DNA of 64,000 nucleotides from Mesodorylaimus sp. YZB2_4 (Eukaryota > Nematoda > Enoplea > Dorylaimida > Dorylaimidae): positions 372,001 to 436,000 of the forward strand of contig JASANH010000554.1 of assembly GCA_030248295.1 (NCBI GenBank). Reading direction: 5' to 3'. The notes below the pieces were generated by a model, which ran no database searches, was not told the DNA's origin, and was given only the letters and a program-made list of their open reading frames with translations. Made by a program: the position numbers and the translations under genes. This document shows positions 1 to 64,000 of the stretch, piece by piece. How positions within the stretch are numbered: the stretch's first letter is position 1; each line of letters opens with the position of its first letter.

Positions 1-129
1 TCAGGCTGTTGTCCCAAGAAGGGGGTCAACTGTGAGCCACATACAGGAATGAGTGGTGCCGTGTTCCCTGCCAATATTAGCAGACTTTCAAAAATGCGAT
101 TACAAACTGAATCGTTCTTTTATTTTTAG

Positions 130-273
130 ACCGCCCAGAATCTCATGGTAACACATGTGACAGTTTTCGGCCAGCAGCAAATTGATATTCAAGGATTCAA
201 ACAAATCAAAGCGCACAACACGTTGCACGAATTATTCTCGACCCCGGTACGATCTGTTACCCTAAAAGAAACC
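130..273 (+). CDS. possible isolated coding exon, unknown protein
   Basis: An open segment of 48 codons lies between an acceptor (TTTTTATTTTTAG) and a donor (GTGAGT), phase 0 at both ends. It encodes a stretch containing VTVFGQQQIDIQGFKQIK. I do not recognise the family. It could be an internal exon of a gene starting left of the window, possibly continuing at 5281, or chance. No partner exon is proven. Confidence 0.25.
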
Positions 274-724
274 GTGAGTATTTTAAGGAAGCTTCTAGAA
301 TTTAATTCTTGCTATTGGATAATCTCAAAAAAAAGCTGGAAAAACAAAGCTTCTTGTCGGAAACTTTGGGCAGCTTGCTTCTTTTTCTTTATTTTATAGT
401 TTCACATTTTCGTATTAGATTTGCACGTTGTCTTTTACAAGAGCGAAATAGTGAGAATGCCAAAAAACTCTTGTCTTCACCTTTGATGTAGCTAATATGC
501 TGTACAAGACCAGTAGGTACGTAAAAGTTGATTGTCGGTGGGTTAGGCGTCCCCTTCACGCTTATCTTTTGCGGGCACACCCTCTTGAGTATGTCCTCCG
601 TCTGGACCCCGTTGCGAATGATAGGCCACTCGAATGCATCCCCATTTGATTTGTTGAGTCCAGACTCAGTAAGAAGTAAGAAGTGACTCAGAAAGAAGTC
701 AGTCTTACTGTGAGTCAGTATCTG

Positions 725-1285
725 TATCTGTATATTTCTGCAGCCAAAGACAACCTGTCCATACTAGGGCGCAGCACACAAAAATAGAAATAAATATAAG
801 TCTAAAGGTCACTGTCAATTAAAACAAAGATTGGAAACGAATCGCTTAAAAGTGTCATACGGACTATTTGCTATATCATACGGTAAATCATTCCACAGTT
901 TTATGGCTGACACTTCGAAAGCCTGCGAGTATGTCGCAGTTCTCCCAGCGGGGGTTTCAAGATGGTGAGGAGCCGTTGTGCGTTCACTGAACCTACGACC
1001 AGACATGTCGGTATGGGTTAGTCGTTTTTGTGACGGATAGGCAGTCAGCCCATGATAAATCCGGTATAACTGCATTAGTTTCAGTTGATTTCTACGATTT
1101 TCCAAACTAGGCAACTTTAGGGCAGCCAACGTGGTGTCATAGTCAATATGCCATTGGTTTTGTATGCAGCAAACTGCAAATTTTTGAACTTTCTCTTGGT
1201 CGATGATTGCTTTCTTTTGTGTCGGAGCCCAAACAGAGGATGCATAATCGAGACTGAAGAGCCTTGGGGAGAAATGGCAAATAAC
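725..1285 (-). mobile_element. 5'-truncated non-LTR retrotransposon (RT C-terminus)
   Basis: On the minus strand, 1285 down to 815 encodes the C-terminal part of a LINE reverse transcriptase. It shows the usual LDYASSVWAPTQKK block, the thumb-like EKVQ segment, then ENRRNQLKLMQLYRIYHG and the ending SAIKLWNDLPYDI. The 3' part (825-725) recurs almost identically at 4760-4865, so it is the element's 3' UTR. The 5' end is lost next to a SINE at about 1340. The element is a dead fragment. Confidence 0.7.
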
Positions 1286-1339
1286 ATTCCGGGATATCCC
1301 CCTTTTTTAAAAAAATTTTTGTGGGCAGAAGCCCGTCTT

Positions 1340-1740
1340 TGTCTATAGCCGGCCAGCAGTCAAAACTAATAAGCAGGGCTGTTCGGGGACCGGCACACAA
1401 AGCAGCTTCCCACTAGGAGCACCTCCACGCAAGGGCATCCTGGACTGCACACCGACTTCCTCGGTCGATGTCCGGGCGGGCTTTGAAAACTGTCCGTGTT
1501 CGACAGCTGAGACTGTCTACTCGTTCGGCTTCCGTCTCTCCACTCGGAGCATCTCGGCAGTATCGGGTGAGTCACCCACGGCGTGGCGTTTCAATGTCAG
1601 CGAGGGTTTGTGGTTCGCAAACCGACCTCCATCACCGGGGATCGAACCCGGGACGAGTCCTGCCCCAACCAATTTTTTTCCCAGGCAATATGGAGAGACG
1701 AATACCGAACCGCTGCACCACCGCGGCCGCTCCAGATATC
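1340..1740 (-). mobile_element. tRNA-derived SINE (family 1), nearly full length
   Basis: Read on the minus strand, it starts with GGCCGCGGTGGTGCAGCGG (box A-like) and carries box B GGTTCGATCCCCGG. It ends with a conserved tail finishing in CTGGCCGGCTAT. The same order recurs at 18340-18685 (+) and 24290-24680 (+), with partial copies at 27050-27185 (-) and 19800-20125 (-). The tRNA-like head marks it as a Pol III SINE. It is not a functional tRNA because the anticodon arm is not intact. Confidence 0.75.
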
Positions 1741-1980
1741 GCCTTGCGGGTTACAAAAATTGTTGAAAAACTTATAAAACCGACGCAATGTCCACCTGTG
1801 GAAGAAGTCATTGAGGAGTATAGTTTTAATCAATTTAAACATCAAATCGTGCAAGTTTTCTGGCCTTTTGCAGAAAAATGGGTTTAAAAATATCGCCAAG
1901 CGATTTTAAATTACACATAACCGCATTTATATAAATAGCGAGTCAGCACCATCCGTCAGACCAGTGTGTAGAGTGTGTGC

Positions 1981-2455
1981 GTAAAGCCCCTGGAAAGAGC
2001 TTTCAAATGGTTTTTTCTACGTCAAAATTCATTGCATTTTGCCCAAGATATTGAAGAAAACTCAAATTCGGTAGGAGTGCCTGCAGTATCCACCTTTTGA
2101 ATTTCCCGCCCGTGTGCCGCTTATGACATTAGAGTGGCTTTGTCTGATTACTCTGGAAATCAACACTAAATTTATAACTTCTCTTATTTTTTCATGAAAG
2201 ACAGAGGCTCTTGCACAGAATTGAACCGACGCGTAGTGAAAAAGAGAAAGGTTATAAATTTATTGTTAATTGCCAGTGTGACCAGCCAAATCCGCTCTTA
2301 TGTCATAAGCGGCACGCGGGCGGGAAAATCAAACAGTGCATTCTGTGGGCACTCCTGCCGAATTTGGGTTTTCTTCAAAATCTTGGGCAAAATTTGATGA
2401 ATTTTGACGTAGAAAAAACTGTTTCAAAGCTCTTCCCACGGGCTACAAGATAGGG
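1981..2455. repeat. long near-perfect inverted repeat (hairpin, about 220-nt arms)
   Basis: The left arm (1981 to about 2200) is nearly the exact reverse complement of the right arm (about 2235-2455), with a spacer of about 40 nt. Matching anchors are GAGCTTTCAAATGG against its partner near 2425, and TTTTTTCTACGTCAAAATTC near 2012 against its partner near 2400. A transcript would fold into one long duplex. It has no ORF, and I found no target-site duplication. Confidence 0.8.
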
Positions 2456-3205
2456 TCTTACTGATCAGCACAGCTGATCAACAGCTAAAATTATTGATCA
2501 GTTTTAACTAAAATTGCCTGAATGGGGTTCAGTTATCTCACATGTGCGCAATAATCTATGGTCCTAGGGTGAAATTTCGAGCTGTTTTGTGATGTAGTGG
2601 CCCTAGGCTACTATTTCAGTGAAAAAAACAGGGTTGGACTGTTTTAATAATTCACCCATAATCGATTATGTGACTAATCAAGGCTGATCACAGACGGTTT
2701 TTGTAGAATATGAAATGAACGGTTATAGCTAGGCTAATTTTAAAAAAGATTCGGATTTCTCAGAATGGATTTTTAATATTGTTCTAGGCCCCAAAATAAG
2801 CAAGTTATGATTTTTTGACTAAAAGTGACTACTTTTTACCTATAATGTGCTATATTTCCATGTATAGACATTTTAAAAAATTTTACTCCGCCAAAGACAA
2901 TCAGTTTTGTGAGTACTTTCGATTGAGCACATAAAAAGAGGGGTCAAAAAAGTCGATTGGCCAAGTATATTTCATATGGGTCGACTCTCTCAGAAACCCT
3001 CTCTTAAGCATTTGTCATGTTAGAACCTTTTGACAAGAGGTATCTTGTGGAGGCACCTATTTCCTGAAATTGCACTAGAGCAGGTCGAGTGGATGATGAT
3101 ATAGTCTTTATTCAGATGACATAATTCGAATTTTGACAGGTTTCTATTAAGTCGAGCTTGACTCGAGCTGCCCCAGTGGCATTTCAGGTAATAAACTACT
3201 ACATA

Positions 3206-4382
3206 CAGTAAATCACTTTAATTTCGCTGTTTTCGCGGATGGCCTGGACCGCGAAAATTTCCTTCCGCGAAATTTTTATGTAGAAAACCTGTATTTTCAG
3301 ATAGAGCATAGGTTCAGTTTTACCTTTTTTTCAACCACCTGCTCACTACATTTAGTTGAACTTCAACCCAGATCAGTTTCCGGGAAAGTTTGAAGCCACT
3401 TTATCAAAGAATGCGGACATGAGTCACATTATCAATATAGCGATGCACTAACGAGCATCTTCAACAGTACTACTGACAACAGTCTGTCTCAACCTACCTG
3501 ACCAGTAGCTATCAACTGTGTTGGAACGGATCCACGATGGATTCTGACGGATTGGGGAATCTGGGGCGCCTTCAGAACCCATTTAGCATGCAATGGTTTG
3601 ATCCCTGACAACCTGAGATCCACTTTAGGCAGTTGCTTACAGTTTTTTATTTCTTCGGAATTTCTTGCAAGTACCAGTGAGTAAAATCATTTTTGAATGC
3701 TTAGGCGTATCCATTCACAGCTCCTTCCACATCAAGTTTTTCGACCCATCCTGGCCTTGCAGATTCGAATTTTGCCCCTTTTCCCGCGGGCGGGGGCCTC
3801 TTAGCTGACCTCATCTTGCCATCAACTAGGGTTCATTCGGGATGGCAAGAGTGTTGATCTCTACTCCGCGATATCAGTGGCTACCTCATGGGTAACTAAC
3901 AAGCCCGTGCCCCATGAGGGGTCTGGGTTTGAGAGTCCCTCGCTTCATAAGACGTCTCCTCGCTCATGGACACCGAATGGATAAAGAGAGAATGTTACCG
4001 ACAAACAGGCGTGCAAGGCACAGAGGGAACTTGACCAAGTTCTCAGATCACTAGTGTTGAATCGAGGCTGATGGTCTCCAGCTGTGCCAGGCAAACTGTC
4101 ACACACGCCTTTCACCGCTACACCACCCAGCCGGCTCCTTACACGCATCTAATGTTTGGAGCTCCTACGTGCAGGAAATCAGGTATAAAGGAGCTGATTG
4201 TGTTCTTTGAAAAGGTCGAATATCCCCACACAGTCTGAAGTATCAGCGGGAGATTCATCATATGCATAACCAGTACTGATGACTGACGGTCAGCCAGAAA
4301 CCGCGAAAATTTGTATCCGCAAAATTTTGCAAAAGTCCAGAACCGCGAAAATTGGGTACCGCGCAATTAAATTGATTTACAG
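3206..4382. mobile_element. TIR element with TA flanks (Tc1/mariner-like MITE), carrying a nested SINE
   Basis: The left end CAGTAAATCACTTTAATT and the right end, reverse-complemented CTGTAAATCAATTTAATT, form terminal inverted repeats, each flanked by TA. Both subterminal regions hold repeated ACCGCGAAAATT units in inverted orientation. There is no transposase ORF. A family-2 SINE in minus orientation (about 3930-4148) sits inside. TA flanking suggests Tc1/mariner mobilisation, but two bases are weak evidence. Confidence 0.55.
3930..4148 (-). mobile_element. tRNA-derived SINE (family 2)
   Basis: On the minus strand it begins GGCTGGGTGGTGTAGCGG, then GGCGTGTGTGACAGTTTGCC, and continues through a TCTGAGAACTTG block. 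The same order is present at 41370-41600 (+), and a shorter relative lies at 41745-41930 (-). The box A-like head points to tRNA ancestry. It is nested inside the TIR element at 3206-4382. Confidence 0.6.
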
Positions 4383-4759
4383 TAGGTACCTGCAGGCGTT
4401 CTTGTCAAAAGGGCCCTAACTTGGCGAATTCTTCTTATGAACTGAGAATTTCTATGCTTTGGAATTCATAGTAGCCCCTCAAAAAAGATAATGATTATTG
4501 CCAGACCACAAGTAGTTTTAAATTATGTGCGTTAACCACCTTCAGAACCCCAAATTTTTTACAGGCAAAAGAGCTACAAAAGCTATAGCACACTCCGGTT
4601 AACTGCCATCTTACAGTGTTTACTACACGCTGGCGTTCTGGAAAGTGTTTTTTGGCTTTATTGTCCATAAAAGACTTATTGTTAACCACTCAGCGTATTA
4701 AAAAGCCCATGCAGTCTTATGCATATTCGTACGTAAGTATATAACTTACTGTGCAGCAG

Positions 4760-4865
4760 TGATTTGTGTATGCATCTGCATATTTTTGCAGCCGAAGACA
4801 GACCGTCCATACTAGGGCGCAGCACAAAAAATAAATAAGTCTAAAAGTCACTGTCAACTAAAACA
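4760..4865 (-). mobile_element. LINE 3'-UTR fragment
   Basis: This stretch is almost identical to 725-825, the 3' end of the minus-strand LINE fragment, sharing CCGTCCATACTAGGGCGC and the following AAATAAATAAGTCTAAAAGT-like stretch. It is the extreme 3' part of another copy, consistent with 5' truncation during target-primed reverse transcription. Confidence 0.6.
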
Positions 4866-5280
4866 ACTACTTGCAGTCTGGCCAATCCTGAAAGAGTGAG
4901 TTAGGTGAGTGAACATATTTTTGGGTTTCATACATGCAAGGTTTAAAAAAAAGTATTACGTTTTAACCAGTTTTAATTTTAGAAACTCAGAGAAAAATTT
5001 TACCTATTCTCGTCACTCACTTCCCTTTCCCGCGGTACCGAGTAGCTAATCGTAAGTTTAGGGTCATAATTCTTAATTTTATAAGTTGCAGTCAATTTTT
5101 ATGTCTTGCATTAATTGTTGAAAGTTGGCATACAATCTCTTGAATACATGGCTGATGCCATGCATCTTGTAAAAAAATCCGTCTTGGCTATTGCAAATTA
5201 GAACTTCGTCAAGATTTTATAATTATGTAATAATGCTGTCATAAGATGCGCAAAGTCACGCTCAGCGTTTTTGCTTTTAG

Positions 5281-5337
5281 ATTCTACTCCGGTCGGCATA
5301 CATGAATATTATTTCTCGTCACAAATTGCTTTACCAG
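5281..5337 (+). CDS. possible short coding exon, unknown protein
   Basis: After acceptor TTTTTGCTTTTAG the sequence is open in phase 0 and reads ILLRSAYMNIISRHKLLYQ up to a donor CAG|GTATCA. A second reading extends to a GTTAGT donor at about 5371 in another frame. It could follow the possible exon at 130-273, which also ends in phase 0. I do not recognise the family, and the call rests only on splice signals. Confidence 0.2.
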
Positions 5338-5794
5338 GTATCAGACATGGTCATCAGCTAGTGGCAGCAGGTTAGTATTTGTGGTTTAGGATAGAATGTG
5401 TGTGTGACGGCAGTATAAATAAGGTCAGTTATAGCAAATAATTTTGCGTATGTTTCCTATATGTATGTATTCGAGTATTAGCCAAGGCCATGTCAAATAA
5501 CAGTATTGCCAGTATACAGTACATTATAAGCAGTATTATATTATACTATAAAGACTTCAAAACCTCTTAGTCCAACTACGGACATATTCCCTCCAGTGAT
5601 GTGCTGCAAGTTAAAAATTTTGTACACAAATTCTAGCCTCTGTGTATAATTATATCAGCAAAATTTGCTTGCAATGACGCTGCATGATTGGCATTTATTT
5701 GACTGGATCGGGAGTTTTCAGTTTTTATATTATATACCGCACAGTATGTACTGTGTACTTCATATACAACCATACACCTTATATGAAGTGCAAT

Positions 5795-5935
5795 ATACTG
5801 TTATATATATACTGTATATATATTTACTGTATATATACTGTATATATACATATATATATACTGTATATATATATACTATATATATATACTTATATACTAT
5901 ATAGTATATATATAAATGAGTATATATACTGTTTA
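5795..5935. repeat. AT-rich TATATAC microsatellite
   Basis: This is dense TATATA, TACTGTATATA and ACTATATATA repeats, part of a wider AT-rich patch. ORFs here on both strands consist only of Tyr, Ile and Leu codons and are not genes. Confidence 0.9.
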
Positions 5936-5959
5936 TGTGTACATATATGAAAGTCGATA

Positions 5960-8900
5960 GGAGCAGTCTTCGGAATGACAAACACCAAAGGAACCATTTT
6001 TGAGGTAGGCAACAAATAGCGAACATGATCTATACAGCGTTGCGATGAATTTGCGTATGCTCGGTAATCCTGAAAAAAATTTTCCTACTTACCCACTGGG
6101 TAATTTTTGTCTGGCTATTGTTTACAGGCTGGGTCGCACGCAGAGTCTACATATTGACATTTTGAGCTTAAGTTCTGGTCAAATGCAAATCGTGTGTTTA
6201 TGTCGGTTCTTTTTTAGTCTGGCTCTACCGTTTCCATAATTTCGAAACCCATATTGCACGCTTGATGTAGCAGTGGCGTTGTCAAAGATCGAGACATATT
6301 TCGGCGATTTCAAGATTCAGGTAAGGACAGGCGTTCTTGAGCGCCTCCACACAGGATAAGCAGCGCAGTGCTTTTTGTTACGTCGGAAGGCATGATTATG
6401 TTGAAGAAGTGAAAGGTAGCTCAATGACATAGTCACACATCTTCATAATGATAACACCCTTTTCGTCAGTGCAGACGCCTTTAGCAGGATTAGGGACATA
6501 AACTAGCTGTTGCATTGATGGTATTGTTCGCAATGCATTTCGCAAGTTGCATGATTGCCAGGATTTTGTACCTGCCTAGTTGGACTGACGGATTTTCAAG
6601 TTTTTCTTGATCATCTTGGACTCACGATGAGAAGCATTCGATAAACTGGAAGCCGAGGGTTCACAACGACTGATCCCACAATAAATTTTTTGGTGCCCTG
6701 TTTCACAAAATAACAGGAAGCTTGTACATTTTCTATACAGTCAATAAGGCCGCTTATATAGCCTTTGGTTGGTTAGGGTGCCTGGTCGCGACCTGGCTGA
6801 AGTATGTTTTCGTTTGCACAGTGGCTGGTACAAACATTCCATTTGCCTCTTTCATGTGTGTCCACTTCTGGCATGTTTGACATATGCTAATTCCGCCTTG
6901 GCATGGGCCAACACTCTCCACATGGCGACATAGGGAGACTAGCACCAAGCCGGTCGTACCTTGTTGAGTGGAACGGGATGAGGAAATAGACATGGGCAGG
7001 GGGCAGTGTAATATGACGCCACGACGGCCGAGCCTGGTACGAGCTTTGTTTGTCATTGATGGCTGGCCAGTTTGATGATCGACGGGCGGGTATGGCATCG
7101 CTGAGCTGCCCTGTAGCGGGCGCGAGCTTGTGTAAGCGCGGATGAAATAAGGAAGCAAGGCTTACTATTGGTGCCTGTTTGTGCAATAGGTGGCGACAGG
7201 AGCTCGCCCTGTGCCCTGTTCCTGGACTCGACATACGACGATGGCCGTTTCTATTTGTTGAATTGTCGAGACGGTGGCCAGGGGGAAGTGGAATGAGCGT
7301 ATATAATGGCCACACACTGCCAGTCCACTCGGTGCACTCGACAGGGTTTCCTCTCGCGAATGGTTGCTTCTGGTGTGCTGACAGTGGGCAATAGTGATCG
7401 TGTGGAGCCTGCTGGGACCAAAACTCGCAGGGGTTTTTAATCAGATATGCGTCCAGTGCCCAAGTTTGAATTACCGTTTTTTTATTTCGAAAATCCTCTT
7501 TGGTCTGAAGTTCCGTCAAAAAATTTTGAATTTCCGTACATGCCTTGGACTGGTATTTGTAGAAAGCCCTACATTTTATGAAAGCTGCGTTCGTTTTTTG
7601 GCCAGGTTCATTGTCAGCTCTCAGCAGCGGCGGTAAAAAATTAGGAGCAACTTCATCACAAGAAAACTTGTCCTTCTAACCTTTACTTCATTTCAAAATT
7701 AAAGTTCGCGCCAAAAACGTATAAAATTTTTGAAAAATTCTGAAATTAAGCTTACCAAAATTGATAATTTTACTATTTTAAATACCAAAAGGTGGATAAA
7801 AGACTTGCCGGTGAAAAGTTCAGAAATTACTAATCCAGTCAAAGTCAAAAATTGATCTCACTTTCAGCTTTCTCAAATATTTGAAATTCCCGCTTCAAAC
7901 GTTGTTTATTCGTATGTTTAGTTTCGTTCCATTTTAAAACTTGTTATGGCTTGTGAAGGACATGTTTAGTGGGGGACTAGGTACTTTGTACGCACTCAGG
8001 AATCACGTGCATGTTTGGACTGGCCATGTTTATTGGCCCTGTTTCGAGCCCGTCATTCTGCGCAAACACGGCGAGCGGGGAGGCAGGTTAGCTGAGAGGG
8101 GAGGCAGGCGGAAAGGTCTCGATCGAATAGGCAAGACGAGAAAAGGGTTTTTTAAAGTAAGGGCTTGGATGTTTTTGAAACCTCTGAGAGAAATCATTTT
8201 AAGACTGCCTGCCCTAAGGATTGAAAAAACTAAATTTTTAAAAGAAATTTTGGGCATCTTTTCTTGTGTTTAAAATCAATTTCAGAAAATCTTAAAACAG
8301 TGTCTTGCGGTTTGAGAATTGACGTTGTCTGGGGTCGAAGTCGTGTAGCGCTGACTTGTATCTGCTGGAATCCTCTGGTCACCACCCCCGTTTTCCTTGG
8401 GAGCAGACGCGGGATTCCCGTTGGAAGGGACGGCTAAGGACGCAGATTGACCTCGACTGACCGGCGACGAGGACAGTGTCTGGTCTCGTCTCCGATATTT
8501 TGATTTCCTGCCAAAAAGACCAAGGTTGTCTTATGTCTAGACGAGGGCGGGGAGGGCGTCAATGATGCGCGTATGGGATTCAATTTCGTTTTTCTCTTTT
8601 CCTCTCGGACTAAATAGCCAATGGCCGGCATTTGTGGAGTGACCGTGGCTTGTTTACAAGGACGCGCGTCGGTCGGTGCCATGTCGTTGGCTTAGCCGAC
8701 GGCTATTTATAGGAGGCGAGGAAGGGCGGTCTTTTGTTGTTGGGCCTCGTCAGCAGGCGACAAGCACGGCGAGGAGGGACGCGTTTATTGACTGTTTACT
8801 AGCTAAGCAGCCAACACCGTCAGCCGTTGTTGTTTGTCACGTCGAGCCAGCCTCAAAGGGTTGGCTCGGTGCATTTAGTCTAGGAGACGGCGGCATGGTC

Positions 8901-9500
8901 GGTCGGTTATGACCCTGAGTCTAGTCGACTGTCTTACACAGGCTAGACCAGTCAAATTTTGGAAAAAGTTTACTTGTTTTTGATGATTAGGACGCGACAT
9001 TGTCGCGTTTTTTGACTACAAAAGAGGATAATGATGGGAGGAGACGATTGGTGACAGGATCGAGGATGAACCAGTCGGCACGACACGAAAAACCGCCAGT
9101 GATTCTTGGTTTTGTGCAATGGTTATAGGGGTGGAATGGATTGGGTGTGGATTTTTGGCTGACACGACCAGGGTGGCGGTGGTTTGAGTACTGCATTTTT
9201 CGCGTTCTCGGTACCAGGCTGCGTCACGACGTCTGGCCTTCATCGGCTGGACGCCTGTTCGCCTTGTGTTCGGTTTTCGACCCTATCGTCGTCTGCTCCA
9301 GTCCATGCTAGTCTGTGGTGGGGTGGCGACGGGGCGGGGGTTTCATCGTCTTATAATGCCATGCCGTACGGATGGCCTTGGTTGACCTCGGTAAACCCAT
9401 GCTCTGGTGCCGGGAGCCGCCATCGTCTGGCGTGTGTGGTTTCGGGCCTTTTGTAAATACGTACTCGACAGTACGTGTTCGTCATTCACCTGCGTGCGCT
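5960..9500. other. no gene recognised
   Basis: I see no family match, no convincing chain of exons and no intact repeat family in this stretch. Several ORFs of 70-210 codons exist on both strands (for example 7519-6887 minus and 7941-8273 plus), but they have low-complexity composition, lack splice or start context and overlap each other. The GC-rich part at 8300-9500 might be a promoter-like region, but no core element is clear. Confidence 0.4.
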
Positions 9501-9521
9501 GGCTCACGATTCATTCGCTTC

Positions 9522-9753
9522 TCCTTGCACTGCTCCATTGGTGTAGTCGAGGTAGTTCCCTCTCGGTTGTACACACCATCACTGTTCCTATTCCTTCCCA
9601 TTTCTTACCCTTTCACAATTCCCTCAGCTTGCTGTTTCGAATTGCTAATGCGCAGAGTCGAGCGATTGGTGAGTGTTCACTTGCATACCCGTTCCATTCA
9701 ACCCGTAGATCCGAACTTGTGTTGATTATAACTCAAACACGAGCTCGAGTCTG
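9522..9753. repeat. direct duplicate block, copy 1
   Basis: This block starts TCCTTGCACTGCTCC, contains GTAGTCGAGGTAGTTCCCTC and ends with GTAGATCCGAACTTGTGT. All three recur in the same order at 10589-10784. Copy 1 has about 45 extra bases in its middle, including a GTGAGTGTTC stretch. The copies lie about 1.07 kb apart in the same orientation. Confidence 0.75.
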
Positions 9754-10262
9754 GGGTGGATTGTGACGAGGTGCATCGACGGTGACTTCGAGTGAGTATA
9801 TTATTCGAACTGATTTTGATTTTCTGGTGATCTCATGTGCTCGTCTCGGCTAGATTCCACGGCGTTACGTATTCAGCTATCATTGGTGTTCTGTAAGCCG
9901 GTGCACCTTGGTTACGACAACTGATTAGCTTTTCTTCATTTCTTGACTCCGAATCGTCGGGTGAGCTTTCATCACCGAAAAACCAATTGCACTTCAAAAC
10001 AGCAAAAATACTGTACATGAGATGCAAAAATGCAGAAACTCACAGCGCGCGCAAACACGCATTTAGTGCACGTATTGTAGGAAGTAGGTTGATCGAATGA
10101 CATTTGCGAGTAATCAGTTTTTGGTGCCAGTCACCGAACGTGGCACCACGATCGCGAATTGGCTCGGTTAATGAACCACGCTGCTCGCTCGGCCACGTTC
10201 TCTGCGTGTTGACCGTGAGACCTTGAAATTGAAAAGGAGCCAAAACGATGTTGTATAGGAGT

Positions 10263-10276
10263 GGGGGGGGGGGGGG
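10263..10276 (+). repeat. poly-G run
   Basis: An uninterrupted run of 14 G, preceded by GTGG-like bases. Similar runs occur near 21333-21350, 26941-26950, 30304-30312 and 35467-35480, always outside coding exons. Confidence 0.9.
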
Positions 10277-10588
10277 AAGGGATGGACGGATGCATAAAAT
10301 GACACAAACCCGAGCCACGGCAAGCATGGCACGAAAGGGGCTGAGTGGGTGGCACGAGATGGTAGATGCAATGGGCCATTATTGCATATAATGCATTCTA
10401 ACTAATACTAAAGCCTAGCATTGATGGAAAGAGGCAGATTGTGCGACAAAGTGTAAATCTCAATGTCAGATACGAAAGCGTGCTTGGAAAACGTGGGCCC
10501 TAGGAAACACTGTGTAGTGTGGGGACTGCATAAATTATTTTTCCTGCAAAGATTGATTAGGTCACATCTTGCAGTCCGTAAAAGCCCC

Positions 10589-10784
10589 TCCTTGCACTGC
10601 TCCGTGGTGTAGTCGAGGTAGTTCCCTCTCGGTTGCACACACGATCACTATTACTATTCCTTCCCACTTCTTACCTTGTTGCAAGGATTACGATTCTCAC
10701 AGCATGCTGTTTCATCAAACGAACATCAACCAGTAGATCCGAACTTGTGTGGATCATTCCACTAACCACGAGCACGATACTCGA
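10589..10784. repeat. direct duplicate block, copy 2
   Basis: Second copy of the block at 9522-9753, sharing TCCTTGCACTGCTCC, the GTAGTCGAGGTAGTTCCCTC segment and the final GTAGATCCGAACTTGTGT. It is shorter than copy 1 because a middle segment is absent. No ORF is shared, so this looks like a non-coding repeat or segmental duplicate. Confidence 0.75.
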
Positions 10785-13700
10785 TATTGAAGTGTTATTT
10801 TTTCTGTTCGTCCAGTTTTTGCGATATGCGGAGGGTGTCCGACAATGAGATGTCTTTATGCATGATAATAAGCGGGTGCAGTGCGAAGTCGAGTGCCCTG
10901 TTGGGTAGAGTGTCCATTTATATGGTTCCTTGATATTTTTGATGTTTCCAGTCCGTGAGGCTGGTCAGTCGCTTTCCTCAAAAGTTTGTCATCAAGAATT
11001 TCTGGTAATCTGGAGATCGATCAACGAGCTGTAATTCGGCTCGTTGATGCGAAAGAACAAAGCCTGCACAGAAATCCACGATGAACTCATGACTGTTTAT
11101 GCGAAGCCACTCCGCAATGCCAGCTTTGTTCTTCCGCATCAACCATCGAATGACAGCTCGATTGCCAAGGTTTCAACGCATTTTTCGTGACTAACAAATT
11201 TTTTAAGTAAGCGACTCACCAGTCACATGAGCTGGGCTGACCGAAAGTATCTCATTCGTTAAAATGGACGCTCTTTCCTATGGTGTGCTTCACTTTACAC
11301 TGTACTGTGACAGGGAGAGAAGAAATCCTGTGAAGCATGTTTCTGCTATACCATAATAATACGAGTACGTACCATCTGTTTTCTGTGGGTGTACACGCGG
11401 CCTTTGCGGCAACCTGGCGGGCGCGTATATTCACAAAGAAGACAGGTTATAACTTAACTTCGGAGAACTTAGCTTCGTTGTACAGTATATAATCCCGAAA
11501 CACAAAGCGGAGTTTTCATGTATAATATGATTGCAATATCAAAGTGACAGGCAAGGGTGCTCTGGAAAATATACAGTATTGCGACCACCTGTCTAGTTTT
11601 GAAAAAGACACTCTGCTAGCCGCATATTTGTGGCCAAGGAAAAGTTACTCTTTCTGTACAGTACTAGTGGATTTGGGTAATTAAGCGCTCCTGTGCTGGA
11701 GTCAGATGGTGCATAATCAGGTTTTTTAGGCATGCAAGTTCACTGATCGTGAGCGACTGCGTGCCTACTTATATCGTACAATATTGCAGATCGGAGGAGT
11801 AGAGCAGAAGGTACCGGGAATGAAATTGCCTGAATTAAACTACAGTCGATAGTGTATTAATCTTTGGGCTGGCACAATAAGGCGGTAGGTACTGTACATA
11901 CTGGTCATGCGTGTACTCGTACAAAGGTGTCAGATTAGGATCATGAAGAAGCACATGCGTGAAACGGAGGAGAGGTCAACTGAGATCCTGGCCTAAAGTG
12001 TAAAGCAGATATTGTAAAAACGGCACATGTTTATGAGATCTTCTTAGCAATCGGAATTTGTAGTGTGGGATGCATTATTGTCAACAAGCTCTTGGATTTT
12101 ATGAGATAAGTGCTCTCAAAAGTTGTGTAGAGGCTCGTCTTAGCAATGGATGCTCTGCACGGGGCGGGCAGCTGGGCGTCACCCGTCGGGATGATGTTTC
12201 AGCTGTGGACTATGTAGTTCGAAAGACTTGGTTCGGTGCTCTGGTACTATAGTTGTAATTCTTTACTGGCACGAAAAACCAGATAGGCACTGTACAGAGA
12301 AACAGTAGGTGGAATTTTTGAAGGAAGCAGTGGTATTCCATGGCTCCACCATACACTGTATGCCCGAGGAAAATAGTGTCTTTAGTACCTTTTAAGCAAG
12401 CTCGTGTGCCACCCGCATCCTGGGCAGTGGGGATCAGGGTTTGAACCCTGCCAATCTATCCCACTCGTTTGGGTCCTGTCTTTCCATTCGGACTACGTTA
12501 ACGATGTCTTGTGAATTACCCGCAGGCTGAAGCGCAAGGTGAAGGCTAATAAGTTTTAAAAAACCACCTTTTGTCGGTGGGGATTAAACTTGGGGAGAGC
12601 GCAGCCCCTCGATGCCAACCAAGATACCCATCACAAGGTTTCTATGACTTTGTTTGACACTGTATAGTAGTGTGACACGTTGCACCTGGACTCCTGGACT
12701 ACGTCGCGCTATATCCAAAACGTGGAGCTGCCTTGTAATCCAGATCACTATCACTAGTCCTGAGATGGTATTTACGAAGACCCTGACCATGCCGTATGTC
12801 AAACTGTGTGTGTCCTCTCTCTACACTCCTGTTTTACTTCTTGTGTAATATTGTAGTTGCGATTGGCCTGGGGTGCGGTAGTGTATTGGCCCTACACACG
12901 GACCAATACTGCACGTATGTGGTTAGCTGACATAATTGGTCTCCCTTATACTGTCTATGGATCGGCAGAGGTCTTCTTGGAGCCTTTCTGAGTCCATCTC
13001 TCGCCTGTTGGACTTGATGCCTGTCTTCATACAATCATCATTAGGGCAACAATCCATACTTTTGTGCTTGAATATGCCATATATTTTTATGCTTTGATTT
13101 TGTGTAGCACAAACCTAGAATTAAGTGTTTTGGTCCTTGGTCCTGGATACTGTGAGATTTTGTGCAAGAAATCGACTTGTCATTTCTTTTGTTATCATCG
13201 GCTGTCCGCCGAGATAGGCTACAGCTTTCGATTGTCTTCCCAAAATAGGAAACGTAATGCAGGTATGCCAAGTCGAATTGACGAATACAATATGCAAATG
13301 GCAGGATCCCCGAATGACATCCTATGCGAAGGCTAGAAAATTTACCCGTCGTTTTTATGATGCATATTCGTCATAAGTTGTAAGCTGAATCTACCCGTCA
13401 GTGATAAGTCGAAAACCGTTTATGGCCACGAACATCGAGTTTCTAGTGTGCAGGAATAAAGCAGGCGAAGTGGCCAGTGTGGTTTTTACTGTAGCAGAAT
13501 CCGTATGGCCAGTGTAGTAAATGGAGGAGATGTGGGCTAGAAATGGATCCCCTGAAAAACCATTCGGTTGCACCTGTACGCCTAATGTGTTCTAGGAAGG
13601 TAGCTATACAAGTTGTTTAGAGCGTGGTTACATTTCTGAATTGACTCTAGAATGGTAAAAAGCAAGCCTTTCACTAACGGATGCGTAAATTGAATATAAT

Positions 13701-16700
13701 CAATCTTAGATGTTTTTGATGGCCTTGTGTTTTTCTTTTGTGCATGCTAAAGTGGTAATCGAAGTAAAATCGAGGAGCCAGGTGGGAAAATGAACATGCT
13801 ATTTTCTCCTTGGCTACGGGATAAAGGAAGAGAGGATATTTATTTTCTGGCTCTGTTCATGACCAGATAGGTGTTTGATGGGTGGATAGTCGAGTGGCTC
13901 GTGTCTTGGTCGCCAGTTGGAGAGGCAGCGGGGGCGATAGGTGGTTGGGGAGAGGAGGAAAGGGGAGTTGGAGAGCAGAGGAGGCATGAACTGTTTTGGG
14001 AGACGAATTAAAGTAAGATTTGAAGTGGAAATGGTGAGAATGGAGATTGAGATGTTGTGGGTGCAAGTTAGATGGTATCGCTTCGGATCTCTGCTGTAGA
14101 CTTCTGCAGCTAGGGTTGGCTGGGAATACCGTAAGATGTAATTCCATAGATACCTGCTTTTTGTTTCCCATAAGTCTAAAATGCGCTGGACAGCATTGTC
14201 ATTGAGCATGATACTGTCTTGTTTGGTGCAAGAGCTTTTAATCGCACTCTAATTATGAGCTCGCTAAACTACTTAGTATGGATCGCAGAGAAACGGATCA
14301 ACCAGCGAGTAGATCAAGAACGCATGAGTCAGTATGAGCACATGAGGAGTGCTTGTTTGGCGGATGATTGAATCATTGACAGAGTGCACGAGTGCCTTTC
14401 TGAAAACGTGCTTTGTGTGTCGTAGGAAATAGCAAAATCTTCGATCAGTCATTTTCTTGGTGATCCATGTTTAAGAGGACCATCTGGCATGTGACGTGGT
14501 TTTCTTTTAGATTCGCCATAATCACTCCCTCACTCGACTGAATCGACGATGATCTGACGCTGGGTAAGCAAAAGCACAAGGAGGAAAATGTTTGATTTTG
14601 CACATTAATATTGATATGTTATTGTAACTTTTTATGCTTGTTTGCCGAAATCGCACGTTTTGCTTTTTTTAAAGTGCTGCCATTTGCCAAACAGGTGAGT
14701 GTCGAATGTCATTGGTAGTAGTGTATGTGATATGATGTAAACGTGCATTGCGGACACCGAGGGAGGACGAATGACGCACGTGGTGAGGTAGTAAGTTTTA
14801 TAGTTCAGAACTTCACCTGTGGGGGAAACTGTATAACTTACTAGCTTGCCTCGTGCGCTGTTCAATCGACGATCAGAAGAGTTTGTTGGTCAAAAAGATC
14901 AGAAACTGGTAAAAACTGATTGGCACTAGATGTGGTTGTATTCTGTGTTAGGTATGAGTTGTTGGAGTTTACTGGCTCAAACTTTTTGTTGTGCTTCTAA
15001 AAGTGAAATGTGCGCAGTGAAAATGAGTGTATTTTGTGGTCGAACTATGCACGTTAATGCACTTGCAGGCGAGGCAAAGCAAGGTTGGAAATGATCAAGC
15101 CCGGAACTAGAATCCTGCATATCCTAAAAGCAAAAACATAGCCTTGGTAGTCAAAATGCAAAGTATGAAATGAACAGAGCATTCGAGCAGCCGAGCATAG
15201 TTCCAGTTCCGAATGCAGACTGGTAAGCAATAACTCCTGCGCCTAGGGGCTCTAATTCTTGCCTCAACATGGCTGGTGTCCTGCAAATCGTATGAGCCCG
15301 TTTCGCACTGCGCCCCTGTCAGCACTTGGCACACATGTTCAACTCGTAGGCCTGATCGATATGCGCCTGCGCACGAGAAGAGGCCTTGGTTCAGGGTCAG
15401 TCACAACAGCCATTCTCGCTCTCATCTCAGAGCTATCGCCTGGCCCTCTTGCCCGTTTTTATCTTCACGTGATGCCATGGTCGTCTGGGATGGCAGTGTT
15501 TGGGCTTGTTATGTAAGACGGCCTTTTTATATGCACATGGCTCATTGGTGTCATTGGTGTCATGGGTGGATGGTCGGTGCGATCATGAGACAACCAGTGC
15601 CACCCACGGCGCCGGGTTACAGCCGTCGCTCGTGGGCTGTACGGCCACTAGCCAGCCAATATGTTGAGATAGTTCGCCCTTGCCGTCTGCTCGGAAGTTA
15701 TAATCGCCCAGACGGATGGCGGGTTGCGCTTGTTTGAATGTTTGAGTTGAAACAGGTTGGCACCCACAACCAGCCAGACTACTTGGGCTGGGTTAAGCTT
15801 TTTTATTCATGAGTATAGAAGTGAACAGCGCGACGAATCAGGCAATTATTATTTCTAAATTCTGTTCAGACGCGGCAACCAGCTCGTTCCATTGTGTCAC
15901 TTTAGGCCACGATCTACTGTATTATCGAACATATGAGCAGAACAGGTACCAGTATACTCTTCATTTTTCTCAGCCCCAGTTTCAGGTGCTCTTTAGGTTT
16001 CATATCTGCTAGAAAAACGTGAATGTGAAGATTCACCCCACGAGTTATGGCACAAAGGATATCCGTTCCCTGAGACCCAAACTTGTGAGTGTAATGAGCG
16101 TCATGGGTTTTGGGCCTCAGGAACAGGTGTTTACACTTTCGCACGGTGATATGCTGAGTAGGTAAGGTATATATATATATTTTATTACAAATTATTATGT
16201 ACCTTGTGATATACCTTGTTGCCGCATCACGACGCCCTTCGATTGTGGTTGCTCACTTTTCTGCAGCACTGTGCACCTCCAGCCCCAAATTTTACTGATA
16301 TATCACTGTGTGATAAAAACATTTTCTTCTGATAATCTGTTATAACTTTGAATTTATATTTTATGCGTCAATTTTTAAACAGAATTATGCAGCACCAATG
16401 TGATGCGGATGGTAAATTATAGCATAATATAATCATGAGCTGCAAGTTTATGTTACATTATCCTTTTATCTTTTCCATAATGCTTTATTTGGTTAGTGCT
16501 GAAGATTTACTAAAAGTATTAATTGCGTCATGCAGTGAACATACTGTGAATGGTCCTTTGTACCCAGGATATTTGGAGATCGACAGTATTTCGAATTCAT
16601 CACTTGCATGACAATCCTGGGATAAAGAAAAATGGTTTGTCGGCAAAATACTGGATGTTTAATTTTTCACGGTTTTTATGCAGCATAATTTGAATTTGAA

Positions 16701-18335
16701 ATTGCATGATTATTTTTCATAATATGAATAAAATTTGGAGATGCGATAATCCTTACACTGTTTTATGTGTACGTACATATATTTTGAGATTACTCAAGTT
16801 TTAAAATATGTTTTCGTCGATTTTCTGGTTTGGTTAAATTTATGTGAGCATTATTAATTTAAAAGTCAGAAGTTTGAATTTTTTTGCAATTTGATGGCAT
16901 CTATTGCATGATCGGTCAAAATCCGAATATGAAGCGTTGGTCTATTTTCTTACTGTTTATGACTTCGGCGAGCATGTTTTGATAGAAATTAAGATGGTTT
17001 ATCACCAATGCATGCTCTGATGGTGTTGGCTGAGGGTGGTGTGTGTCGAGTGCCGAGTCGACGACTCGAGTCCAATGCTTCGGTTCCAGGAAAAGGAAAA
17101 GAGAGCGCAGTGGAAAAAACTAGCTGCTATTGGAAAAAACCTAGCTTGCCGATCGATGAACGGCTGCGTAGTCAGGGCTCGCCGTCGGGAGTCCTATTTC
17201 GGACTACAGTACACCACACCCACGGGCCCTCGTTTGAAACAAGCCATGCAACATGGGCGAGAAAAAAAAATATCTGCGTTGCCTGGGCAGCTCTGAGGGC
17301 CAGGCACGAACATTGGAAATGAATGTTGTGCTGTTGCGTGGTTGGACTTGTCGTTTTGTCGACGTCACCCTCGAGCCTGTTACCAAATGGTACCAACTAT
17401 CAGCAGGGCGGCAGGCGGGCGGGTGCACTTTTTATGGCTAGTCAATAAATGGGCACCAGGTGACTAGTTTGCAGACAGCAGATCAGGGAGAGAAGAGAGA
17501 TTAGTCGAGGAGAGCATAAGTCATTGTATATGACGCAGGAAAGAAGCATGGTTTGAATGAGCATGACTCAAGAAAATACTGCAATGCACGACCAGTTGAC
17601 TGTTCACGTGATCTCACATCGGTTTCGCGCGCCTTCTCATCGCTTTTCCATGCTTACATTCTTTGATTACCAGGGACGGGGGGGGCGGGATCTTATTGGG
17701 CACAACACCTTTGATGAGAAGACTTCAAATTCACAAATTCTTCGCCGTTTCAGACATGTTCTGCACTCATCAGGCGCAGGAGTCAGAAGGGTGAATTATT
17801 GCCTAAGAATGAGACATACATAAGGCGTATAGCCAGACCATCTCACAGGCCTGGCACAACGCGAATTTAAATTTCCCACTGCAAGTCGCGTACCTACGAC
17901 AGTTTTGCATGGACAAGAAGTCCCCACAAGATACTGGTAACGGTTTTGGTTCTTGAAAAGAAAACAATAAATAAAAGCCATAAATTGGAAAACATGTTAT
18001 TAAAATAAAACATCTTTAACTCACGTTCATGCTTGGAAGTACTCAAAAAGACAAAGCACATTCTAGAATCGATGCCGGGATATTGAAAAAAAGAGTATGA
18101 TATTCAAACTCGCGTTTTAGTGGGGGCAGCCAAAGTTCTGGACCTTAAGCACCTATGCAGGAAAGTCGAAATTCTTGATTGCAAAAGGGGCCCCTGGGAA
18201 ATGACTGTTTTGACTTTGTAATAATTGAGACATGGGTCCAAAATTTTAATTACCTCAACAAAAAGCGAGGGCTGATTTTGAATATCGCACTCTTCTTTCA
18301 ATATTCCGACATAGATTGGACGATATGGCTAGATT
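10785..18335. other. no gene recognised
   Basis: I found no chain of exons, no recognisable protein and no tRNA or rRNA gene. Around 12390-12620 there are weak tRNA-like box B remnants (GGTTTGAACCC), perhaps an old SINE. 16160-16180 is a short TA repeat. 14505-14570 has an acceptor-like TTCTTTTAG and a donor-like GGTAAGC around a segment that is not open for long in any frame. Everything else appears unstructured. Confidence 0.4.
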
Positions 18336-18339
18336 ACAC

Positions 18340-18685
18340 AGCGGGCCGCGGCGGTGCAGCGGTTCGGCATTCGTCCCTCCTATTGCTTGGGAGCTAGTGG
18401 CTGCACCCGTCCCGGGTTCGATCCCTGGTGGCGAACCATAAACCCCCGCTGACCTTGCACGCCAGGGTGAGGGTAACTCACCCAGTATCCTAGAGGTGCT
18501 CCGAGTGCTCCAAGGAAAGAGCTGTCGAGCACCGGCAGGGCTCATCGTCCGAGGAAGTCGCTGTCAAGTCCAGGATGCCCTCTCGTGGAGGTGCTCCTAG
18601 TGGAGACACGCAGAGGGAAGCTGTTGTGTGTGCCGGTCTCCGCACAGCCTTGCTTAAAAGATTCGACTGCTGGCCGGCTATACTG
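18340..18685 (+). mobile_element. tRNA-derived SINE (family 1)
   Basis: Plus-strand copy starting GGGCCGCGGCGGTGCAGCGG, with box B GGGTTCGATCCCTGG and the conserved tail CTGGCCGGCTAT. It matches 24290-24680 along its length and the reverse complement of 1340-1740. Confidence 0.75.
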
Positions 18686-18848
18686 TACGCATGCACATCG
18701 TCTATAAGGGACTGTTGATTTATTTACATACTCTACAACTGTCATAAACGGCTCACAACGGGAAATTTAAATGTTGCTTTGCAAGGGTTGTAGGTAAAAT
18801 GTCCTGTAAAAAATTTTTTTTAGAGGGCCCATTCTGTATTTCTTTGTG

Positions 18849-19793
18849 TAGCGTTTGTTCAGGATCATTTTTTTAGGATCGGGACTCGCTCAATCCCGAC
18901 CGGGATCGAAATTTTTTGGGAGCTTTTTTCAATCGCTGTACCTAGATAACCTACACCTACACCCACCCATATTCCCTTTCCTTGGATGGCCCACCATCGG
19001 GACTGGACGGCCATGGCACATGCAGGCTGTTACTACACCCAACTGCCCGCAGATTGTATCTTAGAAAAAGCGACTTGTGCATGCTTTGGGAGTAATTCCA
19101 TTCGATCATGCCATTTTCGCCCCTCAGCTCGTCTCCCATGCACCTGACAACATTTTATCTCCACGACATTCAGTCCCTGTCCTGTAATGTATTCCTCGCG
19201 TAAACGCTTTAGCGCACTAAGATCGTGGGACACACAATTAATATAGCATAATCAGCTCAGTCGAAGAACCCACGACAAAGCGGAACTCGAAAGACCCTGT
19301 CTAAAAACATCAGCGCTGTATGTCCACGCCAATTCAGAACTCAATTTGTTCCATAAAATAATGGTCGAATGTTCAAAGCACTGCTTAAAAGCCTTGGTCC
19401 TAGTGCTATTTTCAGATAAAAACAGAAAATGCTCTTTGTTCACTCATCCTCCTACCAGGCTCCAATACATGTCTGAAACGGGTAATCGTGCCTACCATGA
19501 TAGCATTTATGAAACTGGACTAGCTTCAGTTCCTGTCGCCTCCGAGCCAAAGGCTGCCATCCCACAACTGATGAAAGGTCTTGATATTCACTGGACCAAT
19601 CGTTAATGATAAGACGGAGAGCGTATCTCTGGGCACGCTCCAAATTCTCCATGTCAGCCTCCAAAATCGAAATCCCGAAAACCGGGGTCCCGAATCAAAC
19701 TCCCGGAATTAATCAAATCGAATCCCGGAATTCAAATCGGAGTCCCGAATCCTGATCATCTTTTATCAGGACGGGGATTCCGACCGAGCGCTA
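18849..19793. mobile_element. TIR element of the TAGCG family with nested LINE fragment
   Basis: The left end TAGCGTTTGTTCAGGATC and a right end reading GATTCCGACCGAGCGCTA define inverted termini like those of the element at 28950-29597. Flanks resemble a degraded 8-bp duplication (CTTTGTGT against CTTTGTAG). The interior 19240-19670 is a minus-strand LINE fragment, a later insertion or capture. No transposase is visible. Confidence 0.55.
19240..19670 (-). mobile_element. LINE reverse-transcriptase C-terminal fragment
   Basis: The minus strand encodes ENLERAQRYALRLIINDW and a following VVGWQPLARRRQELKLVQFH block. Further on, in another frame, comes an FEHSTIILWNKLSSELAW ending, so at least one frameshift is present. 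The same architecture is seen in the RT ORF at 43310-42217 (LERAQKYAARCILNDW). It is a dead fragment. Confidence 0.65.
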
Positions 19794-19799
19794 CTTTGT

Positions 19800-20125
19800 A
19801 GCCCGGGCAGCAGTCAAACCCAAGCAAGGCTTTGAGGGGCCTGGCCACTCGGAAGCATCTTCGTCTGTCCGTGCCTTCTCCAGTCGAGGCATCCTGGACT
19901 CTCTTCCACAAGTCAGTGATGACAAGAAACAACCTCCCTTCTTATCATTCCTTCGTCCTTATCCTGTGACAGAGATGTTGTTTACTCAGACCAGACAGCA
20001 TTCTATTCCGAACTTTTACTACTTTAGTGAGCCGACATTATTTCCTCTTGCTGGGTTACCAATCAGGCTTCGTTGCTGGGGATCGAGCCCCCTCAATGCG
20101 AGTAGACTGACACTTAAACACTGCA
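19800..20125 (-). mobile_element. diverged tRNA-derived SINE (family 1)
   Basis: On the minus strand it starts with GGTGCAGTGTTTAAGTGTC, contains box B-like GGCTCGATCCCCAG and runs to a CTGCCCGGGC tail near 19800. The order matches the family-1 SINEs, with much more divergence. Confidence 0.5.
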
Positions 20126-20962
20126 CCACAAAGGCCAAAGGTTGTTCCGCTGTTTACTTAGAACTTATCGCCTTGCAGGCCGCCTGGTTGAAACTTTTCG
20201 AAAGTCCAGCCTCTGGAATAGTTTTTGACTCTTTCTGCAGACTGCGCTAAAGTTTTATATAGCCAGTATAACATAGCAAAGAGCAGGGACCAGAAAAACG
20301 ACAAAAACGTCAAAACATGTAAAACTTTTTGACATGAACAAACGGATTCTGCCTGGTGTTATCACATGCTGACATACATTCGAGTATGAGAAAACACTAT
20401 TGGCAATTAAATATGGAAGAAACACAAACTTCTTGAAGAGCCCGTTAGTATCTACCAAATTTGAAACAGCATGCTTAAACTAGAATCAATGAAACCTCCC
20501 AAGTCAGTTCCAAGGCCTGGGCACGTACTAGAGGACTGCCCGACCACAAGGAAACTGCGAGGGCACCTACAAGAATACTGCAGAAACAAAACAAAAAAAC
20601 TTTGAACCCTTATTTCTTGATTTCAATCTGAGATTTCTTCTATCTAAGAGTTGGAATAAAAAAAATCATGAAAAATGTTTGTTTTGGATTTAAATCATGA
20701 AAAAAATAAAAACTTGTTACTACTGACTGCATTAAACAGCATTTTTGAATTTTGATAAATTTGTTATAAGCAGTTGCTGACCTGTGTGCATATCGTACAG
20801 GAAACTTACAAAAAAGTTAACTGGGCGACCTTGCTTATCTCGTCTGGTCTATATCACGTGATAGTTCTCGGGCTTGGACCTGAGTTATTCCGTTTTGACT
20901 CGTTTTTTCTCTCTGTCTGCAAAAAAGCAGATTTTGACGAGGCGAGGCAGATAATTTACAAA

Positions 20963-23900
20963 ATGGGGTCAACTGATCGAAACAATGTAAGACTAGAAAT
21001 TATTTCTAAACCAACCATAAGTTTGAGAAAAAGGAAATTTGAAACATGATAATTTTAGAATTTGGCCCTTTGGTTGACGGTTGGCGTCGGAGCGCTTACG
21101 GGCCTGGCTGCGTTGCTATATTTTCTGAAAAAGAAGAAACGTCCACCAGTCACTTTGATTGATCCAAAAGTTAAATATCCGTTGAAATTAATCAAGAAAG
21201 AAGTAAGTCAGTTCAAAAAATTAATTTTTACAGAGTGGTTTTGGAAAATCATCCCATTTCGCATAGCTATTGCATGAGTGCAGGCCCTGGTGGAGGCCAG
21301 AACCAGGACATGTATGGACGAAGTCCGGCTGCTGGGGGGGGGGGGGGGGGGCACGACTTGGGTTGCAAAAGGCGTACTGTACTGCCTTTTGAGTTGGGGA
21401 CTACACAGGGTGGGGGAAACGTCTCACAATCGAAATTACCGCCACACCCCTCCTGCTTTAGCCGTACACACCCAGCTAGCACCCCCCCCCCACACCGCTA
21501 CATATCTTTCTGGGCTAGATGTTGTCTGGCCTCAGTTGACATCTGAGGATTTCCCACTCAGAAAGTGCTTCAACGAGCATATGGCCTGCAGAGCATGAGG
21601 AGGAACAGGGGGCTATGGATTCTGAACCAGAGTGCAGTGCCCAAGAAAAGTCTGGGGCAATATCTAAATCGCGATCATCACGATCCGTGTTGTTGGCAAT
21701 GGCATCAAAGCAGTTTGTGTTTTGAAGATATTTGGCTGCGTATGTGGGCGTGGGGCCAGAGTTGGGGGGATTTGGCCCCAAAAATGTTTGCATATTTTAT
21801 TTACATATTGCCCTACCTCAGGTCTCACAAAGCAAACTGTAAAGGGCTCTAAGTCTCCTGCATGGTTTGAAGGCGTGAATGCACATGTTTTAAGTTTGCT
21901 AATTTCTTCAAGCATTCATCCAGCCCCTGCCCATAAGTGCTTGCTGTAGGTATTTATGCCCGCCACCTGGCACTGTCACATGGTTGTTTCTATAAGTGCT
22001 ATTAGTCGCCTAATATTGTGTCTGAGGTCTGCGAAAACCAGTGAGCCAGTTGATAAAAGCGAAAACCAGTTGATAGATTGCAATGTGGACTTGAGTTCCT
22101 TTGACTTCTGTTTCCAGAATGGTTCGCATTGCTTTTATGAGGTAATGTAGCAGGCGAATTTAAAACCTACTTTTAAAAAAATGGCGATCGGACCAAAATT
22201 CAAATTTCCCGCCAAAAACTTTTGAAAGACTTCAAATTAGATGTTTTATCGGGGCATAATTGCCTAATTGATCTGACCTGGGCCGTTTCACCACGCTGTC
22301 GTAGTGTACGGCCAAGTTTACGACTACGTTCTACGGAACCGTAAGCGTGATGCTGAGGCAAGAATACGCGTTTACACGCTCAATAATGGCCAGGCTGTGA
22401 GGTTTCATTGATACTTTGGCTACTGTTTTGGCAAGGTTGCTGTTTAAAATTTGGCATGTTCTTGCAGTCTTCACAGCTATACTTCAATAGAATTTTGGGC
22501 GTTGCTGCTTGTAGACGACGCACACTCCAGATTCGATGTTGCAATATTAAAAACGACCATGAAAAATGTTGGACCGCCATCTGAATTATTCAAGAAGTCG
22601 AAGTTTTCATTTCTGTATGGCGCCCTTTTTAATCAAGAATTTTGACTTTCATGGGTACTGGAGGTCCAGAAATTTGGCAACCCCTTATAACACGTGGGTG
22701 CTAAATCTGAATATCATACTCTTTTCAATATTTCGACATCGATTCTGGATAGTATTTCGTCTTTAATCAAACGGCAACAGTAGGGGGGCAACAGTTATTA
22801 CACTGGCAGTTGTAGTTCCCATTTCCCGTGCCCTTCCCTAATTTTAAAGTGGCTTGCTATTCTTTGTCTGTGGTAGTAATGCTGTAGTGCGTTTTATGGT
22901 GCAAGTGTGCATATTTCTTAGTTTTTCAGGTAGTTAGTCACGACACCAGACGATTTCGATTCGAATTACCATCCCCCAATCACGTTTTGGGCCTACCTGT
23001 GGGTAAGTTGGCTGCACTTTAGAGAGACCAGATCGTACTGTACTATTTTACTGTTAGTCTGGGTACGTGTGGGTAATTTACATCGGGGGTCGTCCATAGA
23101 AAGTGACCTAGGGCCAGAATGCAGTGTAGCCATGGCCCAGTGCTATCGTGGCTGGCCGCACCATTTGGTTGACCTGTCTTGGCGATCTGCGATGGCTAAC
23201 TTGCATTGTTTTGTGGGGTATGACCTCTGCTGGACAGGCATTAGTAACAGTGTCCAGAATGTTATCAGGCTCAGATCTTGTTGGATCCTGTCTGCTGGTG
23301 GTTCGTGAGCGTGCATTGTGAACTATCAGTCAAGTTAACTGATCACGTGATTTGTCCGCCCAGCGCACACACTTCATCCATTAATCAGCCTATGTATTGT
23401 GGTGCAGCACAAAAGAGCATAGCAAAGTTGACTAGCCGCTGGGGGGCTGTAACCAGTGTTTGTCCAGTACCCATACCACACCGAAACGGCATTAGCAGAG
23501 TATATCTGGTGCAGCCAGAACCAACCATCATACCCTTGCGTCCGAGTGCCTGATTGGTCAATAAGGCTATTAGAATTGTGTCCCTGTATTCTATGGGGAT
23601 AGATTTTCTGACGTGCATTTCAGGCCAGCACGTGTACTTGTCGGCAATAGTCAATGGCAATTTGGTGGTTCGTCCTTACACGCCTGTCTCGTCGGATGAT
23701 GATCATGGATATTTCGAACTGGTGATCAAGGTAAGGTCTCAGTTGCAGGAAAGTTAAATACTATATTTGCTCGATGCCAAATTAGCTGGGATGAAACTTG
23801 CAGCGCCAAAAAAAGGTCTAGGCTTTTTTCAGGTCAGATGCTTTTGAGGTTCTTGTAATTGCCCAAAAAGGTTATGAAAAATCGATACTGATCTTCACGC

Positions 23901-26504
23901 TTCGAAGAATACCAAATTTCTGTAATTAAGTTTTTTCAGATTCGATTGATATTTGTATTTTTTAGGTTTATTTCCGAAATGTCCATCCGAAATTCCCAGA
24001 TGGTGGCAAAATGTCGCAACACTTGGAATCATTAAAAATCGGCGATACGATCGATGTACGCGGGCCGAGTGGTCTGTTGGTTTATAACGGGCGTGGACAG
24101 TTTGCCATTAAGCCTGACAAGAAATCGGATGCAGTGATCCGATCGATTAAGAAGGTGGGACTGATCGCTGGTGGAACAGGTGAGGCTAATCTCCCGCACC
24201 TGGCAGCCGTGTCCCCACCAAATCTAACTGGTGTGCCTGAATTCAGTTAGGGAATGAGCCAAATGAGGACAGTGAGTGAGATCAGGGTGTGACGGCCGCG
24301 GTGTTGCAAATGTTTGCATTCGTCTCTCCGTATTGATTGAGTGCAAGTGGCTGGACTCGTCTCGGGTTCGATCCCCGGTGACGGAGGTCGGTTTGCGAAC
24401 CATAAACCCTCGCTGACCTTGCGCGCCAGGCCGTGGGTGACTCACCCGGTACCCAAGAGGTGCTCCGAGTGGAGAGACGGAAGTCAAACGAGGAGGCAGT
24501 CTCGGCTGTCGATCAGGGACTGGGTTTAAAGCCCACCCGCCATCGTCCGAGGGTCAGTGTGCAGTCCAGGATGCCCTCGCGTGGAGGTGCTCCTAGTGGA
24601 GACACGCAGAGGGAAGCTGCTGTGTGTGCCGGTCCCCGCACAGCCCTTCTTAGAAGGTTTGACTGCTGGCCGGCTATTGGCGAATTGGGTTGGAAGTCAC
24701 GTGGGGGAACTGAGGTGGAATTGGGCATAACCCACAAAATTACAGAAAAAAGATCAGGGTGTGGTGTGGGTGGATGGGGTAGTATTGTCTGCATTTTTGT
24801 GATGCATCTAACATTTTCCAACTGTCTTTCGTCTGCTTTCAGGAATCACTCCAATGTTGCAACTGATCCATGCTATTTTTAAGGATAAGGAAGACAAAAC
24901 TGAAGTTTCCTTGCTCTTTGCCAATCAGGTGAGTAAGTTCGCATTTGCGTTTTTCACAGTTAAGAATTCGTCTCCTCTTCCCGGATCAAATATATGGACT
25001 CGTGCTACAGTACTTGGGTCCGCGATTCGATCGATATATGCGGAAGGATTCTAAATTTTGCGAAATCCTATCGTGGGGCCCTCGGGTCCTGTTTGTGTCA
25101 AGCTCACTTGGGTCCATCTAGCGGTTCCCAAATGGCCTTTTTAGCCAGTAGTCGCGAGTTGTTTGTTTGGTGCATCGTTCAGAATCAAAGACTTGGGGAC
25201 AGACTGTTGCATTTTTTAACCGAATTTGAAACAAGTTTACGGTCGGTCAAAAAGCATCAGTGAAATTTCATAGACGTGGGAAGCCCTGAGCATGTAGAGT
25301 ACAGCAAAGGATAGGGTTTTATCCTTCTCCCTCCCTGCTTGCAACATAAAGTAACCTTCAAATGCTTAGTAGTTTACGTTTCAAACGAGGTCTATACACT
25401 TACAGCCTGGAGGGTTCTTAGAGCCATTTGAGAACCGCAAGATGGATTTCGATCATTTCTGACCTCAGTATGCTTGACGTGGTACCCGAGGATCGTACGA
25501 TGGATTTCGACAAATTTTGATCGGCTTGGAGATATCGATCACCCGTGTGCTGTAGAATAGGGGGTCCGCAAACTTGGCCTGAGAGGGGTGAACTTTAAAC
25601 GTCATTCTGCGCAGTTCATCATAAAAGCTAGATGATTGTAAATACAGTACCTGGAAAACCCAAGAATGAAAATTAGCATGATCCTTTCTAGTGCCAACTT
25701 AGGTCATTTTATTCTGGCTTTTAAAAACTGTTTTTTTCCAGACTGAAGACGATATTCTTTTGCGTCCTGAATTGGAAGAAGTCCAGGCGCGTGTTGGGAG
25801 TCGTTTCCGTCTTTGGTATACGCTCGATCGCCCACCACAAGGTAAGATGCTGATTTTGGCGTCCGTCTGAAATCATGCACGGTTCAGCCAGGAAAGTCGA
25901 AATCGGGGGGGGGAGGGGAGGGTTAGAAAACATGAAAGGTATAAAACATTAAGCATTTTCGAGAGCAATACTGTCCAGGATTTTGAGTGATAATGCCTTG
26001 TGAAACAGGAATCGAAGCATAGCTTCTTGGGAGTGTGCCGTGAACTGTAAAATGAGAGTAAGAGTCCTAAGGCTACAAATTGAGATTTTTTTATTTCTGT
26101 TTCTTGTTCTGACAAGTATTCTTTTGATCTACGGGGACATAGGTAAGAAGACATATCACAGCGGCAAAACCAGGCCTCAGATCTCTTGTGGGATCAATCT
26201 CACCATCAGGATTATGTCGATGCGTTCTTTGCTGTCATCGCGCAAAAAATCGATAATCGATCATTTTGCATTTTCATACAAGCGTACTGAAATGGCTTTT
26301 CAAATCTTGCAATAACTGTTTTATGTTTTAGACTGGAAATTCAGTGCTGGTTTTGTGAATGCTGATATGATCCGTGACCATTTGCCAGCACCCGGGGACG
26401 ATGTATTGATCTTGATGTGTGGGCCACCGCCGATGATCGACTTCGCTTGCCAACCGAGTTTGGACAAGCTGGGGTATTCGCCCGCTATGCGGTTCGCCTA
26501 TTAG
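20963..26504 (+). CDS. CYB5R: NADH-cytochrome b5 reductase (8 exons)
   Basis: A membrane-anchored FAD enzyme that passes electrons from NADH to cytochrome b5 at ER or mitochondrial membranes. Exons are 20963-20986, 21059-21202, 22930-23002, 23624-23730, 23966-24179, 24843-24928, 25742-25841 and 26332-26504; phases join perfectly to 306 aa, close to human CYB5R3 (301). Visible features are an N-terminal membrane segment at about residues 9-31 followed by KKKK, the FAD motif RPYT (97-100), GGKMS (129-133), the NADH-site GGTGITPM (184-191) and CGPPPM (279-284). The start ATG gives an 8-codon first exon, and the next exon opens straight into the anchor. The protein ends FAY rather than the common C-terminal Phe. 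Intron 5 carries a SINE. Which CYB5R paralogue it is cannot be decided here. Confidence 0.95.
24290..24680 (+). mobile_element. tRNA-derived SINE (family 1) in CYB5R intron 5
   Basis: It has a GGCCGCGGTGTTGC-like head, box B CGGGTTCGATCCCCGG and a tail ending CTGGCCGGCTAT. It has the same orientation as the gene and lies fully inside the intron between the exons ending at 24179 and starting at 24843. Confidence 0.75.
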
Positions 26505-27664
26505 GGGATGCTGCGAGGTCGGGAAGGTGCCTTATGCAAATGGAGATGACATGGAAATGGAGGTGAAGGGGGGCGGGGTGGACAAGATATACTTAATGTG
26601 ATTGGTGATGTGGTCTCCAGTGCGTGCTAGGTCACTTGCACTAGAGTTGTGTTTTCTGACAATGAGCTATTATGGAAGTGGTAGGGATCGTGTGCTAGAA
26701 AAAATTTGGTAAAATTGGATAGTCAGTCATTGGCATGGTGTGGTGGCAATGTTGGGGACAGTATTTTTTGCGTAAGACTGATAAAATGCAGGTCCAACGA
26801 ATCGGCAGATGCACTCTGTAAATCATTCATGGACGGGAGGGTCGATTTGCGCTTCCACTATCAGGGGTTGGGGTAGAAGTATGAGTCGACCCTGACTGCT
26901 CAAGTACGAGAAATTGATCCTATCCCCAATGCACATGCTGGGGGGGGGGGCTTGGCAGATCTGGGGTACCTGGGGTTTCAAAGGTGTCCGACTTAAGGCG
27001 GAAGCAGTATGTTTTTTGGCAATTATTTGTGGGTATGGCCCTGCGCCATCCCAGTTCCCCTGCAGTCAGCGAGGGTTTATGGGTCGCAAACCGGCCTCCA
27101 TCACCGGGGATCGAACCCGGGACGAGTCCAGCCACTCGCTACCAAGCAATACGGAGAGACGAATGCCGAATCCCTCACCACCTTTGTAGGTGGGATGTAC
27201 TGTGAGTAAGCAGACTCGTCTTATGCGGTTCTGAAAAGCGGCCAGTGTTACCAGTAAATTTTATCAAGTTATAAAGTCACTAAAACTGTTTAAGAATGTG
27301 CTAATTTTGACTGGAGAAACTGAATCTTAATTTTACCTGATGCGCACTGTTAGTGCCGATTACTGTAGCCGCTCGAGTCTGATTCACTTGATTCTTTGCT
27401 TTTTCGGCGTTCAGCCAAGGTGAAAATTTTTAACGAAAAGTGATGTTTTATGAATTTTATAAATGAGTTTGTAATAATTCGTTCATGTATGCATTTGATC
27501 GAATGATTTCAACCGTTCCTTTCGCGCCTGTTCAGCAACGTCGGCGATCGACAGCCTCCAACAATGAAAATCGGGGAAAGGAGACGACTTCATCTCCAAA
27601 ATTACAGCAGAATGTGATCGCGAATTTTTGCGTTCCTTTGGCATTATTAGCGCCTTCGACGAAA
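26505..27664. other. intergenic region CYB5R-PLEKHM2
   Basis: It holds a poly-G run (26941-26950) and a partial minus-strand family-1 SINE (27050-27185, box B CGGGTTCGATCCCCGG on the minus strand). It also holds the presumed 5' UTR of PLEKHM2, with an in-frame upstream ATG at 27485. I saw no canonical AATAAA close after the CYB5R stop. Confidence 0.5.
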
Positions 27665-30600
27665 ATGGAAAAATCAGTTTTATTGGAAAAGTTGGGCGCA
27701 GTTGTTCAAGAAGTATTTAAGATTTGAATCATTTGAATGAGGCCCAGATTTGAAAAGATTATCCCAAACTTAGTTCTCCTGCCACAAAACCACATACAAT
27801 ATGTAGGCCTAATTCAGAAAACCATAGGGTCTCCACTTTTCAGCGCCTAATCGAGATAGGACCTAATTCGTATTTTCACTTTTTTCCAGCTGCAGCTAAA
27901 ATCAGCTTGCCGTTCCACTTGTCAAAGCCACGCTCTCACATATGCGAACAGTTTTGTAAAACGATTATGTCGGATTCTGGATTATATTTTATCATTCGGG
28001 TAAACATTTGTTTAATTTTGTAATTTTTCAAAAAAAATTTCACGTTTCGCTAAGTTTTTTCGATTCCTGCTAAGTGGAGGTTTTATATAAAAGAATTTTG
28101 TCATAGTTTAAAAAGGGCATCGGATAGTTATTGGTCAGTGGCGAAAGAATTTTCATCAAAAGGGCAAATTGAATTTTTATTGCAAACTTGGAAACCGAAA
28201 TCGAATCGAGCGCGTGGTAAGCAACTGGTTTGGCACGAAGCCGTTTTGCCGTGCTGTATCAGAATAAATGCATTTTCAGCCTTATCCTGGTTATATCAAT
28301 GTTTAAACGATGGCTTGCTTGAATTTCACTTTCAAAATTTTTCCAGAAATATTAATAGCGTGCAAAAATTTTATGCAAAAAGTGCTTATGTTTGGGAAGT
28401 TGAGGTAAGGTAGTCTTTCGACTTGGGGTTTTTATAAGTTTTTTTGAAAGCTTTGTTTTTTCAGACTTTGGAAACGGTTGCGATATTTTTACGAGGCCTT
28501 GAAAATGTCAATTTTCGCCTTTTCACTGTAAGTACACTGGATTTCAATTTTTCAAATCTTGAAGTGGGAAACTTTTGACCTCTGCTAAATTGATCTGCAA
28601 GACCTGAAATCAATTGCTGCTGCTTGTGTTTTTAAATCATGCATTGAATTTTCTGTAAATATGGATAATGGTGCCGACATAAGAGGCTTTAAATTATAAA
28701 CGGGAATATTAGAAATATATGAAAATTCTGCTTTTCAAGGTTACTATTAGTTTTAAACTAGCAGACTACGCGATTTGCTGTATTGGTGGGATTGGAAATT
28801 TACCAGGGTTAATACAAGGCTGGAAAATTTAGAGTGTCGGAGAAATGTCTGGAAAATCTGGGAAAGTCCAAATTTTGGTGCCAAAGTCGGGATAAACTGT
28901 GAGAAATCGTTCGGAGGGTTAAAATTTTGAATTAACCGTTTTCTGACAATAGCGTTCGTTCGGGATCGGTATCGGGATCAGGACTCGCTCAATCCCGACC
29001 GGGATCGGGATCGGGACAGAATCGGGATTTTTTAAAGAGAGCGCTTTTCATTGGCTATAGATGACCTACAACCCACCCTGAGTAGCCAGCAAATTGAAAG
29101 CCACAAATTCCCTTTCCTTGGATAATTTTTAGTCAGTATTTATCATTGCATTCAAAATCAGGCAAGCGAAGAATCAGTTACAAATTAGCAAACAAAAATC
29201 TTTCTTCCCCTCTATCAATTCAATCATCCGCCAAGGTCTCTATATTTCGCCTTCTGAAACCTTTTGATGGCCATGACCATCTGAGTCAGTGTCAAGCAGA
29301 ATGTCGCCAGATTCTGCAGTAGGTTCACCATCTAATTATGGCAAATGCGGGCTGTTACTATATCCAACTGGGCGCAAATCGTACATCAGAAAAAGCACGA
29401 CTTGTGCATTTTATGGGAGTAGTTTCATCCGATCATGCCATTATCACCCCTACAGCTCGTTCCCCATACACCAGCCCCGTTCCCTGTTGCAATACAAACA
29501 TTCTATCTCCACAATATTCAGTCCCCAATCCCGACCACTTTTTATCGGGATCGGGTTCGGGAGGGGCAATCCCGACCGGGATCCCGAACGAACGCTATCT
29601 GACAATTTAACATTTCAGATAAGAAGGGATTTTAATGAGATCGATCACATTTTGCAAAATCGTTTGATTTAGGAAGGGTAAGCAGTTCAAATAGGTTTAC
29701 TAGTGCTGCGCTAGACTCATAAAAAATCAGGGGGAAAGCCAAGATTTTGTTCTAAGAATCTGGGAAAATTATTTTCCGCGCCTTCTATGAACCCTGGTTG
29801 AAAGTGAGGTAAAATAAATCAGCCTGCCGTATTTGATTGGGAGAATTTTCGAGATTGAGATGTGATCGTGAGTTCAGTTCAGATGTAATTCATGTTTGAC
29901 CGTTTTTCGCGATTCAAAAAGCACAATTTATTGTTCCAGCAGAGGAGAAGACGAGGATCATTTGTTATGATTAGACTACCTTCACACCAAGATAGATAGA
30001 CCTGGTGTGGTATGGATTTTAGTATCTTGCAACTGCCTTTTTGGTGACTGAAGTCTTGGGTTCTTTTGGGTCTTTCGACGACTGCCCCACCATGTTTGGT
30101 TGTGTATCGATCCCCCACCACCCATGTTGAGAAATTGCGGCTTTTTCGCGAGAAATACTCTTGTTTGACTGGCCGACCCTGCGGGGAGGGGGCTTTTGCT
30201 TGTGCTTTTCTTGTCGAATAGTCTGAAGTGAAGGTTTTGTATTGTTTAGGCCAGCATCAACTGGTCCGACCCTAGGGTTGGATCCCGATCAAGTATGCGT
30301 AAGGGGGGGGGGTAAACTCCCCTGTTGGGCTGGCCAGGACACTGAACCCTTCCTCTCAGCCCCCCTCCCACCTCAGGTTCAGCAGGAACAAAAAAAGGAA
30401 GCGAGCAAAAGCGATCAAATTGTATCTGGGCAGGACCAAGACCTGGCCTCCAAGCTCAGGCCAATTGTCCAGCCAGCCTGCAGTACTGTATGTAAACAGT
30501 CATACAACTCACTCACTCGACTCGACCCAAACCTGACCTGGCCTGACCTGGCTCACACGCGATCTGATCAGGCTTAGGCGATCTGATCTGATCTCTACCC

Positions 30601-33600
30601 GCTCCCCCTAACCCTACCGATCGCGCAGTCGGATCGGATTGGGAACTGATCCACCCATCGGATCAGCAGATCAGCCAGTTCTGGTGTCCAAGTGGCGGTT
30701 AGGGTTTCTTTGTGGGGTTGAGAGATTTATATTTGCTTGAATCATCTGTTCAGTGGTCCTCAGGATATCGGTGATAGAATGGTCTATTTACATAGCGCTC
30801 ATATTTGGCTTATCGTTGGCAGCAGGCTGCTGATGTAGTCCAGAGAAATCAGGATAAAGACTTGGCTTAAATGATTCAAGAAAGCAAAAAGATGCAGTTT
30901 TTTAAAATTGGTGCAGCAAATAATTGAATTTTCTTTTTCAGATCGATCAAGCTAATACCATGGACTTTACAAACGGGGATGCGCATTTGATCACTGAATG
31001 CTGTGCAGAGAATGAGCGTATTTTATCCGCGTCTTCGTCGAGATTGAACAATGTGGCGAGTGGAGGGGGGCCAGCGTCATCGGCTAATCATAGTCAGGCG
31101 ATTGTCAAGGTTAGCCCGTCGAGGAAGATAATGCGTCAGCGGGGAATGTCGATCTCGTCAGTGGATGGTGGATGCAATGGATCGTTCGTGGCGGCCTCCT
31201 TCGAAACTGAGGTGGCCGATTTCAGCGAGTGTCCGGACGTGTTGGGTATAACGAGGGAGGTGCAAGACAGGATGCTGTTCGAGACGGATATGTGCCACGA
31301 AGCCATGGACTATAATTATCCGCCGTTGAATTTGGGGGCCATTAGAATGGCGAATGTGTTGACGAGGAAGAAAATGAAGCAAGGGCAGTCATCGCCGCGA
31401 GCATCGACCCTGGCTTGCTCGCCGAACGCTATGGTTGGCACGACGGCGGTGAGGAAGATCATTGATCAGCCGATTGCGGACGCCGATGCGTCTTCGTTGA
31501 TGGACGAATCGTGCGATGTGTCGATGAACAGTGTGCCGACGGGCGCGAGGAGGGGTGTAAGTGAGGTGGCGCAAGGACGATCGTTTTCGAATACGGACTT
31601 GGATCCGGATACCATGTTCTCGGAGATAATCGCCAGGCCGAGAATTGTGAATATGGTGAGCGTGGTGTCGAGTGTGCCCATGTCGTCCACCCCCATCACC
31701 AGTGGAATGATGGCTGGTGACGAGTGGAAGAGGAAGGTGGATGGACTGGGAGATCTGGAGGCCGATGGAGTGACAGGTGAGCGGATGGAACTGGCGGAGA
31801 GGACGGGGTTGAGCGGAAGAGCGGTGAGCACAAATAAAAGGTGTGTGGAGTCGAGGTAGCGTTTGTTCGGGACCCCGGTCTCGGTCGGCATTGCCTCTCC
31901 TAATCCCGATAAAAAATAAACAGGATTGAATGTTGTGGAGGTGTTTCAGAAGGTGAATGGGGATAGGAAGGGAATGTTCCTGAAGGCTAAGCTGGAGAAA
32001 CTATGGCGGATAATTGAACTGATGGAGGAAGGAAGGGATTTGTTTGCTAATCGATGACTGCTTCTCCGCTTTTTTGCTCGCCTGATTTTGAATGCAATGA
32101 TGAATACTGCACTAAAAATTATGCATGGAAATAGAGTTTTTTGGTTCTATGTTTGCTGGCTACTCGGGCGGAGTGTAGATCATCTAGAGCTAATAAAGAG
32201 ACCCAGAAAAAGTACTCTAAAAATCCCAATGCCGAAAAAACGATCCTAAACGAACGCTAGTTAAATGTGGATGGAGAAGAAAAGTTGATTGGAACATGAG
32301 CGAACGAGGGCGAGAGGCTTTATGCGGGATCTATACTTGAGCTGTTACGTGCTTATTTCTGTCCGACAAGTCAGAGATGCAGGAATCTCATGCAGTGGAC
32401 CTGGACTGGCTGTGAGCGTTGCAACATGTATGTTCTGCACACACAGTCTTGTTGGACAGAAATATGCTCGTCCGCTTTACACGAACTGTAAACTAGTTCT
32501 GGACTTGCTTGTCGATGTTTCGACTTTATTTTAAAAAATCTCAGTCACAATTGATCGAATGTTACACTCCATTGAGTTTCACGTCACCTATCTGCTCATT
32601 TACGTACACACACCAATTAAGAGGCGGTCACGAAATTGGTTCTTGCGGAGAGAACGTGTTGAGCTATTGTTTTTGAAGAGCGATAAGCAAATTGTGGTCT
32701 AATAGTGGGGAACGTTTTAAATTCTTGGTGTCTATAGTTTTTGTTGCAGCAGGCTTGAACGAGGCCCCCGAACCAGATTTGGCGAAGGAAGTGCCCGCTA
32801 TCGTTACCACAACAATTCAGACACCGTCCGAGAATGGAGAAGGCAGTATGGTGAAGAATGGTGATGCGAGGACGGAATGGAATGGAGGCACAATCGACAG
32901 TGGTGGAGGGTTCGTGTCAAGTGCTCGATTGGGAGGAGAGCCAAAAGTTGTGACGCCATTCGAAGCTCAAATTCGACGTCGATTGCAAACAGTGTCCGAT
33001 TTAGTGGCCACATATTCGGATAGTATTAGTGAGCACAGCGCTGACAATGGGAGACCAACCAAGGTTGTTCAAGAGGAGGCCAGCGGACGGGTCGAGGAGG
33101 CGAGTGTGGTGAAGACGGTGAACGGGAATAGTGGTGTCCTGGCGGTCGACCATGGGGAGATCATGTAAGTGGGGCGAAGCACAGCCACGATCAGCACATG
33201 TGCAATGTCTGCCGAAACCTCCGCCAGAGTATGCTCATACTGAAGGACGTACAGCCTTGTGTAACGTTGATGTGCAGGTATAGACTAACACGGAGATCCT
33301 AATCTTGGTGTGTAGTGGAGAAGAAGGCAGTGTGGATTAAACAGGATTCGAAGGGGTAGTAGGCTGGATAGGGTGCACTAGGTGTTGGCCAGGTTGTGAA
33401 ATGTACATGTGGAACATAGGCTTAAGTTCTGATCCAAGAAGATGGATCGAGATGGAAGGTAATGATTTGGCGGTGTTGGTTAGGTGATAGCTTTATAGGC
33501 TCATCTGGATGTTTGGTTTTTGTCATCTGTTAATGCATGCGTCAAGCGTTGACTGGTATTTGTATTTTCTTTCAGAGTGGAAAGTGGTGAGATCGTAGAT

Positions 33601-36600
33601 TTGACGGTGCATATATTTACCAATGACGGGGAACAGTTTTTGAAGGTGACTTGGCGTGTTTGGAGGCAACTCGATGAAATCACATTTTCTTTCAGATGTA
33701 TCGAATTTATGTGAATCATCATTTCGGCGATTCCTCGTTGAGGTATCTCTTGCTGACCACCTACGCAGTGTACATATTGAACGTGGTTGGACTGGTGGCG
33801 GATAAGAGCCAAGACGAGTCGTCGAAGGCGCCAGGGTCGAATTCGAAGTACATGACTGACGTGGTAGTGCCTTATTCGGTTATCGATTATGTGTCGGTAA
33901 GTCGGGCAGATGACGAGGAACTGTTGACGGTGCAGTGATTGCCGGTCCGTGGGACTGGGACAAAAACTGGTGAGTGATGCGAGAGCAGAGCTGTATGTTG
34001 GGTGAGAGGGAGGATGGCTAGCATATGTACATTATATGACTGATAAGTAGCTGTAGATATTGTGTGCGCACGTAGTGTTGTGCTCCTGGGTCGGGGGTGG
34101 GTTGTGTTCGCATGCCATTGCGACCCTCTGCTGGCGGGCTTTGGCGAGTGAAAGAATGATCAATGCTCTCCCCTGGCTGGAAGACGTCAACCTCTCGGGT
34201 TAATATTCCAGCCGTAGGTATAGTTTATTCGCAAGGCTTGACTAATGAATAGACCCAGCATCGACCGATCCGACCCTAGGCCTTGATGCCGATCCGGCCA
34301 ATCCGCTTCAGAAAATACAAGACTGGTGGGAATGACATGTTTGGCACTGCGTCTTCACCAGCCTGCCCTGTTTCTTCGCTGTCACTCTCTATCAGACCAC
34401 TCCAGAAACACGGGAGACATGGCCATCGCCTAAAGTGGGATTAAATGTTGATTTGAGAGAAAGAAACGAGACTTCCTCATCATAGTATGCCACACTTTAC
34501 CATTGTCCTGTCCAGCAGAAAAAGGTCAAGTTGCTGATCCAGCAGTCGGATCGGATTGGGAACCGATCCACCCCTGGATCGGAGGATCGGTTCGGCCGGA
34601 TCGGTCGATGCTGGGAATAGACTAAGTGAAATGGGGAGCTTGGCTGACATTGTTAAAAGATTTTGAGAAGGGCCAACATTGGCTCTGTGGAGTTGAGCTG
34701 GCAATTTTTATCATGACTGAACTTTGGCCATTGTCGTATTTGAAAACGAGGCTGCTAGCATTACCTAGTTGTAATTTTTTCCGGTCCTCTAAGCTTGGTA
34801 CGTGCAGTAATGGGATGCAGAGGTTGGTCTGGCAAACCAGGTCTTCCGGCCTGGTCCATGGCTGCAACATAACACATAAACCGTGCTCGCAGGTGCGGCT
34901 TCGTGCAGTGAGCCGATTACCAAATCGGGCTTTTATATGTTTAGAGAAAGTGTTGGGGGTAAGGGGTAAACTCTATTCGAGTGTGAGTGTGGTACGTATG
35001 TGGTGACATTTGGAAAAGGAAATGTTTGACTTAGGAAAGAAAAGACACAAATTTGACGCCATAAATATTGTATATGGGACGTGTGTAATACGAAATTTCG
35101 ATATATCGCCGATTTTAGGTCGGTGCGAACGAACAGTTATTCAGTATTTTCACATTGCAAAAGAAGCAACCGGCTGCTGTTGTTTGCACATGCAGCGAAT
35201 CGTTGACCAAGTAAGGACGTGACTTTGTGGGTCATAGATTTTTAATTGAAATATATGATTTTTTAGTGTGATTTTGTCAAAACTGGAATCAACACTGCAA
35301 CGATTCTCGTCATCGTGGAGTGAAGATAGGTCATCGAATTCAGCGCCTGGTGTCGATCGTGTATCAGCTGGCGTTGTGACCGATGCCACGCCGCAGAAGA
35401 TCGCCTTAAAGAAATGGCTGTGTGGCGAGTTGGGGAAGGTGAGGTGATGTGTGGCATGGATTATTGGGGGTGGGGGGGGGGAGCATTGATGTGCGAATTG
35501 GAGCAAGTCAAGATGTGGAAGTACAAATGATCCGACGGGGAGCAGAATTGGACCTTGTGCATTTGAGATGGAGACTGAAAATATGCATGGTAGTATGCAA
35601 ATGAGATTAACCAGAACTTGTGAGACGGCTTATACAATCGCAGTGGTTGGTCAGAAGAAGCCAGGTCAGAGATAACAAGACCATCATTCAGAGAGGCTAG
35701 TGAACTGTATGGTACGCGATGTGCCCGTACAGTATATGCACAGGACAGTGAACATGCGCATGATCTTATCCGACGACTGCTGTGTCAAATCAATCTAGGC
35801 AAGCTTTTACAAGTTTCTACGAGATTAGCTGAATGTTGTGTGGTTTGAACTGAGTGACTTATTTAATCAGTCTAAAGAAGTTTGCAGACAGTTTTTACAC
35901 TGTCAACAGAAGTTTACAGCCACACCGTCCAAACCACCATTACAGCCATGACAATTTAGAGATATATCATCAAACTGACACTGGTTTGGGGTTTTCATTG
36001 TGTAACCAACATTCCTGTGCTGCCGGTAGATAAATACTTTCTACGACAGGGAGGGAGGTTTGATGTTTCAGTCGTCCTTCAATGTTGCATGGAAAAAAGC
36101 ACTCCTATTGGAAGGCCTAGATTTGTTGTAGGGTCTGTCTGATCATCTCTGTTTGCATCCCCCTAGTGGTGCTTGGTGTGCTGCAATGAGTGTTACTCGT
36201 TAGGATCATAGCGACGCAGTGACCGCTAGATAGTAGTGTTTAGATGGTCGGTCTATGTCACGCCTACTCACACTAAATACCCGAACGATCTGGTTTCGTG
36301 GTTCATTCACGTACAGTAGCAGTAAGCACAAAGCATATGACTAAAGAATAAAGCGATCTGAAAGTTTCTTACGGCAGTGATAAAGGCTAAGATTATGGTG
36401 CGGTGACAGCTGAAGCTTTGGTGATAAGGAACATGGTTAGTGATAAGTGAAAAGGTGTAATGCATTGCATAGTTTTATATCTAGAATTCCGCAATCTATG
36501 AGTGTTTTATATTCTCTGATAAGGCGGGTAAAAATAATGCGCGCTGCATTCGTTAGTGATAAGCAAATGAGTATATTTTGCTACCAGCATTTGACCAGTC

Positions 36601-39600
36601 ATGATAAAAGAGAAACCTGTGAAATTTATAAATTTGTCATCATTTTGATAAGGATATCTCTATTTTCAGGATGATATCGAAATCGGTCGATACAGTTTGG
36701 TTTATTGGAATCCAAATTCGATGAAATTGGATGAGCAGCGTGATGATAAGACATCGAATACGGATGAGACGACGGCGGGCCCGAGTCGGAGTGGTTATCT
36801 GTATGTACGCGAGTATTTTCCGACCAGTTGGATTCGGAAATCGAGCGAATGGAAGCAAAGCTATTTTTTGCTGAGGTAAAATCGAACGATAAGTGCAGAG
36901 ATGGTAACGATAGGTCGGGATCCCGATCGCGCCCTTCAGGCATAGGGATTGCGCATAAATGATAAGGCAAAAGCACATTAGGCTGGGCTGGGAGCAACTG
37001 TCTGTTAATCATTGCCTGTAGCAGCTCTTTGTGCAATTCTAGGGCAATATCAGTTATCAGTATTATACTGTATATACAAACTAAAATACTGAATTTATAG
37101 TCGTATGACTAAAAATTGCGCTTTAGTAAGGAAAACAAGCTTATACGCAAAAAAGAGACAAATGCAAAAATCCTGAAAAAAGTGATCCCGACCTTTCGTT
37201 AAGAGATGGGGGTTCAAATAAACCTACCGCAGTAGTCGTAGCAGTAATGTTGAAGTGAAGGTCGAAGATCTCTTTTCATTATGTAATGTACTGATAATAT
37301 GTTCCCTTGGTTTATTAGCGTATTATCTTTCAGGGGCAAGAAACTCTATCAATTCGAAGATTCAACGTGTAAAGTCGGTCAACGGGTGTTCGATTTAAAG
37401 TAAGCTCTATGGCATACTGTTTTAGGGGGATGTGTGTACTTTACATTATTGCGGATGCGGGGCAGAGTAGCCACATCGGCTTGACAAGAGCTCAAAAACT
37501 GACCAGAATTCCTGATTGGCTTCTTCTGTTTCTGGAAAGATGGAGGTTCCGATGCAGGCCACCCTGCTTTTACGCCTGAAATTACAGCTTCCTGCCAAAT
37601 TTCGCAGCGAAGCAGTTTAGCACCCCAGTTCCTGAGTCATTGACTGGATGTTAGCTTGCCATACGGGTTTCAGATATTGTGCATAAGTGCTATCTCGTTG
37701 GTGTAACAGCAGTCGCCGAATAAGATCATGCGCATGTTTACTGTCCTGTGCGTATACTGTATGGGCACTTTGCGTACCATACAATTCACTGGCCTCTCTA
37801 AATGACGGTCTTCTTGTCTCTGACCTGGCTGCTCCTGACCAACCACTGCGATTGTGTAAGCCGTCTCACACGGGTCACAAGTCCTGGTTAATCTCACTTG
37901 TATAATATGACTGACTGGACAGCAAGCTACACTGTGAAATCACCGCTAGGTTTATCTGATAGTTCAAGGTTAGTCTTTTATTGTAAATGTGCCGAAGACT
38001 TTGTGCAACAATCAGTGCAGTTGCACTTGACTGTTTATGTCGTGTTTGTCTTGTCAAACTGGTGGGAGTTCCTCAATTTTGGCGGTTTTGATTGAAAGAA
38101 ATGGCATCGCATGCTGTTGTGAAGCATGCAGTCGTAGGCAATGAGATTGAACGTATTTTAAAAGTGAGCTTGATGAGCTACTTGCTTGAGCGGAAGAATG
38201 AGGCTATTGGCTGACGTGGCTGATATGACTTACCAGGAGGGAGTCAAAGGTGACTTGGTTGTATGGCCAAAGTCTTGACGCCCGACCCCTGCTGATTCAG
38301 GGGTTGGGCCGTTTTCTTGCGACTGTGGATCACAGGGGCTCGTCACAACTTATTTGGCCGACCGAGCCTGGAGGATTGACCCCTGCATGCTGTCCATTCC
38401 TGGATTTGGTGCAAGGCTGGGTTTTTGACTCGAGGGGGTCCAGGGAGGCGACTTGGATCAGGGAAAGGTGGTGGTAATTGAATGTTGATTTCAGGGATGA
38501 AGTGAGTGGGTGTCGCCAAACGCAAACCAACGAATACACGTATTGTATGGAGATGACATTTAATACTGATGAGACTGTCAAAGTGCATTTGGGTTGTCAA
38601 ACAAAACACGAGCTTCAGCAATGGTTATACGCCTTTGTGGCTAGTTTCTCTCAAGCGGTAAGTGCTGGCTGCTGTGTCGGGGCAGGGGCTGACTTGATCG
38701 TAGTATGGTTTGGGTTGATGGCGTGGAGATAGCAGCAGTTAGGGAGAGACTGTGGCGTGTTCTGAGTGATCGTTGGACGGGCAGATGGTCTTAATAAGCG
38801 CAAAACGAGAATCTTGCGTGTAGCGTGGGACTGAACGAAGATTTTTGTGGGTGTTCCTTCCTAACATAGTTGGAGAAAATGTAACAAGTGCATGACTGTG
38901 ATGCCATGCATGCACAGTCATGCACTCGGGCCCAAAGTACAGTATGCATGACTTCTTATGTTCAGGGCTGGCGTCATGAAAACTATCAAGACCATATAAT
39001 TGTTGGACCTTTCAGGACGTGGAGGACGTGAGTTGCGAGTGTGTGTCGTGTTGCGCAGTGGTGGCTGGTCGATATCTAGTCCTTGGTCAGGAGAGCTCGA
39101 ATCTGGGATTTGTACGAACACTGGCCGTTGTGCGTTTGGACGATTTGACATCATGTCATTGGTGCCCCACCCATTATTCGCTACTACTGGTGAGTAGAAT
39201 TGGTGTGCGATTGGAATGTGCATGCGCATGATTGCACAGGAATGATTCGGACCAGGCGCGCTTAGATTCGATTCACATGTACGGCGTGTCGGCAGTCATA
39301 ACGCAGAAAGAGAAATATGTATAAAATCTTGAGGGGATTCGAACCTTCGCGCCTCTGGGATTCCAGTGCAGCGCGTGCTAACCACATGTGTAATCAAGAC
39401 TCGGCATGGCAACAAGTGGTACATGTGTGTTACTGCAGGGTTTTTGTGACATTTGGGGCGTGTGTCGGCAAATAGGATCAAGGGTCTGACTGATTTCGTG
39501 TGGTGCTAATGAAGTGCAATCCTAACTAGACCTTCTGTGGAATTCTACGTGTGACTTCGTTGTCGCCTAATCATTTGAACCGATGAGGCAACATTATAGG

Positions 39601-40825
39601 CAAATAAATTTTGTGAAGGAAACAAATGTTTCGGGGTCATCGCGGGGCCATGGCAACCACTCGCAAGGAGAACATGGATGGAGTGAAGTGTAAAGTGGCA
39701 TTAAACTGCCTCAGCTTGTCACAGACGGCATAAAGGTGGGTAGGAGTCAGAAGTGGGGACTCACAGGGCCCCTACCAGGCCAGGATTGAGTCGGGATGAG
39801 TGATCGAAGCGCGCCAGATGAGGTGTCCGCATAGGTCAGGTGGCTGCATGTTGCCTTTCTGCATTCGCAGATGTTGTGTGCTGGCTTGTTGGTCGAAAGC
39901 ACCAATGTGGCACTACTGATAGGCCGAGTGGTCTGCCTGCCTGCGTGCAAGGGTGCTAGGGGCTTAAGTCGTACTGCAAGCAGGACGGTACCTGAGTCGC
40001 TTCTGTTAGGGTTAGGATACAGAGTGACGGAGACACAGGGTTGATGTTTTGAGCGCACAGTGATCAGTCTAGCCAGCATGGTACAGTATATAGCATGACA
40101 GTTCTTGCTCGTCATTCAATAATAGAATAGAATAGAATTCATCAGCAAACGCTGAGTTTTGTTTAATGTAACTAAGGGATTTGTTGTTCTAGGAATTTTC
40201 TGCCCAGACCGAATACGCCCATCAAAGATGGCTGTTATCATTTTCGTGCGATTTCGAATTGATGAGGTTCATAAAGGCGATGAGCGAACTTGAGGTGAGT
40301 GATTTGACGGATAGAGATGCCCTTCGTGTGTGAGGAACCCAAAATTGGACCCGTTGATTTGGTGGAGTGGGGATTTTTGCATGGATTTAAGCTGGCCAAA
40401 ATTTTAGTTTGAATTTTTGATAAAAACTAGTGCGGTACTTCAAAAAATAGGTTTCTCGTTTTTATACAATAAGCACTCGCTAGTGGTGCGTGCCAGCGAT
40501 GACTAGCTTGTTGTCTCTCGATGATGAGGGGCTGAGGGGCGGGGGTTAAACCATACGCAAGGGATTCAGGCTTGCCTCCTTATGCCCATACATAATTCGC
40601 TTGTGAGGGTCATACGTGCACTCGTATGTGTGAGTTAAATACTCGAAGAATATCAAAGTTTTCAGTAAGAGAGGTCTAAGACGGGAGAAATATTCTAAAC
40701 GAACCCGTTTTCGTTTGTTTCAGGTGGAATGCTCGTGCGTCCAGCTGGCCAGTCCGTGCGATAATGACACGCCTGTGTGCGCCGAGTCATCTCGTCACTG
40801 GTGTGAATCGAAGCGATGTGATTAA
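27665..40825 (+). CDS. PLEKHM2: PLEKHM2 / SKIP orthologue: RUN and PH domain lysosomal adaptor (17 exons)
   Basis: In vertebrates this protein links Arl8 on lysosomes to kinesin-1. Exons: 27665-27712, 27890-27999, 28107-28216, 28280-28404, 28465-28527, 30942-31776, 32750-33164, 33576-33645, 33696-33896, 35119-35210, 35267-35438, 36670-36875, 37334-37399, 38495-38657, 39016-39189, 40193-40294, 40724-40825. All phases join to 1017 aa (human 1019). RUN domain: about residues 20-155, with SYWSVAKEF, SWLYQCLNDGLLEF and VQKFYAKSAYVW. Low-complexity Ser-rich middle: 155-570. Family-specific block: VHIFTNDGEQFLKMYRI, then TDATPQKIALKKWL. PH domain: about 765-895, with WKQSYFLLR and LQQWLYAF. The conserved C-terminal block follows. 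The start at 27665 matches the human N-terminus; an in-frame ATG at 27485 would add 60 residues. The exon 7 acceptor is a NAGNAG site (32750 or 32753). Introns hold several TIR elements. Confidence 0.92.
28950..29597. mobile_element. hAT-like MITE with 8-bp TSD in PLEKHM2 intron 5
   Basis: The ends TAGCGTTCGTTCGGGATC and GATCCCGAACGAACGCTA are terminal inverted repeats. Exact 8-bp duplications TCTGACAA flank it at 28942-28949 and 29598-29605. Length is 648 bp with no transposase. The 8-bp duplication and TAGCG start fit hAT-type non-autonomous elements. Relatives lie at 18849-19793 and 31857-32259. Confidence 0.85.
30251..30684. mobile_element. decayed MITE of the CCAGCATC family in PLEKHM2 intron 5
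   Basis: The left end CCAGCATCAACTGGTCCGACC closely follows that of the element at 34255-34614. The interior shares CAGTCGGATCGGATTGGGAA. The right end is worn (CCAGTTCTGG) and target duplications are not recognisable. Confidence 0.5.
31857..32259. mobile_element. TAGCG-family MITE in PLEKHM2 intron 6
   Basis: It begins TAGCGTTTGTTCGGGA and ends TCCTAAACGAACGCTA, so the termini match the element at 28950-29597. No 8-bp duplication is visible. It starts 80 bp after the exon 6 donor at 31777. The in-frame TAG that closes the exon 6 ORF is its first three bases. Confidence 0.6.
34255..34614. mobile_element. hAT-like MITE with 8-bp TSD in PLEKHM2 intron 9
   Basis: The terminal repeats are CCAGCATCGACCGATCCG and its complement CGGATCGGTCGATGCTGG. 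Exact 8-bp duplications GAATAGAC lie at 34247-34254 and 34615-34622. Length is 360 bp, non-coding. The interior is rich in GGATCGG palindromes. Confidence 0.88.
35603..35787 (+). repeat. inverted repeat arm 1, PLEKHM2 intron 11
   Basis: About 185 bp that is nearly the reverse complement of 37703-37893. Shared anchors include GAGATTAACCAG, CAATCGCAGTGGTTGGTCAG and AACATGCGCATGATCTTAT. The two arms flank exon 12 at a distance of about 2 kb. It is not coding. Confidence 0.75.
36905..37201. mobile_element. hAT-like MITE with 8-bp TSD in PLEKHM2 intron 12
   Basis: The termini are TAACGATAGGTCGGGATC and GATCCCGACCTTTCGTTA. Exact 8-bp duplications AGAGATGG lie at 36897-36904 and 37202-37209. Length is 297 bp, non-coding. 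A 60-bp solo pair of the same termini lies at 43817-43876. Confidence 0.85.
37703..37893 (-). repeat. inverted repeat arm 2, PLEKHM2 intron 13
   Basis: Reverse-complement partner of 35603-35787, reading on the minus strand GAGATTAACCAG through CAATCGCAGTGGTTGGTCAG to the GATCTTATTCGGCGACTG end. Most likely two copies of one dispersed repeat in opposite orientation. Confidence 0.75.
39328..39395 (-). repeat. tRNA-like sequence, probably a SINE head
   Basis: The minus strand shows a GTGGTTAGCAC D-arm-like piece and a GAAGGTTCGAATCCCC T-arm-like piece, followed within a few bases by TTTTAT. The anticodon arm between them does not pair as a normal 5-bp stem with a 7-nt loop, so I do not call a tRNA gene. 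It lies in PLEKHM2 intron 15. Confidence 0.35.
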
Positions 40826-41058
40826 GGGTGGTGGGAAATTATGCAACTGATCGTGCTCGAAGCTTTGGAGTATTTTCGAAGGATGTGATATGCTTGTGTG
40901 TTGTGTGTAGTGTGCCTTTGCCTGCGTCAGTAAACATGGTACGATGGTGGATGACTGCTCTGTAAGAATAGCCCGATAGTGACGGTGATATCCTTTGTAG
41001 CAGGGCTTGTGCAGGAATGAATGGTGTTCTCCTGTTTTAGTGTTTGACAAGGGTTGCT
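40826..41058 (+). promoter_or_regulatory. short PLEKHM2-GPS2 intergenic region with acceptor-like site
   Basis: Only 233 bp separate the PLEKHM2 stop from the GPS2 ATG on the same strand. There is no AATAAA. A CTCCTGTTTTAG acceptor-like site ends 20 nt before the GPS2 ATG. This could be the 3' splice site of a 5' UTR intron or a trans-splice acceptor. Confidence 0.45.
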
Positions 41059-44000
41059 ATGCCACACGCGATCGGCGGGAAACGTGCTGTAATGACGCCC
41101 GAGAAAAAGGCAGCATTGAAAGCGTTTATTATGAAACAGAAGCAGAAGAAGAAGGAAGGTAAGTGAGGAATTATGAGGTCGCAACCCTGGCTCAGGGACC
41201 CCTGTTGATCTGCAGGTTGAACTGTCTGGCGGGAGGCGAGGCAAGACAGGGTAGTGCGTGTATGCGGAAATGGGCCTTGGCTTGTTCTTGGATGCTCATC
41301 ATTTTCAGTGACACCAGCGCAGCGAAGTTCTTGCTGGGCATGCCAACAGGAGCTGTCTTGCTTCCCCGTGGTTTAGCAGTCAAAGGCGTGTGTCGCAGTT
41401 TGCTTAGCAGAGCTGGAGAGGTCGGCCCTGGGTATAACTCTGGCCGTCTGAGAACTTGCCGAAGTGCTCTTCGCGCCTTGAACTCCTGGCGGTGGGTGAT
41501 TCACCCTTCAGTCCCCTTAGTCGATTAACGAGGAGAGGCCTCATGGGGCGGGAGGGTCTCGAATCCGGGCTCCCATACGGGTAGAGATAGATCGGGATCA
41601 ATTTTTTCAAGATCAGGGGCCAGTTTCACAATCAGCTAGGACATGTCCTAAAGTTAGGACAATCAAATCGCAATGATGTAAGATAGGACTTACGGTGTCC
41701 AAATATTTAGGACATGTCCTAGGCGATTGTGAAACTGGCTCCAGGTTCCCGACCTATCCCCACACTGGGCACGGGCTGGGTATGGTCACCCAATGGGATA
41801 ACCACCGCCATCGCGGGGTGCGACTAGCACGCGCTGTTGCCCGCCATGACCGTAGTCGATGGGAACACAGGTCACCTAACAAGCCCCGTACCCCGCGGGA
41901 AAAGGGTTGAAAATAGACCTCTCCTGAAGTGACCAGGATAAGTGAAAAAATCCCAGCAGGAGGGACTGTGCGCGTAGGATGAGGACCAGGAGGTCCGAGT
42001 ATAATTTTTATGGACTGGGAAGAATCTGATAATGTAAAAATGGGTGGAAAAGTTGATGAGAGATAAATCAGAATGAATGAACTACGTGTAGCTGTGAAAG
42101 ATTGCCCGCTAGTTGCTAGTTGCTATTTTACCTCAGCCAAGCACTTTCCAGTGCACTTAAACGGCGGGTACACAGAAACATAAAGATTAACGTCCAAAGA
42201 ACAAAGAAGAAAAAAACTAAAACTTGGTCACCGAAACATGTTGTTTGAATTTAGAAAACGACCCTATCACAACATCATATGGTAACGTTTTCTCATCTCT
42301 ATTCCACAAGTTCTTGATCACCGAATATTCAAAACTTTGCCGATATGCTGATTTCCAGAGTCCAGGCACAATGAGGTGATGTGGCTGTTTGTTACGCAAA
42401 CTTCGCCTTGACCCCTCACCGCCCAGACCTCTAGCGCCGTCGTTAGCAAAATCCACCTCCACAATATGCTTAAAACGACGATTCGGATAAGCTGCGATGC
42501 CATTGTAAAACTTGAAAAACTGATGTAGCTTTGCATGATCACGACGCACGGACAGAGCACTCCAACCAAGGACAGATAAAACTGCGTCATACGGCGTGCA
42601 CCAGTCGTTGAGAATGCATCTTGCGGCGTATTTTTGAGCTCGCTCAAGATCGTCGATGAGGTACTGCAATGTCGGTGACCACGCGCAGCTACCATACTCA
42701 AGGCGAGGGAGAACGCAATTGCTGTAAACTGTAGATAAAACACTTGACGCAAACTTGCCAAATTTTCTCCTAAATGCACCAATCATCCTACGAGCAGCAT
42801 TAGCAGTAGACTGACAATGATCGATAAAATCCAGCCGTGATGACAATAAAACACCCAAATACTGAACAGACTCGGAGAATGCAATACGAGTGCCAAGTAG
42901 ATCCACGACTGGTTGTCGAGCAAGGGCCTTTGAGTGCAAGCGAAATAAGCAGCCTTGCGTTTTGGACAAATTAAAATCGAGCTTCAAATTGGCTATGTGA
43001 TCGGCAATAAAATTGATCGCAGGCTGGAGTTTCTGGTCTAAATCCGATAAATCACATGCAGGAGAGACCAGTGCTAAATCGTCAGCATATGCCTGCAATA
43101 AACAGTCTGGAAAAGCTGTTTCAAATCTCTTCAACAGTGGATCAATAAAAGCAATGAAAAGAAGCGGAGCTAAGACGGATCCTTGAGGGACACCACTGGG
43201 AACATCGACAGTTCGAGAAGAACAGTTATTAACCACTTTAAACTGTGTTCGACCAGTTAAATATGACGCGAGCCAACGCAGTAATCGTGGGGACAGCCGA
43301 TGCTCCTGATTGCTCCTGACAGCCCTGACAGCCGATGCTCCTGATGCTCCTGACAGTCCGCTGCTTGGCCGCGGTGAAGTTATCGCAGTCCGATGCTCAC
43401 TGGCGATGGACGATCCACCCTTCATTCCCCTTCTATTGTGTCAAATCGAACCCGAGTCCAACTCTTCGATAAGCGGACGTAGGCGATGCGACCGAGAGGC
43501 TAGCGTGCTGTAATGGAGGCAAACTCACCAGTCTTATCTTATAGCCCCCTCGAAACTGAGAACTCACTTGAAATTATGCGAATCCAGCACGTCGTAATAG
43601 TACATCATTTTACACTTATGTGTCATCGGCAAGGAAAAGTCGAAAGTATGCGACTAGTGATGAATCTGATGAACCACATTCGCGTCAGTCGGATAACGCC
43701 ACTGGAAAATATAAGTACCAGTGCGCATAAAGCGATGGAAAACCTGAAAGAAAGGAAGTAGATCAGTATTATCTCTTCACCGAACAATCGATAGATCACT
43801 ATATATATAGCAACTATGTAACGATAGGTCGGGATCGGGGTCACGTCAGGAGGGGTCAAATCCCGACATCGTTATTAGCAATCGATCGTTTATATCGATT
43901 ACATCTAATTAATCAAAGGACAGAAAGAAATCGAATCCAGGTGGATCTCTCATCAAGGGTGGACTTGCATTCTACACCATCAAAATGGGCAGATAGTTGA

Positions 44001-47000
44001 AACTTCATTCAAAGTCAGCTTTTAACGTGCTGTAGTGGAGGCAAACTGAACGGTCGGTGGGGCAAAACCTCTGGCAGGAGCAGCAGTAAGAAATACACTT
44101 GCAGCTGAAACATCAGCTGGAGTGGTTGACGCTCGCTAGCAGGGGACATCGATATTTCTCTTCCACTCGCCCATAGGCCTCTCGACTGCGAGGATTACAA
44201 TTACAATAGGGTTATATAAGTTTGCGAGAGGGGCCAAAACCGATTACCTCTTGGGTTGGGGCGGCGGGGGTGGAAAAGTAATTATGGGAAAGATTTTTGG
44301 GTGTTCGGCCGCGGTGAATAATGGATGGAAAAAGGGAGGTGTGTAATTTAAAATTTTGTATTTTAGAGGAGGAGCAAGACGAGGCATTGCGGAATGAGCG
44401 TCAACGATTGGCGGAGAAGAAGTTACGTGATCAGCATACTTTGGAGGAAGTCAATAGTCAGGTAGGAGAGGTGTTTATGGAATCTCGGGAAAGAAAGACA
44501 ATTCTGCGTTTGGGAATACTTTTAGATCGCTCAACTGGAGAAGAAGTTGGCTGAGTTCAAGCAAGAAAAGCACGATTTGTTTGCTCAGTTGAAAAAAGTG
44601 CTTCATCAAGAAGACGAGCAGCGGAAACGTATTCAACAGATTCAGCAACAGCACGCCAAGGATGCCAGGTATGAAATTGAGCCAATGATATAGGCATATC
44701 TGGTCCAATTTTAAAACACCTGTTTGCACCTGTCGTTTGTGTTTAGTGAAGTGCTGGCCAAAGTTGGGCCGGCCGCACCGCCATTGCCATTGTTGGGTGC
44801 GAGTGGATCGAGTCCATGCGAGCAGGAGTTGACCCAGATGGCCAGCCAACAAGCGCATGTGCAGCAGTTGGGTGCTGGTGGCCAGCTGCAGCAGCTGACT
44901 CCGCCGACTGTGATGACTAGTGGCACGTCGCCGATCGGCGGTGGCGTTGGGCCCGTTTCGGTTATTTCTGGATTGCCGGGGGTGAGTGGCGATGGCCATG
45001 TTTTTGCTGTGTCTGTGGTTACCTGGGAGTGTAACTAGATTTTTAGGTGTAGGCTGGGTGACTGCAGATGGCAAGGCTTTCCGGAGAGCGTTGGTCGGTC
45101 TTTGCTAGCAAAGTGAGATGCAGGCAGTTTGAGCCAGGTGGGTAGGTGGACGTCTGCCTCTCAGGCTGGATCACTCGCGAGAGCGCATATCCGCGTTTGG
45201 TCGAAATGCTAATGGCAGTACTAGAATGGTTCGTAGACAGAGATGGTAATGAAATATTCGTTTTTTGCAGACTAAACGTCAGCGATCGCCGTCGCCGTCG
45301 ACGCCATGTTCGACCAAGGAACCAGCGCCGTATTCTGCATTTTTCTCCTCTCCCAAACGAATGGCTACACCGTATCAGAGTAAGTGCGGGGCCTTAGATT
45401 GGGGGGTTTGTGATGCGGGCAATGTGGTGAGGACTGCTGTGGACTAGTGTGCGAAGGTCGAAGGGATCTACTCCTCTTAGAATTGCAGATACTGTATATA
45501 CGTGTCCCAAGCGTGTGTACGTGACGCTGTGTCTGTTGGGTGGGTTATTGCATATCTTGCTGGGGGAACTCTGAGCGATATTGAATCGAAGGGCTTCCAG
45601 TTTAGATATTGTGGCCTTTTCAGGATCTCCATATCAAGGTTCCGGGTTCGGTCAAGAAATGCATTCGCCGACTGGGGTCTCATCGGTGGCTTCCCATCGG
45701 GCTCAGCAGCAGGCGTCAGTTGCGGCGTCGATTGCAGGTGTGGGGGCGGTTGGTGGCAGTGCTCTGTTGTCACCTGGTGCAGTTGGTATTGGATTAAGCG
45801 GGGGTGCGTCGAATTTTCCGCCCTACTCACCGCAAGGTATATTGGGTCAGCCAAGTGGAAGCGGTGGTGGAGCTGCGGCTGCGGGTATTATGCAGCAGGT
45901 CAGAGGGCCGTTTCGACCACCCCATGATCTGCGAGCACAAATTGGCGCTGGAGGGCCGTCGCACGGGCCACACTTGGGTTCGGTAAGAGGTGCTACCAGT
46001 ATTTATTGTTAGTTACCAATGGTATAGGGCAATGGTGGCTACTGTGCTTTACGCATTTGTGGGCTGGGGCCAGAGTCCTGCATGGGTACCCGTACCCGTA
46101 CTCATACCCGTACCCGGCGGAAAATTTCTGGGAAATAAAACTGCAGTACAGAGCATTTTCAGGTAGAAAACTTTGAAACAAGGTAGAAGAAAAGATGAAC
46201 GAGTATTTCTGAGCTTCTGAGAGGGGGCCGAGGGAAAAAAGATTTGTACTTGTATATGACAGATATGCACCAGTGCAACAACCTTGACTCTTTGCAGGAT
46301 CCAAGTCACTTACACTCTTAGGTAAGGCGGTCCCTCAGATTAGGACAGCAATGTCGCTATTATGTAGGATGGGACTTTCTTGTATGCATGTCCTGCAATT
46401 CACGATCAGACACGCCTCATCAAACTGGCTGCTGCACACAAACCAGCTTGTTTTATCTGCAGTAGTTGTTGTTGACCTCTGCATACAAGCTACACTAGCG
46501 CTCAAATGAAAAGCACGTTTGGAAGCAGAGTCACGAATCTAGGTTCAATATCATAGATCACCTGCTCATTCCTCATTCCTTATCAAGTTAAACTTGGTTA
46601 CTCTCTCCAACAGGAATGCAGTTTCGTTCAGAGTTTTACACTGTCAGGTTGTTGTCAGCTTCAGGCTTTCAAGTTTAGATTGAGACATCTATTCCCAAAG
46701 GAACAAGAAAACCAATGCATTACTCAAAATAGACATTATTCAGGCTTTTAGCGCTAAAGCATGAGGCTCAGACTACTGCTAAGTCTTTTAAGTCTTTAAT
46801 CTTACGATAGTGAATAAACTTTTAAATAAAAATTGATCGAGTTTCCTTGAAAACTCTGGTTTTCTGTAATTATTTTCATGAATTGATTATTTTTTTGTTT
46901 TTGTACTCCATTCGAGCATTTATCGAAAAACCGGGTACGGGTATGGGTATGGGTACGTTTTTTGAAAAATTACGGGTACGGGTATGGGTACGGGTACGGG

Positions 47001-47970
47001 AAGGGTACGATTTTCATACTCGTGCAGGACTCTGGCTGGAGCCTATTCTGTAGATTTCAATGGGTTATACGTCACGATGATATGATTTCAGTGTCTGTTT
47101 CTTGGACCAACACTAGCCGAGCTTAAGGTTTTTGTAGGAAAAAACTACCAAATATTAGTTGCATTTAAATTTATTTTTTTAAAGGTTCTCGCTCTCCCAA
47201 AGATTTATTTGTTGAGAATCAATAGTGTAATCCAACTCCCCCTTTGTTTGTCACTAGTGAACACACCACTGCAGAAGTGGGGCCTATACTGTGAGGGGGC
47301 AGCAAGTGCACGATGCTGTAAATACCTTTCTCATCACAGGAACTACAAGGAGCAAAGAGGCTGGTCTGTTTTCAGAATCCAATGCAGCGCTCACCTGGCC
47401 CGCACGTGTTGCCGTCTGGTATTCCAGTTATTGCGCCTCAGAAAAGGGTGAGTGTGTGGAGTGTGAAGTGTTGGTCAAGTAGCATGTGACAAGCAAGCGC
47501 TCGAAAATCTGAGCAAAGAAGTCTATAAGCGTGGGAAGACTTGACGGCGCATTTGCGGGCTCATGTTTCACCAAGCTGAAGCCGTCATCATAGTACTGTA
47601 CATACTATATACATAGTACTGTACATAGTACATTTAGTGTATGTGCCTGCTGCATTTGTCATGATGCGTGGTCATTAGTGTCTTAGCGAGTGAGTATAAG
47701 TTGTGCACTTATAATGCTTCCCCAAATGCTACGGTCTGTCCACAGTCTATACTCGTATTATCGGTTTGTGGTTTTCAGATGGGCAGTATAACGAGCGGAT
47801 ATCCAGTGCACAAACCTACGCACGCTCAACAGCCGCACGCATTTCAGCAGCAGAGGGTATGCCACGAATTTTTTGCTCGTATAGATTGTCTGGACTTCAG
47901 GGCTTTATTTTAGGCATTTTTCAATCCGAGAGGCAATCCATTTCCGCAGCCGGGCCATCGCTACATGTAG
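41059..47970 (+). CDS. GPS2: GPS2 orthologue, NCoR/SMRT corepressor subunit (9 exons)
   Basis: GPS2 is a subunit of the nuclear NCoR/SMRT-HDAC3 corepressor complex and also restrains JNK and ubiquitin signalling in vertebrates. Exons are 41059-41158, 44367-44461, 44526-44668, 44747-44981, 45271-45379, 45624-45982, 47376-47447, 47779-47856 and 47914-47970; phases join to 415 aa (human 327). Residues about 20-112 form a charged coiled coil ending in LEKKLAEFKQEKHDLFAQLK and KVLHQEDEQRKR, the strongest family match. The rest is Gln/Gly/Ser/Pro-rich and disordered. The C-terminus is AFFNPRGNPFPQPGHRYM, comparable to the vertebrate QNPRFYHK end. The start ATG is the first after the TTTTAG acceptor 20 nt upstream. 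Intron 1 (3.2 kb) is loaded with SINE, LINE and MITE insertions, and intron 6 with a hAT-like element. Confidence 0.9.
41370..41600 (+). mobile_element. tRNA-derived SINE (family 2) in GPS2 intron 1
   Basis: The plus strand starts CCCGTGGTTTAGCAG, then GGCGTGTGTCGCAGTTTGC and CTGAGAACTTGCCG. The block order matches 3930-4148 (-). A related minus-strand piece follows at 41745-41930. Confidence 0.55.
41617..41741. mobile_element. 125-bp palindromic MITE with 3-bp TSD
   Basis: Termini GGGCCAGTTTCACAATC and GATTGTGAAACTGGCTC are inverted repeats, each followed inward by TAGGACATGTCCTA-type palindromes. CAG flanks both sides. The size and 3-bp duplication fit a PIF/Harbinger-type MITE, but the assignment is tentative. 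Confidence 0.6.
42170..43310 (-). mobile_element. 5'-truncated LINE with intact RT C-terminal ORF, in GPS2 intron 1
   Basis: The minus-strand ORF is open from about 43310 to its stop at 42217. It shows RT motifs SGVPQGSVLAPLLFIAFIDP, the catalytic YADD with LQAYADDLALVS, then LGVLLSSRLDFIDH, the LERAQKYAARCILNDW block and an FEYSVIKNLWN ending. This is the palm and thumb half of a Jockey/CR1-type reverse transcriptase. The endonuclease domain and the N-terminal RT are missing. The absence of frameshifts suggests a fairly recent insertion. It is antisense to GPS2. Confidence 0.85.
43817..43876. mobile_element. 60-bp solo palindrome of the TAACGATAGG MITE termini
   Basis: TAACGATAGGTCGGGATC is followed within 60 bp by the inverted end CCCGACATCGTTA. 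It looks like an internally deleted relative of 36905-37201. No clear target duplication. Confidence 0.55.
46071..47034. mobile_element. hAT-like TIR element with GGGTAC subterminal repeats, GPS2 intron 6
   Basis: The left terminus CAGAGTCCTGCATGGGTA and the right terminus (CTCGTGCAGGACTCTG) are inverted. They are flanked by GCTGGGGC (46063-46070) and GCTGGAGC (47035-47042), an 8-bp duplication with one mismatch. Next to each end are arrays of GGGTACGGGTATGGGTACG-like units in inverted orientation. Length is 964 bp, with no transposase ORF. CAGAGTCCTGCA is typical of hAT termini. Confidence 0.8.
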
Positions 47971-48654
47971 TGCGGCGGGGGTCTGTGTGTACTTGAGGGA
48001 GCAGATTGGTCAGTTAGTTTTGTGCAGGAGTATTTATGGGCTGAAATGTTGAAATGTGGCGAGGATAGTGGCGTTTTCTTTTGGCCTGTGGTGGTTTTTG
48101 GCATCTACTTATTATGGGCTGTATAGACTGGCTGGGTGTTGGGGTGCACAAGCGAATACTCGGTTCAATGGCTTTCTAACTTATGACTGTTTCGTTGGTT
48201 GACCAGCATTGCGTTTCGCGGTTCAGAAGCAGCTAATTTTGATTTCTGCCGTTGTTTTGACCGATATTAACATTTAGATGGTTGCTTTTTGATGAATGCA
48301 ATCTTTATCGACTTTGACAAGTGCGGATATGTTTGAATTTGGCGCGGATGAGCGAGGTAATTATGATGGTCAGGTAAGTTGTGCTGTCATGAGTGGATTC
48401 ACAACTCTGTGTGCGCGGCGTGTCTGAGAGGAGGGGTTATAGAAAATCGATTGATCATTTTCAGGAAGGGTTAGAGGCAGACAGGCCATCGAAGCTTGTC
48501 GGTTTTCCCGTATTGAGGTGTTTTGGGATAAGCTATGTGAATCGATCAGTTGCAGACGTGCGCCGAAGTGAACAGCAGTAACGGCCGTTGAAACAATGGG
48601 GGTAGGCAAGATTATGAATGAAATGACCGTTTTGTCTGTGGTATGTTGCTTTTC

Positions 48655-48721
48655 AGCGCATGATGAAGACATTTAACCGCCCCAGGCATAATTTTGTTGA
48701 TGAGTGGTCCCCCTGATCCTT
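48655..48721 (+). ncRNA. box C/D snoRNA copy 1
   Basis: Box C ATGATGA at 48660-48666, guide TAACCGCCC ending at box D' (CAGG), box C' TTGATGA and box D CTGA at 48713-48716. The 3' splice site AG is at 48785-48786, 70 nt after box D. Box-to-box length is 57 nt. One base in the C'-D spacer differs from the other copies (GAGTGG). Confidence 0.8.
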
Positions 48722-48874
48722 ATTTTTTAATGCAAATAAGGAAACCGCTGTGCTTTGAGTTGCCATTATCTTTTCTTCAATTATAGGTCACTTGATCGAT
48801 AACAGAGGGAGTGGTTGTTCATCGAATAGCGCAAGGTATGCAAAAACTTGTTCGTGACGACTTGAAAATTTTTT

Positions 48875-48941
48875 GTGAAGTGATGATCAAATATTACCGC
48901 CCCAGGCATAACTGTTTTGATGATTGGTCCCACTGATCGAC
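48875..48941 (+). ncRNA. box C/D snoRNA copy 2
   Basis: Box C GTGATGA at 48880-48886, guide TTACCGCCC, D' CAGG, C' TTGATGA and D CTGA at 48933-48936. The acceptor AG is at 49002-49003, 67 nt downstream. It lies alone in the intron 48836-49003. Confidence 0.82.
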
Positions 48942-49121
48942 TCCGGCTGATGGCGGAACTTCCCATTCTCCTTTATTGTAATTGACCAAGATTTCCTTTT
49001 CAGGGTGCTAACCATTTTATCGATCGACCAGCGTTTCCATCATGAATAAACAACTTTCTTGCGACATCTACAGGTAGATATGAAAATTTATGTTATTTTA
49101 AAAACCCCGAAGTTTCCTTGA

Positions 49122-49187
49122 GCAACGTGATGACCTAAATTTACCGCCCAGGCATAATTGTTTTGATGATTGGTCTCTCTGATTGCC
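49122..49187 (+). ncRNA. box C/D snoRNA copy 3
   Basis: Box C GTGATGA at 49127-49133, C' TTGATGA and D CTGA at 49179-49182. A short terminal stem GCAA/TTGC directly brackets boxes C and D. This copy has lost one C of the guide or D' run (CCGCCCAGG), so its pairing register may be shifted. The acceptor after the long pyrimidine tract is at about 49268. Confidence 0.8.
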
Positions 49188-49642
49188 TATCTATGTACTA
49201 CTGTTGTTGCAAAACTTTCTGCATGCATAGAATTTTTGTTATGACACCTTTTTCTTTTTTTTGGGAAGAAGGTGCCTCAGTTTGGCGATTTCGTTATGGG
49301 ATGGACGTGAGTCAGGCTTGGGTAAGGTAAATATATCCCCTTCTAGACTGGGAAACTTTCTCGTAAACATGATACGCATGGTTGAGGGTTCTTTATTCTG
49401 AGGATACCATGGGGCTGTAATTCCATCCCGTACTTCCGATTTGAGTTCAAGATTTAACTGTACGGGACCAATGAGGTTTTCCCTTCTAGGTTACAGCCGC
49501 GATGCAGTGTGGAGGCTCCCAAGAACTACAGACAGTAGGAGTACGTCTGCGGTGACTAGTAGATATCCTGGTCGTCGATGCGTGAACACTGGCTGGAGTG
49601 ACGGTACGTTCTGACGATGCCTAGCAAGAGGTCTTTGCTTTG

Positions 49643-49709
49643 GTGAAGTGATGTGCAAGTCTTACCGCCCCAGACATAATCTTATTGATGATTGGTCCCT
49701 CTGATCTAC
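49643..49709 (+). ncRNA. box C/D snoRNA copy 4
   Basis: Box C GTGATGT at 49648-49654 (last base off consensus), guide TTACCGCCC, D' CAGA, C' TTGATGA and D CTGA at 49701-49704. The acceptor TTTGTTTTAG ends at 49770, 66 nt after box D. Confidence 0.8.
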
Positions 49710-49897
49710 AAATTATCAATGTTAGGACCACGCTGAGTCCGCTAAAGCTTCATGTCGTTTTTTGTTTTAGGAATCATGTGTTCGATTGGAACAATCTACC
49801 ACTGCGCTCTCAAAGACTCGGAGCTCCCAGCCGATAATAAACAGGAGTAAGTAAGGTACGTCATTTATAGAATGGTTGACTGTTGCAGATTTAGCTG

Positions 49898-49963
49898 CGA
49901 AAATGATGTACAAGTTTACCGCCCCAGGCATAAGTGTTTTGATGATTGGTCCTTCTGATTCAG
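49898..49963 (+). ncRNA. box C/D snoRNA copy 5
   Basis: Box C ATGATGT at 49903-49909, guide TTTACCGCCC, D' CAGG, C' TTGATGA and D CTGA at 49955-49958. A 3-bp GAA/TTC stem lies outside the boxes. The acceptor is at 50036-50037, 79 nt downstream. Confidence 0.8.
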
Positions 49964-50192
49964 AATTTATTCGTGCAGCGGACGCAAGGAAATTCCAGTG
50001 ATGTTACTCTTTCTGATAAGAAATGTTCTTGCTATAGGGAAAGGAACCCCGGTAGAAAAGAAGACGACTTGGGATCGTGTATTTGTCTGGTCGAATCGTA
50101 TGGAATCGACGGCTAAGCACTAATACACTAATACAATACGATAACCTAATCAGGTAACTACTCAGCTGGAACTGGTTAGTTATAGAGTGTTA

Positions 50193-50259
50193 TCATAATG
50201 ATGGAAAAGTTTTACCGCCCCAGACATAATTTCTTTGATGATTGGTCCCTCTGACTGTG
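50193..50259 (+). ncRNA. box C/D snoRNA copy 6
   Basis: Box C ATGATGG at 50198-50204, guide TTTACCGCCC, D' CAGA, C' TTGATGA and D CTGA at 50251-50254. A terminal stem TCATA/TGTGA (one G-U) forms outside. The acceptor is at 50324-50325, 71 nt downstream, in the intron 50154-50325. Confidence 0.82.
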
Positions 50260-50435
50260 ACAAGGCTGAGTGTGCTGCCTGTTGAGACTTGTTGCGGGTA
50301 GCTGATAGCAGAGGTTTCTTTTCAGGCATACTCTGCATATTCGCATGGCTCGATTCGTGCGTTAACAAATGAATTAAATGATCTAGAACATGTGAGTGTT
50401 GAATTTTTACAGCTTTTAAAACATGAACCACATTA

Positions 50436-50503
50436 CTCGCATGATGAGGTGTGTTACCGCCCCAGGCATAAGCTAGTTGATGATTGGTCCCCGTCTGATG
50501 AAA
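50436..50503 (+). ncRNA. box C/D snoRNA copy 7
   Basis: Box C ATGATGA at 50441-50447, guide TTACCGCCC, D' CAGG, C' TTGATGA and D CTGA at 50495-50498. The acceptor TTTTTCTAG ends at 50565, 67 nt after box D. It lies in the intron 50392-50565. Confidence 0.82.
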
Positions 50504-50979
50504 TCATTTGAAGGGTTAAATTGGAGCGTGCTAGCATGTGTTGAAGTCGGGTTTGCTTTTTCTAGGACTGGTTGGCCTGTAATGGACGATTCAAGCAAGT
50601 GATACTTGAAAGCATGTTATTTTGGCACAATTATTGTTAATTCCATTTGTGCCATTCGTTTCAAAACTTACAATATGGTACAGTTGGAAAACAGTGAAAT
50701 GGTGCAATGTTCGGGGTAGTCCAGCCACCAGTGCGAGGGTGGCTAGACGCGAGGGTTTCGCAGCAAGACAGCCCTCGCCATCTTCGGAAACCTCTGAGAG
50801 CTTCTGGCGCTTACATTCCGTCCAGTGTCTGCAGAGCTATTTGCTCTTGCTGTTAGGCAAGAACTGTGGGTCAATCGTTTGGTAGTTTGAAATGTTGACC
50901 TCTTCTGACAAGTACGGGTAATACTGCTGTAGCGTTGGATATTGTTCGAGTCCTGAAAGATAAGGCGAGTGACTGTCGC

Positions 50980-50985
50980 AATAAA
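50980..50985 (+). terminator. poly(A) signal AATAAA of snoRNA host transcript
   Basis: AATAAA lies about 415 nt after the last acceptor of the snoRNA host transcript. The reading is positional only. Confidence 0.35.
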
Positions 50986-51000
50986 ATACATTCTGGTCCC

Positions 51001-52450
51001 AGCTGTCGCCATGGATAATCCAGCCTAACACGCCTACTCACAAGGGAACATCGCCGACCGTCAAGTCAAACTTCGCAAAACCAAAAATTTGGTAAAACAT
51101 GATTGTTAATTTGTGTTCCTTAGCCCTCGAGTGCGCTGTATACAGTATGCAGTGCTCGGCTATTGGCAAGGTATGGCATGACATGATATACTGATTGTGT
51201 AACGACCATTCGTCGCCGTTGGCAGCCCAGAATAGGCCTGATAAAATGTCACTACGGAAAAGTGATGAGGAGTAGAGGATACAGCCCCTTCCACGGAGGC
51301 TGGTATGTCCATGTTATAGACCCTATGCAAACAGCCAGCTATTTACTACTACCCCAGGGAATATGTACATACAGAACACATGAATACCTCATGTCAGTCT
51401 AGTGTCAGAACACATGACATCGCAGTAAATCATGAGTCTCCCTTATAATGCGACAGGGAACGCTACTTCGGCCGTGTGCTACTTCTGTTTTAGAGACTGC
51501 CCTTGCCCGAACCTTGGTCGTGATCCGCACCAGTACAGGGGCAATACCACGCGACTAACGCGCCCAGGTTTTTAGCGAGAGTATGACAAGTTGAGCCAAA
51601 AATATGTCGTGTGTCTTTGACCTAGCAGGAATAACATCAAATTCTCGGCTGTCTTAAACTTTTTGAAAATAAGAGCAATAGATGACGATCATTGTCATTC
51701 TAGTTATCTCACGACCTGAAAGGGATATCGAGTTGAACGCTCATGGGAGAGTGCACACTTAGCGTCGCAGGCAGACACTCGCCTGACCCTCGGCCACGAG
51801 CTTTCTACTTTGATCTACTGAAAGACAGATCTAAAAGAAAACCCGCGCTTCCATCGCAAAGTACCCTAATTCGGTTCCCAAAGCTATGAACAGTTGATGG
51901 AAACCCCTGCAGTGTTTCGGAGCTGTTCCATAAGCACAACATTATCATTCAAGACAATGAGTTCGTACATGCGAGAAATCCAGAGTCTATCTGATTCAAC
52001 AAAGTGGCTGTGTGATGTCGAGCGGCAACAAAAGCTGCAAATAATCACTTAAACGAAGCATGATAATGCGGAAACTTTCAATACCAAATTCAGGTCGGTC
52101 TTGTTACTTACATACGAAACCAATCAAAAACTGGTGCTGTGTATGTGCGAGATGAAGGAACTGCTTTGTATGCATACAAATATCTTACAAAGACATAGTT
52201 CACAGTTTCATTGTCAGCAGCGTCAGCTCCATCCCCCACCCGCCATTCGCCCACACATTGCAGGTACTCGTAAAATCATGTGGCAGCACTTGTTTTAGTA
52301 ACGTTCCTCAGGTGTGCATCGTGTCTCGTCTCTACAGTATATGCATTTTTGTCGTTACGCTCTGTCATCACCACATACTAGTAGACAAAAGAAGAATCGA
52401 AAAACCAATTTACTATAGGTGCTGCTACTTTAATCAAACTTCACTTTTTC
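51001..52450. other. no gene recognised
   Basis: I see neither repeats nor exons with family similarity here. The final part leads into the GMP reductase 5' UTR, where an acceptor-like CTTACTTTCAG ends 67 nt before the ATG. Confidence 0.4.
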
Positions 52451-52534
52451 TAACCTCTTACTTTCAGGAAGGCCTCAATTAAATCAGAATCTGGAATAAA
52501 TTTTTGATTCTTTGATTGGAGAAATTCCAGTGAA

Positions 52535-53778
52535 ATGCCTCAAGTCGATACAAATTTGAAACTGGACTTCAAGGACGTCCTCATTCGTCCGGAGCGTACG
52601 GAGCTGAAGTCCCGCACTGATGTAATCTTGGAATGCGAGTACTCATTCGCCCACTCCAAGCAGGCCTACAGGGGCATACCCATCATGGCGTCGAACATGG
52701 ACTCGGTGGGCACGCTGGACATGGCACGGGCGTTGGCCAAGTACGACCTGTTTACAACCGTCTACGATCACTGCCCCAAAGAAGACTGGCTCAAGCTGAA
52801 GCAAGAACAAACCAACGGGCTGAACATATGGTCCAAGATTGCACTGAGTTCCGGAATAGGCGATGAGAAGTACGCTGAAACCTTGCACCTACTGGAAGAA
52901 GTGCCTGAACTGAAATACGTGCTCTTCGATGTGGCCAACGGGCACATGCGTAAATTTGTCGACTTCATTCGCCGAGCCCGCGAAGCCTTGCCTCGCCACG
53001 TGCTGATCGCGGGCAATGTGGGCACACCTGAAACGACCGAGGATCTGATCCATGCTGGCGCCGATATTGTCAAGGTGAGCTGGTGACCACAGCGCTGCCA
53101 TGACAGTAAAGCGTTCTTTGAAACTCTCAGGTCGGAATTGGAGGCGGCAGTGTGTGCACGACGAGGAAAATGACCGGAGTCGGCTACCCGCAGTTGTCGG
53201 TGAGTGTCACGAATCAGTGCACTGAGAACTATGTGCATCGCCATGAGTGAGTTCTAGGCGATTCTGGAATGCGGCAAAATAGCGCATGATGTTGGTGGGC
53301 ATATAATATCCGACGGTGGATGCACGTGAGTCGCAGTTTTGCAAACTTGACTGTTGCAACAAGCAGACCATCCATCGTTTCCGATGTCAGGTGTCCGGGC
53401 GACATCGCCAAGGCATTCGCCGCCGGTACCGACTTTGTCATGCTTGGAGGTATGCTGGCTGGTCACGATCAAAGCGAGGGAGCCGTCATCGAGCAAAATG
53501 GCCAGCGTTTCAAGCGTTTTTATGGGTCCAGCAGCAAGACAGCCATGGAGAAATATGACGGGGAGGTAGCCCCGTATCGAGCCACTGAAGGAAAACTGGT
53601 GCAGGTTCCTTACAGGGGAGATATCAAAAATACGATCCAACAGATTTTCGGCGGACTGCGATCAGTGTGCACTTACACAGGGGCCAGGAGACTGCAGGAT
53701 TTGAGTGAGGTGGCCACTTTTGTCCGTGTTACCTCGCAAATGAACAATGTTTTTTCCGATTATGTTGCATCGGAATAA
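52535..53778 (+). CDS. GMPR: GMP reductase (4 exons)
   Basis: A cytosolic purine-salvage enzyme: GMP plus NADPH gives IMP, ammonia and NADP+. Exons are 52535-53074, 53131-53199, 53258-53325 and 53391-53778, with introns of only 56-65 bp, giving 354 aa. The IMPDH/GMPR TIM barrel is clear: LKLDFKDVLIRPERTELKSR at the N-terminus, ASNMDSVGT, DVANGHMRKFVDF, AGNVGTPETTEDLI, GADIVKVGIGGGSVCTTR with the catalytic Cys near residue 189, GVGYPQLSAI, ISDGGCTCPGD, FVMLGGMLAGH, a YRATEGK segment and GGLRSVCTYTGA. No CBS domains are present, separating it from IMPDH. The ATG gives the typical MP[RQ]xDxxLKLDFKDVL start. It has unusual positions for the family: SGIGDEKY, GGGS where GPGS is common, and EVAPYRATEGK. 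An AATAAA lies at 54100-54105. Confidence 0.95.
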
Positions 53779-55028
53779 TTCAAACAAAGAATTAATTTCT
53801 TTTTTTCTAATTTCAATTCCTGTTTATCACTCGCCATTATTCGCCCCGAGCTGACAGTACTACATGTAGTGGTTAGTTTTTCAATTGCCATATTCGCTAA
53901 CTACGTACTTATTTTAGGCTAGAACTTTTCCAAAGTTGGGTGTGAGGTGGGTCAGGTTAGGTGGTATTGGTTTTGTACTTTGTTAGGTTTAATGTCGTCG
54001 GGGCAAGTTTTCGAGATACTAGACGTTTGGAAAGTACTTTATATTTCTGGCTAATGATCATACTTTAGCAAGATAATATTATTCTTAGTAATGATGGGCA
54101 ATAAACTCGGATGGAAAAGACAACGTGAAGGCGTGCTGTGAGCGATACCTGAAATGTTTCAGTTAAGCCTATAACTAATATGCTGCTCCCTCGCTTTCAC
54201 TCCTCCCTGATGAAGGTGCACTTTCCATTGCATCAGCACAACCGCCTTTACCCGCACCGCATCCTGTATTTCAGTTTATAGCATACAGTAATCCACTGAC
54301 ACCCTCGAGCATTGCCTCTACGCCTTCCCACAATAACCTTGCTTGCACGACTAAGGAGCCTCGAGCGGCTAGCATTTGTTGATCAAGTATGTAAACCCCC
54401 TAATAATTCGTTATGGCTGCGAAACCAGTTTCACAAAGGGGCAACTAACTGGGACGACCTATTTTGAGCCTACAGTATTACAGCGTAATGGCTTGGGAAT
54501 CTAGTCCAGAATTTCCTGACAGCGAAAATCCATTTCGATAGAACCAGTCACTGCAGAGCGAAAAGGCGTCGCGAATGTCTCATGTCTTCCGTACAATCAT
54601 TTGTCATAGAAAAGGGAAGAAATATTAGGGGCAAAACAAGCCAAGTGTGGAAAGCCGAATAGTTAAAAACCCATTCGTGCGTTCGTGCGTGTGTGTGGGG
54701 AGGATGACCATTGGGCGAAATTCAGGATGCAAAGTGTCTTTTTATCGATGGAGTATGAGGCACTGATCTTCGCGCCCACAATAAAATGTCACACATTACA
54801 GACTCTGCTATAGAGTACAGATACGATATGAAATGTGTCACAAAAGCTGAATTCTAGCAGACACTGTGAAAGAGGACGGAAGCGGAAACATAATACGGAT
54901 AGGTGTGCAACGATGAGACCAACCCAAACCTGGAAAGTGTAGCTATCTGAAATTAAAGAAGCAAAGGCTACGCGGAACAATCTAACTTATGGGGTGACGA
55001 TGCAGGCTGGAATGTGTGAAACGAGGAG
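53779..55028. other. convergent intergenic region GMPR/P450
   Basis: The two genes face each other here. A plus-strand AATAAA at 54100-54105 may end GMPR. The 54950-55060 stretch repeats motifs of 54820-54900: GAATTCTAGCAGACACTGTG against AAATTCTAGCGGACACTTTG. This suggests a small local duplication reaching the P450 stop codon. No other gene is visible. Confidence 0.5.
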
Positions 55029-57151
55029 CTAAATTCTAGCGGACACTTTGATAGAAAACGGAAACGCTCTTAAATTGAAAGCTTCTTTCAAGTCAAAATC
55101 CGTTGTGTATTTCACGCCTTCCTTGGGTTCCAATCGAAGTTGCTGCAGCAAACGGGCGAATGCCAGGAACATGAAATTTTTTGATAATTGTTCACCCGGG
55201 CAAATTCGACGGCCAAAACCGAATGGAGCGAACGATGGGGGTGATCTCACCTGCCCGTGCTCGTCGATAAAGTGCAGCCGAGGGTTGAACTCCAGCGGGT
55301 CTCGCCAATACTCAGGGTCCGTGTGCATGGCGTACGTGTTCGGCATCACAAGAGCCCCTTTGGGCACGAAATAGTCACCTGCAGAGAACAGTTGCACAGA
55401 AGACCACGACCCTCCTGTAAATGCATGTTACCAATTTTTGTGTCGTTAGTTGGCGCATGTGCCAAGCCGAGCGGGCTGACTGGGCGGAGGCGCAGACATT
55501 CCAAAATGAAGGCCTCAACCAAAGGCAGTTTTGACCGATCATTTAAATTTGGAGCCCGATTCCCGATCGCCTATAGAGAGAAATTACAAACACAAATTGC
55601 GCTGCAAGGCGAGCTCTCCTGCTTGATTAATTCCCACCCCTTTGATTTCTTGATAGCATTCCTCCTGAATGTCAGGGTACAATACCAAATAGAGTAGCAC
55701 CCACACGCACGTCCTGCTGGCCGGGTCCACGTCATCTGAACAGAACGAGGTATGGAGTGGAGTTCTCTGGCTCGCCTGGTGGAGGAAGCTTACCGCTGAA
55801 AAAGTGCATAATTATCCAGGCCAAATATTGATCAGCCAGCTTTTCCGCTTGCTCCGGGCACTCCTTTTTTAACGTTGCCTGTTCTTGCAGCAGTGCATCG
55901 TAGAAGTCTCGTATGTGACCTGCAACAGTGGCATATGCCCGGGCAATGCATCAAGTGATCAGCGTACCTTCCACAAATGTCTTGCGGTTCTCTTCCAGCT
56001 GCTTCAGTCTGAAACGCCCGAAGGCCTGTTCAGAATCGACCACGTGTTTGACGGCTGGTATCAATTTCAGCGGCAAGAAATCGCCGCAGGGTATGAGGTC
56101 GTAGGTCAGACAATCCACAAATTCTTGCAGGCCCTTATCGTTTTCCTTTTTTATGTTCAGGAATTCTGGGTCGTCTATTTCATATCTGAAAATGACTGTT
56201 CTTGTTCTTCATCATGCTGCGTGGAAAAAACCTGTGTCACTTACTTTTTTCTGCAGGCCAAGAGTGTCAGGATATTGTATACGATGTGGCAGATGTGCAA
56301 TTCTGAATCGACATCGTCGCTTTTTTTTAGCATGCTCTGCACTGTCGAATCAACGGACTCGTGCACAATTTTTTCCAAACATTCTGTGCCCGATGTGAGC
56401 CTGTGAAAATTGATTAGTTGAGGACAACTGTGCTGAAGAAATGCCAGAACTATCTTACTTGATGCACTTAGAAATTACTTTCCTAAAACATGAAGAAACT
56501 TTACCAAATGTTGATGTAAAGAGCGAAACTCAGCAACAAAATGTCTATTATGTACAATTATTTTTTTCTGGAGAACAATGGGAAAGTCCAATCAGTGGGT
56601 ACACAGCCAGTCATTGTGGCACTGTGCATGTTCTGCGGATAATTAGAAACCAATGAAGTCATGCCATGCGCACAATGTTGTTATCCGCTGTAACCAGTGC
56701 TAGCTCGTAAATGCTTACCTGTGAAATACCAGAAGCGGGTTGTATTTTGACAATGCGATGTCCTGATATCCATTGCATATCAAGTTCAAAACAGGGCTGT
56801 TTGGCCGACAGCTGAATGTGGTTTGCTGGAACACGGACTTGGCTAATTCATATTTTGTGATGCAGACGGCAGGTGTGTGGGCGAAGAACATCGTCACGGG
56901 GTCGCCATATTTCTTGTACTGCTCGTAAAAGACTTCATAATTGTGCTTGTCTTTCGGAAAGTCTGCACAAAACAGAATGTAGCGCGGGATGAGGCTTGGA
57001 ATGGGGCTATCCTAGGCCACTTACGCAAAAAATTGCCAATAAAAGGCAGGGGAAATGGGCCGGGGGGCATTCGAAACCAAAGGATGTAAAGTCGCACCAC
57101 GAACTGAATGATAATCACTGCGATCAGGGCGAGCCAAAACTGAGGATCCAT
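55029..57151 (-). CDS. cytochrome P450, CYP2-clan-like (8 exons)
   Basis: A microsomal haem-thiolate monooxygenase-type protein. Minus-strand exons are 57151-57025, 56962-56719, 56400-56245, 56185-55968, 55919-55794, 55735-55638, 55570-55432 and 55378-55029. Phases join to 485 aa, and an in-frame ATG at 57181 would give 495. An N-terminal anchor (WLALIAVIIIQFVVRLYILW) is followed by the Pro-rich hinge MPPGPFPLPFIGNFL. The helix K motif ECLR is at about 347-350. The haem loop FGFGRRICPG has Cys at about 429. The I-helix reads FFSGDDVDPAS: Asp294 aligns with the AGxDT Asp but the Thr is Pro. The overall pattern (PPGPxPLPxIGN, EAFILECLR) is CYP2-clan-like, but I cannot name a family. Introns range from 48 bp to 318 bp, and six of the seven are under 70 bp. 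Confidence 0.9.
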
Positions 57152-57316
57152 CAAAATGAAAAGGTAGGATAGCACAGGCATGGCTAAGCATATGAAAGTC
57201 GAACTGCCAGGACAGACAGATGTTATAGGTCTCAGTGAAAGTTCGCCTAGCAAAACGCCCATTCTCGATAAGTACAAAATGCTGCGAAAAACCGGTTTGC
57301 GATAGACATTGGATCA

Positions 57317-58309
57317 GGGCCCGGTTCCTGAATCGCGATTCACTTTTACTGGGCAGTTAAATCTAGCATCACTGGGCAGTCAACTTTAACTGGCGTTCCT
57401 GAGTCGCAGTTAAAGTTAACTGGAAAATTTAACCGGGCGAATTGACCGCCCAAATCTAACCTACCTCGAGAGGTAGATTAACTAGCCGGTTATCCCATCT
57501 TTTGCACTGCGGCGCAGCTTTTAATGTAAAAACCATCATGACTTTGCTTCCGCGCATGCTGATCGTCCCTTATTTGGGATTAGGATAACTCGACCCTTAC
57601 AGAAGCCCTGTCTTTAAAGGGATTGGGGACATTTTTAATGGCAGTGTCAAAATAGAGGGTTAGCCAAGTGGTTCATGCTGTTTCGTTAGCTATATGTCGT
57701 AAGCTGAATAAGTTTGTCAAGTTGTCAAAAGAAAAAAAGGCAAATTACAAAAGGATTCTTTGATATTCGGAATGTTCCTTGCGTTATTGGCGCCATATAT
57801 TGCTCGCATAAAGATTTTGGAATCAGGATACATCATGGTCATGGGCAGGGTGATCAAAGACACATGTACTTCAATCGCAAGCAACCACTCAATCAATATT
57901 TGATTGGGGTATTAGCGATCATGAGGGCACTCGAGGCGGTTTGATAGCGCTTTCTAATGTTAATTTCCGTCATCCATAATATTCGGATTAGTATGAGTCA
58001 CTCTTTTTTGACTTGTTTTCACAGTCAAAATAAGCAGATTTCAAACAGATTGCCTTCTGATACAATTCTCAAAACAAATTGAAACTGAGGCAGTCTTATA
58101 GTACAGAAATATGAGTTGGCTAGGCACTTAACTGCCCAGTTAGTGATTTAGCGGGCCAGTTAGTTAACCGCCTGGTTAACTAGATTTCAGGAACGCCAGT
58201 TAAATCTGGCTTAACTGCCCAGTTAGTGAACTGCCCGGTTAAGGCACTTAACCAGCCAGCTAATCTTGACTGCCCGGTTAAAGTTAATCGCGATTCAGGA
58301 ACCGGGCCC
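57317..58309 (+). mobile_element. PIF/Harbinger-like element with transposase remnant
   Basis: The termini GGGCCCGGTTCCTGAATCGC and the complement at 58309 are inverted, and the subterminal regions are full of AACTGGGCAGTTAA-type repeats in both directions. Inside, 57741-57940 encodes VPCVIGAIYCSHKDFGIR and a YFNRKQPLNQYLIGVL stretch, resembling the start of the Harbinger DDE_Tnp_4 domain (PGVIGAIDGTH, YxNRKG). The first catalytic Asp is Tyr and the rest of the transposase is absent, so this copy is dead. No clear 3-bp duplication. Confidence 0.6.
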
Positions 58310-60213
58310 AGAACTCATCAGGTCAGCTGGGTCCTATCGGAGCAAGACACAAATTTCAGTGCTGCTCGTCTTGTCTAAATGTTTTCGTGGTCCTTGTATC
58401 TTTAGTACATACAGAACAGTATAGTTTTTACCCTATGTATAATGGTAGGTACTGTCTTAAATGACGTACATAGGCACTATACCTGAGAAATGCACTAGTT
58501 TCTTAGAAAAACTCACTCGGGAAAAATTGCGCCAATAAAAACTTCTGCATGAGGAGACTTGGTCAAAAATATTTAGCGAAGAATCGAGGGTTACTAAATG
58601 CTGGTCGATGATTGACTGTCACTGTCAGCGAGAGAGCCATGTTATGGGCTGGTAACTCGCTTTGTGTCCTCGCACACTTGCGGACGTGGACGACCTGTGT
58701 CTGTGCCTAAAGTCACGATCGGCATCTTCTCAATGAGATTTCAACCCCTTAGTACACTCATGGCGGACCAGAGCGAACCCACCAGGGTACAGACTCAGCA
58801 TATCGCGTTATTTGACTTGCGGTTCAGACATCTTCTTTCTTTCCCATACTTGCTTTTGTTGTGCGTAAATCTCGACAGATACGTCCTTCGTGGAAGAGAA
58901 ATCCGTGGTCTACCTTAGTGGATACTAGGAGAAGCCAGTGGACAGCATTAACCAGGAACGAGCCCGCGTAGCCCACGACACATTGTGTATTGTTTATTTT
59001 CGAATCACACACGAGGGGCGTTTACTCAGAGCTCGGAAGGCGGGCGCACGCCTCGGTCCTGACCAGGTTCTGATGGTCCTAGACCCAATAGCCTAGATCG
59101 CAGTTGTGGCAGAGAGGTGTTTGATGACTAACACCCGGGACAGAGTATCGAGTAGGCAAGGGTCCGCTGCTCTAAACCTGTTGCGGTTGTGTTTCATGTT
59201 TATACGACTAATGGGTAGTGAAGCACATGTGTTAGGGAGTTATGGCGGAAAGAATAAACCTGTTAAATCTTATGCTAGTCGCGCTGAAATTACAGTAAGA
59301 TTCGACCCCGAGATACTACAGCATTTCAGACCAGGAGTTTGACACCAGTTGCCTGCAAACCTAGCCAGCCTCTAACGATACGCCTGGTGTCTGGCCCTGA
59401 CCTAGGAGAGGCACACCAGTCCTTGAACCATAGCCCTGAAAGGTGCGGATATGGTATCCACGCCGACTACAGAACCTTCACAGAACCGATGCTAAGAATT
59501 AATTACAGCGTCTTGACAATAAATTTGCTGTTAGCCCTTCGAAAAAATAAGACTGATGCTTGGATTGCCCAGCTGATTGATGATGCCGTTTATCGTAGTG
59601 TCTCACTTCAGCAAATTCCGAGCTAACCAACTCCATCAATCTTGTTCTGTGAAATTTATACTGAAGAGTAAGAAGACAGAAGAAGGCACCCAAAATAGAA
59701 TGTTCATCCCACCAAAAAAGGCGGGCCAGAAACGCCTCATGCTTAGGTGACATTGGTGCAGGAACCAATTCTTCGCGTTTTAATTACTCTGCAATGCGTG
59801 TGCCTTACAAAACGCGTCAGCATCATTTACTTTTTACTAGGTCACACTTCAAAGTATATAATATCGAAGATGAAAAAATTGATTAGTTTTAACTATCAAT
59901 GTACATTTATGACGCGCGTCCAGACCTTTTTTGCATCTCAGTAGCGCACTCATGATTAGCCTTGGTAGATAAGCAATAAGTCTGTCACCAGAACACCATA
60001 TTCTTACCTGCAAAACTCAAATAGTTGGTGCTAAGAATACAACCAGATGTAAGAGAAAAATCATTGTCTTTCAGCGATTACAATAACCCCAACATCGATT
60101 ACGTAACATTTACTGTACCCTAGCCCTTCAAAATCTCACCCCACCCCAGGTCCCAAATCTTTTCTTAGAATCACATCTTCCGGTCTAGATTACGATTAGC
60201 GGAAATTACTAGA
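58310..60213. other. intergenic region P450-SMYD
   Basis: No recognisable gene, RNA or repeat family here. Several short ORFs (for example 59339-59626 plus) lack any family signature or splice chain. Confidence 0.4.
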
Positions 60214-62570
60214 TCAGCTGTTGCACGTTTTTGCGTGCTTCAATTCACCATTTTCTTTTAAAATCTTTTCCGCCAATTTCAACCATGGCAAAGAGGAATT
60301 GTTATCGCCAGTGTAAAGACGAACTAATGAGGCCAATTGCAAACAGGGCACAACTAACCTGATGTCTGCAACGAATTTGCACCAGTTGCAATAGATTCTC
60401 ATCATCTTCTCTCCCATTTCGACTATGCGCTGCACATGCTGCGAGTTTCTCTCTTGAGCTACAAAGAACTTTGCCAAGTAAACATGATAAAGCCGGTCGT
60501 AGATCTGACCGAGGCGCAAATTTGTGTTCGGGTTCCAGTACCGCTGGCAAAGTGGCAGTATGACCTCGCACAAAGTCTGCATACGATCAAGGTCGTTGAA
60601 ATCACTGGCGAGAATAGTGTTCCACTGCAGGATAGAGAGAGAGACTGACAAGGGGCTATAAGAAGTTTAGAAAATACTTACTTGTTCTTCTAATTTCTCA
60701 AGATCTTTTATAATCCGCTCCTTTTCTTTCTCCCCCCTTTTTGTATCGCTGTCGCCAACGCACTGACACATTTGTTTCAATTCACCCGTGCCAGGGCACC
60801 ATACGAATGGCGTGCGGCATGGGTGGCATATTTGCGGTGAAGAATTCTCTTCCAGCTCCATTCTCGTCGCATCGCCGCAGTTCGGACATAGGCAGCGGAA
60901 AAACAACAAATCTTGTGTCCATGCGATGACTTGTCGAGTCAGGAGCATCAGGCATCCATTTCCGTATTTGACTGGTGTTTCGTACTTGAGAAAAAGTTTG
61001 ATGAATGAATCTTGATCGGAGCTCAGTTGGCGCGTGAGCTCGGGCTGGTTCGGGCCGAACGCATTTATAAACAGGCACATGCGGGGACCATCGAAACGAT
61101 GAATGATGTCAGGGGCGCAACTGTGATTGAGCCCAGATATATTTAAGTATAAGCCGAGCCCAAGTTCGTTAAAGATGCTCGATGTTTGCAGAGTCAGAGC
61201 TGACTCTAATATCAGCCAGGCGTTTGTCCAAAGAACGGAAAACATTCTTCCGATCTCCTCGGCTGGTGTTGTGGCCAAAGGTGTCGATGAGAAAAATTCA
61301 AAAAACGCTTTAATTACTTGCTGAATCAAAGCGGTCCAAATATTCGAATTCTTCATTTCCCCGTAATGTTCCATTAAATCTTCATAACGACGCTTCTGCA
61401 AGAAACAAGAAATGTTCGAAAGCATATTGTATTCCCAGAGGACTCTTAAAAGAAGGGGTGTTTGCGCAACTATTGAAAAACTGGGAAACATTAACCGTCT
61501 ATAGTCTATGCAGCCTCTTCGCATGTGTTTCACGAATCCAAAAGTTTCATCCGCTTTTCAGGGAGTTCATGTCTTTCTCGTTTCTAATCCAAGTGTTCCC
61601 AGGTTTTATGGCCAGTTCTTCACACGAAAGTGATAGCCAGACATGCTTCTTGTGCTTTTGTGTTGCTCACTTTGACGATTGGCCAATTTTCCACCAAATC
61701 ATCAGCGCGACCGTTGTCCAGTCGCAGTCGCGCTGCCACTCGTCCCATTATTCTGAGATTGACGGTTGCAATAAAACTCGAGGTATTTCTCAGGGCCTGG
61801 CACTCGAATTCGTGCAGTGAGCTATCATGTTTAGCGCAGTTGTCATCGCAATATACTAGGCCGCATGAAAATTGACATTCCTGCGACGATTTCTTGAAAC
61901 AGTGTGAGCATCGACTGGTCGTATAATCATCGGCCAGCACGGCGGCGTAAGGCGCTTCTGAACAGACGAATGTAGAACTGTCGCAAAGTTGGACCTAAAG
62001 GACTCGTACTGTCCAGAGATAAAGGTGACAAAGATTTAAACAAATTTTGAACTTCATACTATATCCCTCATGCGTTTTCATGAGCATACTGCTCTAGCGG
62101 GCTGCCAGCTATGCATTATTCCGAGAACAGCTTTTTTGCAGAGCAGCTGGCAGGACCAAAAAACTACCTCATTTCGAGTACAAATGATCTCTAATTAGAT
62201 TTACGCGTCTGAAGCATCATTTTGACTGATACCGTTTTAAAATTTGTCCTGAAGTAAAATATTTTTTGGTTTCTAACAAGATTCTTTCAAGTTTTTAGAA
62301 CGATTTGAATAGGAAAAAGAGTCTTTTTTCAGGGTGTGAGTTGAGTTTGAATGTCGTCGCTGCCTTGAGTGGCCTAAAGAGCAGTGTAGCTGCATGCTTT
62401 GCCCTCACCTCGCCCTCGAAAAGACTCTTGTCATTAGTTTCTTCATCCGCATCGGCAGGAGCGATGGTGAGCAGGGCAGTGTGAAGTGAATTATGGAGTC
62501 TAGGCACACCAAGCTGCGGCCACCCACAAGAAATCGGGTCGATAGTGTCTTGTTGACGAAATATCTTCAT
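60214..62570 (-). CDS. SMYD-type SET/MYND protein, probable lysine methyltransferase (4 exons seen)
   Basis: SMYD enzymes methylate lysines on histones or other proteins, with a SET domain split by a MYND zinc finger. Minus-strand exons are 62570-62409, 61994-61671, 61395-60682 and 60624-60214, all phase 0, giving 536 aa. CSEAPYAAVL precedes the MYND finger (about 83-119: RCSHC, SCGLVYCDDNC, HEFEC). The SET core LYLNISGLNHSCAPD is at about 244-257, the post-SET Cys cluster is FFRCLCPNC, and a helical TPR-like C-terminus follows. The first exon is the weakest: it gives no recognisable SET-N GxG cofactor motif, so the true N-terminus may lie in another exon. The orthology group (SMYD1/2/3/4/5) is not decidable. 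The intron before the last exon is 57 bp. Confidence 0.78.
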
Positions 62571-62989
62571 GCGAGTTGGGTCTCGAAAAGATGGTTTGAC
62601 TAAGGCAACTAGAAAAAAGAGATCGCAGCGTACATGAAATCAACAGTGCACGCATTTTAACCTGTGCACCAGTAGTTCAAGCACACTAATCCAATATAGC
62701 AGAAGTAATGACAAATAGCGAGAATGGTCCCTTGATTTTCAGCTGAGGTGTGTTAGCTAATGCAGTATGATCAAAGATGTGAGCGATATGCGCGGGCATG
62801 GCGGGTGGAAGAGAAATACCAATCTCCTCTGGCTAATAAGACGCATCAACTCCTCGTTTGGTTCCAGCCTGGTGTCCTGCACTTATGGTCCTTCTGGTCT
62901 TAGACACTGTCTGTATTGTTTCTAACTCCCGCCTGTGCTGGTTCGCTTCTGGGACTTATGCCTTGGGATCTCCCGGAACTCATGTGGTT

Positions 62990-63533
62990 TCACGACTGTC
63001 GGCTGTACTTACTTCGAAAGCCGCAATGATGGTCGTAAGTTTTCGAGTAGTCGTCCCAGCTATTGACGGACAAATGTGTTGGAAAATCGCCGCAAGTAAA
63101 ACAAAAGTAATTCAAATTGCAAAAATAAGACAACAGTTTGCCTTTTGAATCGATTTTTTGAGGATGCTCTGAACACTCTTGATCGCAAGTCCAATTAGGT
63201 ACGGCATGCGGGAAAAGTGGAAGCTGCTCTGCAACTCTGACAAGCCCATCCTGTTGAATAAATAATTTAAAATTTGCTGAATCATTTGGGATTCTTTTTG
63301 CAATGGCGACTAAACGTAAACTAACATGTGAACTTGTACACAGTAAAAGGGACAGAGGTACGTACCTTTCTGGCCACAACTATGAATATAGGAAATGTCG
63401 CTCCAAAGAATGTTTTCGTCCGAGAACTCGGCGCATTGGGGGCAGTAATACGCCACACTTCGAGCTAAACTGACAAGCCACTTGGAAAACATGCATTACC
63501 TTTCACGGATTCCTTCTTACTCAGAAATGTCAT
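62990..63533 (-). CDS. possible exons of an unidentified Cys-rich protein
   Basis: Minus-strand open segments can be joined in phase. 63533-63500 is a start exon, MTFLSKKESVK. 63464 to about 63367 contains YYCPQCAEFSDENILWSD and IHSCGQK. About 63320-62990 contains NDSANFKLFIQQDGLVRVAE, WTCDQECSEHPQ and YFCNLNYFCFTCG. This needs introns of about 35 and 47 nt. The Cys pairs suggest zinc binding, and CPQC followed by W recalls the post-SET end of SMYD proteins, but I cannot assign a family. It could be a degenerate SMYD neighbour. Confidence 0.25.
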
Positions 63534-64000
63534 CTCGTTACTTGACATTTGGTAGTCGTCCTGTGATTATAATTTCTTCGAATCGTCTACGGCATCGGAA
63601 TAATTTTACATGAGTATAACATACTGTAAAAGCTTAGCAGACTTTTGGAATGTGCAGCATAGCATCATAGCAATATCTAGCTCCTTTTTGCGAAATGACT
63701 GACACAAACTACTTCAAGTTGAACAGATGCAATAACAAAGTCATGCAGGAACTTCATATAAGTTATTCTTCAGCCAGCAAAGACAAAAGAATTTTGAAGC
63801 TGTAGTACATAGTTACCTATTGCAACCTTATATAGTGAATATAATGGACTGATGCGTTTAAAGTGCAATTTTCTAATTGTAAATCCAGTAATCGTACTTG
63901 CTGGTCGCCGTTTTTTTATCAGAGTCAGCCATGCATTGGTACCACTAAATGCACACAAGAAAGCCAGAAAGCATTGACTACTACACAGCAGAGGAAACTG
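63534..64000. other. no gene recognised at right edge
   Basis: A minus-strand ORF (63958-63770) exists, but it has no family signature and no clear start context. I see no repeat or RNA gene. Confidence 0.35.

Follow-up and report, generated by a model that had tools for sequence, protein, structure and literature searches.

A probable UHG-type locus with seven U31-type box C/D snoRNA copies in the nematode Mesodorylaimus

Seven box C/D copies at one locus

The window analysed here, a 64,000-nt stretch of the genome of Mesodorylaimus sp. YZB2_4, carries seven box C/D units, each 56-58 nt long, at 48660-50498 on the + strand. Copy 1, from its box C ATGATGA to its box D CTGA, occupies 48660-48716, and copies 2 to 7 follow on the same strand at 48880-48936, 49127-49182, 49648-49704, 49903-49958, 50198-50254 and 50441-50498. 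A core of approximately 41-45 nt is present seven times, all on the + strand, and the interval from the start of box C to the end of box D measures 57, 57, 56, 57, 56, 57 and 58 nt in copies 1-7. The distances between successive starts (220, 246, 522, 254, 296 and 242) are uneven, and the array is therefore no simple tandem repeat. An earlier, sequence-only reading of this DNA had described seven recurrences outside a simple tandem and a C-to-D length of 56-58 nt, and our measurements agree on both counts, with spacings of 220-522 and the length in 7/7 copies. The neighbouring genes encode an IMPDH/GMP reductase domain (52508-53086, +) and a cytochrome P450 exon (55029-55427, -), and a 407-aa ORF at 42217-43440 on the - strand contains a reverse transcriptase domain (RVT_1, E 5.2e-16).

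Box C reads RTGATG in all seven copies, with A, T or G as the seventh base, and box D (CTGA) and C′ (TTGATGA) are likewise found in 7/7, as the same reading had stated. D′ is degenerate, being CATA and not CTGA; the ceN63 consensus similarly has CAUA at this position. Across an alignment that extends slightly beyond boxes C and D at either end, all seven copies agree at 35 of 67 columns. The near-fixed parts are box C RTGATG, the guide TTACCGCCCCAG, CATAA, TTGATGA and box D (identity 0.90-1.00), while the two linkers reach only 0.41 and 0.52 and the core as a whole 0.74. Measured in 10-nt steps, identity in the flanking introns is 0.19-0.37, where the background is 0.26. The flanks could differ this much because the duplications are old, or because the snoRNA was copied by itself into other introns. 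A pattern of conserved boxes and guide beside diverged linkers and flanks could also be imitated by gene conversion acting on the core.

A terminal stem was considered as support for a snoRNA and rejected, own flanks folding scarcely better than flanks swapped between copies (-1.46 versus -1.03 kcal/mol for the near terminal stem, and -10.2 versus -9.6 kcal/mol with 30-nt flanks). A stable terminal stem has been tied to the expression of human C/D snoRNAs in the results reported in PMC10234308; compared with these, such a stem is not evident in the array.

Searches for additional copies returned the same locus. A sequence model built on the seven copies scores them at 57.4-70.1 bits in the window, a match by construction, and finds no further copy there, the next best candidate on either strand reaching 7.1 bits (E 0.35). 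A scan of 46300-51100 for other C/D snoRNAs of like architecture gave nine rows, all of them known copies, with copies 1 and 2 each read twice. Across the 145-Mb genome an eighth copy was not detected, within the limits of pattern and DNA searches. The pattern search recovered six of the seven copies (copy 3 absent) plus two sites elsewhere with two mismatches, against 11 hits for a reversed control. The DNA search gave five hits, all at the array locus, and missed copies 1 and 7; a stray diverged copy might therefore have escaped it.

RNA family and the predicted 28S target of the guide

At gathering thresholds, a default Rfam search of the window reports only let-7 and mir-10, and nothing at the array. 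These mir-10 family and let-7 precursors lie approximately 5 kb apart on the + strand (9692-9767 and 14778-14854) and score slightly above their gathering scores; the precursor at 9692-9767 looks mir-100-like. When matches were instead ranked by E value over 46500-52500, 24 of 26 fell on the seven copies, the other two being weak and located elsewhere. Counted to E 5, so that some of the 24 are weak, the matches comprise ceN63 on 7 copies, SNORD31 on 7, DdR13 on 6, snoU31b on 3 and sR55 on 1, with those to ceN63, SNORD31 and snoU31b all on the + strand. At E up to 0.05, ceN63 matches six of the seven copies and SNORD31 three. The best ceN63 match is copy 2 (35.7 bits, E 1e-4, gathering score 65) and the best SNORD31 match is copy 6 (27.3 bits, E 0.0064, gathering score 40). 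As no match reaches its gathering score, we name the copies U31-type and do not call them members by Rfam's curated cut-off. The RNA-family search that the sequence-only reading had suggested for these loci thus finds ceN63 and SNORD31 at 7/7 by E value, all below the gathering score. The box C/D identity which that reading proposed is supported by boxes C, C′ and D in every copy, the U31/ceN63 matches and the conserved core. It had lacked a family and a target: the comparisons support the U31/SNORD31/ceN63 type and a guide that can pair with the P-loop of the 28S.

The likeness to C. elegans ceN63 (Rfam RF01646) is one of order, UUACCGCCCCAGGCAUAA being followed by UGAUGAUUGGU in both, and the agreement spans the guide and CAUAA up to UGAUGAUUGGU. 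Unlike ceN63, the array copies have a shorter C′-D interval. With SNORD31/U31 (RF00089) and yeast snR67, grouped in clan CL00053, the copies share the guide ACCGCCCCAG and its register to D′, and hence the same predicted P-loop G. Besides scoring below the gathering threshold, they differ from SNORD31/U31 in having CATA instead of CUGA as D′, and in being seven, in a host where we recognised no snoRNA of another kind. U31 is multi-copy in Drosophila as well. U31 is listed at human Gm4166, with snR67 as its yeast counterpart, in PMC3511168.

For a target we used the 28S rRNA of the same genome (L003, 4943-5985, RF02543 at 970.8 bits); the register test covered approximately 1.8 kb at the 18S and the last 1043 nt of the 28S, the 5′ 28S not being found by a pattern search of the genome. 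The guide upstream of D′ (TACCGCCCCAG) is complementary to CTGGGGCGGTA in the P-loop of this 28S, with no mismatch. Contiguous Watson-Crick pairing extends over 11 nt in five copies (2, 4, 5, 6 and 7), 10 nt in copy 1 and only 5 nt in register in copy 3, whose guide lacks one C of CCCC. Runs as long were reached in 1-2 of 100 resampled rRNAs (first-order Markov) for the six intact guides, and in 100/100 for copy 3. In box C/D guides the methylated base is the partner of the fifth base upstream of D′. In six of the seven copies that base lies opposite the second G of GGGG, in the same register as the SNORD31 consensus; copy 3 fails here too. By a looser score, the six intact guides obtain 14.5-16.3 at the P-loop, and only copies 2 and 6 exceed all 30 plain shuffles made per copy, which leaves the strict in-register match and homology as the basis of the case. 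A general guide on the D side was rejected in 6/7 copies, its runs of 5-6 nt being reached by 79-100 of 100 resampled rRNAs.

The genomic 28S copies showed a feature of their own. Those in L002 (minus strand, 7461-7019 and 3730-3125) and in L010 near 4137 break at one point, approximately position 600 of the LSU segment, before TTAGTTTTACCC. One of the two pieces in L002 starts at 601 and the other ends at 606, and they lie 3.3 kb apart in reverse order; in C791, unrelated sequence adjoins a 28S piece starting at 599. A site-specific 28S insertion element is a possible cause.

Introns and exons of the putative host gene

Each copy is framed by splice-like sites, the 5′ site 44-58 nt upstream of box C and the 3′ site 66-86 nt downstream of box D in 7/7, giving predicted introns of 167-195 nt. 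The 5′ splice site of proposed intron 1 (48602-48786) scores lowest among the seven (5.4), and a competing 3′ splice-like site ends at 48656, just before box C. Introns 2 (48836-49003) and 3 (49074-49268) have alternative 3′ sites at 49073, of equal score, and at 49271 respectively. They are followed by introns 4 (49604-49770), 5 (49856-50037, or with the same score to 50020), 6 (50154-50325) and 7 (50392-50565), all on the + strand. The sites were scored with hand-made matrices based on the general animal consensus. Both splice tests were passed by 1.09% of 20,000 random window positions, compared with 7/7 copies, at thresholds equal to the weakest observed scores and thus set on the same data; multiplying this rate over the seven copies therefore has illustrative value only. 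The placement of one copy in each intron, already proposed in the sequence-only reading, is supported by these predicted sites.

The spacing is doubled between copies 3 and 4, where a good pair of splice-like sites encloses a stretch of about the usual intron length. This gap probably holds a further intron with no recognisable snoRNA, at 49327-49489 (+) or with its 3′ site at 49496, whose splice scores are 9.3 and 8.0 or 8.5. A hidden snoRNA within 49327-49496 was sought and rejected: the model matches nothing there up to E 10, and rRNA complementarity is at most 8 nt. Within it, GGGACCAAT at 49464-49472 is the exact complement of ATTGGTCCC, which precedes box D in 4/7 copies, possibly by chance. 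The earlier picture of the array stands as to copies, boxes and introns, and is corrected by this probable extra intron, by the one-base deletion in the core of copy 3, and by the CATA form of D′.

The proposed last exon (50566-50995, +) was given a 3′ end directly downstream of the poly(A)-type signal (AATAAA or ATTAAA) found at 50980. Upstream, a scan of 47401-48602 for a 5′ TOP found one pyrimidine run of 8 or more, at 48074. The longest ORF across the joined exons is 70 aa, a chance length equalled in 93 of 300 first-order Markov resamplings; for exons 2-7 alone the figure is 52/300. The earlier statement that the exons hold no continuing reading frame is in keeping with this. Together, the predicted introns and exons support a non-coding host with one snoRNA per intron, and it is from these signals that we infer its transcription and splicing.

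The 5′ distances also fit those reported in PMC2780460, mainly 41-60 nt between snoRNA and 5′ splice site in Neurospora and similar in human. On the 3′ side, an optimum of approximately 50 nt upstream of the branch point is given in PMC8162545. PMC10234308 places most expressed human snoRNAs 100 nt or more away from the branch point, and spacing of the array's type is therefore not universal.

Proposed working, origin and comparison with known arrays

We consider it highly likely that a UHG-type non-coding host gene occupies the locus and that its seven U31-type snoRNAs guide 2′-O-methylation of a P-loop G. In this model the host would be transcribed from the + strand with seven short introns (167-195 nt), each carrying one U31/SNORD31/ceN63-type snoRNA. 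The introns would be spliced and debranched, and exonucleases would trim them to the C/D core covered by snoRNP proteins. The guide TACCGCCCCAG would then pair with CTGGGGCGGTA of the 28S P-loop, and fibrillarin would methylate GGGG at its second G (L003 position 5189), whose human homologue is Gm4166. Duplication within one host gene is the most likely source of the seven copies, and the most likely reason for their retention is output, which their number would raise. For human C/D families, PMC8178906 reports that in 59.5% a single host gene encodes every expressed member, and it favours recombination inside the host as the source of the duplicates.

There are other possible explanations for the array. 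The locus could be a true U31-type gene that depends on one or two copies for the methylation, the rest being redundant relics that drift. The missing guide base of copy 3, the probable intron with no recognisable snoRNA and the weak stems would all suit such decay. The boxes and guide, however, are 0.90-1.00 identical where the linkers have fallen to 0.41-0.52 and the flanks lie at or near background, and six of the seven guides are intact, which makes general decay unlikely.

Another explanation concerns copy 3 alone, in which a one-base deletion in the core turns CCCC into CCC in the guide. Its D-adjacent sequence TGATTGGTCTCT makes a perfect 12-nt match to 28S AGAGACCAATCA, part of a variable segment close to the 3′ end of that rRNA. 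Copy 3 may have left the P-loop and use this D-adjacent guide on the variable segment, with the adenosine at L003 5857 as the predicted methylation site. The match directly adjoins box D and was reached by 0/100 resampled rRNAs, and its target is found in three genomic 28S copies. Against this, 14 guides were tested, the D side of copy 3 being just one of them; C′ accounts for three of the 12 bases, so that only nine are left between C′ and D; and the 28S aligns poorly around the target. Additionally, CCCC to CCC is a common type of assembly error, and an error in that C run would remove half of the story. We regard retargeting of copy 3 as quite improbable. It is scarcely credible that the units are not snoRNAs at all but a dispersed repeat or transposon-derived unit with chance C/D-like motifs: several copies lie close together with diverged flanks, but the genome searches, within their limits, yielded no copy outside the locus, the ceN63/U31 match holds in order and register, and the splice geometry is regular.

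The preferred reading, a dedicated host of U31-type snoRNAs, has parallels in the Drosophila Uhg genes Uhg1 and Uhg4: a non-coding host, one snoRNA per intron and a few introns empty. PMC4430873 reports 16 snoRNAs in Uhg1, five rRNA positions targeted by Uhg1 snoRNAs alone and, among the fly Uhg genes, two introns that contain no snoRNA. Uhg4 has seven snoRNAs (PMC9710044), yet those named there are of different kinds, whereas the recognised copies of the array are all of one kind. The array also resembles SNORD115/SNORD116, where, according to PMC11028025 and PMC8162545, the introns of a non-coding transcript carry one C/D snoRNA many times over. Unlike the array, SNORD115/SNORD116 are large imprinted tandem repeats of homogenised copies; here there are only seven copies, and the flanks are fully diverged. 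The array had earlier been called an unusual amplification. C/D families sharing one host are well documented, so the arrangement itself is familiar; what is distinctive is that all recognised copies are of one kind, with fully diverged flanks.

Should copy 3 have been retargeted after all, which we think improbable, the array would be the birthplace of a new rRNA methylation site from a redundant copy. As we read it, the locus offers a clean animal case of a very ancient guide in seven diverged copies, apparently with one dedicated host gene. With its flanks and linkers diverged but its boxes and guide conserved, it lends itself naturally to testing whether multi-copy guides persist for dosage or are simply tolerated. 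The locus is also an example of a U31-type snoRNA that falls below the Rfam threshold, and routine annotation at that threshold would miss the array.
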